A stretch of DNA of 58,566 bases. Source: an uncultured Verrucomicrobiales bacterium (GTDB lineage: Bacteria; Verrucomicrobiota; Verrucomicrobiia; Verrucomicrobiales; Akkermansiaceae). The position numbers and the translations under genes are program-made. How positions within the stretch are numbered: position 1 is the first letter of the stretch; each line of letters begins with the position of its first letter. The stretch spans positions 1 to 58,566 of the forward strand of contig CALGZA010000050.1 in assembly GCA_937934595.1 (NCBI GenBank). Direction: 5' to 3'. Under the pieces are notes generated by a model that saw only the letters and a program-made list of their open reading frames with translations, was not told the DNA's origin and made no database searches. This document shows, piece after piece, positions 1 to 58,566 of the stretch.

Positions 1-402
1 GTCTTTTGATCTTAATGGGATGCACATTTTTATTTTGCCTTCTGGGGTTCCTGTTGCAGATAGAGCTGTTCCGTGTGGAATGAGTTTTAGGCATAGAGTC
101 TGCATTACTATAGACTGTTCCCGAGACAATTCTATCCAGAGGACATCTGTTCCATATGCAGCTCTCGCTTCGTTTTCTATTTCTATGAGCTGTGCTTTTC
201 TGGTGAGCTTGTTAGATGTTTGATCAGCGCCGATAGCATCAAGAGATTTAGATGCAATTGAGAGTAGGGTTCCTTTGAAATTATAGTAAGTTAAGCTGGT
301 TATGACCGATATGATGAGCACTACTAAAAGCCAGATTATACGTTTTTTGCGTTTTTTTGCATGTAATGTTTTGTTCTGATGTATGAAGTTTTCGATATTC
401 AT
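1..402 (-). CDS. Membrane-anchored protein of unknown function (3' end outside window)
   Basis: The minus strand is open from an ATG at 400-402 to the window edge, giving at least 134 residues without a stop. The product starts with a short cytoplasmic stretch, a basic cluster (KKRKKR at about residues 16-21), then one hydrophobic segment at about 22-40, and then a soluble part with a helical acidic/basic stretch (around residues 65-80) and a following beta-like part. This is the topology of a type II membrane protein with an extracytoplasmic domain. I do not recognise the family. It diverges from the lipoprotein gene at 594, and the ~190 bases between them must hold both promoters. Codon use (A- and C-rich on its own strand) matches the other minus-strand genes, so it is probably real. 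Confidence 0.65.
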   Translation of the reverse strand, partial: MNIENFIHQNKTLHAKKRKKRIIWLLVVLIISVITSLTYYNFKGTLLSIASKSLDAIGADQTSNKLTRKAQLIEIENEARAAYGTDVLWIELSREQSIVMQTLCLKLIPHGTALSATGTPEGKIKMCIPLRSKD

Positions 403-593
403 GAGATGGGGTTATGAGTTGTTAGGGAGTGAGTTAGGAATTAGGGATGGTGGATTTGTTATTTTTTAAAGTGAGGTCTATTCTTGTTACAAGATTTAAA
501 TGAGTGGTTGTATTTCAGGTAGGGGTTTTATGTGGGAGATGTTTTTTTTTGATAGATTTGAATTTATTGATTAGGAGTTGCGTCCAAGGTAGT

Positions 594-1325
594 ATGACTG
601 ATCGAACTAATACACGTGTTATGGCTGTTTCTTTTTTATCATTAGCTGTTTGCTTGTTGTTTAGTAGTTGTGGTGCGACGCTTTATGATTTTGTGTCATC
701 TGATTTAGAGGTGGGTCCTGTTAGGGAGGTGCATCATCATAGGCGGGCGGTACATCGTGTTCCGGATTCTGTGCTGATACGGAATTCTGTAAGGGGGAGA
801 GGTGTTGATACGAGGGTGCCTCATGTGAGGCATCAGGATACGCGGTTGAGGCATGCTGAGAGAGTAAGGAGAGAGCGTGCAAGAAGGAGTGATAGTATAA
901 GGAGGAGTGATAGTATAAGGAGGAGCGATAGTACAAGGAGGTATGAGGAGGAACAGCGTGAACGAGCAAGACGGGATGCTAGGCATCGTTTGCAGGTAAG
1001 GGATCAGGCTAGGGAGCGGGCTCTTGAGCGGGCTAGGGGTGAAGCAAGGGAGAGAGATGAGTTAAGGGACAGGAGGCGTGAGCGTGAACGTGATGTGGCG
1101 AGAGCGCGTGAGCGCCAGAGGGAGCTTGATGATGCGAGAGCTAGAGAAAGAGACAGAGCTAGTGCGAGAGCACGAGAGCGAGCACGTGAGCGTGCGAGTG
1201 GTGATGCTGAGCGTAGGGGTGATAGGGGTGATAGGGGGAGGCGTGAGGGGAGTAGGAAGGAGCGTTTTTTAGATGCTAATAAGGAGCGGCTTCAGGATGC
1301 TCTGAGGCGCAAGCTAGGGAGGTAA
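594..1325 (+). CDS. Arginine-rich low-complexity lipoprotein
   Basis: The frame is open from 504, but the ATG at 594 is the likely start: it has AAGG a few bases upstream, and the next ~26 residues form a lipoprotein signal ending in the lipobox LLFSSC. The mature part has only a short ordinary stretch (GATLYDFVSSDLEVG) and is then dominated by Arg, Glu, Asp and Ser, with three copies of the hexapeptide RRSDSI/T and a long RARERxRE-like helical region up to the C-terminus. Such charge-alternating sequence could form a single long alpha helix or bind a polyanion. I know no named family for it. The product should be anchored in a membrane by lipid, with a strongly basic extracytoplasmic tail. 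The gene stands alone, 72 bases from the convergent lysA. The low-complexity part could in principle be a shadow frame, but signal peptide, lipobox and start context argue for a real gene. Confidence 0.6.
   Translation: MTDRTNTRVMAVSFLSLAVCLLFSSCGATLYDFVSSDLEVGPVREVHHHRRAVHRVPDSVLIRNSVRGRGVDTRVPHVRHQDTRLRHAERVRRERARRSDSIRRSDSIRRSDSTRRYEEEQRERARRDARHRLQVRDQARERALERARGEARERDELRDRRRERERDVARARERQRELDDARARERDRASARARERARERASGDAERRGDRGDRGRREGSRKERFLDANKERLQDALRRKLGR
882..935 (+). repeat. Three tandem 18-bp units in the lipoprotein gene
   Basis: Three in-frame copies of an 18-base unit encode RRSDSI, RRSDSI and RRSDST. The copies differ by only three bases, so this is a recent or actively maintained expansion. 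A change in copy number would keep the frame. Confidence 0.85.
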
Positions 1326-1397
1326 TGAATGTTGTGGTGTGTGGGCTCTGCTGATGGGGGTGTGGCATGAGCGGGGTTTATTTGTTAGGTGGTTAGG

Positions 1398-2669
1398 TTA
1401 TTCTGGTATGATTTCTGGTGAAAGCATGTTTGTTAGAGATTGGGGTTGTTGAATGATTTTTAGTGTGTCTTTGTCTAGGAGTAATTGGGGAGTGGTGGGG
1501 AAGGAGTTGTAGTTTTTGAGTGACATGGAGGCGCAGTATGCGCCGGCACCTTCGATGACGACGGGGTCGCCGATTTCGGCTTTGTTTAGGGTGGCTGTGG
1601 TGAGTGTGTCTGATTCATCGACGGTGAAGACGTCTCCGCTTTCACAGCAGTGACCGCAGACGACGTAGTCTTGAGTTTCTGAGCTGTTGTTGATGATGAT
1701 GATGGGGTGGTCTGCGGCGTAGAGTGCTGGGCGTGTGATGGTGTCCATTCCTGTGTTTAGCTTGAGGAATGTGTATCCGTCTTTTCCTGTGTTAGAGATG
1801 TCATCGACGTGACAGATGAGTGATCCGCAGTTGGCTGAGAGGTAGGTTCCTGGTTCTATTTCTAGTTTATATTGTTTGCCTGTGTTTTGCGCGTGTTGTG
1901 TGAATACGGATTTGACGAATTCGCCGACTTCTTGGAGGTTTGTGCTTTTTTCTGCTGACATTCTGGCGACTTTGAATCCGCCTCCTAGGTTGACAGTGTG
2001 GACGGAGGGGAATTTGTCAGCTTGAGCGAGTGTCATTTCGGTAACGGCTTTCCAGACATCTGGGTCTGATCCGGATCCGATGTGTGAGTGGATGCGTGTG
2101 ATGTTGAGGTTATGTTTGGCGGCTATTTCAGCGGCTTGGTTGGTGTGCTCGTGCCAGATTCCGAATGAAGCGGATGGTCCGCCGACGTTGGTTTTTCTGT
2201 TTGATCCTGAGCCTGTTCCTGGGTTGACTCTGATGGAGATGTTAGATCCAGGGAATGCTTTGCCGAAGGATTCGATTTGTCTGAGTGAGCAGGCGTTAAA
2301 TAGGACGCCGGCGTTTATTATTTCTGTGAGGTGTTTGTTTGGGAATTGCTGGCTGGTGAGTTGGATTTTTTCTCCTGGGATTCCGGCGTGAAGGCAGCGC
2401 ATGACTTCATATTCTGATGATGCGTCAAAGTGGAGGCCCATAGCCTCGATGATTTTTAGTATGGCGAGGTGTGGGTTGGCTTTGAGAGCGTAGCGGGCAT
2501 TGAATCCGAATGCGCTAGGGAAGGCTGAGACTTCTGAGCAGCGTTGTTCTATGGTTTTTCTGCAGTATACGTATGCTGGTGAGCCGACGAGGGTGATGGC
2601 TTTGGAGATGGTTTCTGGTGTAAGAAAGTTGAGTGATTCCATGTGCTTGACGTTGGTTTGAGTGGTCAT
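1398..2669 (-). CDS. lysA: Diaminopimelate decarboxylase (PLP, fold type III)
   Basis: This enzyme decarboxylates meso-diaminopimelate to L-lysine, the last step of the lysine branch, in the cytoplasm. The N-terminal alanine-racemase-like barrel carries the PLP lysine in YALKANPH (Lys63), the HSHIGSGSD motif near 194-202 and the Gly loop NLGGGF near 227-232. The C-terminal beta domain has the EPGTYL motif near 272, the conserved CCESGDVF near 341-348 that supplies the partner-subunit cysteine, and GAGAYCASM near 374. Length (423 aa) is normal. A TTG nine bases upstream is also in frame, but the ATG at 2669 is preferred because it lies just past the stop of the upstream gene. Carboxynorspermidine decarboxylase is a relative, but the CESGD motif favours LysA. 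Confidence 0.88.
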   Translation of the reverse strand: MTTQTNVKHMESLNFLTPETISKAITLVGSPAYVYCRKTIEQRCSEVSAFPSAFGFNARYALKANPHLAILKIIEAMGLHFDASSEYEVMRCLHAGIPGEKIQLTSQQFPNKHLTEIINAGVLFNACSLRQIESFGKAFPGSNISIRVNPGTGSGSNRKTNVGGPSASFGIWHEHTNQAAEIAAKHNLNITRIHSHIGSGSDPDVWKAVTEMTLAQADKFPSVHTVNLGGGFKVARMSAEKSTNLQEVGEFVKSVFTQHAQNTGKQYKLEIEPGTYLSANCGSLICHVDDISNTGKDGYTFLKLNTGMDTITRPALYAADHPIIIINNSSETQDYVVCGHCCESGDVFTVDESDTLTTATLNKAEIGDPVVIEGAGAYCASMSLKNYNSFPTTPQLLLDKDTLKIIQQPQSLTNMLSPEIIPE

Positions 2670-2678
2670 AAATTGCAA

Positions 2679-3137
2679 TTATTTTCTGTTTGAATCCTTT
2701 TCGAGTGTTTCTATTAGGGGTTCGAGGGTGATATTGATGTCATTTGAGCCGCCGTCTTTGCCTTTATTTCTCATGTGTCTGAGGATGGGTAGAGCTTGTG
2801 CGAGAGTGATCCAGGTTTGTTGTTGCCAGGTGTTTTTGTCATTGATCTCTGAGAGTGAGAGCGTGCAGCTTTTGAGCGTGTCTAGGATCTCTACTTTGAC
2901 TTCGACTGTGACTAGTTGTGAGAGCTCGATGAGGAAGGGGATGGTGGGCTGGGCTGCGTGCTGGATACCGCCACTGCATATGAGTTTCCAGAGGATGTGG
3001 TTTGCTTTGATGGCTCTGGAGATTTTACGGGATGAGATGTCTTGGAGTAGTCTGGGGATACGGTCTGCAATACCTGATGAGGTTTTGTAGTGAGTCCATT
3101 CAACTTCACGGAGGCGCATCCATAGTGCTTGTGACAT
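2679..3137 (-). CDS. Small helical protein of unknown function upstream of lysA
   Basis: A 152-residue soluble protein with no signal peptide. It is rich in leucine-containing helices, and spacing such as WKLICSGGIQHAAQPTIPF followed by a further helix resembles one or two HEAT/ARM-type repeats, though not clearly enough to assign the family. Its stop lies nine bases before the lysA ATG, so the two are co-transcribed. It follows the FG-GAP gene by only eight bases, so it may be transcribed from the large upstream operon as well. Codon use matches the neighbours. No function can be assigned. Confidence 0.65.
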   Translation of the reverse strand: MSQALWMRLREVEWTHYKTSSGIADRIPRLLQDISSRKISRAIKANHILWKLICSGGIQHAAQPTIPFLIELSQLVTVEVKVEILDTLKSCTLSLSEINDKNTWQQQTWITLAQALPILRHMRNKGKDGGSNDINITLEPLIETLEKDSNRK

Positions 3138-3145
3138 GATGTGGA

Positions 3146-4348
3146 TTATTGGCTTTTGAAGAGGAATACTCCTTTTTTGTTGCCGACGCAGAGGTCGCTA
3201 ATGCCGTCACCGTTTATGTCTGCTGCGTTGAGCTGGGTGCCTGCTCCTGAGTCTGAGTCTATGAGGTGAGGGATGAAGTGTGCGCCTTTGTTGTTTCTGA
3301 CGAGTTGGTAGTAGTATAGGACTGCTGGGCCTTTGGCGTCTGGGTCTCTGCCGTTGTGAGCCCAGTAGCGTTTTCCTGTGGCGAAGTCTGTTAGTCCGTC
3401 GCCGTTGAAGTCTCCTTTGACTAGTGCGTGAGCTTGTGAGAATTTGACTCCACCTGTTCCTGGGGTGTTATTTTCAGGTATGAGTGTGTGTTTTTTGAAG
3501 TGGATTTGACCGTCTTGTTTTTGGTTTTCGAACCATGCGAGTCCCCATGCGTGAGCGCTGAGGCTGGTGACGATGTCTTGGTCTCCGTCACCGTCGATGT
3601 CGAAAACGAGCATTTGTGCGCCGCCTTTTTTTGATGATAGTTGGTATGGGTGGAATTTCCAGTTACCTGGATGGAGGTGGTTTTCTGGTGCTTGGTACCA
3701 GCCTTCTTTTTCTAGGATGTCTGGTTTTCCATCGCCATTGAGGTCACCGATACCTAGGCCGTGGTAGTATGGCGAGGAGGTTCGTTTTGGCGAGATGGGG
3801 TTGAATGTCCATGGTTTATGTGCGTTATCCCAGTCTGGTGTGAAGAATCCGAAGCGGCCGTTTTGCATGGCGATGAATTCTGGTTTTCCGTCGTTATTGA
3901 GGTCTGCCATTTCTGGTGATTCGTTACCGATTTTTTCTGCGACTCTGTGTTTCTGCCAATTTTGTGAGGGTTTTTCTGGTTGGAGGTAGAGGTCGAGGTG
4001 AAATTTTCCGTCATGTGAGACTTGGAAGATGTCTGGTTTTCCATCGCCGTTCATGTCTTGAACCCAGCTAAGGAATGAGTTGTGTGCGTATCCGCGTGGG
4101 GGTACGGCTTCACCTGCTCTGTAGCGGTGTTGTATTTTGAATTCTGGTCCTTGCCACCAGAGTGGGCCAGCGATGAGGTCAAGTTTTCCGTCGCTGTTTA
4201 TATCACCGAATGAGCTACCTTCTGTGTAAACGCCTTTTTCGAGGATGATTTTTTGATGAGAGGGTTTGGTGCTTTGCGATTTATTATCAATGGCTGCTAT
4301 GAGAACTGCAATGAGTGCTAGTGGTGTGGCGAGGTGGATGAATTTCAT
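3146..4348 (-). CDS. Secreted FG-GAP/VCBS repeat protein
   Basis: An N-terminal signal peptide (residues 1-20, a long leucine/alanine run) is followed by about seven repeats carrying the calcium-binding loop DxNxDGxxD: for example DINSDGKLDLIAG, DMNGDGKPDIF, DLNGDGKPDIL, DIDGDGDQDIV, DFNGDGLTDFATG and DINGDGISDLCVG. These loops mark an integrin-alpha-type beta-propeller of about seven blades. Several blades contain WW/WY tryptophan motifs (PLWWQGPEF, EGWYQAPE) typical of the PVC members. Such proteins are exported and are thought to bind ligands or scaffold partners. The start ATG overlaps the stop of the cytochrome-propeller gene (ATGA), so translation is coupled and the products likely work together. 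Confidence 0.85.
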   Translation of the reverse strand: MKFIHLATPLALIAVLIAAIDNKSQSTKPSHQKIILEKGVYTEGSSFGDINSDGKLDLIAGPLWWQGPEFKIQHRYRAGEAVPPRGYAHNSFLSWVQDMNGDGKPDIFQVSHDGKFHLDLYLQPEKPSQNWQKHRVAEKIGNESPEMADLNNDGKPEFIAMQNGRFGFFTPDWDNAHKPWTFNPISPKRTSSPYYHGLGIGDLNGDGKPDILEKEGWYQAPENHLHPGNWKFHPYQLSSKKGGAQMLVFDIDGDGDQDIVTSLSAHAWGLAWFENQKQDGQIHFKKHTLIPENNTPGTGGVKFSQAHALVKGDFNGDGLTDFATGKRYWAHNGRDPDAKGPAVLYYYQLVRNNKGAHFIPHLIDSDSGAGTQLNAADINGDGISDLCVGNKKGVFLFKSQ

Positions 4349-7300
4349 TTGGTTTGAGTTTCTATGGTGACAGGTGTTTTGCGGTTTGCTGATGTGACGG
4401 CGATGGTGAAGCGATCTTGGGATCCTCCGGCTGTTATTTCGATGTTTGCTGGTCCTGTTTCTGGGAGCTCGATGGGTTGCTGTCCGTCGAATAGTTCCAT
4501 GTGTTTTGTTTCATTTATTTTAAGTGTGATTTGTCCGTTGATGGCTGGGTCTATTCCGAAGCGTGCGACATTCCATTTGATAAGGCTTCTGTCTTTTACT
4601 TTAGGGAGTTCGGTGGGGAGTAGTTCTCCGTTTACACGGCTGAAGTGTGGTTTCCATAGGAAGTTGTCTGATGGTTCAGCGAAGATGCTAGCTCCTAGGT
4701 GTTTTGATTCATCTAGTTCTTTGTTGTGGGGCTGGAGTATTTTCCATTTACGTATGAGTTGTTGTGGTTCTGTTTTGAATTCGCCTTCTTTTCCTAGTTC
4801 GGATAGGAATTTGATGAGGTCGATGAATTCGTCTTCTCTCAGGTTTGCGGTTAGTCCGGCGGGCATCATAGAGACTGGGCTGATGCTGACTGTTTTGATG
4901 TCTTTTCTAGCGATACGGATTTGTTTTCCTGAGAAGTCTCTGAGGATGACTTCTTCACGACCTTCGTTGATGAGTCCGCCGGTGTGAGCGTCACCATTTT
5001 TTTCAATGACTGATGTGGTGTGGTATCCTTCTTTGATTTTGTCATTGGGGTTTAGCATGGAGGTGATGAGGTAGTCTATCGGTGCGCTGGCTCCGATGCT
5101 GACGAGGTTAGGGCCGATGGGAGAACCAACTGGACCGATGGCGTGGCAAGCGATGCATTGCATGGATGAGCGGCGGTAGATGGTTTCGCCGCGGTGAGGG
5201 TCACCTTCTTTTTTGACACGTGCGATCATTTTTTCCATTTGTTGAGGAGTGAGTTTTTGTGTCATGGGTTTGAGGTTTCCTGCTTTTTTTAGTGCGGCCA
5301 TGAGGTCTTTAGGGGGGAGTCCGGATGTTCCTGCTCGCTGGAGTGCAAGGCTAGCTATTAGGGGTGGGAGAGTTTGACCTTTGAGTGCTTGTGCTAGTGC
5401 TGAGGATGCTTTTGGGTTTTTTAGGAAGATGCTGATGAGGTTGTGTTGGTCAGCACCGTTGTCTTTTTTTAGTATATTTACTGCTGAGTTAGCGGCTTTT
5501 TGAGGAGCTAGTATGGCTAGTTCTTTTGTAGCGAGGATGCGAAGAGCTTCTTCATTTGAGGTGGTGAGTATTTTATGGAATAGTGAGATGGCTTGATCTC
5601 CTCCGAAAAGGCGAAGTGCTTTTGCGGCTGCGGAGCGTTTGTGGGGAGATGATGTGAGGGTTTTGACGAGTATTGTGCGGGCTGATTCTAGTTTCCAAAG
5701 GCCTGCTAGGTGTGCAGCTTTGTTGAACGTTACGGGGTCCTCACTTTGTAGTAGGGGGAGGATTTTTTCGAGGCCTGCAGTGGGTTGGATTTTTCTGATT
5801 TTTTTGGCTGTGATGAGGAGATCGATTAGTGATGGGTTCTTTGTGATGTATGGGAGGAGATTTTCGAGGTCATCTGGGTTTCCGACTTGGGTGATGACTG
5901 CGATGGCTGCTGTTTTTTTCTGGCCTGTGAGTGATCCTCTTTTGAGTCCGTTGAATATTGATTTGAGCGAGATGGGTTTGGCTAGTGATTTCATGGCGAA
6001 GAGGAGGTGGGATAGTTTTCCGCTGAATAGGTCTTTTCCTGATTCGATTTGTGGGACCCATTGGTTTTCGTGTTCTCTGACGATGGACCAGAGAGCGAAG
6101 TCTATGGGTTTGTCAACGGGGTGTTCGAGTGCTCTGAGGGCGATGGGGACTGAGAATGGTGATGGTTTCTGAGCGATGCAGCAGATAGCCCAGAGTCTGA
6201 CTTGAGGGTCTGGGTCGTCGATGGCATTTCTGACTATATCTTGTGATTCGGGGAGTTCGTCATAGCGGTGGTAGATGACTCTTAGAGCTGCTGCGCGGTA
6301 TTTTGGGTCTTTTGAGAGTGATAGTTTTTTGATTGCGTGATTGTTTGTGATGTTGATTGCTTGGAATGCCCACATGGCTTGGAGAAGTGAGAAGTCATCG
6401 TTAAGGTTTATGTTCCATGCTTCTAGGAGAGGAATGGATTTTGCTTTATCACGTTTTCGGAGTTCTGTTCTGGCGAGGTCGCGGTGGATACGTTCTTTAG
6501 ATGTTAGGTTGTTAATGATTTGTTCGATGGATGCAGTGGAGAAGTTTTTTTTCTCGATGAGTGGTCTGTTTTTGAATGTGATGCGCCAGATTCTGCCGCG
6601 GGTGTGGTCTCTGCGTTTATCTCTGAAGTCAACTTCACCGTGCTGGATGATGGGGTTGTACCAGTCTGCGATGTAGACAGCGCCGTCTGGGCCCATTTTT
6701 ATGTCGATGGGTCTGAATGCACGGTGAGATGAGCTGAGGAAGTCAGCGATACGTGTGGATGTGTATGTGCTGCCGTTTGGTTTTAGTTTGTATAAGTTAA
6801 TTCTGTGGCCTCTGAAGTCTGGAGCGACCATGACTCCTCTGAGGTTTTTTGGGATGTGTGATCCTGATAGGATTTCTAGGCCGCAGAGTTTGGGTTGGCC
6901 TGGGTTGAGTCCGAGTAGTTTACGTTTAGCTCCTGGTGAGTAGCTGTAGACTGAGCGCGGGAAAATGTAGTTGATGCCGTGTCCACCTGCGCCGTCTGTA
7001 GCGAATGTCTGGCCGTAGTCGTCGAATACGAATCCCCATGGGTTTGCGAGGCCTTTGGAGAGTATTTCTACGCGTTGGGTTTCTGGTCTGAGGTGCCAGA
7101 CGCCTCCGCCCATGAGTCTGCGAATGCCATATGGGGTTTCTAGGTGGGTGTGGATGTAGATGGATTGGAGGAAGTATATCATTCCGTCTGGGCCTTGTTT
7201 GAAGGTGTGTACGAGGTGGTGTGAGTCTTCAGTTCCGAATCCTGAGAGGACTACTTTACGTTTGTCTGCTTTACCGTTACCTGTGGTATCTTGAAGGAAG

Positions 7301-7698
7301 AGGATTTCTGTGGAGTTACTGACGTATGCTCCGCCATCGACTGGGAGGACAGCAGTGGGGATGTGGAGGTTGTCAGCGAATACGGTTCGCTTGTCAGCTT
7401 TACCGTCGCCGTTTGTGTCTTCGAGTATGAGGATGCGGTCATTTTCTTTAGCTCCTGGTTTGATGTGTGGGTACATGCCGCTGGAGACGATCCAGAGGCG
7501 TCCTTTTGAGTCAAAGTTCATCTGAACTGGTTTAGCAATCATTGGGTCAGCAGCGAAAAGCTCTGCTTGCATACCGTCTGGTAGGTTGAATGCTTTTTGT
7601 TGTTTCACTGGGTCTGGGTCTGGGATGTCACGGAGTCCACGCTGAGCGTGTGTGATGATGCCGGTGAATAGTGAGATGAGTATGATTTTAGAGATCAT
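4345..7698 (-). CDS. PVC-type propeller/HEAT/cytochrome c membrane-bound dehydrogenase-like protein
   Basis: A 1117-residue exported protein. After a short signal peptide (cleavage near THA-QRG) comes a beta-propeller of the TIGR02604 type (about 35-370), with LPDGMQAELFAADPMIAKP, repeated DTNGDGKAD loops and the ADWYNPIIQHGEVDFRD signature near its end. A helical HEAT-repeat region follows (about 390-800). A class I cytochrome c domain of the TIGR02603 kind has its haem site CIACH at 848-852, then IGPNL and a distal Met in SMLNP or further on. The C-terminal ~150 residues are beta-rich. It is predicted to be periplasmic, with one covalent haem; sugar dehydrogenase activity is often proposed for the family but not established. 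It overlaps both neighbours, by one base upstream and four downstream, so the three genes form an operon. Confidence 0.88.
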   Translation of the reverse strand: MISKIILISLFTGIITHAQRGLRDIPDPDPVKQQKAFNLPDGMQAELFAADPMIAKPVQMNFDSKGRLWIVSSGMYPHIKPGAKENDRILILEDTNGDGKADKRTVFADNLHIPTAVLPVDGGAYVSNSTEILFLQDTTGNGKADKRKVVLSGFGTEDSHHLVHTFKQGPDGMIYFLQSIYIHTHLETPYGIRRLMGGGVWHLRPETQRVEILSKGLANPWGFVFDDYGQTFATDGAGGHGINYIFPRSVYSYSPGAKRKLLGLNPGQPKLCGLEILSGSHIPKNLRGVMVAPDFRGHRINLYKLKPNGSTYTSTRIADFLSSSHRAFRPIDIKMGPDGAVYIADWYNPIIQHGEVDFRDKRRDHTRGRIWRITFKNRPLIEKKNFSTASIEQIINNLTSKERIHRDLARTELRKRDKAKSIPLLEAWNINLNDDFSLLQAMWAFQAINITNNHAIKKLSLSKDPKYRAAALRVIYHRYDELPESQDIVRNAIDDPDPQVRLWAICCIAQKPSPFSVPIALRALEHPVDKPIDFALWSIVREHENQWVPQIESGKDLFSGKLSHLLFAMKSLAKPISLKSIFNGLKRGSLTGQKKTAAIAVITQVGNPDDLENLLPYITKNPSLIDLLITAKKIRKIQPTAGLEKILPLLQSEDPVTFNKAAHLAGLWKLESARTILVKTLTSSPHKRSAAAKALRLFGGDQAISLFHKILTTSNEEALRILATKELAILAPQKAANSAVNILKKDNGADQHNLISIFLKNPKASSALAQALKGQTLPPLIASLALQRAGTSGLPPKDLMAALKKAGNLKPMTQKLTPQQMEKMIARVKKEGDPHRGETIYRRSSMQCIACHAIGPVGSPIGPNLVSIGASAPIDYLITSMLNPNDKIKEGYHTTSVIEKNGDAHTGGLINEGREEVILRDFSGKQIRIARKDIKTVSISPVSMMPAGLTANLREDEFIDLIKFLSELGKEGEFKTEPQQLIRKWKILQPHNKELDESKHLGASIFAEPSDNFLWKPHFSRVNGELLPTELPKVKDRSLIKWNVARFGIDPAINGQITLKINETKHMELFDGQQPIELPETGPANIEITAGGSQDRFTIAVTSANRKTPVTIETQTK

Positions 7699-8600
7699 TA
7701 TTTTGAATTTAAAATGGATGTTTTGAGAGTTTCGATCTCTTTTTCTTTGTTGGTGATAAGAGGGTCGAACATGGTGAGTTCTTTGGCGTTGTTTCCTTGC
7801 TCGTGTTTACGGAATAGGCGAAGGTAGGTTTCGTTTGCTGGGCGCCAGCGGTGGAAGAAGAGTTTATTTTTTTCGATGATTTTGAAACGGAGTTCGATGG
7901 TGTTTGTGCTGTATAGTAATTCTGTGGCTGGAGGAGTGAGGCCTATTGCTTTGACGAATATTGTGGCTATTGTATGATATCCACTTTTTGTGAAGTGAAT
8001 TCCGTTGTTTGTGAGTTTTTTTCTATTGGTAGCGATTGAGTTGAAGAGGTCACCGAAGATGAGATTTTTTTTGTTAGCTAGTTTTTTGATTGCATCTGAA
8101 TATATGGCGAGTTGTTTGTTGTGCTTGGTCATGTCTGGGAGTGGGTTGCCGAGGTTTTGTGCTGGTGGTGGTGAGATGAGAATGATTTGGCGAGGGTTGG
8201 CGGATTTAGAGATCATGTTGATGAGTTTTTCGTAGCCATTGATGAAGTTTTTCAGGCCATTTTTTCCATCGAATGCGGCTACTGCTCCGTAGCAGATGAT
8301 GACTATGTTGGGTTTTATTTGAGTGAGGTCTTTTTGGAGTCTTTGGAATCCTTCTTTAGGTGGTCCGAAGTAGCTTCTGGCGTGTCCGAAGACTGTGTCA
8401 CCACTCCATCCTAGGTTTCTGAATTTGAGGTTTTTTTTATCTGAAGCAAGAGTTAATGCGGTTTCGATGTAGCCGTATTTTTGGGCGCGTTCGATGATGG
8501 TGTTGCCGAGAAGGACGGTTACATCATTGTCTTTGAATGTCACAGCACCGAGAGGGCTAACCGCTAAAAATGTGAGTAAGACTATTATTTTGCTAAGCAT
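7698..8600 (-). CDS. Exported SGNH-hydrolase-like protein with a degenerate active site
   Basis: Signal peptide 1-19, then a flavodoxin-like SGNH fold. Block I reads LLGNTIIER (31-38) where active enzymes have GDS, so the nucleophile position is Thr34 and the Asp is Asn33. Block II GWSGDTVFG (64-72) is intact. Block III is CYGAVAAFDG, with the oxyanion Asn missing. Block V is NNGIHF (198-203), with the usual Asp replaced by Asn199 while His202 is kept. From memory, PVC relatives next to propeller-cytochromes also carry LGNT, so the change may define the subfamily. A carbohydrate-binding pseudoenzyme or an unusual hydrolase are both possible. It is the first gene of the three-gene operon, and its stop overlaps the next start (TAATG). 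Confidence 0.8.
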   Translation of the reverse strand: MLSKIIVLLTFLAVSPLGAVTFKDNDVTVLLGNTIIERAQKYGYIETALTLASDKKNLKFRNLGWSGDTVFGHARSYFGPPKEGFQRLQKDLTQIKPNIVIICYGAVAAFDGKNGLKNFINGYEKLINMISKSANPRQIILISPPPAQNLGNPLPDMTKHNKQLAIYSDAIKKLANKKNLIFGDLFNSIATNRKKLTNNGIHFTKSGYHTIATIFVKAIGLTPPATELLYSTNTIELRFKIIEKNKLFFHRWRPANETYLRLFRKHEQGNNAKELTMFDPLITNKEKEIETLKTSILNSK

Positions 8601-8778
8601 TTGAATTACTTTAGGTGTTTACGATTGTGTTACAAGTGTGATCTATTGGTGATGGGTTATTTTTTGTGGCATTGGGTGTGGGTGGTTATGGGGAGTGTTT
8701 TTTGTTATATTGTTGTTTTTTAGTATGTTGTGTTAGGTGAACTGGGTGTGGTGAAATTAACCTTGTTTTGGTTGGTGC

Positions 8779-10338
8779 ATGGGGCAAAATGTTAGTGTGA
8801 ATATGAATGATAATTCTGATGATATGGAATCTGGAGTGCTGACTGAGAGAGATGTTCAGTCTGGTGTTGATTCTCTGAAGTTGTCATTGATAGAGAGGGC
8901 TGATGAGCTTAAGCAGGTGGAGATGAGGGCGGCTGCATTAAAGCGAGAGCATGCGGCTTTACTGGAGACTGTGTCTGATTATGATCAGCAGTTGAATGAT
9001 TCTATAGAGGAGGTGGAGGCGATACAGGGTGAGTTAGAAGAGATTGTTTTTGAGTTGCCTGTGGCGGATGAGGGGGGTGAGGATGATATTGATTTTAGTT
9101 CTCTTCCTGAGAATTTAAAATCTGGGGCGTTGAGGAAGTATAGGGGTAGTAATAAGTCTGATGATGAGTATGCGGAAGAGCAGAATATAGCGGCTTTGAT
9201 AAAGGAGTATAAGAGCCGGCTTGAGGGTGGTGAGTCAGTTCATGAGATAGCGTTAACGATAGCTCAAGCTGAATTTTTAGCTGAGGAGGAGCTGGCAATA
9301 AGGCTTAAGGTGCATTCACCAGATAGGACTTTTGGTGATTTACTTGAAGAAAGTGAGAGGCGTAAGGAGGAATTAGAGCCTCAGAGTATGGAGAAGACTT
9401 GGTCTGATGATGAGGAGGAGTATGGTGAGGAGGATCTTATACTTTTGGAGAGTGAGAGTAGTAAGAATTGGATTTTGAGTATGGTTATGGGAGTGGTGGC
9501 TGTGGCTGTGGCTGTGCTTATTTATTTCCATGTGAAGGGTGGGGATGATGCTGGAGTTATCATGGCAGTTGATGAAGAAGGAGAGTGGAAGGAGACAGAT
9601 CCTGATGATGTAACTGGGGTTGTCTATACTAGCCCAGATAAGGCTGCTGAATTACGTAGTTATAAAGCGGGGGGGCTGAGTTTACTTAAGGAGTTTAATG
9701 GTTCAAGTGATCTTGCATTTCGTGCTTCGTTATGCCGTTTTCCTAATAGGGTTCTTAGGGATATGAAGGTTTATTACACGACACGAGAGATGAAGAAGCT
9801 TCAGGTAGAAGATTTTAAAATTAGTCCTAAGATGTTGAGGGTGGGTGGTAAAGAATACTTGGAGGCTGGAGTGCTCTATGCTGGTGAGGATGAGATGCGG
9901 CCTGTTTATTTTAGTAAGGGTGAGGATGGTGCTTTGAGGTTAGATTGGCATCATTATGTGCGTTATGAGGTATCGCCTTGGGATAGGTATTTAGAGGGTG
10001 GAGATGTGCGTGTTCAAGATAGGTATGTGATGGTTAATCAGGATGGTTATGAACATCCTGATTATTCTGAGGATGACTATGTGGCTCTGAAGGTTAGGGG
10101 CTGGGGAGGTAATGCTGTTAACTTATCAGTGGCTTACCTGAGTAAGAAGCATCCGATGTGCGAGAAGCTTTTGCTTGCGAATAACAATGGTCAGAAATTG
10201 TTTATTTTGAGTTTAAGGCATATAAATGATGTGACTCGTTCTTTAGTGGTAGAGGATGTTGTTTCATTAAGTGAGTTTTATGAGAGTGATCTTGAGGGTG
10301 GAGCTGAGGGTGGAGCTGAGGGTGATACGAAACGGTAA
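8779..10338 (+). CDS. Acidic coiled-coil membrane protein of unknown function
   Basis: 519 residues in three parts. The cytoplasmic N-terminal part (1-230) is strongly acidic, with a coiled coil at about 33-90 and a second helical stretch at 130-200. One transmembrane helix lies at about 231-250 and is very rich in Val and Ala. The extracytoplasmic part (255-505) has a beta-rich pattern with regularly spaced Tyr/Trp residues (for example WHHYVRYEVSPWDRY). The C-terminus ends in EGGAEGGAEGD, encoded by 12-bp tandem units starting at 10294. The ATG at 8779 is taken; an ATG at 8800 is an alternative. The layout resembles large verrucomicrobial proteins of unknown role. It is monocistronic, convergent with lpdA, with a terminator between. 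Confidence 0.75.
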   Translation: MGQNVSVNMNDNSDDMESGVLTERDVQSGVDSLKLSLIERADELKQVEMRAAALKREHAALLETVSDYDQQLNDSIEEVEAIQGELEEIVFELPVADEGGEDDIDFSSLPENLKSGALRKYRGSNKSDDEYAEEQNIAALIKEYKSRLEGGESVHEIALTIAQAEFLAEEELAIRLKVHSPDRTFGDLLEESERRKEELEPQSMEKTWSDDEEEYGEEDLILLESESSKNWILSMVMGVVAVAVAVLIYFHVKGGDDAGVIMAVDEEGEWKETDPDDVTGVVYTSPDKAAELRSYKAGGLSLLKEFNGSSDLAFRASLCRFPNRVLRDMKVYYTTREMKKLQVEDFKISPKMLRVGGKEYLEAGVLYAGEDEMRPVYFSKGEDGALRLDWHHYVRYEVSPWDRYLEGGDVRVQDRYVMVNQDGYEHPDYSEDDYVALKVRGWGGNAVNLSVAYLSKKHPMCEKLLLANNNGQKLFILSLRHINDVTRSLVVEDVVSLSEFYESDLEGGAEGGAEGDTKR

Positions 10339-10351
10339 AACTGATAATAAA

Positions 10352-10380
10352 AAGCGGCCTCCGGATAAGGGAGGCCGCTT
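10352..10380 (-). terminator. Strong intrinsic terminator of lpdA
   Basis: A perfect 11-bp stem (AAGCGGCCTCC / GGAGGCCGCTT) with a 7-base loop. On the minus strand it is followed at once by TTTTTATTAT, so it ends lpdA transcripts. It also lies just after the plus-strand gene ending at 10338 and probably works in both directions, though no T-run follows on that strand. Confidence 0.9.
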
Positions 10381-10413
10381 GTAGAAGCTATAATAGCTTA
10401 TGAATGGTATGAA

Positions 10414-11790
10414 TTAGAAGTGAATGGCGTGGCCGTCTGCGTCAAGAGTAGCTTCGTGAATAGCTTCTGCGAGAGTGGGGTGGGCGTGGATGGTTCCGTG
10501 TATTTCATCTGTGGTGCATTCCATTTCGAGGGCGAGGCCCATTTCTGCGATGAGTTCGGTAGCGTTGTCACCGATGATGTGAGCGCCGAGGAGTTCTCCG
10601 TGTTTCTTTCCGAAGAGGAGCTTGACGAATCCTTCTGTGTCTCCTGAGGCTTGTGCTTTACCGATGGCTGCGTATGGGAAGTTACCGACTTTGTAGTCGA
10701 CTCCTTCTTCTTTGAGTGCGCGCTCGGTTTTACCGACTGAGGCTACCTGTGGGTGAGCGTATGTGCAGCCTGGGAAGTTGTTCACTTTACGAGGTGTGTG
10801 GCCTTCAACGAAGAGGCCTTCGACACATTGGACGGCTTCGAAGGATGCTGTGTGAGCGAGCCATGGTGGGCCTGAGATGTCACCGCAAGCGTAGACGCTT
10901 GGGATGGAGGTTTCATATCGGTCACCAACTTTGATGAATCCTCGGTCTAGTTCTGGCTCCATGCCGCCTGGGAGAACTGGTGCGACACCGATGGCAACGA
11001 GGCAGACGTCTGCGGTGATTTCTTCTGTTCCTTTGGCGTTTTCGACGGTGAGAGTGACTGAGTTTCCGTTGTCTTTAGTTCCGACTACTTTGCTGTCTAC
11101 GAGGCATTTGATGCCTTGTTTTTTGAATGATTTGGTAAGTGTGGCGCCTATTTCATCATCTTCGACTGGGAGTAGGTTTGGCATCATTTCGATGATGGTA
11201 ACTTTGGTGCCGAATGCGTTGTATATGTATGCGAATTCGACTCCGATGGCACCTGCTCCGATGATGACCATTTCTTTTGGTTGTTCTGGGAGAATCATCG
11301 CTTCTTTTGATGAGATGACAGATTTTCCGTTGAATGGTAGTGGTGGGAGCTCACGGCTTTTGCATCCTGTGGTGACGAGGATGTTTTTGCCTTCGATGAT
11401 TTGAGATGATCCGTCTGCGGCGGTGACTTCTACTTTGTTAGGTGCTGCGATGTTTCCGAATCCTTTGATGTAGTCGACTTTGTTTTTTTTGAATAGGAAT
11501 TCTATGCCGCCGGCGAGGCGGGTGGATACTTTACGTGATCTGCCGATGACTGATGACCAGTCGTATTGGAGGTTATCAAATGATAGGCCAAACTCTTTAG
11601 ATTTTTTGGTGAGTGTTTGGTAGAGTTCTGCGTTTTTGAGTAGTGCTTTAGTAGGGATACAGCCCCAGTTAAGGCATGTTCCTCCGGCGCGTTCTACTTC
11701 CACACATGCTACTTTTTTGCCGAGTTGAGCTGCACGGATAGCTCCTACATATCCTGCAGGGCCTCCACCGATTACTATGAGATCATACAT
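10414..11790 (-). CDS. lpdA: Dihydrolipoyl dehydrogenase (E3)
   Basis: The flavoprotein reoxidises dihydrolipoamide with NAD+ in the pyruvate and 2-oxoglutarate dehydrogenase complexes and the glycine cleavage system. Visible parts: the FAD Rossmann motif IGGGPAGYVGAI at the N-terminus, the redox-active disulfide in GGTCLNWGCIPTK near residues 37-49, the NAD site IGAGAIGVEFA near 178, the second FAD motif VYACGDI near 305, and the C-terminal dimer-interface HAHPTLAEAIHEA with the catalytic His-Glu pair. Length (458 aa) is normal. No E1 or E2 genes are nearby, so this is a stand-alone E3 that may serve several complexes. The start ATG at 11790 gives the expected N-terminus. Confidence 0.95.
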   Translation of the reverse strand: MYDLIVIGGGPAGYVGAIRAAQLGKKVACVEVERAGGTCLNWGCIPTKALLKNAELYQTLTKKSKEFGLSFDNLQYDWSSVIGRSRKVSTRLAGGIEFLFKKNKVDYIKGFGNIAAPNKVEVTAADGSSQIIEGKNILVTTGCKSRELPPLPFNGKSVISSKEAMILPEQPKEMVIIGAGAIGVEFAYIYNAFGTKVTIIEMMPNLLPVEDDEIGATLTKSFKKQGIKCLVDSKVVGTKDNGNSVTLTVENAKGTEEITADVCLVAIGVAPVLPGGMEPELDRGFIKVGDRYETSIPSVYACGDISGPPWLAHTASFEAVQCVEGLFVEGHTPRKVNNFPGCTYAHPQVASVGKTERALKEEGVDYKVGNFPYAAIGKAQASGDTEGFVKLLFGKKHGELLGAHIIGDNATELIAEMGLALEMECTTDEIHGTIHAHPTLAEAIHEATLDADGHAIHF

Positions 11791-11967
11791 ATTGATGTTT
11801 GGTTTGGTTTATGGCGGTTGGCATGGATTGCTATCCGCATCTGATGTTATGGAGACTTAGTGGGTTTGTGTATAAATTCAAATCTCAAATGATAAAAATG
11901 TGTGATTTTTTGTTTTTTGTAGAATATAGACTGGTTGATTTTGATTTTTTTGTGTTTAAGCGTTGTT

Positions 11968-12540
11968 ATGCCAGCATTTCCTAAGCCAATTCATTTAGCG
12001 CACCAGATGATACGGGGGGTGGTGCGTGGTGGTGATGTGGTTGTGGATGCTACTTTGGGGAATGGGCATGATGCGTTGTTTTTGGCTGGATTAGTTGGGG
12101 AGGGTGGCTGTGTGATTGGCTTTGATGTTCAGTCTGCTGCGATAGAGTCATCTAGGGAGAGGATGGCGGCTGAGGGGATAGGTCATTTTGAGTTTCACCA
12201 TGTGGGGCATGAGTGTATGGGAGGAGTTATAGGTTTGGAGTGTTTGCCTTTGTCTGTGGTGATGTTTAATTTGGGATATTTGCCGAATGCTGATAAGGAG
12301 ATCATTACACGTGAGGATACTACTTTGGTTGCGCTGGATAGTGCATTGGAGTTATTGCGTGTGGGAGGGTTAATTAGTATTATGTGTTATCCAGGTCATG
12401 ATGGTGGGGATAGGGAGTCTGAGGCGGTTAGTGAGTGGGCTAGGTTGTTGCCGCGCGAGGCTTTTAGGGTGGCTTGTTATGGCTTGCACAATGCGCCTAA
12501 TAATCCTCCATTTTTGTTGATGGTGGAGAAGTTACGCTAG
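11968..12540 (+). CDS. mnmM: MnmM/YtqB-like SAM-dependent (tRNA) methyltransferase
   Basis: A 190-residue class I methyltransferase. The SAM-binding motif VVDATLGNGHDALFLA lies at about 25-40, an acidic residue at the end of strand 2 in GFDVQ (51-55), the family motif FNLGYLPNADK at 100-110, and a late MCYPGHDGG motif near 150. This pattern matches the YtqB/PF06962 family, whose Bacillus and Staphylococcus members methylate 5-aminomethyl-2-thiouridine in tRNA wobble positions (MnmM). The frame is open upstream to a TTG at 11935, but the ATG at 11968 gives the family's usual N-terminus. The substrate here is inferred from the family only. Its stop overlaps the stop of the convergent kinase gene. 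Confidence 0.8.
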   Translation: MPAFPKPIHLAHQMIRGVVRGGDVVVDATLGNGHDALFLAGLVGEGGCVIGFDVQSAAIESSRERMAAEGIGHFEFHHVGHECMGGVIGLECLPLSVVMFNLGYLPNADKEIITREDTTLVALDSALELLRVGGLISIMCYPGHDGGDRESEAVSEWARLLPREAFRVACYGLHNAPNNPPFLLMVEKLR

Positions 12541-13970
12541 ATGGTGATGGTGGCTTTTGTGCCGGTGAGGGGTGGTGCCTGGTTGGTGAGTTTGATGGTT
12601 CCTTGGTGAAGTTCGATGATTTCTTTGACGAATGCGAGTCCGAGTCCGCTGGATTTTTGTGAGCTGCCCGGCTTGCTGATAGAGTAGAAGCGTTCGAATA
12701 GGCGGGGGAATGCGTATTCTGGTATTCCTGTGCCTTGGTCTGTGATGTTTATGGTGGTTTTTTTGTTATGCTGGTTAGCGGTTAGTTCTATGGTGGTGTT
12801 TTCTGTTGAGAAGTGGATGGCGTTTTCTAGGAGGTTTGATAGGGCTGCGAGGAGTAAGGTTTCATCGCCTAGGATGGTGATGGAGGGAGGTGTGCTTATT
12901 TTGAATTTTATGTTGTTAGATTCTAGGCGGTGTGTGTGGCTGTGGCTGAGACGGTTGGCAAGTGCGAGTATGTTGATGGGGGTTTGTTTGATGAGCTGTG
13001 ATTGGGCTTCGAGATTAGATAGTTTGAGGAGTCCGTCGATGATGCGTTGGGATCGGTTGGTTTCGTTTTGGATGTTAGTGAGGAATTTTTCACGTTGTTG
13101 GGCAGGCATTTTTTCTTGGAGGAGTTCTGATGATGCGCGGATGGCGGCGAGTGGGGATTTGAGCTCGTGGGTTAAGATTTGGGTGTAGTTTTCGACATAT
13201 GATCTTCCGTCTAGGGTGTCTCGCATTTCTTTGAGTGCGTATCCGAGAGTGTTTACTTCGCGGCCGCGGCCGAGTTTGGGGAAGACGGGTTTTTCGCCTC
13301 TGGTGATGGCTTGTGCGTATGTGATGAGTTTACCGATGGGGCGGAAGATCCAGGTGAAGACGGCGATGGTGAAGACGATGATGCCGATAGCTATCATTGT
13401 AATAGATAGGCTAATCCATTGTCTACGCGAGGTGATAAATGGTCTGATGTCTTGTTGGGCTTTGTATACGGTAAGGGTGCCAATGATGTTATTTTTGTGT
13501 TTGATGGGGACACCGATGTAGAGGACTGAGCTTAGTGGGTCACTTTCGATGTCTCTGCTGGAGCGAGCTCCGTATTTGTTTTTGTTGGCGTTAAAGACGT
13601 CATTGAATTGTGACATGTCTTTGCCGGTGCGTTTGCCTGATGAGTCGAATATGGCTGTTCCTTCTTTGTTGGTGATGTAGATGTGTGTTCCTAGTTTTGT
13701 TTTTGTTAGTTTAAAGATTTTGGCACTGAATTGGTGTTTATGAGCTTTTTCGAGTGCTGTTTGTAGATTGCTTGTGTTTATATTTTCATCGGTTAGGTCT
13801 GATTCTATGATTGCTGAGAGAATGTGTGCTGTGTCGATGAGTGATTCTTCTGTGGCTTGGAAGGTTTGGTTTTCGAGGTCTTGGGTAAGGTATTTGTAGA
13901 GCATGAGGAATCCAGCTGTGGTCACAAGTGCCATGATGAGGACGACGAGGCGGGTGAGGCGGATTTTCAT
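12537..13970 (-). CDS. creC: CreC-like sensor histidine kinase
   Basis: 477 residues. TM1 is at about 7-27, followed by a periplasmic sensor region (about 30-180) with IYITNKEGTAIFDS and a KYGARSS stretch that closely resemble E. coli CreC (YMTDAQGKVLFDS, QYGARST). TM2 is at about 186-208, then HAMP, then the dimerisation/phosphoacceptor motif LTHELKSPLAAIR with His268. The ATPase domain has the N box LLENAIHFS (381-389), DQGTGIP (411-417), FERFYS (425-430) and GLGLAFV (442-448). The resemblance runs along the whole length, so this is a CreC orthologue or close paralogue. CreC senses metabolic state in enterobacteria; the signal here is unknown. No response-regulator gene is in the window. 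It lies downstream of glnII, behind that gene's terminator. Confidence 0.88.
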   Translation of the reverse strand: MKIRLTRLVVLIMALVTTAGFLMLYKYLTQDLENQTFQATEESLIDTAHILSAIIESDLTDENINTSNLQTALEKAHKHQFSAKIFKLTKTKLGTHIYITNKEGTAIFDSSGKRTGKDMSQFNDVFNANKNKYGARSSRDIESDPLSSVLYIGVPIKHKNNIIGTLTVYKAQQDIRPFITSRRQWISLSITMIAIGIIVFTIAVFTWIFRPIGKLITYAQAITRGEKPVFPKLGRGREVNTLGYALKEMRDTLDGRSYVENYTQILTHELKSPLAAIRASSELLQEKMPAQQREKFLTNIQNETNRSQRIIDGLLKLSNLEAQSQLIKQTPINILALANRLSHSHTHRLESNNIKFKISTPPSITILGDETLLLAALSNLLENAIHFSTENTTIELTANQHNKKTTINITDQGTGIPEYAFPRLFERFYSISKPGSSQKSSGLGLAFVKEIIELHQGTIKLTNQAPPLTGTKATITI

Positions 13971-13992
13971 GTTTAGCGGTTTTTTTTTGGTT

Positions 13993-14025
13993 ATTAAAAA
14001 GGCTCCTCAGTGAATGAGGAGCCTT
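13993..14025 (-). terminator. Intrinsic terminator of glnII
   Basis: A perfect 11-bp stem (AAGGCTCCTCA / TGAGGAGCCTT at 13999-14025) with the loop GTGAA. On the minus strand it is followed by TTTTTAATAA. It lies between the glnII stop and the kinase start, so the kinase needs its own promoter or depends on readthrough. Confidence 0.9.
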
Positions 14026-14055
14026 AGGGTAGATAGGATTGTTAGTAATCTAGAA

Positions 14056-15069
14056 TTAGACAGATACAGACTGAATAGTCTTGATCACGCGTGAGGCGAT
14101 CTTGTATGGGCAACCCTGTGAGTTAGGGCGGCGATCTTCTAGATAGCCTTTGTAAAGGTCGTCTTTCACGAAGCTGTGTGGAACGCGGATAGATGCACCA
14201 CGGTCGGCAACACCCCATGAGAATTTGTCGATTGACTGGGTCTCGTGAAGTCCTGTGAGGCGTTGGTCGTTATCTGGACCGTAGACGGCGATGTGTTCTT
14301 CAACGTTTTCTTCGAATGCGTCCATGAGTTTAAGGAAGTATTCTTTGCCACCTGTTTCGCGAAGGTATTCAGTGGAGAAGTTACAGTGCATGCCTGATCC
14401 GTTCCAGTCACCTTTGACTGGTTTACAGTGGTAGTTTACGTCGAGTCCGTATTCTTCACAGAGGCGCTGGAGCAGGAAGCGAGCTACCCACATTTCGTCA
14501 GCAGCGCGTTTAGATCCTTTACCGAAGATTTGGAATTCCCACTGGCCTTTGGCAACTTCTGCGTTAATTCCTTCGTGGTTGATGCCTGCTTCGAGGCAGT
14601 AGTCGAGGTGGATGTCTGAGATTTCACGTCCGATGTCACCGACGGCGCTGTATCCGACACCGCAGTAGTAGAGGCCTTGTGGTTCTGGGTATCCTTCTTC
14701 TGGGAAGCCGAGTGGGCGACCGTCTTGGTAGAGGAAGTATTCTTGCTCGAAACCGAACCAAGTTCCTTCATCATCAGCGATAGTGGCGCGTGCGTTTGAT
14801 GGGTGAGGTGTGCCGTCTGGGAGCATGACCTCACACATGACGAGGATACCGTGCACGCGGGTAGGGTCTGGGAATAGAGCGACTGGCTTGAGGATACAGT
14901 CTGAGTCGCCTCCTTCAGCTTGTTTTGTGGAGGATCCATCGAATCCCCATTCTGGGAGTTGGTCGAGTGTTGGGAATTCATCGAATTCTTTGATGGTGCA
15001 CTTAGTGCGGAGGTTCTGAACTGGTGAGTAACCGTCGAGCCAGATATAATCTAGTCTGTATTTAGCCAT
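14056..15069 (-). CDS. glnII: Glutamine synthetase type II (eukaryotic-type, GSII)
   Basis: It makes glutamine from glutamate, ammonia and ATP. The 337-residue length and motifs are those of the short type II enzyme, not the ~470-residue GlnA: EWGFDGSSTKQA near 40-52, FGFEQEYF near 105, YCGVG near 135, GINAEVAKGQWEFQIFG near 165-180 for the metal and glutamate sites, NGSGMHCNFST near 225, the nucleotide-binding stretch HETQSIDKFSWGVADRGAS near 275-295, and EDRRP near 310. GSII lacks the adenylylation site of GSI, so control is mainly at transcription. That fits the sigma-54-like element about 80 bases upstream. The gene is monocistronic, with its own terminator. Confidence 0.94.
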   Translation of the reverse strand: MAKYRLDYIWLDGYSPVQNLRTKCTIKEFDEFPTLDQLPEWGFDGSSTKQAEGGDSDCILKPVALFPDPTRVHGILVMCEVMLPDGTPHPSNARATIADDEGTWFGFEQEYFLYQDGRPLGFPEEGYPEPQGLYYCGVGYSAVGDIGREISDIHLDYCLEAGINHEGINAEVAKGQWEFQIFGKGSKRAADEMWVARFLLQRLCEEYGLDVNYHCKPVKGDWNGSGMHCNFSTEYLRETGGKEYFLKLMDAFEENVEEHIAVYGPDNDQRLTGLHETQSIDKFSWGVADRGASIRVPHSFVKDDLYKGYLEDRRPNSQGCPYKIASRVIKTIQSVSV

Positions 15070-15149
15070 GTTATTATTTAATTGTGTTAGTTATTGGGTA
15101 ATAGTTGTTGAAAGTTCAACTTGATCTATTAGGGAATTAGCAGTGTGTT

Positions 15150-15165
15150 AGCAGTTTTTGTGCCA
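15150..15165 (-). promoter_or_regulatory. Sigma-54-type promoter of glnII
   Basis: Read on the minus strand the sequence is TGGCACAAAAACTGCT. This has the invariant GG and GC dinucleotides at the exact 10-base spacing (GG-N10-GC) and the full TGGCAC -24 box of RpoN promoters. The start site would fall near 15138, leaving an mRNA leader of about 70 bases. Glutamine synthetase is a classic RpoN target, so sequence and context agree. No enhancer-binding-protein gene lies nearby. Confidence 0.7.
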
Positions 15166-15393
15166 ATACCTGTGAATTTATAGAATGTGTATTTTGTTGA
15201 ACTGTGTGAGACTTTTAGCGAGATGGAAATTTGTTGTCGAGTAAGACTTTTACAAAATCTGAATTTTATTTTTTGTTTAAGAGGAGGTTTTATGGGGATG
15301 TTGGGGTGTTGAGTTTGAGATTGATTGAGTTTGGTGTTGCAAATTGGTTGAATCTGGAGATTGTGCCGAGACAATTTAACATCACAAGTAATT

Positions 15394-17217
15394 ATGACTG
15401 ACAAGATAAGAAACATTGCGATTATCGCACACGTTGACCATGGTAAGACAACCCTCGTAGATAAGTTATTGGAGGCGGGTGGAGCTTATCGTGAAAACCA
15501 GGAAAAGGTAGAGCGTGCGATGGATTCGATGGATCTTGAGAAGGAGAAGGGGATTACAATTAAGTCAAAGAATACGTCTATTCATTGGGAAGATTATACG
15601 ATTAATATCATTGATACACCTGGTCATGCTGATTTTGGTGGTGAGGTGGAGCGAGTGATGAAGATGGTTGATGGTGTATTACTAGTTGTAGATGCTTATG
15701 AGGGGCCTCAGGCACAGACTAGATTTGTATTGAAGAAGGCTTTGGCAGAAGGGTTGCACCCAATAGTAGTGGTGAATAAGGTGGATAGAGATTTTGCTCG
15801 ACCTGAGGAGGTTCATGATATGGTTTTGGAGCTTTTCTTGGAGCTTGAGGCCTCTGAGGAGCAGTTTGAGGCACCATTTTTTTATGGTTCTGCTAAAAAT
15901 GGCTACTTTATGGGGAATTTGAAAGATGAGCAGGTTGATATGGTTCCTTTGTTGAAAGGGATAGTGGATAGTGTTCCTGCGCCTGAGGCTACTGCTGATG
16001 AGCCGTTCCGTATGCTTGCTTCTAATATTGACTGGGATAATTATGTGGGGAGAATTGCACTGGGTAAGGTTTTATCTGGGCAGGCTCAGAAGGGTGATAG
16101 TATTTGGTTACACAGGAAGGATGGCACGAAGGTGCGTAGCAAGGTGAGCAGGGTGTTTGAGTATGGGTCTTCTGCGAGTGCTGAGTCTGCGATTGCATCT
16201 GCTGGAAATATAGTAGGTATTGCTGGATTTGAGGAGATAGATATAGGTGAGACGCTGGCGGCTTCTGAGGATGCTGAGGCTTTACCTTTTGTGAACATTG
16301 ATCCGCCTACGATTCAGATGCAGTTTAGTATTAATGATGGGCCTTATGCTGGTAGGGACGGGAAGCATGTTACTTCTCGTGCTATTCGTGAACGTTTGAT
16401 GCGTGAGGTGAAGACTAATATTTCTATTGAAGTTAGTGATTCTGAGAAGGCAGGTGTGTTTAATGTAGCGGCACGGGGAGCGATGCAGATCGCGGTTTTG
16501 GTTGAGACGATGCGTAGGGAGGGGTTTGAGGTTTTGGTATCTAGGCCTAGTGTTATTATAAAGAAAGATGAGCATGGGAAGCAGCTGGAGCCGTTTGAGA
16601 CTCTTTATGTGGAGTGTCCAGAGGATGCTTTGGGTGGAGTGATGAAGACTTTGGCGAATCGTAAGGCGCGAGTTGAGAATATGGGTGTGAATGCTCATGG
16701 ATCTACTCTTGAGGCAACTGTATCGACACGTGGATTGATTGGTTTTGAGTTTGAGTTACTAGGCCTTACTAGTGGTCATGGTATTATGTCTCATTTGTTT
16801 AAGGAGTATGCGCCATATTGTGGTGATATTACGACTCGTTCTACCGGGACTCTTATCTCGATGGCAACGGGGACTGCGATTCAGTATTCATTGCTTCCTC
16901 TTGAGGATAGAGGGAAGTTGTTCATTCAGCCAGGTGATGAGGTTTATGAGGGTCAGGTTATTGGTGAGAATCCGCGGATGGTTGACTTAGCTGTGAATCC
17001 TATTAAGGAGAAGGCTTTGACTAACCACCGCTCTGCTGGTAAGGATAATACAACTACTTTGGCTCCACCGATCATTATGAGTTTGGAGCGTGCTATTGAG
17101 TATATTAATGCTGATGAGTTGGTGGAGGCTACTCCTAACAGCTTACGCATCCGTAAGCGTATTCTTTGTCCTAATGAGCGTAAGCGTGCTGAGAAGCGTA
17201 AGGAGCAGAATAGTTAA
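15394..17217 (+). CDS. typA: Ribosome-associated GTPase TypA/BipA
   Basis: A translational GTPase that binds the ribosome and supports 50S assembly and stress adaptation. The frame opens at 15361, but the ATG at 15394 gives a 607-residue protein, the same length as E. coli BipA. G1 is AHVDHGKTTL at about 12-21, switch I and the KGITIKSKN stretch follow, G3 is DTPGHADFGGEVER near 75, and G4 is NKVDR near 130. Then come the EF-G-like domains II, III and V and the BipA-specific C-terminal domain with the basic end RKRILCPNERKRAEKRK. A strong terminator follows, so the gene is monocistronic. Confidence 0.95.
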   Translation: MTDKIRNIAIIAHVDHGKTTLVDKLLEAGGAYRENQEKVERAMDSMDLEKEKGITIKSKNTSIHWEDYTINIIDTPGHADFGGEVERVMKMVDGVLLVVDAYEGPQAQTRFVLKKALAEGLHPIVVVNKVDRDFARPEEVHDMVLELFLELEASEEQFEAPFFYGSAKNGYFMGNLKDEQVDMVPLLKGIVDSVPAPEATADEPFRMLASNIDWDNYVGRIALGKVLSGQAQKGDSIWLHRKDGTKVRSKVSRVFEYGSSASAESAIASAGNIVGIAGFEEIDIGETLAASEDAEALPFVNIDPPTIQMQFSINDGPYAGRDGKHVTSRAIRERLMREVKTNISIEVSDSEKAGVFNVAARGAMQIAVLVETMRREGFEVLVSRPSVIIKKDEHGKQLEPFETLYVECPEDALGGVMKTLANRKARVENMGVNAHGSTLEATVSTRGLIGFEFELLGLTSGHGIMSHLFKEYAPYCGDITTRSTGTLISMATGTAIQYSLLPLEDRGKLFIQPGDEVYEGQVIGENPRMVDLAVNPIKEKALTNHRSAGKDNTTTLAPPIIMSLERAIEYINADELVEATPNSLRIRKRILCPNERKRAEKRKEQNS

Positions 17218-17224
17218 ATTTTAT

Positions 17225-17259
17225 AAAGCTCTCTTACTTTTTTGGTGAGAGAGCTTTTT
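17225..17259 (+). terminator. Intrinsic terminator of typA
   Basis: The stem AAAGCTCTCT / AGAGAGCTTT is extended by three further pairs (one a G-T wobble) around a short T-rich loop. The 3' arm runs directly into a T-run (17255-17259). It lies eight bases past the typA stop. Confidence 0.88.
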
Positions 17260-17263
17260 GATT

Positions 17264-17799
17264 TTGTAGACAATATCAGCAAACATGATTACGGAATGAG
17301 TGTGAGCTTGAGTGCCTAGTCATTAAGTAATGAAAGGTGCTCATTGGTCTGCGATTTAGATAATTACATTGGTGGAATGAAGGCTGGAAAGCGTGTTTTC
17401 CGTTATTACTAGGATGTCTGTATCTGATACTCTTTTTCTGAGGATTTTATGTCTCTCAAGGAGTAGAGATTTTCTTTTAGGGGTGATGAAGTGTTACTTG
17501 ATTGGCGTGAGTTTTTGAGAAGTGCTTTAGTTAGATCAATGGATACGCCGACGTATTTTTCTTTAGCGAACAATGTGATGTATAGGTTTGAAGATTCTTA
17601 GGAGGTATTTATTATTGCTTTTGATTTCTTTTCAAGCTGTTGTAATGGTTGTTTATTAATAATTTACTATCATTGAGTTAGGGTGAATTTGATTTCAGAA
17701 TTGATGGGTAGGTTAAATGTTTTTGATTAGATAGGAGTGGGTGTTGAGTTTTTTTCTTTTTTCTTGAATAGACTTTATGGTGGTGGCGTCATAAGGGGT
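17264..17799. other. Gene-poor stretch with possible coding remnants
   Basis: No intact gene is seen. Two short plus-strand open stretches read like ordinary protein but lack a start and upstream sequence: one ends at a TAG near 17413 and contains DLDNYIGGMKAGKRVF; the other runs 17467-17601 and contains LLDWREFLRSAL and MDTPTYFSLANNV. Another short open piece near 17615 ends in a lipobox-like FFSSC but has no start codon. These may be remnants of decayed genes. The last part must hold the promoter for the lipoprotein at 17800. Confidence 0.35.
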
Positions 17800-18096
17800 A
17801 TGAAGTTAAGACAAAGAATGTATTTGATGTTGATGGTGGTGGTGGTTTCTTTATTTTCAAGCTGTGCACAGAATGGACACTTATCAGTAAGTGAGCCTTC
17901 AGTTTTTGAAATAGAGGAGGAGCCTGAGCCTGAGGGGTTTGGGTGGTGGTTATTTGATACGTTGTTGGGGAGTGATCCTGATGCGGATTATATTGATGAA
18001 GATGAGAGGCAACGAGGAGCTGATAGGGCTAGGAGAAATTTTACTAAAAATAATGGTGATAGCTTGAGAGAGAAGTTAGAACAGAAAAAACGATAG
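17800..18096 (+). CDS. Small acidic lipoprotein of unknown function
   Basis: The frame opens at 17737, but the ATG at 17800 is preceded by AAGGGG and starts a clean lipoprotein signal: basic MKLRQR, a hydrophobic core of Leu, Met and Val, and the lipobox LFSSC. The mature protein is about 77 residues, with an acidic proline-containing stretch (EIEEEPEPEGFGWWLFDTL) and a highly charged C-terminus (EDERQRGADRARRNF... REKLEQKKR). The signal resembles that of the Arg-rich lipoprotein at 594 (both end in LFSSC), but the mature parts differ. It lies 36 bases before an outer-membrane barrel gene and may be co-transcribed with it. No known family. Confidence 0.65.
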   Translation: MKLRQRMYLMLMVVVVSLFSSCAQNGHLSVSEPSVFEIEEEPEPEGFGWWLFDTLLGSDPDADYIDEDERQRGADRARRNFTKNNGDSLREKLEQKKR

Positions 18097-18128
18097 AGAA
18101 TACAACAGAGAACACAATAGAGAACATT
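18093..18128 (+). repeat. Three 12-bp tandem repeats before the barrel gene
   Basis: Units ATAGAGAATACA, ACAGAGAACACA and ATAGAGAACATT lie end to end between the lipoprotein stop and the ATG at 18133. Each unit carries AGAGAA, and the last sits where a ribosome-binding site would be, so copy number could affect translation of the barrel gene. Confidence 0.7.
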
Positions 18129-18132
18129 GATT

Positions 18133-18681
18133 ATGAAAAATACGATTAAACAAAAAATGGCTGCTGTAGCGATGGCAGGGTTGGTAACAGTAACTCAGGT
18201 AGATGCTGCTGGTGATTTTGAGGCTGGTGTAGGTTATATGGAGTCAGCGGAGAGGGCTTTTGGATTTATTAAGGGTCAGGGCGTGGTGTATCAGGATGAG
18301 GTGGCTAGTCATAAGATAGGTTTAGAATATATAGGTTATGATGAGACATTGGATTCATCTGCGAATACGGATTTATTGTTTACTACGATTGTTTTAAACT
18401 ACGAGGTGGAGTACCAGATGAATCCTGCTTTTTCTGTATATGGTGGCGTGGGTATAGGTGGCCAGTTGGTCTCATTGGAGTCACCTGTGGGCGATCTTGA
18501 TGATGATTTGTATGGGTATGCGCAGGTGTTTGCGGGGGTGAGGGCACGCTTAAGTGATAGTATAGATTTTAAGTTGGGGGTAAGGAGGATGTTTTTTGAT
18601 GAGTATGAGTTGTTAGGGATATCTGGTATTAAGCAGGAGCAGACTTGGGGTTTTGAGGCTGGTTTTACTTTGCGTTTTTAG
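18133..18681 (+). CDS. Small outer-membrane beta-barrel protein
   Basis: About 182 residues from the ATG at 18133 (a TTG two codons earlier is in frame). The signal peptide runs to about VDAAGD. The mature part shows eight or so amphipathic strands with alternating hydrophobic residues (FEAGVGYMESA, HKIGLEYIGYDE, LFTTIVLNYEVEYQM, FSVYGGVGIGGQLV, YGYAQVFAGVRARL, IDFKLGVRRMFFDE), and it ends WGFEAGFTLRF. An aromatic final residue is the typical signal for BAM-dependent outer-membrane insertion. This is the pattern of OmpW/OmpA-like or opacity-type eight-strand barrels. A function cannot be named. A terminator follows. Confidence 0.75.
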   Translation: MKNTIKQKMAAVAMAGLVTVTQVDAAGDFEAGVGYMESAERAFGFIKGQGVVYQDEVASHKIGLEYIGYDETLDSSANTDLLFTTIVLNYEVEYQMNPAFSVYGGVGIGGQLVSLESPVGDLDDDLYGYAQVFAGVRARLSDSIDFKLGVRRMFFDEYELLGISGIKQEQTWGFEAGFTLRF

Positions 18682-18702
18682 TGGGTGTTTTGTGATGTTT
18701 AG

Positions 18703-18737
18703 GCTCGTGATTCTTTTGTTAGGGTCACGGGCTTTTT
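18703..18737 (+). terminator. Intrinsic terminator of the barrel gene
   Basis: The stem GCTCGTGA / TCACGGGC has eight pairs including one G-T wobble, a ~14-base loop, and TTTTTGG directly after. It lies 22 bases past the stop at 18681. Confidence 0.75.
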
Positions 18738-19347
18738 GGTTTTATGGGGTGTGCTTGTATGGTTATACAATGGGTCTGGTTGAATTTTTTATTTCAAGAG
18801 AGGTTTATGTATTCTGTTGGTTTATTTTGATGGATGTTATACCATTTTACAGTTATTCTGGGCTGATAGTAGTTTCAATATATTTGGAAGCAGCAGCTGA
18901 GCTGATTTTTTGAAGTGCAAAACAATATATCAAGATTATCTTCGTTATTCGTTAGATGCATAGTCCACTATACGCTTTCCTCTTGCCTTGCTACTCTTGC
19001 TATCTTGTTGTGCTATCAATCCATTCTAACCGTTCAAATGGTATTACTCGAAATGTGTGATAAATCCTGAGTGAGACTTAGTGTTAGGCGTGGTATGAGG
19101 ATGAAATTAAGTTTATTAGGTGAGGAGTTCTAACAGGGTGGGAAGCATTTTAGTTTTTAAAAAAAAAGAGGTTTACAGCAGGATTCAAGATGGAATAGGG
19201 TTATGGTTTTACTAAAAGGGAGGCTGGTTTAGCGAGTCGTCGTATCGGGCTTGGGGGAGTTTTAAAAGATTAGATAAGCGATGCTTCAGTTTAAGTCATG
19301 ATGAAGGGCTTTCAGGCTGGTGATTGATGGGTGGTCTTTGTTTGCTT
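18738..19347. other. Gene-poor stretch with a segment of opposite base skew
   Basis: No convincing gene is seen. From about 18,920 to 19,060 the plus strand is C- and T-rich with few G, unlike almost all of the window. That segment begins with TTCGTTATTCGTTAGATGC and includes CTTTCCTCTTGCCTTGCTAC. It looks inserted or inverted relative to its surroundings. A short hydrophobic frame at about 18,769-18,913 has no ribosome-binding site. The rest shows no recognisable signal. Confidence 0.4.
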
Positions 19348-20769
19348 TTATGTAAGGATGTCTTTTATGATGTGGCCGTGGACGTCTGTTAGTCTGAAGT
19401 TGCGGCCTTGGTGTTTGTAGGTTAGTTTTTCGTGGTCTAGTCCTAGGAGGTGCATTAGTGTGGCTTGGAAGTCATGGACGTGAACTGGGTTTTGTGTGAC
19501 GTTACATCCGAATTCATCTGTTGCTCCGTATGTGATGCCTGGTTTGACTCCTCCGCCAGCCATCCAGATGGTGAATGCATAGGGGTGGTGGTCGCGGCCC
19601 CATTTTTTTGTGTCTTTGATGTTACCTTGGAGGAATGGAGTTCGCCCGAATTCACCTCCCCAGATGACGAGTGTTTCGTCTAGCATTCCACGCATTTCTA
19701 GGTCTTTGATGAGTGCTGCTGAGGGTTGATCTGTGTCTATGCATTGAGTTTTGAGTTGGTGGTTGAGGTTGTTGTGTTGGTCCCAGCCTGCGTGCATGAG
19801 CTGTATGAAGCGTGTTCCACGTTCTGCGAGGCGGCGAGCCATGATGCAGTTGTATGCGAATGATCCTTTACGGTTAACGTCTGGTCCATACATGTGTAGG
19901 ATGGATTTTGGCTCTTTGGAGAGGTCTGTTAGTTCTGGTACGGATGTTTGCATTTTGTATGCCATCTCGTATTGAGCGATGCGTGTAATGATTTCTTGGT
20001 CGTTGGTTCTTTGGTAGTGTTTTTGGTTCATTTCGGCGATGGCATCTAGTTGTTTTCTTCTTATTGATTTATTAATGCCGGTTGGATTTTCTAGGTAGAG
20101 TACTGGGTCTCCTCCGCCTCGGAATTTTACTCCTTGGTGAACGCTGGGTAGGAATCCGCTGCCCCAGTATGAGTCGTAAAACATTTGTCCGCATGATGCT
20201 TCTTTGTCTACGGATGTCATGGCGACGAATGTGGGTAGTTCTTGATTCATGCTGCCTAGTCCGTAGCTGAGCCATGATCCGATGCTGGGTCTGCCGAATC
20301 TTTCACCCCCCGTGAGGAAGAATGTGATTGCTGGTGCGTGGTTGACCTGGGTGGTGTGCATGGATTTGATGAAGCATAGTTTGTCTGCGATGCTTGCGGT
20401 GTATGGGAGGAAGCTGGAGACTTGTGCGCCACTTTGGCCGTGCTGTTTGAATTTGGTTATTTCTGCAAGTATGGATTTTGTTTTGTCAGCGGTCATGGTG
20501 CTGAATCTTTTGTCACCGAGGAATTCTTTTGGTATTTCTTTTCCGTGCCATTTTTTTAGCGCGGGTTTGTGATCAAAGAGGTCTACGTGGGATGGTGCTC
20601 CGTTTTGGAATAGGTAGATTACTCTTTTGGCTTTTGGGGCGTAGTGGCTGAGACCTGCGAGTGCTGAGGGTAGCATGTTAGAGAGGGCAGCGGTACCGAG
20701 GCCGAGGGCGCCTTTGGAGAAAAATTGTCTTCTGGTGTAGAGCGCGGATTGTTCTGTTAGAGGGTCCAT
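19348..20769 (-). CDS. Tat-exported DUF1501 protein
   Basis: 473 residues from the ATG at 20769, which lies two bases after the upstream stop; a longer frame to 20829 runs into the upstream gene. The N-terminus has a Tat-like signal (TRRQFFSKGALGLGTAAL). DUF1501 belongs to the alkaline-phosphatase/sulfatase fold. Visible signatures are LFQNGAPSHVDLFDHKP near the start, MHTTQVNHAPA, LMHAGWDQHNNL, VIWGGEFGRTP, GRDHHPYAFTIWMAGGGVKPG and the C-terminal HDFQATLMHLLGLDHEKLTY. The His and Asp residues of GRDHHP and HVHDFQ are candidate metal ligands. The substrate is unknown. It pairs with the DUF1549/DUF1553 cytochrome just upstream, an arrangement found widely in Planctomycetes and Verrucomicrobia. 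Confidence 0.9.
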   Translation of the reverse strand: MDPLTEQSALYTRRQFFSKGALGLGTAALSNMLPSALAGLSHYAPKAKRVIYLFQNGAPSHVDLFDHKPALKKWHGKEIPKEFLGDKRFSTMTADKTKSILAEITKFKQHGQSGAQVSSFLPYTASIADKLCFIKSMHTTQVNHAPAITFFLTGGERFGRPSIGSWLSYGLGSMNQELPTFVAMTSVDKEASCGQMFYDSYWGSGFLPSVHQGVKFRGGGDPVLYLENPTGINKSIRRKQLDAIAEMNQKHYQRTNDQEIITRIAQYEMAYKMQTSVPELTDLSKEPKSILHMYGPDVNRKGSFAYNCIMARRLAERGTRFIQLMHAGWDQHNNLNHQLKTQCIDTDQPSAALIKDLEMRGMLDETLVIWGGEFGRTPFLQGNIKDTKKWGRDHHPYAFTIWMAGGGVKPGITYGATDEFGCNVTQNPVHVHDFQATLMHLLGLDHEKLTYKHQGRNFRLTDVHGHIIKDILT

Positions 20770-20771
20770 GG

Positions 20772-23099
20772 TTATTCTTTGGTGAGTGTTTCGTCTAGGT
20801 TGAGGAGGATGGAGCATAGTGATGCCCATGCGGCATGGATGGAGGGGTTGAGTTTAGGGTTTCTTTTTGAGTAGCCTTGGTTGAGGAGTGCTATGGCTTG
20901 ATTTGGTGATTTTTTGTATTCTGTGATGAGGTTGTTTAGTGTTTTGGTGAGGAATTGAGTTTCTTTGGGTTCTGGGTGTCTTGCTGTGGCGAGTTGGAAT
21001 GCGAATGTGATGCGTTTGTTTTCTGGGAGGCTGAGGATACGTTCTGCCATGGCGCGAGCTGATTCAACGAATAGTGGTTCGTTGAGTGTGGTGAGCGCGT
21101 GCATGGGTGTGTTTGTTCTGTTCTGAACGACTTCACATTCTTGGCGTTTTGCGTTGTCGAAGAACATGGTGGGTCCGACTATGCGTCTCCAGAAGATGTA
21201 TAGGCTTCTGCGGTAGATGTTTTTGTTGGTGTCTGGTTGGTATTTGATTTTTCCGAATGTTGCTTCTGCCCAGATGCCTTTTGGTTGGTATGGTTTGACT
21301 CCGGGGCCGCCCATTTCTGTATTGATGAGTCCTGATATGGCGAGTGCTTGGTCTCGCAGCATCCATGATGGCATGCGGTATCTGGGTGCGTGCGTGTAGA
21401 GCTTATTTTCTGGGTCTATTTCTTTTGACTTGGGGTTTATTTTGGAGCTTTGGCGGTATGTTTTGCTGGTGACGATTGTTTTGTGTATTTGTTTTACGTC
21501 CCAGCCGTTGTTTATGAATTCTGTGGCGAGCCAGTCTAGTAGCTGTGGGTGTGTGGGTTTGGCGCCTTGGCTACCGAAGTCTTCGACTGTGGTGACGAGT
21601 CCTTTGCCGAAGAATGTTTGCCAGTATCTGTTGACGATGACTCTTGAGGTTAGAGGGTTTTTGTTACTGACTAGCCATTTAGCGAGTTCTAGGCGGTTGA
21701 ATTCTGTGGTGTTTTGTTTATTGTTTTTGTTATTGTTTAGGAATTTTGGTATTCCTGCAGTGACTAGTTTGTTAGTGGGTTTGTCATAGGCGCCGCCGTC
21801 TAGGATGAATGTTTTACGTCTTTTTTCTGGAGGGAGGTGATCCATTATCATGACGTTTGGGATTGTTCTTTTGAGTTTACGTTCTTGTTTTTTGAGTGTT
21901 TTGAGTTTTGTTTTGTGGTCTATGTTTTTTGGGTTTGAGGTGTTGTGTTTTTTTATTTTTTTTATGATGGATGCTAGTGATTTTTCTTGTTCTGGGTTGG
22001 TGTGGAACATGATGGGTTTAGCTCTGCCGTATCCTTGTTTGCCCGTTTCTGAGGTTTGGTTAAATATGTCGTAAAGTTTGAAGTAGTCGTGGTGTGATAT
22101 GGGGTCGTATTTATGGTCGTGGCATCTGGCGCAGGCGACGGTGAGTCCGAGCCAGATTGTGGATGTTGTTTCGACACGATCCATGACATTTTCGACTCTG
22201 GTTTCTTCTGGGATTCTGCCTCCTTCGTTGTTGTATGTGTGGTTTCTGTTGAATGCTGATGCGAGTCGTTGTTGTTTGGTGTTGTTAGGGAGCATGTCAC
22301 CTGCGAGGATTTCTTTGGTGAATTGGTCAAATTTGATGTTGTTGTTGAGGGCGTTGATGAGCCAGTCACGCCAGGGCCACATGCTTCTGGTGGGGTCATT
22401 TTGGAATCCGTCTGTGTCTGCGTAGCGGGCTGCGTCTAGCCATTCCCATGCCATTCGTTCACCGTATCTGGGTGATGCGAGGAGTCTGTCTACGACTTTT
22501 TCGTATGCGTTTGGTGATTTGTCTTCAATGAAGTTTTTGGTTTCTTTTGGAGTGGGTGGTAGGCCTGTTAGGTCAAGGGTGACTCGTCTGATGAGTGACT
22601 GTCTGGGGGCTTCTGGTGCGATGCTGAGTTGTTGCTTTTGTGCCTTTTGTGTAATGAAGTAGTCGATGGGGTGTTGGTTGAATTGTATGGTGTTGTTTGG
22701 TTGTATGGGGCGGAATGCCCAGTGTGCTGACCAGGTTGCTCCTTGGGTTATCCATTGTTTGAGGAGTTCTATTTCTTGTTGTTTTAGTTTACGTTTGGTG
22801 GTGGGTGGGGGCATGATTTTGTTGTCATCATTGGATGTGATGACTTGTATTATAGCGCTTTTCAGTGTTGATCCGGGAGTGACAGGTTTTATTCCGTTAT
22901 GTTCTGCGAATAGGCCTTCCCGGGTGTCTAGTCTGATGTTAGCTTCTCTGGTATTAGCGTCTGGTCCGTGGCATGCGAAGCAGTATTCGGACAGGATGGG
23001 TCTGATCTGGCGGTCAAAATCTATTATTCTATCTGCGTGTAGGATTGATGCAGATAGGCTGAATACTATTACAAGCGTATGTAAATATGTAAGAACCAT
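20772..23099 (-). CDS. PSCyt1/DUF1549/DUF1553 surface cytochrome
   Basis: 775 residues. A signal peptide (about 1-22) is followed by the planctomycete cytochrome C domain, with haem site CFACHG at 40-45 and the downstream MPPP ligand region near 95. DUF1549 follows (about 145-350; FDQFTKEILAGDMLP and a second CARCHDHKYDPI haem-type site). DUF1553 covers about 470-740 (NRYWQTFFGKGLV, FGSQGAKPTHPQLLDWLA, YRQSS, RNTPMHALTTLNEP). Many relatives are near 1000 residues because they carry an extra lectin-like module between the two DUFs; that module is absent here. It should be extracytoplasmic with two c-type haem sites. Role unknown; electron transfer linked to glycan or lipid oxidation has been guessed. 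It is co-transcribed with DUF1501. Confidence 0.9.
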   Translation of the reverse strand: MVLTYLHTLVIVFSLSASILHADRIIDFDRQIRPILSEYCFACHGPDANTREANIRLDTREGLFAEHNGIKPVTPGSTLKSAIIQVITSNDDNKIMPPPTTKRKLKQQEIELLKQWITQGATWSAHWAFRPIQPNNTIQFNQHPIDYFITQKAQKQQLSIAPEAPRQSLIRRVTLDLTGLPPTPKETKNFIEDKSPNAYEKVVDRLLASPRYGERMAWEWLDAARYADTDGFQNDPTRSMWPWRDWLINALNNNIKFDQFTKEILAGDMLPNNTKQQRLASAFNRNHTYNNEGGRIPEETRVENVMDRVETTSTIWLGLTVACARCHDHKYDPISHHDYFKLYDIFNQTSETGKQGYGRAKPIMFHTNPEQEKSLASIIKKIKKHNTSNPKNIDHKTKLKTLKKQERKLKRTIPNVMIMDHLPPEKRRKTFILDGGAYDKPTNKLVTAGIPKFLNNNKNNKQNTTEFNRLELAKWLVSNKNPLTSRVIVNRYWQTFFGKGLVTTVEDFGSQGAKPTHPQLLDWLATEFINNGWDVKQIHKTIVTSKTYRQSSKINPKSKEIDPENKLYTHAPRYRMPSWMLRDQALAISGLINTEMGGPGVKPYQPKGIWAEATFGKIKYQPDTNKNIYRRSLYIFWRRIVGPTMFFDNAKRQECEVVQNRTNTPMHALTTLNEPLFVESARAMAERILSLPENKRITFAFQLATARHPEPKETQFLTKTLNNLITEYKKSPNQAIALLNQGYSKRNPKLNPSIHAAWASLCSILLNLDETLTKE

Positions 23100-23261
23100 G
23101 GGGTTATTATGTACTATTGGAATTATTTGTCATGCATTTTGCTGTTTACTTGTCGTTGGTGTATTTTGTTTTTTTGATTAATGTTGGGAGGGGTGGTGAA
23201 AAATTAGCTAGTGCAACTTGGGTTAAGTGGTGTAAGATATTTGTAGTTTTTTAAATATATT

Positions 23262-24551
23262 ATGATCAAAATTAAATTAATCGTCTTATCTATGTTAGCT
23301 ATGGGTTGTTTGGCTAGTGGAGAGAGTTTGTCTGAGGGAGGGTTTGATGCGAAGTATATCAATGAGAAGTCACATTTGTGGCCTTTTGATAATGCTGGTA
23401 AGGTGCTTAATGTGGATACGGTAGGTAAGAAGTTCGATTTTTTGAAGAATACAGTTTACGATAAAGAGATATTAAACAAGGTCATTGGACGGGCATGGAA
23501 TGTGGTACATTGGACAAAGGATACGACATTTATACAGAAGGATATGGTTCATGATTTTAGTAAGCTTGAGGGTGAGGTTATCGTGAAATTTTTTGTTGGT
23601 AATGCTGATGAGGTTGAGAAGATGTCTAAGGGTGTGGCTTTTATTTCTAATAAGGCTACCGTTTATGCGAGTGCAAAGACTGTAGAAGGAATAGAGGTGG
23701 GGGAGCAGGAGGTAGTGGGGTTGTTCAAGGCAGATGGTTTGCAGTCAGGAATTATTATGATGGGTGACAAACCTGTGCAAGTTAAGACGTCTTGGAAGCT
23801 GCCTAGGATCACTATTTTTAAAGATGTTCATGCTGGGGTTTTGAAGGGAGGGCACTGGTCAGCTAGGATAGGAGGCAAGTCTGTAGGTGACAGGTTTATT
23901 GCGACTGGTATTGAACTTACGTCTATTGCTAGTCCGACTGAGAATGATGACCCTAAGTTGCCGAGGTTGTTAGTGATAGGTGATTCTATCAGTATGAATT
24001 ATGGTAAGGCTGCGAAGGAAGCTTTAAGAGGGGTGGTGAATTATCACCGTAATGAGGGGAATAGTTATTCTTCTAACTATGGAGCTCAGTATGTGAAATA
24101 TTGGTTGGGTGATTATAAGAAGAAGGGTCAGCAGTGGGATGTCATTCATTTTAATCATGGATTACATGATTTGAAGCAAAGCGGGCCTGATGTTCCTTAT
24201 GCGATGAGTCTGGAGAACTATAAGATGTATTTGCATCTTATTATAAAGGAGCTCCAGAAGAGTGGTGCGAAGTTGATATGGACTAGTACTACGCCAGTTC
24301 CGAATGATAAGGGTGGTCCACATGGCCGGCAGAAAGGGGCTGAATTGGCATTTAATAGGGCGGCTAAGGAGGTTATTTCTAAATACCCTGATATTATGAT
24401 TAACGATCTTTGTGGGGTTGTTCATGGATCTGAGGTCTTTGATAATTTTAGGAAAGGCTCAGATGTGCATTATTATAATGCTGATGAGCGTAAGGTTCTG
24501 GGTGATGCTGTAGCTGAGGTGGTTAAGAAAGCTCTACAGGTTAAGAAATAG
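23262..24551 (+). CDS. Exported two-domain SGNH hydrolase
   Basis: 429 residues. Signal peptide 1-20, a beta-rich N-terminal domain (about 25-225) of the kind seen before SGNH domains in PVC proteins, then the SGNH domain. Block I is VIGDSISMNY with Ser242, block III is FNHGLHDLK, and block V is DVHYYN with Asp401 and His403. In block III the usual Asn of GxND is His302, so the oxyanion hole differs from the classic form, as in other PVC members I recall. Likely a carbohydrate or lipid esterase acting outside the cytoplasm; substrate unknown. It starts a plus-strand series of seven exported proteins, 17 bases before the SASA gene, and diverges from the cytochrome operon. Confidence 0.82.
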   Translation: MIKIKLIVLSMLAMGCLASGESLSEGGFDAKYINEKSHLWPFDNAGKVLNVDTVGKKFDFLKNTVYDKEILNKVIGRAWNVVHWTKDTTFIQKDMVHDFSKLEGEVIVKFFVGNADEVEKMSKGVAFISNKATVYASAKTVEGIEVGEQEVVGLFKADGLQSGIIMMGDKPVQVKTSWKLPRITIFKDVHAGVLKGGHWSARIGGKSVGDRFIATGIELTSIASPTENDDPKLPRLLVIGDSISMNYGKAAKEALRGVVNYHRNEGNSYSSNYGAQYVKYWLGDYKKKGQQWDVIHFNHGLHDLKQSGPDVPYAMSLENYKMYLHLIIKELQKSGAKLIWTSTTPVPNDKGGPHGRQKGAELAFNRAAKEVISKYPDIMINDLCGVVHGSEVFDNFRKGSDVHYYNADERKVLGDAVAEVVKKALQVKK

Positions 24552-24568
24552 TTAGATTTTAATAATAT

Positions 24569-26227
24569 ATGAAAAGAAACTTTATTTGTGGTTTGTTCGT
24601 AGCTGTTGGTTTGACTGCGGTTACGAGTTTAGGGGCAGAGAAGCTTAAGAAAGAGAAGCTTCAGATTGTATTCTGCTTTGGGCAATCTAATATGGTGGGA
24701 ACTGCGAAAGTTCCTACGGTGTGGTATTTGTCACAGCCTCAGTATATTCCGCCTAAGGAGTCTGCTGTTTTAAAGACTAGGTATTTTGATTGGAATTTTT
24801 ATTGGAGTGGGGTTCGTTATTATCAGGGGCCAAGGAAACAAGAGCTTTTAGATTTAGTTCAGGCTCGCAGAAACTCACGAGTGAAATGGCGGCAGCGTAT
24901 AAGGGGGCATAATGGAGTGGTGTGGAAAGAGGAGTGGGGTAAGAATCCGGGTTCTGGGCGAAGTAAAGTTTACCCTTTTTTAGATCAGAAAGCTGAGGAG
25001 GAGGGGATTTACAAGAAGATGGCAGAGATTTTGGAATCTGAAGAGAATACGTTTAATGTAAATGATGCTTATGCCGAGCTTATTTCAAGGGGGGATACGA
25101 ATGCTGAAGAGCTGAGGATGGCGAATGAGCATTACCTGAAAGGGGTAACGGAAGCTGATTTTACTGCTTTTGATGAGGCTGTAAAGGAGGCCAACATTGA
25201 TCCGAAGGATCAAAGTGAGAACTGTGAGAAAAATAGGGCTATTTATGCTGGGTTGGCACAGAAGCATTTGGGCTTGCCTATTGCAAAGCGCACAAGGATT
25301 TTTGGTTATGGTGCGATAGCTGGATCTGAGGGGACTAGTGCGACTGGGAGGATTACGCATGGTCCATTGAGTGTTGGTTATGGTGGTGGGATTACTAGTA
25401 TAGGTCCTGAATATGGAATAGGAATGGCTCTGGAGCGTGAGATAGATGCTCCCATATTGTTGGTCAAATGCTCATGGGGTAACACCTCGATAGCTGGAGC
25501 TTGGCGAACTCCGTCTTTAGATGGGGTGGAAACTTCTTATGAGAAGTCAAGTAGAGAGGCATCAAACGCAAAGAGAAAGGCACAGGCTAAACTTAAGGGT
25601 ATAGCTTACAATCCTATTATGGCACCTGAGAAAACAGGCAAGCTGTCATGGTGCTGGGATCAGGTTTTGCCACAAGTTGATAAGGTTTTGGCAAATCCAG
25701 GTAAATATTATCCAGGTTATGACCCTGAGGTTGGATATGAGGTAGCTGGGATGGTTTGGTTTCAAGGTTATAGTGACAAAGATAATCCTGCATACGGTGA
25801 GCTATTATCTGAGCTTATTAGGGATTTTAGGAAGAAGGTGAAGACACCAAGGATGCCAGTAGTCTGTGGTACACTTGGGATGGTAGGTTTCAAGTCTCAG
25901 GCGTTTGCAGAGGCTGCGAATCAAGGGATGCTAGAGGCTTCACAAATGCCTGATCTGAAGGGTATGGTTGATGTAGTGAATACTGCGCCTTATTACCCCT
26001 TGGAGCTTAGTTTACTCAAGCAGGTTATGCAAACTGCTGGGAAGGGATCAGCGGAGTATGAGAAGGCTTTATTGATGTTAGGTCGTGCTACTAGTAATAA
26101 AGGATTTCATTATCATGGTAGTGCAAAGTGTTTTATTTTGATGGGTGATGCTATGGGGCGAAGTTTGGCCAACCTTATTGGCGGTGGTGAGCCTAGTGTT
26201 GATGGAGAGAAACTTTTAAAGAAATGA
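24569..26227 (+). CDS. Sialate-O-acetylesterase-like (SASA) carbohydrate esterase
   Basis: 552 residues with a signal peptide (1-23). The SASA/CE6-like family signature FCFGQSNMVG is at about 35-44, with nucleophile Ser40; ILLVKCSWGNTSIAGAW and VWFQGYSDKDNP follow, and the C-terminal HYHGSAKCFILMGDAMG supplies the catalytic His. Residues ~60-215 form a charged helical insertion that is larger than in typical SASA proteins. Expected to remove acetyl or similar ester groups from polysaccharides in the periplasm or outside; true substrate unknown. Its stop overlaps the start of the FAD oxidoreductase gene (ATGA), so those two are translationally coupled. Confidence 0.85.
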   Translation: MKRNFICGLFVAVGLTAVTSLGAEKLKKEKLQIVFCFGQSNMVGTAKVPTVWYLSQPQYIPPKESAVLKTRYFDWNFYWSGVRYYQGPRKQELLDLVQARRNSRVKWRQRIRGHNGVVWKEEWGKNPGSGRSKVYPFLDQKAEEEGIYKKMAEILESEENTFNVNDAYAELISRGDTNAEELRMANEHYLKGVTEADFTAFDEAVKEANIDPKDQSENCEKNRAIYAGLAQKHLGLPIAKRTRIFGYGAIAGSEGTSATGRITHGPLSVGYGGGITSIGPEYGIGMALEREIDAPILLVKCSWGNTSIAGAWRTPSLDGVETSYEKSSREASNAKRKAQAKLKGIAYNPIMAPEKTGKLSWCWDQVLPQVDKVLANPGKYYPGYDPEVGYEVAGMVWFQGYSDKDNPAYGELLSELIRDFRKKVKTPRMPVVCGTLGMVGFKSQAFAEAANQGMLEASQMPDLKGMVDVVNTAPYYPLELSLLKQVMQTAGKGSAEYEKALLMLGRATSNKGFHYHGSAKCFILMGDAMGRSLANLIGGGEPSVDGEKLLKK

Positions 26228-27879
26228 GGTGTTTCATGTATTATATATTAAATTTATTATTTTTAGGGTTTTTGTCATCGTTGGTATCAGCTTCAGAGGA
26301 AACAGATATCGTAGTTTATGGTGATGGATCAGGGGGAGTGACTGCTGCTGTTCAGGCTGCACGCATGGGTAAGAAGGTGGTCCTGGTGTCTCAGTATGGT
26401 CACTTGGGTGGGTTGACTAGTAGTGGGCTGGGATGGACGGACATTGGGAATACGGCTATTCTTGGAGGGCTTTCACGTGAGTTCTATCACAAAGTTTATA
26501 AATATTATTTAAACGATAAGGCGTGGAATCACCAGCCGAGGAATTTATATCAGAATAAGAATCAGGGTAGGGGCTTGGCTCTTGATCCAAAGAGTGAGCT
26601 GGCTTCTGCATTTGAACCGAAAGTAGCGGAGGCGGTTTTTGATGCTATGGTAAAGGAGGCTGGGGTAAGGGTGATTAAGGGCAGGCTTGATCTGAAGCGA
26701 GGGGTAGAAAAGGTAGAGAAAAAGATTATTGCTATACGTTTGGAGGGTGGGACTGTTTTAAAAGCTAAGATGTTTATTGACGCTTCATATGAAGGCGATT
26801 TACTAGCTGCTGCGGGAGTGTCTTTCTCTGTTGGCCGTGAGTCTAATAGTGAATTTAAAGAGTCAGGTAATGGTATAACTGGACGAGCGAGAAAGAATCA
26901 GATGCGGAAAGGGATAGATCCTTATGTTATAAAAGGAAAGCCTGAGAGTGGGCTTTTGCCTGGGGTGAATGTGACGATGGGAGGGGAGGTTGGTGATGGT
27001 GATCATAGGCTTCAAGCGTATTGTTATCGTATGGTGCTTACTCGTCATGCGTCTAATCGAGTGATGGTGAAGAAGCCATTAGGTTATAAGGATGAGGACT
27101 ATGAGTTATTGTTCAGGACAATAGAGAAGGGGAAGAAGGGTGGTTTTTTTAAGACGAGTATGATGCCAAATCTTAAGACGGATTCTAACAACACAGGTGG
27201 GGTATCCTGTGATTTCATAGGAGGTAACTATGGTGATGGTTGGGACTGGACTACTTTAAGTCACGGTGAGCGTGAAGTTGTGGCTGCGAAGCATAGGGAC
27301 TGGCAGCTTGGTTTGGTATGGACGTTACAGAATCATTCAAGGGTTCCTGAAAAAGTGAGGGAGATACATGCTGGATGGGGTTTACCTAAGGATGAGTTTA
27401 AAGATAATGGTCATTGGCCTTATAATCTTTATGTGAGGGAGGGGCGTAGGATGCGTTCTGATTTAGTGATGACTGAAAACCATTGTAGAGGGAAGTTAGC
27501 AGTAGTTGATCCTGTAGGTATGGGTGCTTATACTTTGGATTCTCATAATACCCAGCGTTTTGTTTATAAGGGAATGGTTCAGAATGAGGGTGATATTCAG
27601 CGTTCTCTGGGAGGGAAGCCTTATGGTATTTCATATCGATCTATTGTGCCGAAGTCTGGTGAGTGTGAGAATCTATTAGTGCCGTGGGCGCTCTCTTCCA
27701 CTCATATTGCTTTTGGCTCTATCAGGATGGAGCCTGTTTATATGGTATTAGGTCAGAGTGCTGGCACTGCAGCTAGTATAGCTCTTGATAGGGATTGTAG
27801 CGTTCAATCTGTGCCATATGATATATTACGACATCGTTTGCTAAGTGATGGTCAGCGATTGCCTGCATTGGTGAAATAG
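26224..27879 (+). CDS. Exported FAD-dependent oxidoreductase (PF12831 type)
   Basis: 551 residues. After a hydrophobic N-terminus that reads as a signal peptide (to about VSA-SEE) comes the FAD-binding Rossmann motif IVVYGDGSGGVTAAVQAARMG at about 29-49, followed by GHLGGLTSSGLGWTD, which is characteristic of the FAD_oxidored family found with glycan-degradation genes. Further on: MFIDASYEGDLLAAAGV, a DPxxMGAYxxDSH-like motif (DPVGMGAYTLDSHN), the CENLLVPWALSSTHIAFGSIRMEP stretch (positions ~485-508), and LGQSAGTAASIAL. The substrate is unknown. Export of a flavoprotein suggests folding with FAD in the periplasm. Coupled to the esterase upstream. Confidence 0.85.
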   Translation: MRCFMYYILNLLFLGFLSSLVSASEETDIVVYGDGSGGVTAAVQAARMGKKVVLVSQYGHLGGLTSSGLGWTDIGNTAILGGLSREFYHKVYKYYLNDKAWNHQPRNLYQNKNQGRGLALDPKSELASAFEPKVAEAVFDAMVKEAGVRVIKGRLDLKRGVEKVEKKIIAIRLEGGTVLKAKMFIDASYEGDLLAAAGVSFSVGRESNSEFKESGNGITGRARKNQMRKGIDPYVIKGKPESGLLPGVNVTMGGEVGDGDHRLQAYCYRMVLTRHASNRVMVKKPLGYKDEDYELLFRTIEKGKKGGFFKTSMMPNLKTDSNNTGGVSCDFIGGNYGDGWDWTTLSHGEREVVAAKHRDWQLGLVWTLQNHSRVPEKVREIHAGWGLPKDEFKDNGHWPYNLYVREGRRMRSDLVMTENHCRGKLAVVDPVGMGAYTLDSHNTQRFVYKGMVQNEGDIQRSLGGKPYGISYRSIVPKSGECENLLVPWALSSTHIAFGSIRMEPVYMVLGQSAGTAASIALDRDCSVQSVPYDILRHRLLSDGQRLPALVK

Positions 27880-28050
27880 GGTGAGTTGAGTGGATTTTCT
27901 GGTAATATGGTAGTCTTTTTTCTCGCTTATGAAGCATAATGAAAATAGCTTTTATGTCATCATCTGTGGTTTACATTCTGGGATTGAATGTGGGCTTTGA
28001 TGAATGGAGTGCTAATTTGCACCTTATTTTAATACTACAATAATAAAAAA

Positions 28051-30447
28051 ATGACTGGGTTACTCTATTTAATCGCTATTTTACTAATGACTGTGGCTCC
28101 TTACGTTGCTGTGGCTCAGACGAAAGGGACTCCTCCAGACTTCACAAAGGGAGGCAGGGTTCCTGCAGGCGCTGTGCATGATTGGAATTTAGGGGCGACG
28201 GGGGCGAGAGGGTGGATGTATAGTGAGGCTATGGTTACAAGTGGTGCTAGGCAGATTAAAGTGACTAAGGTGACTAGCGGATCTCCAGCAGATGGGGTGC
28301 TTAAGGTTGGTGATGTGATACTTGGGGTTTCAGGGAAGCGGTTTTCTTATGATCCGCGTACTGAGTTAGGCAAAGCGTTAGTAGCTGCGGAGGCTAACAG
28401 TGGAAATTTGTCATTGATTCGTTGGCGTGGGGGTAAGACCGAGAATGTGACACTTAAGCTGGCTGTTTTAGGTTCTTACAGTGCAACGGCACCGTATGAT
28501 TGTGCGAAGTCGACGCGAATACTTGTGGAGGGATGTAAGGCGCTGGCAGCGAAGGTAGCTCATCCTTCATACAATGAGAACCCTATAAGTAGGTCGCTAA
28601 ATGCTTTGGCTCTATTAGCTAGTGGTAATCCTGAATATTTGGCATTGCTCAAAAAGGAGGCGAAGTGGGCTTCTGAATATAGGACGAATAGTTTTCAGAC
28701 ATGGTTTTATGGTTATGTTATCTTATTTCTTTCTGAGTATTCCATGGTTACGAATGATGAGACTGTGATGCCGGGGCTGAAGAGGCTTGCTATGGAGGCG
28801 GTGAAGGGACAGAGCGCTATTGGGTCATGGGGTCATAAGTTTGCAAATGCGAAGGGACGTTTGAGTGGTTATGGTATGATGAATTCACCTGGTGTGCCAT
28901 TGACTACCTCATTGGTTATGGCCCGGGCAGCGGGTGTGAAGTCTCAGGCGTTATCAAAGGCGATTGAGCGTAGTGCGAATTTGTTACGCTTTTATGTTGA
29001 TACTGGAGCTATTCCTTATGGAGATCATCATCCATGGATAGAGAACCATGAAGATAATGGGAAATGTGGTATGACTGCGGTTTTATTTAGTCTTTTGAAT
29101 GAGCCTGCTACAGCGGAGTATTTTTCAAGGATGAGTGTGGCTTCTCATGGACCGGAGAGAGATTCTGGGCATACTGGTAATTTTTTCAACATTTTATGGT
29201 CGGTTCCTGCGATTGCTCACTCTGGGCCGCATGCAACTGGTGCTTGGATGAAGGAGTTTGGTGGTTGGTATTTTGATTTAGCACGGCGTTCGGATTTTAC
29301 ATTTCCTTATCAAGGACCGCCTCAGAAGAATAATGATAGCTATCGAAACTGGGACTGTACTGGATTATATTTACTTTCATACGCGATGCCACTGAAGAAG
29401 ATATATCTCACTGGTAAGAAGGCTTCTCCTGTTCCTCAACTATCGGCGAAGGCAGCGCATCAGCTCATACTGGATGGGCGGGGATGGAGTAATGTGGATA
29501 GGTATAGGGCATATGATAAATTAAGTGCGACTTCATTGCTTTACCGTTTGAAGAGCTGGTCACCTGTGGTGCGGGAACGAGCTGCGATAGCTTTTGCTAG
29601 GCGAAAAGGTAAGGCTCCTATAGATGCATTAGTCGCTTTACTAGAATCACCTCAGCTTTATGCTCGCTTGGGGGCATGTCAGGCACTGGCTAAGTTTAGA
29701 GGTAGGTCAGCTCCTGCAGTTCCTGCCCTCAGAATGGCGTTGAAAGCGGATCATTTATGGCTTCGAATTAAGGCAGCAGATGCGTTGGCGGCGATAGGTA
29801 AGCCGGCTATGGTTGCTGTGCCTGAGCTGTTGCATATACTTACGAAGTTGGATAAGAAAAAAGATCCACGGGGTATGGAGCAACGCTATCTCTCATTTGC
29901 GTTGTTTAATCATCGTGATGGTTTGTTAGGTCGCTCACTGGAAGGTGTAGACCGTGCGCAACTATTCAAGGCTGTGAGAGCAGGGTTGAAGAATCAGGAT
30001 GGGCGTGCTCGGGGCAGTTTTAGTTCTGTGTATAGGAATTTGACTTATGCTCAGTTGAAGCCTTTATTGCCTTCAATTTATAAGGCAATAGTGGAGCCGT
30101 CTCCGAGTGGGATTATGTTTTCTGATGAGATCCGGATGAGTGGCTTGAAGTTATTAACCAAGCATCATGTTAGCGAGGGGATTGAGTTATTAGCTGATTA
30201 TGCAAAGAACCAAAAGCCTCATGCGAGTGAGAAGCGGATTGTTGAGGTGATGAATTTGCTTAAGAGCTATGGGGTTCATGGGAAGCGTGTTATACCGAAG
30301 TTGCAGGGTGTTATTACCTACTTTGAGAAAGAGGAAAAAGATTTTCCCAAGCATTTGAGTTTAGGCAAGGCGAAGGTTGTTAGGGAGACGATTAAGGCGA
30401 TACAGGGAACCCGGATAAAACCTACTTTAATCAAGCTGAAGCCATAG
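28051..30447 (+). CDS. Exported PDZ-DUF6288-HEAT protein
   Basis: 798 residues. Signal peptide 1-22; PDZ-like domain at about 65-135 (KVTSGSPADGVLKVGDVILG matches the ligand loop); then an alpha/alpha-toroid domain of the DUF6288 type at about 150-470, with repeated helix pairs and motifs such as GSWGHKFANAKGRLSGYGMMN, PWIENHEDNGKCG, DSGHTGNFFNILWS and NWDCTGLYLLSYA; then HEAT-like helical repeats at about 500-790 (ARLGACQALAKFRGRSAPAVP, RIKAADALAAIGKPA). Fold relatives of the toroid include terpene cyclases and glycan-processing enzymes, but no activity is known for DUF6288. A 171-base gap separates it from the FAD gene, so it may have its own promoter. Confidence 0.82.
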   Translation: MTGLLYLIAILLMTVAPYVAVAQTKGTPPDFTKGGRVPAGAVHDWNLGATGARGWMYSEAMVTSGARQIKVTKVTSGSPADGVLKVGDVILGVSGKRFSYDPRTELGKALVAAEANSGNLSLIRWRGGKTENVTLKLAVLGSYSATAPYDCAKSTRILVEGCKALAAKVAHPSYNENPISRSLNALALLASGNPEYLALLKKEAKWASEYRTNSFQTWFYGYVILFLSEYSMVTNDETVMPGLKRLAMEAVKGQSAIGSWGHKFANAKGRLSGYGMMNSPGVPLTTSLVMARAAGVKSQALSKAIERSANLLRFYVDTGAIPYGDHHPWIENHEDNGKCGMTAVLFSLLNEPATAEYFSRMSVASHGPERDSGHTGNFFNILWSVPAIAHSGPHATGAWMKEFGGWYFDLARRSDFTFPYQGPPQKNNDSYRNWDCTGLYLLSYAMPLKKIYLTGKKASPVPQLSAKAAHQLILDGRGWSNVDRYRAYDKLSATSLLYRLKSWSPVVRERAAIAFARRKGKAPIDALVALLESPQLYARLGACQALAKFRGRSAPAVPALRMALKADHLWLRIKAADALAAIGKPAMVAVPELLHILTKLDKKKDPRGMEQRYLSFALFNHRDGLLGRSLEGVDRAQLFKAVRAGLKNQDGRARGSFSSVYRNLTYAQLKPLLPSIYKAIVEPSPSGIMFSDEIRMSGLKLLTKHHVSEGIELLADYAKNQKPHASEKRIVEVMNLLKSYGVHGKRVIPKLQGVITYFEKEEKDFPKHLSLGKAKVVRETIKAIQGTRIKPTLIKLKP

Positions 30448-30542
30448 TTGATGGGCTTGTATATTATTTATTAGCGAAAGATGTGAGGTTCTGAGGACGT
30501 ATTTGTATATGAGTCAGAAGTAGATAATCTTAAGATATATTC

Positions 30543-31340
30543 ATGAAACCCATATTAAAGAATCATTTTGTATTAGCCGTGATTGTGGCTTTAGTATTTG
30601 CTGTTACGGCAGATTTTAGTTTAGGTAAGGAGCGGTTAGTCGTTAAAGCTGGTGAGAAAATAGCTTTTTTAGGAGATTCTATTACTGCTGCGGGAAATAG
30701 GAAAGATGGCTATGTTACACTAGTTATGTCTGCGCTCAATGAGGAAGGGCTCAAGCTTACTCATGTGCCTGCTGGTAAGGCTGGGCACAGGTCGAACGAT
30801 ATGTTGTCTCGGTTAGATAAAGATGTTATCAGTAAAAAGCCTCATTGGATGGTGTTGAGCTGTGGTGTAAATGATGTGTGGCATTTTACGTTGAAGCTTG
30901 GAGCTCGTTCTTTTACTGGCGTGGGATTAGACGACTATAAGAAGAATGTTAGGCAGATTGTGAAAAAGACGCATGATGCTGGTATTAAGGTGGTTATTTT
31001 GACTTCAACGATGATAGGTGAGGACCCTGAGAAAGAGACGAATAAGAAGCTTATTCCTTATAATGATTTCCTGAGAGAACTAGCTAAAGAGAAGAAGTGT
31101 TTACTGGCTGATCTGAGTAAAGATATGCATCAATTGTTAGAGAGTATGCCTGATGTTAAGGGAAGGGCTCGCATGTTTGGTGAACCTAAGTATGATAGGC
31201 AGATTAAAAATAAGCTGACTTCAGATGGTTGTCATATGAACAAATTGGGTAATATTATGATGGCTAAGGGTGTTTTGAGGACTTTGGGGCTTAGTGATAA
31301 AAAAATATTAGCAGCAGAGAAGAAGTGGCTTCAGCGTTAG
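30543..31340 (+). CDS. Exported SGNH/GDSL esterase
   Basis: 265 residues with a signal peptide (to about SLG-KER). It has all four canonical blocks: AFLGDSIT with Ser46, the Gly-containing block II (AGKAGHRSNDM), CGVNDVWHF with Asn110, and TSDGCHMNKLG with Asp228 and His231. It is therefore expected to be catalytically active, unlike the degenerate protein at 7698-8600. Members of this branch act on rhamnogalacturonan, acyl glycans or lipids; the substrate here cannot be read from sequence. It lies 95 bases after the PDZ-DUF6288 gene and 85 before the DUF1552 gene. Confidence 0.88.
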   Translation: MKPILKNHFVLAVIVALVFAVTADFSLGKERLVVKAGEKIAFLGDSITAAGNRKDGYVTLVMSALNEEGLKLTHVPAGKAGHRSNDMLSRLDKDVISKKPHWMVLSCGVNDVWHFTLKLGARSFTGVGLDDYKKNVRQIVKKTHDAGIKVVILTSTMIGEDPEKETNKKLIPYNDFLRELAKEKKCLLADLSKDMHQLLESMPDVKGRARMFGEPKYDRQIKNKLTSDGCHMNKLGNIMMAKGVLRTLGLSDKKILAAEKKWLQR

Positions 31341-31425
31341 AGTGGTTGAAGTTTTATATGATTATTCTGATTTGTTTAGATGAGAGGGATGATTCTAATT
31401 GTAGCATACAAGCAATACCAATTTT

Positions 31426-32805
31426 ATGACAAATCGACGTGAATTCTTCAAAAAATCAGTAATGGCTGGAGGGGCTCTTGCTGTTTCAGACACTTTATTT
31501 GCAGGATCTGGTAAAGGGGGGCAAAAGCCGAAACGATTTATTTTTATTCGTAAATCGAACGGAACTATACCAAGTCACATGGTGCCACCGTCATTTTCTG
31601 ATGAGGATAAACAAACTGATAGATTAAAGGGAGAGTTGGATATCAAGCTGGAAGGGCATCAGTTGCCTGCTTTTATGAAGCCTGTGGAGTCACTCCAAGC
31701 TAATACGACTATCATACAGGGGTTATCTGGGAGGATGATGAAGATGGATAGTCATCATCCAAAGCACAGTTGCTTGGCACTCGTGAATAGTACAGGCGAG
31801 AAGGCTGATTTTACGCGGGCTTCGTTGGATTACGAGTTAGGCAAGTTATTGCCTTCTCCGTTTGGTCATATTGGTTTTTCTGCTGCGGCTGATACGTTTG
31901 GGATGAAGGCTGGCTATTCGATCAAGTCACCAGGGCTGAGTAATTATGTTTATTGCACACCGAATGTGGCTTATGCGGATATCTTTGGATCAGTTTCAAG
32001 TAATCATTCTGACCAGGTGAAGTTTGCTTTAAAAGATGAGTTACTAAAGTTTTCGGCATCACGGCAGAGGTCTAAGGCTAAATCTGGTAATATGTCTGAG
32101 CATGAGCTGATGAAAATAGGAACTTATGCTGAATCTACTGAGGAGTTAGTGGAAAGGAGTCGTAAGCTTAGGTTAAAGGGAGATGTTCTGAAGCAGTATG
32201 CTCCGAAGTTAGAAGATAAGTATTTTTCTAACAAGATAACTACTTCTGATAAGCAGATAGGGCATGCTGAGATAGCAGTAGCTGCGCTTATTACGGGGGT
32301 AACGAATGTAGTTACGTTAAATATGGATGATACACAGACTCTTTACCCTGAGCTAGGTTTGGAGGGTGGGAATGTTCATGATGTAGGCCATAATAAATCT
32401 GTGAATAAGGTTCCTGCCTTACGTGCGCGTGAGATTATACGTGAGCAGCATATGAAGGTGGTGGCATTGATGGTGGATAAGCTTAAGCAGGTACCTGAGG
32501 GTGATGGGACAATGTTTGATAATACTGTGGTGTATTATATGACGGATTGTGGAGAGGCTCATCATTCAGAGGGTTTTGAGTGGCCGTTTGTAGTGTTTTC
32601 AGGAAAGAACGTTCATCAAGAGTTAGCTGGCCGTTATATTAGGTTACCAAAGTATGCGGCTGATGGGCACAAGACATTAGGTAACTTTTATACGACGATT
32701 CTTAATTCTAGTGGGAATCCTATTGAACATTATGGTAGTTTAGATCCTAAGCTGGATTCACTGAAGTTTGATCAATTGGGTCCTATAAAAGAGTTTTTAG
32801 CATGA
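31426..32805 (+). CDS. Tat-exported DUF1552 protein
   Basis: 459 residues. The N-terminus is a Tat signal (NRREFFKKSVMAGGALAVSD). The remainder matches DUF1552, a family related to DUF1501 and the alkaline-phosphatase fold: KRFIFIRKSNGTIPSHMVPP, PVESLQANTTIIQGLSG, SHHPKHSCLAL, SLDYELGK, the late VVYYMTDCGEAHH with candidate metal-binding His residues, and GNFYTTILNSSG. Its stop overlaps the start of the next gene (ATGA). In PVC bacteria and myxobacteria DUF1552 is regularly paired with a DUF1592/DUF1588 cytochrome, exactly as here. Function unknown. Confidence 0.88.
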   Translation: MTNRREFFKKSVMAGGALAVSDTLFAGSGKGGQKPKRFIFIRKSNGTIPSHMVPPSFSDEDKQTDRLKGELDIKLEGHQLPAFMKPVESLQANTTIIQGLSGRMMKMDSHHPKHSCLALVNSTGEKADFTRASLDYELGKLLPSPFGHIGFSAAADTFGMKAGYSIKSPGLSNYVYCTPNVAYADIFGSVSSNHSDQVKFALKDELLKFSASRQRSKAKSGNMSEHELMKIGTYAESTEELVERSRKLRLKGDVLKQYAPKLEDKYFSNKITTSDKQIGHAEIAVAALITGVTNVVTLNMDDTQTLYPELGLEGGNVHDVGHNKSVNKVPALRAREIIREQHMKVVALMVDKLKQVPEGDGTMFDNTVVYYMTDCGEAHHSEGFEWPFVVFSGKNVHQELAGRYIRLPKYAADGHKTLGNFYTTILNSSGNPIEHYGSLDPKLDSLKFDQLGPIKEFLA

Positions 32806-35294
32806 AGAAGTGTTTGTTATTTTTGCTGGTTGTGCCGGTGTGTTGGGCCTTTTATGTTTCAGCAGGAGATGAGGTTTTTGAGGGGCAAAAATTGGTCAAG
32901 ACTGCTAAGGATAGAGCTGTTTTACCGAAGAATATTCATCACTTCTTGATTGATCATTGTATGGAGTGCCATGATGCTGATACTCAAGAGGGTGGGGTGA
33001 GCTTTGAGGGGCTTGATGTTATGAAAGATGCTGAGCGTGTTAATCTGTTAGGTCAGGTAGAAGAGCAGTTGTATCTTAAGAATATGCCGCCTAAGAAGAG
33101 GGATCCGGTAACGGAGAAAGAGAATCAGATGATGACGCGGTGGATTGATTCTGAATATATAAGGATGCATAAGAAGTCTGTTTTTAAGCAGAAGTTAAAG
33201 AAGCCGAAGTATGGAAATTATGTTTCACACAAGAAACTTTTTTCTGGAGCGATTAAGGAAAAGCCGTGGTCACCGGCACGACGGTGGCTGATAAGTCCTC
33301 ACATATTCAATGAGAAGGTTAAGGAGCTGATAAAGTTACCTGAGCGGATTTTATTTTCACAGGCTATCAGAAGGTCCATACTTAATCCTTTCCATTTGTC
33401 AGATAAGGAGGCGATTCAGTATTACGATAATGAAATTTTGAGTGAGGGACATTTGTCTACTATTCTGGCTAACGCTCAATGGATTGCGGACAAGCAGTTA
33501 GAGGCGATCTTAATCAAGACGGGTAAGGTTACAGCTAAGAAACGGCATAGTGGTGGTAATAGCTACGTTGATGAGTGGAATTTCGAGACTACGGCGATTT
33601 TGGAGGATATCATTACTAGCAAGGAAGCACCTAGTGATACTAAGTTGGAGACAGCGATTCAAGAGCAGTTTGATTTGGTGTTAAATAGGCGAGCTACTGC
33701 AGAGGAATTGAAGATGTTTCTTCAGTTTACTCGGGATAATATTAAGACAGGTGGGCGTGTGATGGGAGTTAGGAATATGTTGGCCTCTGTTTTTATGGAG
33801 GAAGAGATTTATTATCGTAGCGAGTTTGGGCATGGAAAGCCAGATGTTTATGGTAGGAAGTTTTTAGCGCCTAAGGAGGCTGCTTATGCGATCGCTTATG
33901 CTCTGACTGATGCTAGTCCGGATAAGGCTTTAATGAAGGCAGCGGAGGATGGGCGTCTTAGTTCGAAGGCTGATTTTAAACGTGAAGTGTTGAGGTTGCT
34001 GGGGGATAATACTAAGAGATATACTTTGGATGATGAGCTTTGGCATCATCGTTACCGTATATCAAACCCGAGGGTATTACGTTTTTTCCGAGATTTTTTT
34101 GGGTATCCGAAGGCGAGGAAGATATTTAAGGATAGAAACCGATATTGGGGTGTGGTGTATCATCCGGTGCCACATAGACTGGTGCGTGAAGCGGATCAAT
34201 TATTGGAGCATTGGCTCAAGCTGGATCAGAATGTTTTTGAGAACATGTTGGGGTCTGATAAATTTTATGTTTTTCATGATGGCGATAATAAGAAGACGGA
34301 TAGTAAGGTGAAGTCGCTGGCTAGGGGGTTTAAGCAGCATAGGGAAAAGTTAGAAGGTTTGGATTGGAAAAAAGATCCGGAGAAAGCTTTTGTGGCGGCT
34401 GGAATGCTTAAAGCCGTTAAAGATAAGGGTAAAGTCATAAGGCGTAATTCTAGGAATTATCATCTTAAGAAATTGATAAATAAGACAAAGAGTGCTGATG
34501 TGTCTGTGGGTCGTGGTTTCCGTCCAGTTCCTTTTAGGCGCTATGATATGCATGTCCGTCAGACGCATGTCCATACTTATAATATTGATGTACATAACTG
34601 GGATTATGAGACGATTCAGCCATTTTCTTTGCCTAACCGGAAAGGGATTTTAACACACCCTGCATGGCTTATTGCGCAGTCTAAGAATACGGCGAATGAT
34701 CCTGTTCACAGGGGGATGTGGATTTTGAAGACGTTGCTTGCTGGACATGTGCTTGATGTGCCTGTGACGGTAGATGCTGCAGTTCCTGAGCACAAGGATC
34801 TTACATTAAGAGATAGGCTAGCTGGAGTGACTGAGAAGAAGTCATGTTGGAAGTGTCATAAAAAAATGAATCCGTTAGGGTATCCATTTGAGCAGTATAA
34901 TGACTTTGGAGTTTTCCGAGAGGAGGAGTCTTTGGAGTATGAGGAGAATATAATTAAGCCGGGGACACTTAAGCCTAATGTTCCGAATACGTATAAGAAA
35001 GCCCCAGTGAACCCTAGGTCTGTTTTAGTTGATACAGGTGATAAGTCACTAGATGGTGAGGTTTCTGGAGCGGTGGATCTTATGGGGCGTTTGAGTCAAT
35101 CTGAGCTAGTGAGGCAGTCTATTATACGGCATGCTTTCCGTTATTTCATGGGTAGGAATGAGATGCTTTCTGATTCTCAGACTCTGATAGAAGCTGATAA
35201 GGCTTATGTGAGAAGTGGAGGTAGCTTTAATGCGGTAATTGTTTCTCTGCTAACATCAGATTCTTTTGTTTATAGGAAACAAATTGACGATTAG
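32802..35294 (+). CDS. DUF1592/DUF1588/DUF1585-type surface cytochrome
   Basis: 830 residues with signal peptide 1-22. An N-terminal cytochrome c motif CMECHD (about 52-57) sits in the PSCyt-type context GGVSFEGLD...MPPKK. A long middle region follows (DUF1587/PSD5-like and DUF1592, about 150-480; RRATAEELKMFLQF, VFMEEEIYYR, DELWHHRYRISNPRVLRFFRDFFG). DUF1588 is at about 600-710 (RKGILTHPAWLIAQSKNTANDPVHRGMWIL spans ~615-645) with the second site CWKCHKKMNPLGYPFE. DUF1585 ends the protein (HAFRYFMGRNE, LLTSDSFVYRK). It should be extracytoplasmic with two c-type haem sites. It is the functional counterpart of the DUF1549/DUF1553 protein at 20772. Role unknown. Confidence 0.88.
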   Translation: MKKCLLFLLVVPVCWAFYVSAGDEVFEGQKLVKTAKDRAVLPKNIHHFLIDHCMECHDADTQEGGVSFEGLDVMKDAERVNLLGQVEEQLYLKNMPPKKRDPVTEKENQMMTRWIDSEYIRMHKKSVFKQKLKKPKYGNYVSHKKLFSGAIKEKPWSPARRWLISPHIFNEKVKELIKLPERILFSQAIRRSILNPFHLSDKEAIQYYDNEILSEGHLSTILANAQWIADKQLEAILIKTGKVTAKKRHSGGNSYVDEWNFETTAILEDIITSKEAPSDTKLETAIQEQFDLVLNRRATAEELKMFLQFTRDNIKTGGRVMGVRNMLASVFMEEEIYYRSEFGHGKPDVYGRKFLAPKEAAYAIAYALTDASPDKALMKAAEDGRLSSKADFKREVLRLLGDNTKRYTLDDELWHHRYRISNPRVLRFFRDFFGYPKARKIFKDRNRYWGVVYHPVPHRLVREADQLLEHWLKLDQNVFENMLGSDKFYVFHDGDNKKTDSKVKSLARGFKQHREKLEGLDWKKDPEKAFVAAGMLKAVKDKGKVIRRNSRNYHLKKLINKTKSADVSVGRGFRPVPFRRYDMHVRQTHVHTYNIDVHNWDYETIQPFSLPNRKGILTHPAWLIAQSKNTANDPVHRGMWILKTLLAGHVLDVPVTVDAAVPEHKDLTLRDRLAGVTEKKSCWKCHKKMNPLGYPFEQYNDFGVFREEESLEYEENIIKPGTLKPNVPNTYKKAPVNPRSVLVDTGDKSLDGEVSGAVDLMGRLSQSELVRQSIIRHAFRYFMGRNEMLSDSQTLIEADKAYVRSGGSFNAVIVSLLTSDSFVYRKQIDD

Positions 35295-35335
35295 GGACGC
35301 TTTTACTAACGTTACCTAAAGACAACAAAATACTT

Positions 35336-36283
35336 ATGAAACGAATAATTAACGCGATTATCGCACTAAATACAATAAGCCTCTGCTACGCACAGGTTGC
35401 TAGTAAAAGCCTGTTAGATTTTAAAGCTGAGAAGTTGCCCTTTGTAAAAGCGGTAGAGGTTCACGGTGAGAAGCCGACTGTCATTTATGTTCCTATTATA
35501 CATGATGGTCCGATGAGTCACGTCTCATCGACTAATTACGATCGATTGCATCGAATCATGTCTGAATGTGAGAAAATAGCGGCTCATTTGTATAAGGATT
35601 ATGACGTGAAAAATATTTTGTTAGAGGGGTGTGGGCAGAGTGTTGCTAATTATTACGAGAAAATGAAGGGGACTGAAAAGAAGATTTCATTTAAGCATAC
35701 CAAGATGAAGGTTTTTGAAGCTTGGGGAAATATTTTGAATAAGAATCAATGGGATATGGCCTATACGACACGCAAGCCAGTCTATGGACCTCTCTCTGTT
35801 TTGGGATCTGAATATGATAAACGTATTAAGAAGGCACTATCTACGGCTCATACAAATGGGTGGTTTCAGAGTTTTAAGAACTACAAGACGAATGAGAAAG
35901 CTTTTAATCTTCTGATAGCTGATGCTGTAGCTGGTTATAATGATAAGAGGGATGCGATCTTGAAGGAGGATCCCAAGTTAAAGAGAGAATATAAGATGAT
36001 AGTGGGGGATCGAAACAAGGACTTCATTAAGAATCTTACTGCTAAGAGTGGTCCTGGTATCATGATGGTAGGTTCAGGTCATCTCCATGATCTCAAGAAG
36101 CAGATGAAGGAGGGTGGAGTATCATTTATGGTTGTGGCTCCTAAGTCTCTGGAGTGGCCGATAGCGGAGAAGAGTGAACAGCAGAAGTATGAGGATATGC
36201 TTAAGCAGGGTTGTAAGCTCAAAGAGTGCAACCTGACGTTTGGTGATGGGCGCAAGCTTCACATTAAGATACCTGTGAAGTAG
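35336..36283 (+). CDS. Exported TraB/Tiki-superfamily-like protein
   Basis: 315 residues with a signal peptide (to about CYA-QVA). Conserved-looking elements are VIYVPIIHDGPMSH (about 48-61), NILLEGCGQS (about 93), a pair RNKDFIKNL near residue 225, and PGIMMVGSGHLHDLKKQM near 240. The order of His near the first strand, acidic-Gly after the second, an Arg-Asn pair, then VGSGHL before a helix resembles the TraB/GumN/Tiki fold (putative metal-dependent hydrolases and peptide-signal inhibitors), though the usual GxxH in the first motif is altered. The match is by eye and moderate. Codon use is less G-skewed at its start than in neighbours. A small terminator follows. Confidence 0.5.
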   Translation: MKRIINAIIALNTISLCYAQVASKSLLDFKAEKLPFVKAVEVHGEKPTVIYVPIIHDGPMSHVSSTNYDRLHRIMSECEKIAAHLYKDYDVKNILLEGCGQSVANYYEKMKGTEKKISFKHTKMKVFEAWGNILNKNQWDMAYTTRKPVYGPLSVLGSEYDKRIKKALSTAHTNGWFQSFKNYKTNEKAFNLLIADAVAGYNDKRDAILKEDPKLKREYKMIVGDRNKDFIKNLTAKSGPGIMMVGSGHLHDLKKQMKEGGVSFMVVAPKSLEWPIAEKSEQQKYEDMLKQGCKLKECNLTFGDGRKLHIKIPVK

Positions 36284-36290
36284 AGGGTTT

Positions 36291-36316
36291 ACTCATTTAT
36301 TATACAATGAGTTTTT
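36291..36316 (+). terminator. Small terminator after the TraB-like gene
   Basis: The stem ACTCATT / AATGAGT is seven pairs with an 8-base A/T loop and is followed by TTTT. It is weak in GC, but sits eight bases past the stop, between two convergent genes. Confidence 0.55.
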
Positions 36317-36328
36317 AATGGGCTGGGG

Positions 36329-36829
36329 TTATTTTATGACCTCAGCTTTATTGTTTTTTAAGCTGGGTTTTAATTTCTCCCAATCTTTTTTGGTGCCGAG
36401 TGATTTCTGGTATTCCATAAGGATGAGCCATTTTCCGTTTTTCTTGATGAGTAGGGCGTCTAGGAAGACATATTCGGTGCCTTTTTTGCCATCTTTAGTG
36501 GTGAATTCATAGAGTAGCATGCCGCTTTCGTGGGCGGTGGTTTCATCATGAAGTCTTGTTGAGAAACGGAACTGTGCATTTGATGTCCTGTTGCCTGCCT
36601 TGGTGTCATCGAATTCTTTTTTCCATTTTTTGAGAGCTTTACTTAGCGGGTAGCTTGCTTTTTTTGTTCCGCTGACGAGCACGGCATCTGGATGGCAGGT
36701 AGCTTTGTATGCTATGAAATCTCCTGTTGTTACGGCACGAGATACTTCTGCCCAGTAGGCGTCTAGTTGTGTTATAGATGCTTTGATGCTGAGAGTGAGT
36801 GAGAGTAGTGAGATAAGGATGTAGTTCAT
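36329..36829 (-). CDS. Exported NTF2-like (SnoaL/DUF4440-type) protein
   Basis: 166 residues. Signal peptide about 1-17, then a cone-shaped alpha+beta barrel pattern of the nuclear-transport-factor-2 superfamily: helix DAYWAEVSRAVTTGDFIAYKATCHPDAVLVS, spread over ~24-54, is the typical opening, followed by strands FRFSTRLHDETTAHESGMLLYEF and GTEYVFLDALLIKKNGKWLILMEYQ. Such proteins bind small hydrophobic ligands or act as accessory subunits; no catalytic residues can be named. A G-T-containing hairpin overlaps the last codons on both strands and may act as part of its terminator. It is convergent with the TraB-like gene and divergent from rex. Confidence 0.7.
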   Translation of the reverse strand: MNYILISLLSLTLSIKASITQLDAYWAEVSRAVTTGDFIAYKATCHPDAVLVSGTKKASYPLSKALKKWKKEFDDTKAGNRTSNAQFRFSTRLHDETTAHESGMLLYEFTTKDGKKGTEYVFLDALLIKKNGKWLILMEYQKSLGTKKDWEKLKPSLKNNKAEVIK

Positions 36830-36887
36830 GGTTTATATTTTCAGTTATGAGGGAGTGATTTGCAATTTCTTTCCATTGAATGTTTTA

Positions 36888-36899
36888 AGCGTTGACGCT
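36888..36899. promoter_or_regulatory. Palindrome upstream of rex (possible operator)
   Basis: AGCGTTGACGCT is a perfect inverted repeat (5-bp arms, TG centre) lying 26 bases before the rex ATG and just before the ribosome-binding site AGGAGG at 36909. It is not a Rex-type site (TTGTGA-N6-TCACAA), so an operator role is only a guess from position and symmetry. Confidence 0.3.
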
Positions 36900-36925
36900 A
36901 TAGTGAGAGGAGGCAAGTTGATATT

Positions 36926-37552
36926 ATGGTAAATAAATCAGATATTCCGAAGAAGACGATATATAGGCTTTCAGTTTATAGTCGTTGTCTAAGGCGGTTA
37001 CGTGATAATGCGATGGAGACAGTGAGTTCTGACTCTCTGGCTCAGGCGGCTAATGTGAAGCCTGCTCAGTTACGTAAGGATCTGGCGTATTTTGGTCATC
37101 TTGGAACGCGTGGGTTGGGTTATCCAGTGGAGTTGTTACTTGAGACTATAGGTGATGTATTGGGCCGCGCTACATTACAGCCTGTAATATTGGTAGGGGT
37201 TGGTAATTTAGGTAGGGCTTTATTGAGGTATGATGGTTTTAAGAAAGAGGGATTTGAGGTATTGGCTGCTTTTGATTCGGATAGAGAGGTATTAAAGGAC
37301 GAGAGGTTACCAGTTCCTCTCATGCACGAGGAGCAAATGGTGGATTTTGTGAAGGAGAAGGGGGTGAGGATGGCTATATTATGTGTGCCTGCTCAGTATG
37401 GGCAGGAGGTGGCGAATGTATTGGTAGATGCTGGGGTTCAGGGTATTTTGAATTTTTCACCAACTATTTTACAGGTTCCTGATCAGGTGGTTGTGACGAG
37501 AGTTGATTTGGCGATGGAATTGGAGAGTTTGAGTTATTTTATAGATCAGTAA
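36926..37552 (+). CDS. rex: Redox-sensing transcriptional repressor Rex
   Basis: A dimeric repressor that leaves DNA when NADH binds. 208 residues: winged-helix domain at about 1-80 with IPKKTIYRLSVYSRCLRRL, VSSDSLAQAANVKPAQLRKDLAYFGHLGTRGLGY (positions ~35-68) including the recognition helix; Rossmann domain with VILVGVGNLGRALLRY near 88 and AAFDSD near 113; C-terminal domain-swapped helix (DLAMELESLSYFI). AGGAGG lies about ten bases before the ATG. Alanine dehydrogenase, an NAD+-using enzyme, follows 103 bases later on the same strand, a reasonable but unproven target. I see no complete Rex site before either gene. Confidence 0.93.
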   Translation: MVNKSDIPKKTIYRLSVYSRCLRRLRDNAMETVSSDSLAQAANVKPAQLRKDLAYFGHLGTRGLGYPVELLLETIGDVLGRATLQPVILVGVGNLGRALLRYDGFKKEGFEVLAAFDSDREVLKDERLPVPLMHEEQMVDFVKEKGVRMAILCVPAQYGQEVANVLVDAGVQGILNFSPTILQVPDQVVVTRVDLAMELESLSYFIDQ

Positions 37553-37655
37553 GGTTTGTGAATGTGTGTTGATTTAGATGTATGGGTTATAAAATTGATA
37601 TTGTTGTAAAAATTTGATTTATAGATAAGATTTTCATGTCATTATCTGCACCGAT

Positions 37656-38762
37656 ATGAAAATTGGAGTTCCAAGAGAGATAAAAAACCAAGAGCATCGT
37701 GTGGCAATGATACCGGCATCTGCTCAGGATTTAGTGAGACGTGGGCATGAAGTATATGTTCAGAAGAATGCGGGTTGTGGTTCTAGTTACAGTGATGAGC
37801 AGTATATTTCATGTGGAGCTACTATATTAGATACAGCTGAAGAGGTGTTTGAGGTTGCTGAGTTGATCGTTAAGGTGAAGGAGCCTCAGCCGTCTGAGGT
37901 GGCTATGCTGACTGACAGGCATATACTGTTTACTTATTTACATTTGGCTGCTGATAAGGAGCTTACTGAGAGTTTGGCTGCTACTGGAGCGACGTGTATT
38001 GCGTATGAGACGATAAATGTGAATGGTCATTTGCCGTTATTGGAGCCTATGAGTGAGATAGCGGGACGAATGTCTGCACTGGTAGGAGGTTATCATTTGG
38101 CGAAGCATAATAATGGGCGTGGAGTATTGCTGGGTGGCGTTCCTGGAGTAGCTCCTGGACGTGTATTAGTAATAGGTGGGGGGACTGCTGGAGTTAATGC
38201 GGCGCGAGTAGCTAAGGGTATAGGAGCTGATGTTACAATTCTTGAGGTGGATTTTGAGAGGATGCGTTTTCTTGATATTACTATGGATGGAGCAAGGACT
38301 GTGTTTTCAACTGAAGCAAACCTTAAGGAGCTTTTACCGCGAGTGGACTTGGTGATAGGAGCTGTGTTGGTGCCTGGGGCGGCTGCTCCTAAGTTGATTA
38401 ACCGTAAGATGTTACAGTTGATGCAGCCTGGTTCTGTTTTTGTTGATATAGCAGTTGATCAGGGCGGTTGTTCTGAAACGACGCGTGCGACTACGCATGA
38501 GAATCCGACTTATATAGAAGAGGGAGTGGTTCATTACTGTGTGGCTAATATGCCTGGGGCTTATTCTAGGACGGCGACTCAGGCATTAAATAATGTCACT
38601 CATTCTTGGACTGCTATTATTGCTGACTTTGGAGTTAAGGAGAGTTGTTCTAAGCGTTCTGAGTTGATTGGTGGTATAAACTGCATGGGAGGCAAGGTGA
38701 CTTGTGAGCCAGTTGCGAATGCGCACGGGATAGACTATGTCGATCCCGTTACGCTTTTGTAA
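37656..38762 (+). CDS. ald: Alanine dehydrogenase
   Basis: It oxidatively deaminates L-alanine to pyruvate and ammonia with NAD+, reversibly. The 368 residues match the family: MKIGVPREIKNQEHRVAMIP at the N-terminus with the substrate Arg, LIVKVKEPQ near 70 with the catalytic Lys, FTYLHLAADKEL with the catalytic His near 96, the NAD motif VLVIGGGTAGVNAARVAKGIGA near 170-191, and VDIAVDQGGCSET near 268 with the conserved Asp. Full length. It probably has its own promoter in the 103-base gap after rex. Its terminator lies inside the 3' end of the opposing aroG gene. NADH output and the rex neighbour suggest redox-linked control. Confidence 0.95.
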   Translation: MKIGVPREIKNQEHRVAMIPASAQDLVRRGHEVYVQKNAGCGSSYSDEQYISCGATILDTAEEVFEVAELIVKVKEPQPSEVAMLTDRHILFTYLHLAADKELTESLAATGATCIAYETINVNGHLPLLEPMSEIAGRMSALVGGYHLAKHNNGRGVLLGGVPGVAPGRVLVIGGGTAGVNAARVAKGIGADVTILEVDFERMRFLDITMDGARTVFSTEANLKELLPRVDLVIGAVLVPGAAAPKLINRKMLQLMQPGSVFVDIAVDQGGCSETTRATTHENPTYIEEGVVHYCVANMPGAYSRTATQALNNVTHSWTAIIADFGVKESCSKRSELIGGINCMGGKVTCEPVANAHGIDYVDPVTLL

Positions 38763-38780
38763 CTGATTAGGTATTTGTTT

Positions 38781-39818
38781 TTAGAGTGCGGCTTGTGTTT
38801 CTTTCACAAGCTGCACTGTTTTTTCCCAGTTAATGCATTTGTCTGTGATGGATTGTCCGTATGTTAGGTCGTTAAGTGGTTGTGGGAATTTCTGGTTACC
38901 GGCGATGAGGTGGCTTTCTAGCATGGCTCCGATAATGTTTGTGTTTCCCTGTGCTCGTTGTTCGATAATGCTTCTGTAGACTTGAGGCATGAGCTCGTGG
39001 TTTTTCTGACAATTAGCGTGTGAGGCGTCAATCATGATGTTGTCACAGGCTCCTTTGTTCTTGAGGGTTTTGATGGTTTCTGCGGTGTGCTCAGGTGAGT
39101 AGTTAGGTCCATCATCTCCGCCTCTGAGAATGATGTGGCAGTCTGGGTTACCGGAGGTAGTGACTGCTGAAGCGACCCCTTCTCCTGATACTCCGAGGAA
39201 GGTTTGAGGCTGTGTGGATGCGTTTATAGCATTTACGGCGGCGATGATGTCACCTGTTGTTGTGTTTTTAAAGCCGAGAGGCATTGATAGGCCTGATGCC
39301 ATTTGGCGGTGGGTTTGGCTTTCTGTGGTGCGGGCGCCGATGGCTGACCATGAAATGAGGTCTGCGATGTATTGTGGTGTGATGGGGTCTAGTAGTTCTG
39401 TGGCTGTAGGTAGTCCTATGTCGATAACTTCACGTAAGAAAGTTCTGGCTACTTTAAGTCCTGTGGCGATATCGTCTGATCCGTCTAGTGATGGGTCCAT
39501 GATGAGCCCTTTCCAGCCTACTGTGGTGCGTGGTTTTTCGAAATAAACACGCATGACGATGTATACTTTGTCTTTCACTTCATCTGCGAGGGATGCTAGT
39601 TTTTTTGCGTATTCGATACCGGCTTTAGTGTCATGGATAGAACAAGGTCCGACAATGAGTAGGAACCTGGGGTCATTGCCGGAGAGGATATTGCGGATGA
39701 TTTCTCTTGATTCGGCCATGAAGGATGCTTGCTGATGCGTTCTGCATACTTCTGATTTGAGAGAATCTGGAGATGGGAGGGGGACGTTTTTTGTGATATT
39801 TAGGTCACTGACTTGCAT
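38781..39818 (-). CDS. aroG: 3-deoxy-7-phosphoheptulonate synthase (DAHP synthase, class I)
   Basis: The first step of the shikimate pathway: phosphoenolpyruvate plus erythrose 4-phosphate to DAHP. 345 residues of the AroFGH type Ialpha. Motifs: LLIVGPCSIHD near 53-63 (PEP site and metal Cys), MRVYFEKPRTTVGWKGLI near 90-107, GLPTATELLDP near 135, SWSAIGARTTESQTHRQMASG near 155-175, FKNTTTGD near 184, HIILRGG near 228, MIDASHANCQKNHE near 262 and GAMLESHL near 300. The isozyme (Phe-, Tyr- or Trp-sensitive) cannot be read from sequence. It lies 44 bases from metY on the same strand and may share its transcript. Confidence 0.94.
   Translation of the reverse strand: MQVSDLNITKNVPLPSPDSLKSEVCRTHQQASFMAESREIIRNILSGNDPRFLLIVGPCSIHDTKAGIEYAKKLASLADEVKDKVYIVMRVYFEKPRTTVGWKGLIMDPSLDGSDDIATGLKVARTFLREVIDIGLPTATELLDPITPQYIADLISWSAIGARTTESQTHRQMASGLSMPLGFKNTTTGDIIAAVNAINASTQPQTFLGVSGEGVASAVTTSGNPDCHIILRGGDDGPNYSPEHTAETIKTLKNKGACDNIMIDASHANCQKNHELMPQVYRSIIEQRAQGNTNIIGAMLESHLIAGNQKFPQPLNDLTYGQSITDKCINWEKTVQLVKETQAAL
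38785..38826 (+). terminator. Terminator of ald embedded in the aroG coding end
   Basis: The stem AGTGCGGCTTGTG / CACAAGCTGCACT is 13 pairs with one G-T wobble and the loop TTTCTTT. It is followed on the plus strand by GTTTTTTCCC, a proper T-run, so it ends ald transcripts. The same bases encode the last ~11 codons of aroG on the minus strand. On that strand the hairpin is followed by A-rich sequence, so it would not terminate aroG well. Confidence 0.8.
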
Positions 39819-39862
39819 GATTTTTATGGTTAGGGTATTTTGTGTGTAACAGATTTATTTTG

Positions 39863-41137
39863 TTAGAGTGCTGATTGGATGTCAGCGATGATGTCATCGA
39901 TATGTTCAATGCCAATGGATAATCTGACTAGGCCTGGAGTGATTCCACCTGATGCTTGTTGTTCTGGATTTAGTTGTGAGTGAGTGGTTGAGGCTGGGTG
40001 GATGGCGAGTGACTTGGCGTCACCGACGTTTGCAAGGTGTGAGAATAGTTTTAGTTTTTCGATAAACTTTTTGCCCGCTTCTTGGCCACCTTTGATTTCG
40101 AATGTGACGACTGAGCCGCCTTTTCCTGATTGGTATTTTTGGTTTCTTTCGAATTCTGCGTCACCTTCGAGCGCTGGGAATTTGACCCATTCTACGGATG
40201 GGTGAGATTTAAGGTGTTGTGCTACTTTGAGAGCGTTTTCACAGTGTCTGTCCATTCTTAGGTGGAGTGTTTCGATGCCTTGTAGTATCTGCCAGGAGTT
40301 ATCTGGTGAGATGCATGCTCCTAGGTTTCTGAGTGGGACAGTTCTCATGCGGAGGATGAATGCGAGTGGAGCGAGTGGCTCGGGGAGGTCGTGTCCCCAG
40401 CGAAGTCCGTGGTATGATGTGTCTGGTTTGTCGAATGCTGGGTGTTTGCCGCCAGCCCAATTGAATTTTCCGGAGTCGATTACGATACCACCGATTGAGG
40501 TGCCGTGGCCGCCTAGCCATTTAGTGAGTGAGTGGACGACGATGTCTGCACCGTGTTCGATGGGGCGGCAGAGGTATGGTGTGGAGAAGGTTGAGTCTAC
40601 GATGAGTGGAAGTCCGTGGGTGTGAGCTACGTGGGCAATTTTTTCTAGGTCGGTGACTTCAGATGCTGGGTTAGAGATGGTTTCAGTGAAAACGGCGCGT
40701 GTTTTATCATCGATGGCGGCGGCGACTTCCTCTGGGTTATTGGCGTCTACGAATTTGACGTTGATTCCCATGGTAGGGAGGATGTCATTGAATTGAGTGT
40801 AAGTGCCGCCGTAGAGGTTTGATGATGAGACGATGTTGTCACCGGCTTGAGCGAGGTTAATGATAGAGTAGAAGATGGCGGAGGTACCTGAGGAGACTGC
40901 GAGTCCTCCGAGCTCGTGAGCACCTTCTAGGAGGGCGACGCGTTTTTCTAACACGTCTGTGGTGGGGTTCATGAGTCTGGTGTAGATGTTACCAAGTTCT
41001 TTTAATGCGAATAGGTTGGCGGCGTGTTCTGCTGAGTCAAATACGTAGGATGCTGTTCTGTAGACTGGGAGTGCGCGTGAATTTGTGGTTGGGTCTGGGG
41101 TCTGGCCACCGTGGAGGCATAATGTTTCTCTTTTCAT
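39863..41137 (-). CDS. metY: O-acetylhomoserine sulfhydrylase / aminocarboxypropyltransferase
   Basis: A PLP enzyme making homocysteine from O-acetylhomoserine and sulfide (direct sulfhydrylation). 424 residues, with the extra length and motifs of MetY rather than MetB/MetZ: ETLCLHGGQTPDPTT at the start, YTRLMNPTTDVLEKRVA near 55-71, AVSSGTSAIFYSI near 80, NLYGGTYTQF near 108, VDSTFSTPYLCRPIEHGADIVVHSLTKWLGGHG (about 185-217) with the Schiff-base Lys in SLTKW, and HPASTTHSQL near 385. No S-box or other SAM riboswitch is seen in its ~100-base leader, which it shares with the divergent lactonase gene. Confidence 0.92.
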   Translation of the reverse strand: MKRETLCLHGGQTPDPTTNSRALPVYRTASYVFDSAEHAANLFALKELGNIYTRLMNPTTDVLEKRVALLEGAHELGGLAVSSGTSAIFYSIINLAQAGDNIVSSSNLYGGTYTQFNDILPTMGINVKFVDANNPEEVAAAIDDKTRAVFTETISNPASEVTDLEKIAHVAHTHGLPLIVDSTFSTPYLCRPIEHGADIVVHSLTKWLGGHGTSIGGIVIDSGKFNWAGGKHPAFDKPDTSYHGLRWGHDLPEPLAPLAFILRMRTVPLRNLGACISPDNSWQILQGIETLHLRMDRHCENALKVAQHLKSHPSVEWVKFPALEGDAEFERNQKYQSGKGGSVVTFEIKGGQEAGKKFIEKLKLFSHLANVGDAKSLAIHPASTTHSQLNPEQQASGGITPGLVRLSIGIEHIDDIIADIQSAL

Positions 41138-41235
41138 AGTTGAAGGGGTTTATAGCTAAGTCTAGTGACTATAAAAGCATAGAAATGCTAATTTTTATGT
41201 TTGGTCTGTCATGAAATTTCTGAGATGGTGTATTT

Positions 41236-42342
41236 ATGATGAAAACAGCCTTGATGATGGTGCTGGGCATAATGCCTGTGATAGCGTCTAAGATACCGCT
41301 TTATGTAGGTAGCGGTTCTGACGTGGGTATAGCTAAGGTTCTGTTAGATGCTAAGACGGGTGAGTTTTCTGGTCTTGTGAATGCGGCTAAGGTTTCGTCT
41401 CCGAGTTCACTGGTGATGAGTGCTGATGGGAAGTATGTGTATGCGGCGTGCCGTGTGAAAGGTGAGAAGGACGGTGTGGTGGTGTCTTTTTCAAGGCAGG
41501 GTGATGGGGGCTTGAAGGAGCTTAATAGGCAGAGTTCTATGGGTGGTGGGGCGTGTCATGTTTCGATGGATAGGGGATCTAGATATTTATTTGTAGCTAA
41601 TTATTCAAGTGGTAGTGTGGCTAGTTATGGGGTGGGTCCATCTGGTGTTCTTTCTGGGGCGTTGAGTGTGCATCAGCATGAGGGTAGGAGCGTAAAGTCA
41701 GGGCGCCAGGATGGGCCGCATGCGCATTCGATTTACAGTTCACCTGACAATGCTTTTGTTTATGTTGCTGATTTGGGGATCGATAAGGTGATGATTTATA
41801 AGTTAGATGGTGTTAATGGGACTTTAACGGCAGCAGGGTCTGCTGCAGTGCCTGGTGGAAGTGGGCCTAGGCATATGGTTTTTTCTGGTTCAGGGGATGT
41901 GCTTTATGTGTTGAATGAGTTCACGTTGACTATTAGTAAATTTAATAGAAATAAGGATACAGGGAGTTTGGATTTGGTGGCGACGAAGTCAGTGATGAAG
42001 GATGTGGGTGAGGGGATGAGTGGTTCTGAGATTCAGTTGTCATCTGATGGGAAGTATTTGTATGCAGCGTGTAGGGATATAAGGGGAGATGGGCGAGATG
42101 TTATTTCTGTTTTAACTGCGGATGGTATGGAACTTATCCAAGAGCATCCTGCTGGGGCTTGGATACCGAGGCATTTTTGTATTTCTCCAGGTGGGAAGTG
42201 GTTGGTAGTGGCTGGGTTAAAAGATAACAAGTTAGTTGTTCATTCACGGAATGAGACTACGGGTAAGTTGGCTAAGGCTGGCAAAGATTTAGAATTAAAG
42301 AAACCGATGTGGGTGCTTTTTGCCCCTGCAGATAACTCCTAA
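41236..42342 (+). CDS. Exported seven-bladed propeller lactonase (6-phosphogluconolactonase-like, YbhE type)
   Basis: 368 residues with an N-terminal signal-like segment (to about VIA-SKI), then seven repeats of the lactonase family: IPLYVGSGSDVGI, SPSSLVMSADGKYVYAACRV, CHVSMDRGSRYLFVANYSSGSVASY, GPHAHSIYSSPDNAFVYVADLGIDKVMIY, GPRHMVFSGSGDVLYVLNE, SEIQLSSDGKYLYAACRD and IPRHFCISPGGKWLVVAG. Cytoplasmic members hydrolyse 6-phosphogluconolactone. The likely export here points to a different sugar lactone or to a non-enzymatic propeller. No pentose-phosphate genes are nearby. It runs into the SAF dehydrogenase gene after four bases, so they may form one unit. Confidence 0.82.
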   Translation: MMKTALMMVLGIMPVIASKIPLYVGSGSDVGIAKVLLDAKTGEFSGLVNAAKVSSPSSLVMSADGKYVYAACRVKGEKDGVVVSFSRQGDGGLKELNRQSSMGGGACHVSMDRGSRYLFVANYSSGSVASYGVGPSGVLSGALSVHQHEGRSVKSGRQDGPHAHSIYSSPDNAFVYVADLGIDKVMIYKLDGVNGTLTAAGSAAVPGGSGPRHMVFSGSGDVLYVLNEFTLTISKFNRNKDTGSLDLVATKSVMKDVGEGMSGSEIQLSSDGKYLYAACRDIRGDGRDVISVLTADGMELIQEHPAGAWIPRHFCISPGGKWLVVAGLKDNKLVVHSRNETTGKLAKAGKDLELKKPMWVLFAPADNS

Positions 42343-42346
42343 AAAC

Positions 42347-43573
42347 ATGTTACAGACATTACAGAGACGAGAAAGAGATGGTGATCCTATAAGGGTAGGG
42401 TTAGTAGGCGCAGGTGCGATGGGCATGGGTATAGTGCATCAGGTGGGTATTACACCTGGGATGGAGTTGGTATGGGTAGCTGATCAATGCTTGGCGACTG
42501 CTGAGAGGGCTGCTGATTTGATTGAAGGTTGTGAATTTGGCTTGGATGCGAGTGAGCTTTTGGGTTCTGCGCCTGTGGATGTTTTTGTGGAGAGTACTAA
42601 TTCGATACAAGGTGCGTTGGCGTATTGTGAGGCTGCGATTATGTATGGTTCACATGTTGTGTTGATGAATGCAGAGGTTGATTTGGCTTTTGGTCCTTAT
42701 TTGGCGAAGTTAGCTGATGATAAGGGTGTAGTTGTGACTAGTGATGCTGGTGATCAGCATGGAGTTCTGGCGACGATGATTGAGGAGATTACTTTGTGGG
42801 GGTTTGAGATTGTTCAGGCTGGGAATATAAAGGGTTTTTTGAATCGTGATGCTACGGTGGAGTCATTGGCGCATGAGGCGGCTATTAGGAATTTAGATCC
42901 ATCGCAGTGCTGTGCATATACTGATGGGACTAAGTTAAATATAGAGATGGCGATTTTATCCAATGCTTATGGATATTTGCCTTTGGCAGATGGGATGAGT
43001 GGTCCTAGGGCATCTACGGTTGAGGAGGCTTTAGGTTTGTTTGATTTTGATTCACATCCTGAGGGGGGTGCGATCGATTATATATTAGGTGCTGAGCCTG
43101 GTGGTGGGGTTTATGTGGTGGCTAAGTGTGATCATGAGTTACAAGTGCCTTATCTTAAGTATTATAAGTTGTTGAAGTCTGATCAGGGTTATTATTATCT
43201 TTTTTACCGTCCTTATCACCTTTGTCATTTGGAGACGCCAAAGGCTATATATATGGCAGCGGAGCATGGGGAGGCTTTGTTGCGGCCGTGGAAGGGTAGG
43301 GTGGCTGAGGTTTATGCTTATGCTAAAGCGGATTTCTCAGCGGGGACTGAGATAGGTGAGAGTATAGGGAGTGATGTTGTTTATGGCATGGTTAAGGCGG
43401 TAGGGGGTGCGCGAGGGCAGGTGCCTATAGCTGTTTTGGAGAGTGAGGGTCTGAAACCTGTATTTAAGAGGGATGTGTTTAAGGGGCAGGCGTTGATTTT
43501 TGATGATATTGAGTGGGGTGATACTACCTTACTTGATAAGTATAATGAGGTAACTAATCTTCCTTCTTGTTAG
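42347..43573 (+). CDS. SAF-domain NAD(P)-dependent oxidoreductase (homoserine-dehydrogenase-like, COG4091 type)
   Basis: 408 residues from the ATG at 42347; a TTG at 42320 inside the lactonase gene is also in frame. The Rossmann motif VGLVGAGAMGMGIVHQV is at about 16-32, followed by WVADQ. SDAGDQHGVLATMIEEI, GFEIVQAGNIKGFLNRDAT and YTDGTKLNIEMAILSNAYGYLP cover the homoserine-dehydrogenase-like middle. A C-terminal SAF-type beta domain (about 320-400) has KADFSAGTEIGESIG. Brucella DXP-reductoisomerase-like protein (DRL) is, as I recall, a related enzyme, so an isomerisation-reduction of a sugar phosphate is conceivable. Here it precedes an FAD protein and sugar-nucleotide genes, so a role in making an unusual sugar or branched unit is more likely. 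Substrate unknown. Confidence 0.75.
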   Translation: MLQTLQRRERDGDPIRVGLVGAGAMGMGIVHQVGITPGMELVWVADQCLATAERAADLIEGCEFGLDASELLGSAPVDVFVESTNSIQGALAYCEAAIMYGSHVVLMNAEVDLAFGPYLAKLADDKGVVVTSDAGDQHGVLATMIEEITLWGFEIVQAGNIKGFLNRDATVESLAHEAAIRNLDPSQCCAYTDGTKLNIEMAILSNAYGYLPLADGMSGPRASTVEEALGLFDFDSHPEGGAIDYILGAEPGGGVYVVAKCDHELQVPYLKYYKLLKSDQGYYYLFYRPYHLCHLETPKAIYMAAEHGEALLRPWKGRVAEVYAYAKADFSAGTEIGESIGSDVVYGMVKAVGGARGQVPIAVLESEGLKPVFKRDVFKGQALIFDDIEWGDTTLLDKYNEVTNLPSC

Positions 43574-44935
43574 ATGATGGGTGACGAGCGACCAAAAGTC
43601 CTTGTTGTGGGCGCTGGGGTTTGTGGGCTGTATGCGGGTCTGACGTTAGTACGTGGTGGAGCTGAAGTGACTATAGTTGAGAAGGAGTCTCGGATTGGTG
43701 GGTTGGCGGCTGGGTTTAAGTTTGGGGATAATTTTTGTGATTTTGGTGTGCATATGTTGCATGCTTTTAATCAGGAGGTTTTTGAAGATTGTGCGTCACT
43801 GATGGGTAGGGAAAGGATAGAAGCGGCTTTGGATGCTAGGATACGCTGGGGTGGTATGAGCTGTCGATATCCATTGCGTTTTAAGGATATGTTGAAGGCG
43901 ATGCCGCCTTTTACGTTGTTGCGTTGTGTTTTGGGTTTGGTGATAGCTGAGCTGACTGGGGCGAAGAAGCGTAGTGGTATTGATAATGCTGAGGATGCGT
44001 TGATTGCTTTTTATGGTGCGCCTTTGTATGAGTATTTCTTTGAAGAATTTACTCATAAGTATTGGGATGTTCATCCTAGGGATTTGTCTGCGGAGTTCAT
44101 ACGCCGGAAGATGCCGCGTTTATCAGCTGTTGATGTTTTGAGGAGGTTGTTGCCTTGGAAGAAAAAGCATATGGAGGGGGCCACTGAGTCTGCTTTGGAT
44201 ACTGAGGTGTTACATTATTCTCGTTCTGGATCAGAGACGTTGCCTAGGTCTTTGGCAGCTGAATTTACTAGACTGGGGGGTAATCTGGTTACAGGGGCTC
44301 ATTTGAGTAAGTTATCAATTTCATCTTGTGGCGCTGAGTATGTGCATGAGGGTGAGGGATATACATGGAGAGGAGATCATCTTATATCTACGGCTCCCTT
44401 GCATGTTTTATTTGATTTGTTAGGTGATGAGGCGCCGGGTGAGATGCATTCTGCAGTAGGTTATTTGCGCTATAAGCCTACAGTTGTATATGCGATATTG
44501 GTGAGGAGGGAGAGGTGTATGGAGGGTCTTTATACGTATTACAGGAATCGTACTTTTCATCGTATAGGAGAGCCTAAGAATGCTGGGTTAGAGGTGCGAC
44601 CTGAAGGTCACTCTGTGCTGACCATTGAGTCTACTTGTGAGCTGAATGACTATAAGTGGAATGGTTCTGAACGATATAAGGAGGAAATAGTTGCTGGTTT
44701 GTTAGAGGAGGGGCTCTGTGATGAGGTTGATATATTGAGCTGGAATCTGATGAAGACTCCTTATGGTTATCCTGTGTTTACGAATGGTTTTGATTCTCAT
44801 TTAGCGATGTTGCAGTCATGGATAGATGATCAGTCATGTCTGAGTTCTGTAGGGAGGCAGGGTGGTTTTTGTTACCCCGCGATGCATACCGCAATGCAGC
44901 TAGGGAAAGATGCGGCTAAGGATGTGTTGAGTTAG
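43574..44935 (+). CDS. FAD-dependent amine-oxidase-fold protein (UDP-galactopyranose mutase / protoporphyrinogen-oxidase-like)
   Basis: 453 residues. FAD motif KVLVVGAGVCGLYAGLTLVRGG at the N-terminus (8-29), then VEKESRIGGLAAGFKFGDNFCDFGVHMLHA (~35-64), which matches the GG-doublet region of the amine-oxidase/UGM superfamily. YGAPLYEYFFEEFTHKYWDVHPRDLSAEFIRRKMPR (~140-175) resembles the substrate-domain helix of polysaccharide-locus FAD proteins. LPRSLAAEFTRLGG lies near 216 and the FAD-closing motif GRQGGFCYPAMHTAMQLG near 430. Related genes often lie in O-antigen and capsule loci. It directly follows the SAF dehydrogenase (ATG right after the stop), so the two likely act in sequence on a sugar. 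UGM activity is possible, but its hallmark residues are not clear. Confidence 0.75.
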   Translation: MMGDERPKVLVVGAGVCGLYAGLTLVRGGAEVTIVEKESRIGGLAAGFKFGDNFCDFGVHMLHAFNQEVFEDCASLMGRERIEAALDARIRWGGMSCRYPLRFKDMLKAMPPFTLLRCVLGLVIAELTGAKKRSGIDNAEDALIAFYGAPLYEYFFEEFTHKYWDVHPRDLSAEFIRRKMPRLSAVDVLRRLLPWKKKHMEGATESALDTEVLHYSRSGSETLPRSLAAEFTRLGGNLVTGAHLSKLSISSCGAEYVHEGEGYTWRGDHLISTAPLHVLFDLLGDEAPGEMHSAVGYLRYKPTVVYAILVRRERCMEGLYTYYRNRTFHRIGEPKNAGLEVRPEGHSVLTIESTCELNDYKWNGSERYKEEIVAGLLEEGLCDEVDILSWNLMKTPYGYPVFTNGFDSHLAMLQSWIDDQSCLSSVGRQGGFCYPAMHTAMQLGKDAAKDVLS

Positions 44936-45112
44936 AGGGGTTGTTTTTTTTGGGGTGGCTTAGGTTGGTTTATTTAGCTTTGGTAGGGTGGTTTTTTTGG
45001 GGTGATTTATAGTGTATGATGTTGAATGGAGGAAGTTTAGATGTGGTGATGTATAGTGTGCTATATTGATCTTGATTTTGTGAGTTTGATGCTTTAGCAG
45101 TGGAGGTGTTGT

Positions 45113-45688
45113 ATGAATGTTGAATTGAATAGCCTACCGAGTCTGCCAGATGTTAAGGTGATATGTCCACGAAAGCATGCTGATGAGAGAGGTTTTTTTT
45201 CAGAGGTGTATAGGTCTGATTGGCGGGAATTGTTTTCTATAGATGGGGATTTTATGCAGGATAATCATGCATTTACGAGGGATGTGGGTGTTTTGAGGGG
45301 TTTGCATTACCAGACGCCTCCATTTGCTCAGGATAAGTTGGTGAGGGTGGTGCGAGGGGCTATTTGGGATGTGGTGGTGGATATAAGGAGGGGTTCTGCT
45401 ACTTATGGGTGCTGGGCTGGGGTGGAGGTGTCTGCTGAGAATTGGAAGCAGGTTCTAGTTCCTAGGGGTTTTGCTCATGGGTATGTGACTTTGGAGGAGA
45501 ATACGGAGGTTTTGTATAAGGTTAGTAATCCTTATGCTCCGGATCATGATTATGGTATAGCATGGGATGATGCGGAGTTGGGTATAGACTGGAGGTTACC
45601 TGTGCGGGAGCCTGTGTTGTCTGCGAAGGATCAAAACCATCCTTTACTGCGTGATGCTGGAGAACATTTTTTTTATTATGAAAGCTAG
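45113..45688 (+). CDS. rfbC: dTDP-4-dehydrorhamnose 3,5-epimerase
   Basis: Third step of dTDP-L-rhamnose synthesis (RmlC). 191 residues with the cupin fold: RGFFSEVYRSDW near 26-37, FMQDNHAFT near 47, VLRGLHYQTPPFAQDKLVRV near 59-78 with the catalytic His, the Asp in WDVVVDIRRGSATYG near 90, FAHGYVTLEENTEVLYKVSNPYAP near 119-142 with the catalytic Tyr, and WDDAELGIDW near 150. First gene of the rfbCBDA set; the usual order is BDAC or BACD, so C first is a local variant. GGAGG stands about eight bases before the ATG. The rfbB start lies inside its 3' end. Confidence 0.94.
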   Translation: MNVELNSLPSLPDVKVICPRKHADERGFFSEVYRSDWRELFSIDGDFMQDNHAFTRDVGVLRGLHYQTPPFAQDKLVRVVRGAIWDVVVDIRRGSATYGCWAGVEVSAENWKQVLVPRGFAHGYVTLEENTEVLYKVSNPYAPDHDYGIAWDDAELGIDWRLPVREPVLSAKDQNHPLLRDAGEHFFYYES

Positions 45689-46739
45689 GCCTACTATAAT
45701 AGTTACTGGAGGTGCAGGATTTATTGGTTCAGCTGTTTGCAGGTATTTGGTGAGCCAAGGTATAGCGAATGTGGTGAATGTGGATGTGCTGACGTATGCT
45801 GCTAATTTATCATCTTTGGCTTCTATTGAAGGTTCTGAGTTTTATCATTTTGAGCAGGTTGATATTTGTGATGCGTCTGGATTGGCGCGTGTATTTGATC
45901 ATTATCAGCCTGATGGAGTGATGCATTTAGCTGCGGAGTCTCATGTTGATCGATCGATCGATGGGGCTCAGGCTTTTGTACGAACGAATGTTCTGGGTAC
46001 TTCGGTTTTACTTGATGCTGCTTTGATGTATTGGAGGGGTGTGGGTGGTGAGAAAAGAGATTTATTTAGGTTTTTGATGGTGTCTACTGATGAGGTTTAT
46101 GGCTCACTGGGTGAGACTGGGTTGTTTGATGAGGAGATGGCTTATGATCCTTCTTCGCCTTATTCTGCATCGAAGGCTGCTTCTGATCATTTGGCTACAG
46201 CTTGGTATCGGACGTATGGTCTTCCGGTGGTTATTTCAAATTGTTCTAATAATTATGGGCCGTTTCATTTTCCTGAGAAGCTGATTCCTTTGGTGATATT
46301 AAATGCACTTCATAAGAGGAAGTTACCTATTTATGGTAATGGGTCTAATGTGCGGGATTGGTTATTTGTGGTTGATCATGCTAAGGCGCTTTGGATGATT
46401 TTTCAGAAGGGGGAGCTAGGTGAGAAGTATAATGTGGGTGGGCGGAATGAGCGGTCGAATTTGGAGGTGGTGATGGAGGTGTGTTCTATACTGGATGATT
46501 TGGTGGATGATGTTCCTGATGGTGGTCATGCGTCATTGATTGAGTATGTGGCTGATAGGCCTGGTCATGATGCGCGATATGCAATAGATGCTACGAAGTT
46601 AGAGAATGATTTAGGCTGGGTGGCGGAGGAGGATTTTGCGTCTGGCATACGAAAGACGGTGGAGTGGTATGTGGATAATGAGGCATGGTGGGGGCCTATA
46701 CTGAGTGAAAAATATGCAGGTGAAAGGTTGGGGTTATAG
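45678..46739 (+). CDS. rfbB: dTDP-glucose 4,6-dehydratase
   Basis: Converts dTDP-glucose to dTDP-4-keto-6-deoxyglucose (RmlB), the branch point here for rhamnose and the 3-amino sugar. 353 residues from the ATG at 45678, which overlaps rfbC by 11 bases; an in-frame ATG at 45651 would overlap much more. NAD motif VTGGAGFIGSAV at 8-19; MHLAAESHVDRS near 80; STDEVYGSLG near 133-142 with the catalytic Thr-Asp-Glu; PYSASKAASDHL near 160 with the Tyr-Lys pair; NCSNNYGPFHFPEKLIPL near 190; VRDWLFVVDHAKAL near 225. Extended SDR family, full length. Confidence 0.95.
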   Translation: MKARPTIIVTGGAGFIGSAVCRYLVSQGIANVVNVDVLTYAANLSSLASIEGSEFYHFEQVDICDASGLARVFDHYQPDGVMHLAAESHVDRSIDGAQAFVRTNVLGTSVLLDAALMYWRGVGGEKRDLFRFLMVSTDEVYGSLGETGLFDEEMAYDPSSPYSASKAASDHLATAWYRTYGLPVVISNCSNNYGPFHFPEKLIPLVILNALHKRKLPIYGNGSNVRDWLFVVDHAKALWMIFQKGELGEKYNVGGRNERSNLEVVMEVCSILDDLVDDVPDGGHASLIEYVADRPGHDARYAIDATKLENDLGWVAEEDFASGIRKTVEWYVDNEAWWGPILSEKYAGERLGL

Positions 46740-46744
46740 CTGCG

Positions 46745-47665
46745 ATGAGAAATGGTGAGAAGGTGGTGAAGTTATTGGTGATAGGTCGTTCAGGTCAATT
46801 GGCTAGGGCTATGGCTGCGCGAAGTGCTGCTTCACTGTTGGCTGGTGTTGAGGTGCGTTGTATTGGACGTCCGGAGGTGAGTATATCTGACGAGGCTAGT
46901 TTGGAGCGGGTATTATCAGATTATCGTCCGGATGTGGTTCTTAATGCTGCAGCTAATACTGCTGTGGATGAAGCTGAGGAGGATGAGGGGAAGGTTTTTG
47001 AGGTGAATGCCATAGGTCTGGTGAATTTGGCTAATGTTTGTAAGGGGATAGGAGCTCGTTTGATTCATGTGTCAACTGATTATGTTTTTGATGGGCATGT
47101 TGAGAGGTTATTGAAAGAGACGGATAGGGTGGGGCCGCTGAATGCTTATGGGCGGAGTAAGTTGGCTGGTGAGTGGGCTGTGCATAGTATATTACCTGAT
47201 TCTATTATTATTAGGGCGAGTTGGGTGTATAGTGAGTTTGGGCGTAATTTTGTGCGTAGCATGCTTACTTTGGCTGAGAGGGTGGAGGAAGTTTCTGTGG
47301 TGAATGATCAGTATGGACGACCTACTTATGTTTATGATTTGTGTGATCTGGTATTGGCGATAGTGGAGAAGGTGGAGCGACCTGGTGGTGAATTGTTAGG
47401 TGGGGTATATCATTTTTCAAATGGTGGTGATGTGGTGTCTTGGTATGATTTTGCTAAGTCAGTATTTGAGCATGCAGCTAGGGTGGGGCTGAAGAGGCCT
47501 GAGTCTTTACTTAGTATAACTTCAGATCAGTATCCTACGCCCGCAAGGCGTCCGAAATGGTCTGCATTTGATTTAGAAAAAACAGAGCGGACGTTTGGGA
47601 TGAGTATTCCGGATTGGCAGAGGTCGCTGGAGAAATATTTTAATAAGAACTATCAGTCATTGTGA
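46745..47665 (+). CDS. rfbD: dTDP-4-dehydrorhamnose reductase
   Basis: The last step to dTDP-L-rhamnose (RmlD), NAD(P)H-dependent. 306 residues, short-chain dehydrogenase fold: LLVIGRSGQLARAMA at 10-24, DYRPDVVLNAAANTAVDEAE near 59-78, RLIHVSTDYVFDG near 104-116, NAYGRSKLAGEWAV near 133-146 with the catalytic Tyr-Lys, RASWVYSEFGRNFVRSML near 157, NDQYGRPTYVYDL near 182, and the C-terminal YPTPARRPKWSAFDLEKT near 262. It starts five bases after rfbB. Its stop overlaps a possible GTG start of rfbA. Confidence 0.94.
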   Translation: MRNGEKVVKLLVIGRSGQLARAMAARSAASLLAGVEVRCIGRPEVSISDEASLERVLSDYRPDVVLNAAANTAVDEAEEDEGKVFEVNAIGLVNLANVCKGIGARLIHVSTDYVFDGHVERLLKETDRVGPLNAYGRSKLAGEWAVHSILPDSIIIRASWVYSEFGRNFVRSMLTLAERVEEVSVVNDQYGRPTYVYDLCDLVLAIVEKVERPGGELLGGVYHFSNGGDVVSWYDFAKSVFEHAARVGLKRPESLLSITSDQYPTPARRPKWSAFDLEKTERTFGMSIPDWQRSLEKYFNKNYQSL

Positions 47666-47667
47666 AT

Positions 47668-48546
47668 ATGAAAGAATCAAAACAGAGAAAGGGGATTATT
47701 TTAGCTGGGGGTTCTGGCACGAGGTTGTATCCTGTAACTAAGGTGGTGAGTAAGCAACTTTTACCTATTTATGATAAGCCGATGATTTATTATCCGCTGT
47801 CGGTCTTGATGTTAGCGGGGATAAGGGAGGTTTTGATGATAACGACTCCGGGTGATCAGAAGTTGTTCCAGCAATTATTTGGCGATGGATCGAGTATTGG
47901 TATGAGGATATGCTACGAGGTTCAGGAGGAGCCGAATGGTCTGGCTGAGGCGTTTATTCTGGGTGAGGATTTTCTGGATGGTTCACCTGTGTGTTTGATT
48001 CTGGGTGATAATTTGTATTATGGTCATGGGCTATCTGATTTATTAAAACGTGCGAATAGATCTGAGGATGCATCGGTATTTTGTCTTAAAGTTAAGGATC
48101 CTGAGCGTTATGGGATTATTGAAGTTGATTCTGATGGGACGGTTATGTCAGTGGAGGAAAAGCCAGAGTTGCCAAAGTCTGACTTAGCTATCACTGGGCT
48201 ATATTTCTTTGATTCTCGTGCGCCTGAGATAGCTAGGGAGGTTGTGCCTTCTCAGAGGGGTGAGCTAGAGATCACTGAGGTGATAGATTTTTATCTTAGG
48301 GAGAAGAGTTTGAAGGTGAATGCAATGAGTCGTGGCATGGCCTGGTTTGATACGGGGACGCATGATTCGATGGTGGAGGCGATAGAATTTGTTAAGGCTG
48401 TAGAGAATAGGACGGGTCAGAAGATAGCTTGTCTTGAAGAGATAGCTTGGTCAAATGGGTGGATTACAGATGAGGAATTGTTAGCCCATGTTAAGGTGAA
48501 TGAAAAGACGGGCTATGGAAGGTATTTGGGGAGTTTAATGGATTAA
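47668..48546 (+). CDS. rfbA: Glucose-1-phosphate thymidylyltransferase
   Basis: Makes dTDP-glucose from dTTP and glucose 1-phosphate (RmlA). The ATG at 47668 gives 292 residues, close to the 293 of E. coli RmlA; a GTG at 47662 overlapping the rfbD stop is an alternative. Nucleotide-binding loop LAGGSGTRLYPVTKVVSKQLLP near 11-32 as in all RmlA; PLSVLMLAGIREVLMIT near 43; GDNLYYGHGLSDLL near 112 with the metal Asp; PERYGIIEVD near 143; VEEKPELPKSDLAITGLYFFD near 158-178; RGMAWFDTGTHDSM near 221. All four rfb genes are present, so rhamnose supply should be complete. Confidence 0.95.
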   Translation: MKESKQRKGIILAGGSGTRLYPVTKVVSKQLLPIYDKPMIYYPLSVLMLAGIREVLMITTPGDQKLFQQLFGDGSSIGMRICYEVQEEPNGLAEAFILGEDFLDGSPVCLILGDNLYYGHGLSDLLKRANRSEDASVFCLKVKDPERYGIIEVDSDGTVMSVEEKPELPKSDLAITGLYFFDSRAPEIAREVVPSQRGELEITEVIDFYLREKSLKVNAMSRGMAWFDTGTHDSMVEAIEFVKAVENRTGQKIACLEEIAWSNGWITDEELLAHVKVNEKTGYGRYLGSLMD

Positions 48547-48551
48547 AAATT

Positions 48552-48959
48552 ATGGCAAATTTGGCGAGACATATTGACTTTAAGGAACTGGGTGATGCTA
48601 GAGGGAATCTTGTGGTGATGGAGGGAGATGATTCTATTCCTTTTCACATTAAGAGGATTTATTATATTTATAATACTGAGCAGGGGGTGGCGCGAGGATT
48701 TCATGCTCACCATCATTTGAAGCAAGTGATAGTGGCAGTAAGGGGGAGATGCGAGATGCACCTTGATAATGGTAAGGAGAAAGAAATAGTAGTGTTAGAT
48801 GATCCTTGTAAGGCTATAGTCATAGATACGATGATATGGCGTGAGCTACATCATTTTAGTGAGGATTGTATTATTCTTTGCTTGGCAAGTGAGCACTATG
48901 ATGAGAGCGATTATATACGAGATTACGATACTTTTATGAAGGAGGTTTCAGGAAAATGA
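48552..48959 (+). CDS. fdtA: dTDP-4-keto-6-deoxyglucose 3,4-ketoisomerase (FdtA/QdtA, WxcM-like cupin)
   Basis: 135 residues, single cupin. IDFKELGDARGNLVVME near 8-24, the family signature PFHIKRIYYIYN near 30-41, RGFHAHHHLKQVIVAVRG near 48-65 with the clustered His residues, then WRELHHFSEDCIILCLASEHYDESDYIRDY (about 96-125). It moves the keto group of the rfbB product from C4 to C3, preparing for 3-amination. FdtA and QdtA differ in product stereochemistry at C4 and cannot be told apart by eye, so the sugar is dTDP-Fuc3NAc or dTDP-Qui3NAc. Six bases after rfbA; stop overlaps the next start. Confidence 0.88.
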   Translation: MANLARHIDFKELGDARGNLVVMEGDDSIPFHIKRIYYIYNTEQGVARGFHAHHHLKQVIVAVRGRCEMHLDNGKEKEIVVLDDPCKAIVIDTMIWRELHHFSEDCIILCLASEHYDESDYIRDYDTFMKEVSGK

Positions 48960-49522
48960 TGAATGTAGCAGATTATCTAGAGCGGCTTAAGAGTAGTCAG
49001 TCCAAAGTGACGTTACGGCTATGTGAAGAGAGTGACGCGGAGTTTATTTTGGCGGCGCGTGGTAATGAGAGACGCAACAAGCATTTGTCTGCGACTTCGG
49101 ATGATCTGGAGGCTCAGGTAGCTTGGTTAAGGTCTTATAAGGAGCGGGAGGTAGCTGGTGAGGAGTATTATTTTATACTATGTGCAGGGGGAGAAGATGT
49201 AGGGTTGATCCGGCTGTATGGTTTTTTGGAATCTAAGTTTTGTTGGGGTAGTTGGCTGATATTGCCGGGTGCACCTTCAACGGTGGCTTATAGTTCTGCT
49301 ATGATGATGTATGAGATAGGGTTTGGGGTTTTGAATTTTAGTTCATCTTACTTTGATGTGAGAGTGGGTAACAAGTCTGTGTGGACGTTTCATGAGCGAT
49401 GTGGAGCGGAGCTGGTGCGTGAGGATGAGGTAGACCGTCATTATGAGTTTACGAGAGATGCTTATCTAAAGCTGCGCGAGAAGTGGAGTAAGTTTTTGGC
49501 TTTTGAAGTCCGTATACCATGA
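48956..49522 (+). CDS. GNAT N-acetyltransferase, probably for the dTDP-3-amino-sugar
   Basis: 188 residues. A GNAT fold: TLRLCEESDAEFILAARGNERRNKHL (~19-44) is the typical RimJ/RimL-like opening, with YYFILCAGGEDVGLIRLYGF near 76-95, WGSWLILPGAPSTVAYSSAMMMYEIGFGVLNFS (~101-133) across the acetyl-CoA region, and VGNKSVWTFHERCGAELV near 142-159, the NxxSxxxhExxGF-like end. Canonical FdtC and QdtC are left-handed hexapeptide-repeat acetyltransferases, so a GNAT enzyme appears to fill that role here. Position between fdtA and fdtB, with 4-base overlaps on both sides, is the main evidence for substrate. Confidence 0.78.
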   Translation: MMNVADYLERLKSSQSKVTLRLCEESDAEFILAARGNERRNKHLSATSDDLEAQVAWLRSYKEREVAGEEYYFILCAGGEDVGLIRLYGFLESKFCWGSWLILPGAPSTVAYSSAMMMYEIGFGVLNFSSSYFDVRVGNKSVWTFHERCGAELVREDEVDRHYEFTRDAYLKLREKWSKFLAFEVRIP

Positions 49523-50643
49523 ATGTTCCTTTTCTTGATTTGAAGGCGGTCAATGCTGGTTATGTGGCAGAGATTAAAGACTCAATCAACAGAGTGTTAG
49601 ATTCAGGCTGGTATGTTTTGGGGCAGGAGGTGGAAGTATTTGAAGAAGAGTTTAAGTTATGGTGTGGTGTAGAGCATGCTGTATCTGTTTCTAGTGGTCT
49701 AGCGGCATTGGAATTGATCTTTAGGGCTTGGATTGAGTTAGGTGCATTGCAAGAAGGTGATGCGATAGCTGTGCCTTCTAATACTTATATAGCATCGGTT
49801 TTGGCTATAAGTGGTGCGGGCTTGGTTCCAGTTTTAATTGAGCCGGATAGTGAGAGTTTGAACATTAGTGCATCAGGGTTAGCCGCTTATAAGGGTAATG
49901 CTGTTAAGGCTGTGATGGTTGTTCATTTGTATGGTAGGGCCGCTGAGATGAGTGAGCTGTCAGCGTATTGTGAGCGAGTGGGTCTTCTTATGGTAGAGGA
50001 TGCGGCGCAGGCACATGGGGCAATCGTAGATGACTGTAGGGTGGGGGCATGGGGAGATGCTGCTGGGTTTAGTTTTTACCCAGGTAAGAATATGGGGGCG
50101 ATGGGTGATGGTGGAATGATTACCTGTAAAGATCCAGAATTAGCTCGTATGCTGAAAATGTTAAGAAACTATGGTTCTGAGGTTAAATATAAGCATGAGT
50201 TGCGTGGAAGGAACGAGCGACTGGATGAACTGCAGGCTGCTATTTTGCGCGTCAAACTAAAGTATATTGACCGGGATAATGCCAAGCGGAGAGAAATTGC
50301 GCACTGCTATAGGAAAGGTCTCAGCAATCCATTGGTTTTATTGCCCAAAGAGCCTGTGAACGGTGAGGCGCATGTATGGCATCTTTTTGTGGTGCGAGTG
50401 AAGCAGCGAAAAGAGTTCATGGATTTTCTGAGAGATAAAGAAGTGGGTTTTATGGTTCATTATCCAATACCGATACATAAGCAGGCTGCCTATTCTGATG
50501 ATTTTGCTGGACTGGAGCTACCGTTTACGGAGGCTATTCATGATGAGGTGGTATCACTGCCGTTATCACCTGTGATGAGTGAGCAGCAAGTAGCTAGGGT
50601 GATAGATGTGGTCAATCAATTTACAGGGAGTGCTGATGAATAG
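49519..50643 (+). CDS. fdtB: dTDP-3-keto-6-deoxyhexose 3-aminotransferase (DegT/DnrJ/EryC1 family)
   Basis: 374 residues, PLP-dependent sugar aminotransferase. VPFLDLKAVNAGY at the N-terminus, DSGWYVLGQEVEVFEEEF near 28-45, AVSVSSGLAALELIFRAW near 53-70, AVPSNTYIASVLAISGAG near 82-99, VVHLYGRAAEM near 134, VEDAAQAHGA near 157-166, FSFYPGKNMGAMGDGGMITC near 182-201 with the Schiff-base Lys, and RNERLDELQAAIL near 228. It aminates C3 of the fdtA product with glutamate. The start overlaps the GNAT stop (ATGA), and the next glycosyltransferase start overlaps its own stop region. Confidence 0.9.
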   Translation: MNVPFLDLKAVNAGYVAEIKDSINRVLDSGWYVLGQEVEVFEEEFKLWCGVEHAVSVSSGLAALELIFRAWIELGALQEGDAIAVPSNTYIASVLAISGAGLVPVLIEPDSESLNISASGLAAYKGNAVKAVMVVHLYGRAAEMSELSAYCERVGLLMVEDAAQAHGAIVDDCRVGAWGDAAGFSFYPGKNMGAMGDGGMITCKDPELARMLKMLRNYGSEVKYKHELRGRNERLDELQAAILRVKLKYIDRDNAKRREIAHCYRKGLSNPLVLLPKEPVNGEAHVWHLFVVRVKQRKEFMDFLRDKEVGFMVHYPIPIHKQAAYSDDFAGLELPFTEAIHDEVVSLPLSPVMSEQQVARVIDVVNQFTGSADE

Positions 50644-51553
50644 AAATCAGCCGTTAGTTTCTGTTATAGTTCCTGCTTATAACCATCAGGCTTTTGTGGA
50701 GGAATCTATTGAGGCATTGATACAGCAAGACTATATGCATTTGGAGTTCATCATTATAGATGACGGTTCGACTGATCAGACTGTTGAAATCATAGAGAGG
50801 CTTATGCCGGCGTGTCGTGAGCGATTTAGTCATGTGATATTTCGATCTCGGCCTAATGAGGGTGTGGTGCGGACACTTAATGAGGCTATAGGGTTAGCCC
50901 AGGGAAAATATATAGCAGCTATTGCTTCAGATGATGTCTTTGAGCCGGATGCTATTCGTTGTTATGTGGATTTTATGGAGGAAAATCCGGGTTATGTTTT
51001 AGTCGTGGGGGATAATTTAATTATTGATGATGAGAGTGAAGTCTGCTGTTGGGATAAGCAATGTGAAAACACTCATAATGCTAATGAGGTCAAGTATGAT
51101 ACTTTTGGGAGTTATCTCCAGCATAAGCGTAGAGATGTAGATTTCTTGAGTGAATCGTTTGGGAGTTACGAAAGTCTTCTTAGAGGTAATTATGTTCCAA
51201 ATGGCTATCTTATGAGGAGGGATGTCATACAATCATTTTATTATTCTGAATCTGCTCAGATAGAAGATCATCACATTATGCTGCAGTTAGCTAAGCATGG
51301 TAAATTGAAGTATTTGGATCGAGTGATGTGTCGTTATCGTTGGCATGCATCCAATACTATCAAGTCGATGGATGATATGGCAGAGAAAGCATTAGTTAAT
51401 TTAGATTTGGAGAAAGATTATTGTTTTGATGATCCCGAGCTCAGAGCTATATGGCTGAAACAAAGGGATGTATTGCTGCCTAGAAGAGGGTTGAGAAAGT
51501 TGTGGTTTAAGTTGGTTCGTTCTATGAGGAAACGAATAAAGCGTAGTGGTTAG
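50636..51553 (+). CDS. Family 2 glycosyltransferase
   Basis: 305 residues from the ATG at 50636, which has GGAG ahead of it and overlaps the fdtB stop. The GT-A fold begins with SVIVPAYNHQAFVEESIEAL near 10-29, IIDDGSTDQT near 43-52, GVVRTLNEAIGLAQGKYIAAIASDDVFEPDA spread over ~77-107 with the DxD-like SDD metal site, and an acceptor part with NYVPNGYLMRRDV and EDHHIMLQLAKHG. No membrane segment; the C-terminal end is very basic (RSMRKRIKRSG), suiting a peripheral membrane enzyme. It adds one sugar to the lipid-linked glycan; specificity unknown. Confidence 0.88.
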   Translation: MNRNQPLVSVIVPAYNHQAFVEESIEALIQQDYMHLEFIIIDDGSTDQTVEIIERLMPACRERFSHVIFRSRPNEGVVRTLNEAIGLAQGKYIAAIASDDVFEPDAIRCYVDFMEENPGYVLVVGDNLIIDDESEVCCWDKQCENTHNANEVKYDTFGSYLQHKRRDVDFLSESFGSYESLLRGNYVPNGYLMRRDVIQSFYYSESAQIEDHHIMLQLAKHGKLKYLDRVMCRYRWHASNTIKSMDDMAEKALVNLDLEKDYCFDDPELRAIWLKQRDVLLPRRGLRKLWFKLVRSMRKRIKRSG

Positions 51554-51581
51554 TAGTATAGAATGTAACTAATAGCGAAGG

Positions 51582-52637
51582 ATGAGCAAATTAACGAACT
51601 ATCTGGGGACAAGAGATAATAACTGTAATCTCATCCGTTTTATGGCGGCTGTTTTGGTGCTATATAGTCATAGTTTTGATCTCTATGGAATGGGAGGAGA
51701 TGAGCCTTTGGTCAGGCAGGTGAAGATGTCTTTGGGTAGTTTGGCTGTTGATATTTTCTTTGTGACCAGTGGATTTCTGATCGCGGGTAGTTATTATAAT
51801 AGGAATGATATGAGGTTTTTCATAAGAGCCCGAGTAGTAAGGATATTTCCAGCGTTGCTTGTAGCCACATTTTTGACAGTCTGTGTGTTAGGAGTTTGTT
51901 TTACTACCTGTTCTTTGGGTGAATACTTTACTGATTTTGAAACTTACAAGTATTGGTATAAGAACTCATTGCTTATATTTAATGTGAAGTATTTTTTACC
52001 TGGGGTCTTTGAGAGTGTTCCTTATTCTGGTGTTGTCAATGGGTCTTTGTGGACTTTGCCTTATGAATTAAAGTGTTACATTATTTTAGCATTATTGGCG
52101 TATTGTTTATTAAGGTTTAAAGCGAATGTTAAGGCACAGAAGTTAGTTTATTTGGTTGTTGGGGTAGGTCTTCTTCTCGTGGCAATCACTGATCATTATT
52201 TCGATTACACAGGGAGCAGATCATATCGGCTTTTTGCGATGTTCTTTGGTGGTGCGAGTCTTTATATGTGGAGAGACCACGTGGTTTTATCTCACTGGGT
52301 TTTTGGAATTTTAATGGTTAGTTGTCTGGCGTTATTATGGTATGCGCCAATGTTCGAAGGTGTTTACTTGATAGCGATTTTTTATCTTGTTCTGTATTTG
52401 ACCTACGTTCCTAGTGGCAGTGTTAGATTATTTAATAAAGTAGGCGATTATTCTTATGGTCTTTATATTTATGCATTTCCGGTTCAGCAATCTGTACTGG
52501 CCTTGCATCCCGATATAAGCTTCGTTAATTTTTGTATTATAGCCTTTTTAATTACTTTCACATTGGCATGTTTGTCATGGCATTTGCTAGAAAAACGTTG
52601 TTTGAAATTTCGATACGTTAAAAGCATGGCTGGTTAG
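51582..52637 (+). CDS. Acyltransferase 3 (OafA/YrhL-type) membrane O-acyltransferase
   Basis: 351 residues with about ten transmembrane helices. The opening NCNLIRFMAAVLVLYSHSF (14-32) carries the family's essential His. AVDIFFVTSGFLIAGSYYNR near 55-74 and the FFIRARVVRIFPALLVA stretch near 79-95, with its conserved Arg residues, follow. NGSLWTLPYELKCYIILALL lies near 149-168, and YGLYIYAFPVQQSV and WHLLEKRCLKF near the end. These enzymes transfer acetyl or other acyl groups to O-antigen or exopolysaccharide sugars at the inner membrane. It lies between two glycosyltransferases in the glycan operon, 28 bases after the first. Confidence 0.9.
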   Translation: MSKLTNYLGTRDNNCNLIRFMAAVLVLYSHSFDLYGMGGDEPLVRQVKMSLGSLAVDIFFVTSGFLIAGSYYNRNDMRFFIRARVVRIFPALLVATFLTVCVLGVCFTTCSLGEYFTDFETYKYWYKNSLLIFNVKYFLPGVFESVPYSGVVNGSLWTLPYELKCYIILALLAYCLLRFKANVKAQKLVYLVVGVGLLLVAITDHYFDYTGSRSYRLFAMFFGGASLYMWRDHVVLSHWVFGILMVSCLALLWYAPMFEGVYLIAIFYLVLYLTYVPSGSVRLFNKVGDYSYGLYIYAFPVQQSVLALHPDISFVNFCIIAFLITFTLACLSWHLLEKRCLKFRYVKSMAG

Positions 52638-52648
52638 TCTGAGGATAG

Positions 52649-53566
52649 ATGCTAATTTTTTTAATACTTATGAAGATCACCGCAATAATCGATAGTTACA
52701 ATTCTAGGGAATACTTAGAGGAGGCCATAGTGAGTGTTTTGGAGCAGAAGCGGCAGCCTGATGAATTTCTGATAGTTGATGATGGATCAATAGATGGTTC
52801 AGCGGAGCTGGCTAAATCTCTACTAGCTGATGTTACATGGGCACGAGTGATAGAAAAAGAGAATGGGGGACAGGTCAGTTGTATGACTTGTGGGATTTTA
52901 GAAGCAAAAGGAGATGTGCTTGCTTTTTTAGATGGTGATGATTACTGGCTTGAGCATCATCTGGAATCAGCGGAGGAGCAGTTTAAAGGGAATTCCAAGC
53001 TTTCAATGTATTTTTCTGCCTGCAAAGCCTGTGGTGAATCTGAGGAATACATGTATCGCTCCTATTCACCAGGAAGAATAGGAGTGACCTCTGTGGTTAC
53101 AGCTACTGGTGGTTCATATGTGGGTGGGCTTAATTCAGCTTTAGTTGTTAGGGCAGATAGTGTGCGCCCATATTTGCCTTTGCCATCAGTAATAGAGAGA
53201 GACTGGGTAGTAAATGGGGATAATATTATGATCTGGCTTACTTCGCTTCATGGTGGAGAGAAGTTTGCTGAGGTTAGGCCTGGGATTAGGTATCGATTAC
53301 ATCCGAATAACAGTTTTAAGAAGTTGTCGAGCTACGCAGCTAAAATTCACCGTAAAGTGGCGACAGAAAAGTTTTTTGAATACTGTAGGAGAGAGTTTTA
53401 TATACCGGAAGATTATGCTAAATTGCTTTCTCATGAATACCGTGCGCAACCGTATAAAACAAAAAAACTAAAGCGTGAATATCTAAAGGCTCTGAAGAAG
53501 TCGTGTCATCATATAGGGTGGTGGAAGAGTGTTGTTTGTCGTATAAGGATTCATCTAGGAAAGTAA
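52649..53566 (+). CDS. Family 2 glycosyltransferase
   Basis: 305 residues. The ATG at 52649 has GAGG at good spacing; the ATG at 52670 would give the more usual GT2 opening KITAIIDSYNSREYLEEAI, so the start is uncertain by seven codons. FLIVDDGSIDGSAELA near 40 is the nucleotide-sugar site and DVLAFLDGDDYWLEHHLESA near 90 carries the metal-binding DGDD. The middle has SYVGGLNSALVVRADS, and the C-terminal end is rich in Lys, Arg and aromatic residues. No membrane helix. Its stop TAA shares an A with the next gene's ATG. Confidence 0.87.
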   Translation: MLIFLILMKITAIIDSYNSREYLEEAIVSVLEQKRQPDEFLIVDDGSIDGSAELAKSLLADVTWARVIEKENGGQVSCMTCGILEAKGDVLAFLDGDDYWLEHHLESAEEQFKGNSKLSMYFSACKACGESEEYMYRSYSPGRIGVTSVVTATGGSYVGGLNSALVVRADSVRPYLPLPSVIERDWVVNGDNIMIWLTSLHGGEKFAEVRPGIRYRLHPNNSFKKLSSYAAKIHRKVATEKFFEYCRREFYIPEDYAKLLSHEYRAQPYKTKKLKREYLKALKKSCHHIGWWKSVVCRIRIHLGK

Positions 53567-54342
53567 TGGAAAAATTAGATTTATCAGTAGTCATTATCAC
53601 CCGAGATGATGAGCATCGTGTAACTAAATTAGTGGCTTATTTAGTAGGGATAGTGAGTGAAGTAGTCGTACTCATTGATAATCGTGATGAGGAAGGGACT
53701 TTATCATCTCTCATGGGTATAAAAGGATGTGTTGCTGCGAGTTTTGAGTTTGAGGGGTTTGGTGCAGCTAAACAAAAGGCTGTGTCTATGGCTAAGCATC
53801 CATGGATTCTTTCTCTTGATTCTGATGAGATGCTCGATGATGCGTGCCTTTTAGCGATAGGAAAAGTAGATTTCACGAAACCTGCGGTATATAGATTTAG
53901 GCGACTCAATCATTATAATGATCGGCCGATTAAAGCATGTGGCTGGTATCCGGATCATGTCAAAAGGCTTTTCCATCGATCTGTGGCAGGGTTTTCCGAG
54001 GATGTAGTTCATGAGTCGGTGCAATTTCATGGAGTTGAAGAAGAGATAGCATTGTTAGATGGTAATATTTTACACTATTCTTTTTATGGTAGCCACGAGT
54101 TGCTTAGTAAGGTGTTAACCTATACAACCATGTATGCTGATCATTATAATGGTAAGCCTAAATCTGTGGTTGTTATTCTCATGCGTACTGTCTTTGGCTT
54201 TATCAAACCATACATTCTGCGGAGAGGGATTTTTTATGGTAGAGACGGCTTTATTATATCATTGATGCATGCTGCTGGGGTGTTTCATAAGCATTGGCGT
54301 GCTTCGGAGAAGGCGAGGGAGAAGAGCGGGGTAAAAGGTTAG
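53566..54342 (+). CDS. Family 2 glycosyltransferase, WaaE/KdtX-like
   Basis: 258 residues from the ATG at 53566, which overlaps the previous stop (TAATG); the longer frame from 53503 is not needed. LSVVIITRDDEHRV near the N-terminus, then VVVLIDNRDEEGT, FEGFGAAKQKAVSMAKHPWILSLDSDEML (~61-90) with the DSDE metal site, and WYPDHVKRLFHRSVAGFSEDVVHESV near 130-155. The FxGFGxxKN-like and WxxxxDxDE elements are typical of LPS-core glucosyltransferases of the WaaE/KdtX group. Last gene of the plus-strand glycan operon; it converges on the GT4 gene 20 bases away. Confidence 0.87.
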   Translation: MEKLDLSVVIITRDDEHRVTKLVAYLVGIVSEVVVLIDNRDEEGTLSSLMGIKGCVAASFEFEGFGAAKQKAVSMAKHPWILSLDSDEMLDDACLLAIGKVDFTKPAVYRFRRLNHYNDRPIKACGWYPDHVKRLFHRSVAGFSEDVVHESVQFHGVEEEIALLDGNILHYSFYGSHELLSKVLTYTTMYADHYNGKPKSVVVILMRTVFGFIKPYILRRGIFYGRDGFIISLMHAAGVFHKHWRASEKAREKSGVKG

Positions 54343-54362
54343 TTGTGGATAGAGTAGGCTAA

Positions 54363-55433
54363 CTATATTTGGTCTTTCAGAAGGTTTTTAAATAGGTCAA
54401 GATAGTTATGGGTCATTTGTTTCCAGCAAAATTTGTCTGCTTGTCGTAGGCAGATTTTTTTTTGTGAAGTGCACATGTCTAGTTCTTCTATGATGAATTG
54501 GTTCACTTTATTGGCCATGCTTTCTGGGTCTGCGCTCATCCAGTATACGCCTGCTTTGCCTACTACTTCAGGTATAGATGTTGCTTCAAAAATAAAGGGG
54601 GTTTTACCGCATTGCATAGCCTCGGCTGGTGGGAGTCCGAAACCTTCTAACTTAGATGGGAAAAGAAAAGCTGAGCAGTGATTCAAGTACCAATTTTTTT
54701 CAGATGGAGAAATGTTAGGTATGAGTTTGACGCGGTTTTCAATGCCAATTTTTTCAGCTATTTGAGCGAGTTCATTGATATAGTTACCATTGCTAGAACC
54801 TGCTATAATGAGGTCTATATTTGTATCAATAAACGGCATCATCTCAATGATCGCTTCGTAGTTTTTTTTACGCATGAATGCTCCGAGAGCAAAAAGAAAC
54901 TTTTTATTTGGAGGTGGGGTGGGTGTAATTCCTGTGTCTGGTTTGTTAACTCCGTTATAGATCACTGAGTGGGGTTTCGGAGCTAGCTTGGGGTGGTGTT
55001 TCAGTATATCAGACTGGGTATATTCAGAAATGCTTACGATGTGGCTAGCTTGCTGCAGGTGTGCGTTACTTTTTTTTAGATAGCTGTTTTTCTTATGGGG
55101 TTTTTCGTAGATTGGATTCAAGTCATGTACTGTTGCGACGTGCAAGCAGTCATTGGTAGATGGTTTATTTATGGTATGAAATGTGGAGTGCCAGAGATCG
55201 TATTTTTTACTTAAGGCATATATTTGTTTGCGTTTCATTAGGGCTTGGCGGATGCACTTCAGATTTGTCTCGAAATGAGGGATGTTTTTTTTAGGTAGTA
55301 ATAATCCGATATCAAAAGGGTATGCCTCTGATAAGGTTTCTAACTCTTTGATGTATGCACGCAAGAAGGTATCAAGCCCGTTGTGCGGGCTTTTTAGCTT
55401 TGTGGCATCGATTAATATTTTAGGTGGTTTCAT
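54363..55433 (-). CDS. Family 4 (GT-B) glycosyltransferase
   Basis: 356 residues from the ATG at 55433; an upstream ATG at 55505 would add 24 residues lacking family likeness. The N-terminal domain starts KILIDATKLKSPHNGLDTFLRAYI and contains HVATVHDLNPI and SHIVSISEYTQSDIL. The C-terminal domain carries the donor site: KKFLFALGAFMRKKNYEAII near 205, LIIAGSSNGNY, the SEKNWYLNHCSAFLFPSKLEGFGLPPAEAMQCG stretch (~265-297) with the E-x7-E motif, and SIPEVVGKAGVYW. A retaining glycosyltransferase, probably mannosyl- or related. It is transcribed toward the glycan operon from the far side and likely contributes to the same polymer. Confidence 0.88.
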   Translation of the reverse strand: MKPPKILIDATKLKSPHNGLDTFLRAYIKELETLSEAYPFDIGLLLPKKNIPHFETNLKCIRQALMKRKQIYALSKKYDLWHSTFHTINKPSTNDCLHVATVHDLNPIYEKPHKKNSYLKKSNAHLQQASHIVSISEYTQSDILKHHPKLAPKPHSVIYNGVNKPDTGITPTPPPNKKFLFALGAFMRKKNYEAIIEMMPFIDTNIDLIIAGSSNGNYINELAQIAEKIGIENRVKLIPNISPSEKNWYLNHCSAFLFPSKLEGFGLPPAEAMQCGKTPFIFEATSIPEVVGKAGVYWMSADPESMANKVNQFIIEELDMCTSQKKICLRQADKFCWKQMTHNYLDLFKNLLKDQI

Positions 55434-55936
55434 CGTTGGTATGGAGATTGTGGTGAGTGATGTAAATTGGTGATAGTGAGTTAGATGAAATTCATTATTA
55501 ATCACCAGTCGATGTTTGTTTATGAGTTAGATGTAACTTCTTTAAGGAATTTCATGGTTATTTTTTATTGGCAGAGCAAACAGGTGTGCACAAGGTCTTT
55601 TACCTTCTTGAGGGTGAGCGGGTCAAATGAAGTAAGTTTTTTTGAGTTATGTGTTATACTTTCATTGTCGTTTCAATGGCCAAATAGTAAAATGTTAAGG
55701 TTATATAATGTGGGTAGGAAAAACAGAACAGGGATCTGTGAGTTGTGAATATGTTTGGTTTGGGATTAATCTCAGTGTTGTCACATGCCATGAATTTCAT
55801 TTAGTTTCATTTATATTTAATGCTTACTATATATCTTATTACTTTGTGTAGTGTATTTTTACTGTAATTAGGCATGGTGAAGGTATTTCTCCTTTACAGA
55901 TGCTGAATAACGAATATAATGGTTTTGTAACTGTAG
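55434..55936. other. Intergenic stretch between GT4 and the SHD1-like gene
   Basis: About 500 bases with no gene I can support. An 87-codon open frame at 55485-55748 has no ribosome-binding site and no recognisable product. The sequence is A/T-rich, especially 55790-55930, and must contain the divergent promoters for the GT4 gene and the SHD1-like gene. Confidence 0.4.
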
Positions 55937-56527
55937 ATGTTGCTTGCACTTATGAAACAATTTTTTATGAAATATAACTTATGTCTTTTGGCCACGCTTA
56001 TGACGGGATTTTTTTCTGTTATAGCGTCTGCTGGGTTGGAGTCTCGAACATTTTTTAGCGCTGACAAGTCTAAGTCATTTAAGGGAACCTTGAAGTCTTA
56101 TGATCAAAGCAGTGGTAAGGTTAGGGTGCGCACTATTAAAGGTAGAGATAAAACTTTTAAAATTAGTGTGTTGTCGGATGATTGTCAGGCTTATATTACT
56201 GACAATATAAGCAAGGTGGCAGTTGCGTCAGCGCTTGATATTTCAATTAAGCAGATTAAAGAGAAAAAGTCTAAGGGTAGTGATAGTTCTGATTATAAAT
56301 ACTCGGTGACTTTTTACAATAAAGGGAAGAGCCTTTTGAAGGATCTAGATGTTGATTATACGGTTTATTACAAGAAGGATACTATTAAGCGAGGTGTGAA
56401 GGCGACTTCGCTCACAAGCACGGGATCATTTGATATTTCTGAAATTGACCCTAAGTATAGGAAAACGGATACAACTAGCCCGATATCGATTACAAAGAAG
56501 ACGATCAAAGGAAAAGGCGGGGGCTGA
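55937..56527 (+). CDS. Secreted SHD1-like protein, interrupted by an in-frame TGA
   Basis: 196 residues to the TGA at 56525-56527. Start may be the ATG at 55937, 55952 or 55967; all lead into one signal peptide (LCLLATLMTGFFSVIASA). The first mature part, SRTFFSADKSKSFKGTLKSYDQSSGKVRVRT and so on (residues ~36-95), matches the SLA1-homology-1-like repeat common in PVC secreted proteins (R-F/W-x-(x)-D-G-x5-G, then K-V-x-V-R, then LS-x-D). A second beta-rich part begins YKYSVTFYNKGKSLLKDLDVDYTVYY (~121-146) and contains TSTGSFDISEID. The reading ends at KGKGGG, but the same frame stays open for 46 more codons with a matching tail (next entry). Function unknown. Confidence 0.7.
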   Translation: MLLALMKQFFMKYNLCLLATLMTGFFSVIASAGLESRTFFSADKSKSFKGTLKSYDQSSGKVRVRTIKGRDKTFKISVLSDDCQAYITDNISKVAVASALDISIKQIKEKKSKGSDSSDYKYSVTFYNKGKSLLKDLDVDYTVYYKKDTIKRGVKATSLTSTGSFDISEIDPKYRKTDTTSPISITKKTIKGKGGG

Positions 56528-56668
56528 TGTGGACCAGGTATACCAGGCGGTCGCCTGACAGATCGGATAGTAGGAATAATAATTGATGTGAAGATTGATG
56601 GTGAGATTGTTATGACTGAGTCAGACAATAGTACATTATTGAATAAAGTATTGAAGGAGCGAGATTAG
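56528..56668 (+). pseudogene. In-frame continuation of the SHD1-like gene beyond the TGA
   Basis: Directly after the TGA the same frame has 46 sense codons and then TAG at 56666-56668. The product reads CGPGIPGGRLTDRIVGIIID, then VKIDGEIVMTESDNSTLLNK to the end. The core (basic residues, hydrophobic beta strand, a second strand with dG-x-hh, acidic-Ser, then a leucine helix) is the normal C-terminal tail of the PVC family to which the upstream part belongs, as I remember it. A strong terminator follows 35 bases later. The simplest reading is one gene with a nonsense mutation; translational readthrough is the alternative. Confidence 0.6.
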
Positions 56669-56703
56669 TTTTACTTATTCTTCATAGATTAATCATTATT
56701 GAC

Positions 56704-56741
56704 GGCTTCGGAGCTATTATTCTCTGAAGCCTTTTTTATTT
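56704..56741 (+). terminator. Intrinsic terminator of the SHD1-like gene
   Basis: The stem GGCTTCGGAG / CTCTGAAGCC has ten pairs with one G-T wobble, an 8-base loop, and TTTTTTATTTT directly after. It lies 35 bases past the TAG at 56668, not directly after the TGA at 56527. Confidence 0.88.
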
Positions 56742-57204
56742 TGTGCTCAGCATAGAAAACTTCTGGCAAACGATAATGTTACTAACATGAGATGTAGCTG
56801 CTTTTAGACTGCTTTATGGCATAAAGTAGAGAGCAGATCGGAGGTTTGTGTGTTTATTGTGATGGAGATGGTTTGAGGGAGCGATTAAAAACTGGTGAAT
56901 ATCACTTTGTTAGGTGTGTGGGGTGTAGGGTGTTTTTATAGGTTTTAAGGTGCGTCTATCTGTAATTAGCCACGAACATAGTGTAGACTTGTAATAAGCA
57001 TGTATGAATCTAAGTTGCACAACAACGGTTATTGTTTTATCAGAAGTACTGAGTAGCCTCCTTAATATAAAGAACCAGCGAGAACAGTTTGGAATTTCCT
57101 CCAACCATTTAGCCCCAGAGTTAGTTTTTTATCGGAGCGTTAGCTCCGCTTGGACGTTGCTGGATGTTGGATGAGCCTTTTGTTTATGGCTCGGGGAGGA
57201 TGAG
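56742..57204. other. Intergenic stretch without recognisable genes
   Basis: About 460 bases. Six-frame reading shows only short frames without start context. The hairpin CGGAGCGTTAGCTCCG near 57134 is the only clear secondary-structure element. The last part merges into the decayed transposase on the minus strand. Confidence 0.4.
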
Positions 57205-57557
57205 TGCGGGTTGAGATCGATCTAATAGGGTCTGAATTTTTTGTTGTGTCATGAATTTGGCTGGTCCAGCTTCATTGCAGATGTTGAGTTCTTGTCATCT
57301 GCCACTGAGTTGTTTTCGAGCTTTCTTATTGCTCGCTCTGGAGCGGCGTTGTTTCCACTAGATGTTACACGGCAGATAAGGGTCTCCACGTAAATTCGAT
57401 TTAATGTATGGATTAGTAACTGTCTGACTCAGGTAGGCAGTGCATTGCCTATCTTTAGCTTGAGGGCTGAGGTCTAGAATCCGATGGATTATTCCTTGTG
57501 TATGTCTAGTCCGATGTAGTATTTTGTATCTATGAAGCAATTAGGCGTTTTAATCAT
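57205..57557 (-). pseudogene. Decayed IS110-family transposase remnant
   Basis: On the minus strand an ATG at 57557 opens a frame reading IKTPNCFIDTKYYIGLDIHKE before a stop. YIGLDIHKE is the N-terminal DEDD-box opening of IS110-type transposases. Further down, in shifted frames, come VETLICRVTSSGNNAAPERA with IRKLEN after it and CNEAGPAKFMTQQKIQTLLD. These correspond in order to the family's G-x-x-xTPEAIRKL and CYEAGPCGF motifs. Stops and at least two frameshifts break it, and the C-terminal Ser-rich part is missing or unrecognisable. No ends or target repeats can be placed. Confidence 0.65.
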
Positions 57558-57677
57558 GTTGGATGGGTTTTTGCGACCTTGTGCTAGAGGAGTAGCTCAG
57601 GCAAACTTTAGACTTATGATATTTATGAACCAAGGTCTGGGTAACGATGAGCTTAAGCCATAGAATATCAGCTAAAA

Positions 57678-58136
57678 ATGCCAAGCGCTAACTATATTCT
57701 ACTAGCACTTTGTTCTACGGTTATTGCTGCTGATGCTAGTGGAATGCAAGGTAGTTGGGCAAATAGGTTAGGTCTCCCGTTAGGATCAGTAGCGCAATAT
57801 ATAGGTATTGTTGTACCTGTGATATTTATTCTAGGCTTTGTTATCCCTTCACAGAAGGAATATGAGAAGTGGCGATTTATCATTCCATTCATAGCTCTGC
57901 TTTGTATTTTATTCCCTTATCTCGTGTTTCATTTTCAAACTAACAAGATTATACTGGATCAAGATCTTAGTATAGATACACGTTATGAACTTGAAGAAAA
58001 ATTTGGCAGTCAAGTAATGATCATGAGTTGTGGCAGCGAGTCTCAATTAGCTTACATTTCTAACAAGGTAGACAAAGAAGAAGTCGAACATGTAATTTGG
58101 ACTAGTCCAAAGCCCCAGAGCAATGAAATCAAATAA
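57678..58136 (+). CDS. Small membrane protein of unknown function
   Basis: 152 residues. The N-terminus (YILLALCSTVIAADASG) could be a signal peptide. Two transmembrane helices follow at about 41-58 (YIGIVVPVIFILGFVIP) and 67-88, and then a soluble, acidic ~60-residue tail with two cysteines' worth of uncertainty (one Cys near 117). No family recognised. Its base composition is balanced between strands and more A-rich than the main body of the window, and it sits between IS remains, so it may be a recent arrival. The start lacks a strong ribosome-binding site. Confidence 0.5.
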   Translation: MPSANYILLALCSTVIAADASGMQGSWANRLGLPLGSVAQYIGIVVPVIFILGFVIPSQKEYEKWRFIIPFIALLCILFPYLVFHFQTNKIILDQDLSIDTRYELEEKFGSQVMIMSCGSESQLAYISNKVDKEEVEHVIWTSPKPQSNEIK

Positions 58137-58446
58137 AAAAAGTAGAACAATACGGGCTACAGAAGTTGGTGCCATTGGCGCCTTTGCGGTCAGTTTTTCA
58201 TGTAATTATAAGCTCAACCCCTTCGTTCATCATTGCTCTTTCCCATGGGTTAGCTATGCTAACCCAAGTTTAACATTTAGCCTTTTTTTCGGGTGAAAAA
58301 CACCCTAAAAACCACTTTTTTCCGGCAAGAAAAAACCATAAGTCATTCACCTTAAGTAATGAAGTTTTTATTAACACCTCAATGTAGTGCCATACCATTA
58401 AATTAATCATTGATTTTCTCTCCCCAATCTGTCAATTTACCTCTCT
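58137..58446. other. Non-coding region upstream of the transposase, with hairpins
   Basis: About 310 bases, C- and A-rich on the plus strand, unlike the main body of the window. It contains the near-palindrome GGTGCCATTGGCGCC near 58170 and the perfect hairpin TGGGTTAGC-TAT-GCTAACCCA at 58246-58266. It probably includes the left end of the IS1634-type element, but the inverted repeat cannot be fixed because the right end is outside the window. Confidence 0.4.
58246..58266. repeat. Perfect 9-bp inverted repeat (hairpin)
   Basis: TGGGTTAGC and GCTAACCCA flank the three bases TAT. No T-run follows directly, so it may be an element-associated palindrome or a weak terminator rather than a standard terminator. 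Confidence 0.6.
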
Positions 58447-58566
58447 ATGTATATTCGGCAGACAAAAACTCGTTCAAAAGCTTCAGGCGAAGAATACTTT
58501 ACCTATCGACTCGTTGAGTCAAAGCGCGTTGGATCCAAAGTAAACCAAAAAACTATTCTCAACCTT
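58447..58566 (+). CDS. IS1634-family transposase, N-terminal fragment (runs off the window)
   Basis: An ATG at 58447 opens a frame of 40 codons to the window end. It begins YIRQTKTRSKASGEEYFTYR and continues LVESKRVGSKVNQKTILNL. This is the standard N-terminus of IS1634-type DDE transposases (YIR-x5-S-x-G-x-x-Y-x-TYRLVES-x-R-x-G-x-K-V-x-Q-x-T-h-L-N-L). No defect is visible in this part, so the copy may be intact. Confidence 0.82.
   Translation, partial: MYIRQTKTRSKASGEEYFTYRLVESKRVGSKVNQKTILNL

Follow-up and report, generated by a model that had tools for sequence, protein, structure and literature searches.

The window gene and its predicted product

Within the window, the whole stretch of 58,566 nucleotides that was analysed, an open reading frame on the forward strand (55937–56527) closes at a TGA triplet, beyond which the same frame remains open for 46 sense codons before reaching TAG (Table 1). 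The sequence-only reading had taken this extension to be the missing C-terminus of the protein and had placed a terminator after the second stop; both proposals are borne out, the first by homologues that retain the tail under purifying selection and the second by a hairpin followed by a run of T residues which is found only downstream of the TAG and of which 0.3 would be expected by chance. The codon adjoining the TGA is for cysteine, as had also been read. Translation may begin at Met codons at 55952 or 55967 as alternatives to 55937, and a scan of the window against Rfam gave no match at gathering scores.

Table 1. Features of the window gene and its surroundings (positions are those of the window).
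Feature	Position	Strand	Remarks
Promoter-like site TTTACA-16-TATAAT	55893–55920	+	Consensus match only, 11/12
Complete coding sequence	55937–56668	+	243 residues, the UGA-encoded Sec being residue 197; ends at TAG 56666–56668
Signal-peptide-like N-terminus (MLLALMKQFFMKYNLCLLATLMTGFFSVIASAG)	55937–56035	+	Putative; sequence read by eye
SHD1-like (SH3-fold) domain	56036–56215	+	AlphaFold2 model against Sla1 SHD1 2hbp; weak by sequence
Immunoglobulin-like β-sandwich	56228–56629	+	Structure matches; last strands encoded 3′ of UGA
Sec-UGA codon, GGG-U-C-G loop	56525–56527	+	Comparison with homologues
Cys codon (TGT) directly after UGA	56528–56530	+	Putative Sec partner, vicinal Sec-Cys
46-codon tail under purifying selection	56528–56665	+	dN 0.25, dS 1.1 against nearest relative (G004)
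bSECIS hairpin CAGGC-GGUC-GCCUG	56544–56557	+	Apical loop 56549–56552; loop starts 21 nt past UGA
Intrinsic terminator-like hairpin, then TTTTTT	56704–56731	+	3′ of second stop

The AlphaFold2 model obtained for the window protein with ten relatives has a pLDDT of 83.9. Its first 60 residues superpose on the SHD1 domain of Sla1 (2hbp) with a Z score of 9.2 and an rmsd of 1.9 over 58 of 66 residues, while the gathering score of Pfam SHD1 (PF03983) was not reached (best E 0.011, in one of 13 members). The remainder of the model is an Ig-like sandwich with Z scores of up to 10 to the Ig-like domains of GH2 and transglutaminase proteins, and the fold search with this C-terminal domain returned only the common Ig-like arrangement, with no function indicated. 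The final strands of the sandwich (173–176, 178–188 and 191–197 in the model) are supplied by the tail, so that a product ending at the UGA would hold an incomplete domain, and the loop carrying the UGA-encoded residue is a low-confidence segment joining two strands that is presumably flexible. A signal-peptide-like start, judged by eye, is common to nearly all homologues. Three of these from the window's own genus (L008, L009 and L012, from genomes G006, G002 and G005) carry an extra N-terminal domain ahead of the SHD1-like domain. At least five further SHD1-like proteins are present in the window's genome (L002–L006, on G000:C19, C71, C31, C24 and C7), matching in the N-terminal domain only.

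Recurrence of the TGA and exchange of Sec for Cys

When a profile of the C-terminal domain was run over 387 genomes of the order, the in-frame TGA of the window gene was found to recur at 63 homologous loci in 62 genomes, spanning 19 genera and five families of the Verrucomicrobiales; no TGA-bearing member was detected outside this order in a phylum-wide sample of 387 genomes, within the sensitivity of the profile used. Seventeen of the TGA-bearing loci had already been recovered with the window protein alone as query, and a search of 58 relatives with the read-through protein gave homologues belonging to a number of genera and families, the match in almost every one containing exactly one in-frame TGA. 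A scan by narrower alignment found 10 named MAG loci, the named relatives being Akkermansiaceae and Verrucomicrobiales MAGs, and no relatives on viral contigs; peptide-pattern scans of genome and viral contigs built from the window protein alone found no relatives, and a search of plasmids no family member.

After translation and alignment all of the TGAs map to one short Gly-rich loop, which reads GGGUCG in the window protein and its nearest relative and, among others, SGGUCG, GGUUGA, GGGUGG, ACUGG, GCUGV, GSTUCR and QCAGGTU elsewhere. The constraint on the tail, measured by dN/dS, equals that on the part preceding the TGA, and is seen again between the tails of G018 and G030 (dN 0.15, dS 1.6). 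In 61 of the 63 loci a further Cys or Sec lies no more than eight residues from the Sec, and in the remaining two a second Sec precedes it by about 10 residues. The pair varies in order and spacing (UC, CU, UU, UxxxxC, CxxxxU) and may be a redox or metal-binding one. One homologue (L009 1501–2157, genome G002) has two adjacent in-frame TGA codons, a tandem Sec-Sec, with one shared hairpin downstream, and six others (L020, L098, L123, L136, L139 and L141) have two in-frame TGAs each, some distance apart. Gene neighbourhoods compared at 30 loci revealed no conserved partner except among close relatives, and offered no clue to function.

The window's genome encodes selA (510 bits), selB (301 bits, above the family cut-off), selD (375 bits) and a tRNA-SeC with the anticodon tca (tRNA-Sec(UCA)). 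Its selD (L068; G000:C6:15481–16407, + strand) is itself a selenoprotein gene, with an in-frame TGA at the classical position (CGGUASK) that provides an internal positive control, and with a hairpin 32 nt past the UGA, TCTCGCA-AGTTC-TGCGAGA, whose loop (AGUUC) is of the AGUU type. Across the 387 genomes selA is found in 60 of the 62 that carry the TGA form and in 58 of the 325 others (Fisher p = 1.8e-34, a value inflated by the relatedness of the genomes). The two exceptions, G039 and G249, are incomplete assemblies (83% and 54% complete), and G039 contains both selB and tRNA-Sec.

The replacement of Sec by Cys provides a test that stands apart from this inflation. Four orthologues from genomes lacking selA (L112, L116, L118 and L119) have a Cys codon at the TGA position, in the loops GGACPTC, GGGCRGGSC, GGCSSGGC and GKCGGGGC, and L013, from a genome that possesses selA, likewise has Cys (DDCCSG). 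In the tree the Cys forms are scattered among the Sec forms, at least six changes of label being forced by well-supported branches. Cys at this position and the presence of selA, selB, selC and selD were the checks that the sequence-only reading had proposed, the former as evidence favouring Sec, and both returned that answer. In a more distant subfamily from genomes without selA (L134, L140, L142 and L152) a CPxC motif (SSCPKC, SSCPTC) replaces the Sec loop, possibly as another Cys-based redox version.

The hairpin downstream of the UGA

The published model of the bacterial SECIS places a loop of 3–9 nt, with a G in its first two positions, on a stem of 4–16 bp, the loop lying 16–37 nt after the UGA and the minimum free energy being at most −7.5 kcal/mol (PMC13188914). 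With perfect stems only, these limits are satisfied by 48 of 59 distinct members, against 3.75 passes expected from synonymous recoding of the same peptides and a pass rate of 2.7% at background codons of the same genes; an energy of −5.5 kcal/mol is reached by 57 of the 59. In nearly all members the apical loop is GGUC, AGUU, GUU or a near variant, 17–25 nt past the TGA. The four Cys orthologues from selA-lacking genomes show no SECIS-type hairpin in the same scan. Three TGA-bearing loci (L086, its near-copy L114, and L130) gave no perfect-stem hairpin, and their stems may be bulged.

Covariation within the 5-bp stem is extensive. Across 24 distinct sequences 120 of 120 cells are paired, a percentage inflated by the choice of these hairpins through a pairing search, and double changes occur at each of the five pairs, with 43 double-change cells against 15.5 in shuffles and a covariation score of 0.985, where shuffles give 0.23 and slid structures no more than 0.19. 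A register taken from the protein alignment alone, anchored on the Asp of the RxxD motif, again yields a paired stem in most members, those left unpaired being mainly the ones with a different or longer Sec-to-Asp stretch. The distance from hairpin to UGA is kept even in members with an insertion in the protein, which argues that the signal tracks the UGA rather than the protein.

The window's own hairpin lies within the model limits for loop, stem and spacing (4, 5 and 21); as to energy, its upper stem by itself comes to −6.8 kcal/mol and the local fold to −10.5 kcal/mol. Against dinucleotide shuffles the local fold is unremarkable on its own (z = 0.12); as a single-sequence fold it is unexceptional, and the support for this putative element is comparative. 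The sequence-only reading had recognized this hairpin and its selenocysteine-type GGUC loop, but had counted against it the 21-base spacing and the missing bulged U. Neither objection stands, the spacing being inside the range of the bacterial model and a bulged U not being among its requirements (PMC13188914).

Probable selenocysteine insertion, its rivals and its relatives

Selenocysteine is almost certainly the meaning of the in-frame UGA in the window gene, to judge from the comparison of homologous sequences, which demonstrates a conserved recoding signal, the accompanying machinery, Sec/Cys interchange and RNA covariation; it is from these that we infer physical insertion of Sec. We consider it highly probable that the complete explanation is SECIS-directed Sec insertion into an exported selenoprotein composed of an SHD1-like domain and a β-sandwich with a Sec-Cys loop. 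Ribosomes arriving at the UGA would meet the hairpin, which would recruit SelB carrying Sec-tRNA(UCA), and after insertion translation would run on to the TAG. The exported product would combine an SHD1-like SH3 domain with the β-sandwich fold and would display Sec beside Cys, both carried by a flexible Gly-rich loop that connects two late strands. There the pair could form a reversible selenenylsulfide and serve, outside the cytoplasm, in thiol/selenol redox reactions or in metal binding. The biochemical function is probably extracytoplasmic redox or metal handling.

The sequence-only reading had favoured a nonsense mutation in a redundant gene, and had ranked Sec insertion as less likely. 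Sec insertion is upheld by conservation, machinery, Cys replacement and covariation; the ranking is not. The sole support for a nonsense mutation, after which the tail would be decaying, is that a TGA interrupts the frame, whereas the identical TGA recurs throughout the 63 loci, the tail is under purifying selection, the terminator stands 3′ of the second stop, and the genome has no paralogue of full length, its other matches being confined to the N-terminal SHD1-like domain; conservation across 19 genera refutes this reading, to which we attach virtually no probability. Reassignment of TGA to an amino acid in the lineage has equally little to commend it, having nothing beyond the in-frame TGA in its favour. 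It is refuted by the use of TGA as the terminal codon within the family itself (12 of the 63 members), and it sits poorly with the tRNA-Sec(UCA) and full sel set of the genome and with the restriction to one or two TGAs per gene, all inside the same short loop.

A hairpin and a conserved tail are compatible with any programmed recoding, and the hairpin could in principle stimulate selenium-free readthrough of the UGA by a near-cognate tRNA such as that for Trp or Arg. This is most improbable, however, given that the family co-occurs with selA, that Cys is the replacement in selA-less genomes, that a SECIS-type loop is common to the family and to selD of the same genome, and that a second Cys or Sec is always close to the site. 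A selenium-sensing switch, in which scarce Se yields a short form that stops after GGG and ample Se the Sec form, is inherent in every UGA-Sec gene, and such a short form would retain the signal peptide and SHD1 domain; the proposal is compatible with, and additional to, Sec insertion. We nevertheless think it unlikely, the short form being probably unstable for want of the sandwich's final strands and the Cys orthologues making the long form only.

With Sec insertion as the preferred reading, the family operates by the known Sec mechanism and resembles other bacterial UGA/SECIS/SelB selenoproteins in its in-frame UGA, the hairpin 16–37 nt further on, whose loop has G in its first two positions, the sel machinery and the existence of Cys homologues. 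It falls outside the catalogue of these proteins: the 119 prokaryotic selenoprotein families and subfamilies tabulated in 2026 include no SHD1-like or equivalent entry, catalogued families without an HMM in the NCBIfam or Pfam libraries being compared by name and motif only, and the accompanying review leaves Verrucomicrobia unmentioned (PMC13188914). There was no match above cut-off in NCBIfam, no Pfam family covers the members, and a literature search that covered few subscription papers found none joining SHD1 and selenocysteine or describing the family. The DUF1573 selenoprotein (PF07610, motif UGC) also has a Sec near a Cys. DUF1573 is likewise an Ig-like β-sandwich domain. The window family differs from it in motif and in being fused behind an SHD1-like domain, and 18 members gave no match to PF07610 at E up to 1. 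Adjacent Cys and Sec are shared with the vicinal CU selenoproteins (SaoL, SaoC, KCU-star and the HgcA CU motif), but in the window family neither the order of the two residues nor their spacing is fixed, and a profile scan with models of those proteins gave no match. The likeness to Sla1 SHD1 lies in the predicted fold of the N-terminal domain, from which the family departs in its weak sequence similarity, its predicted export and its junction to a Sec-bearing sandwich. The conserved TGA, the sel machinery, the Cys orthologues and the covarying hairpin together thus point to a new and apparently undescribed selenoprotein family.

This family is unusual in its predicted fold and export, in a chalcogen pair that moves, and in having members with tandem or double Sec. 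Under standard annotation every one of its genes would stop at the UGA, and both the final strands and the probable active site would be lost. Dozens of bSECIS elements that align and covary can be drawn from the family, falling mainly into two loop classes, GGUC and AGUU. Together with natural Sec/Cys switches that track how the machinery was gained and lost, they make a data set suited both to SECIS prediction and to the question of why Sec is kept. The two-Sec members, one with adjacent UGA codons, would imply unusual chemistry. Rather more tentatively, we suggest that exported selenoproteins of this kind, whose Sec is borne by an Ig-like sandwich and not by a thioredoxin fold and whose mobile chalcogen pair includes tandem Sec-Sec, may together make up an order-wide system, peculiar to the Verrucomicrobiales, for redox reactions or metal capture outside the cytoplasm.
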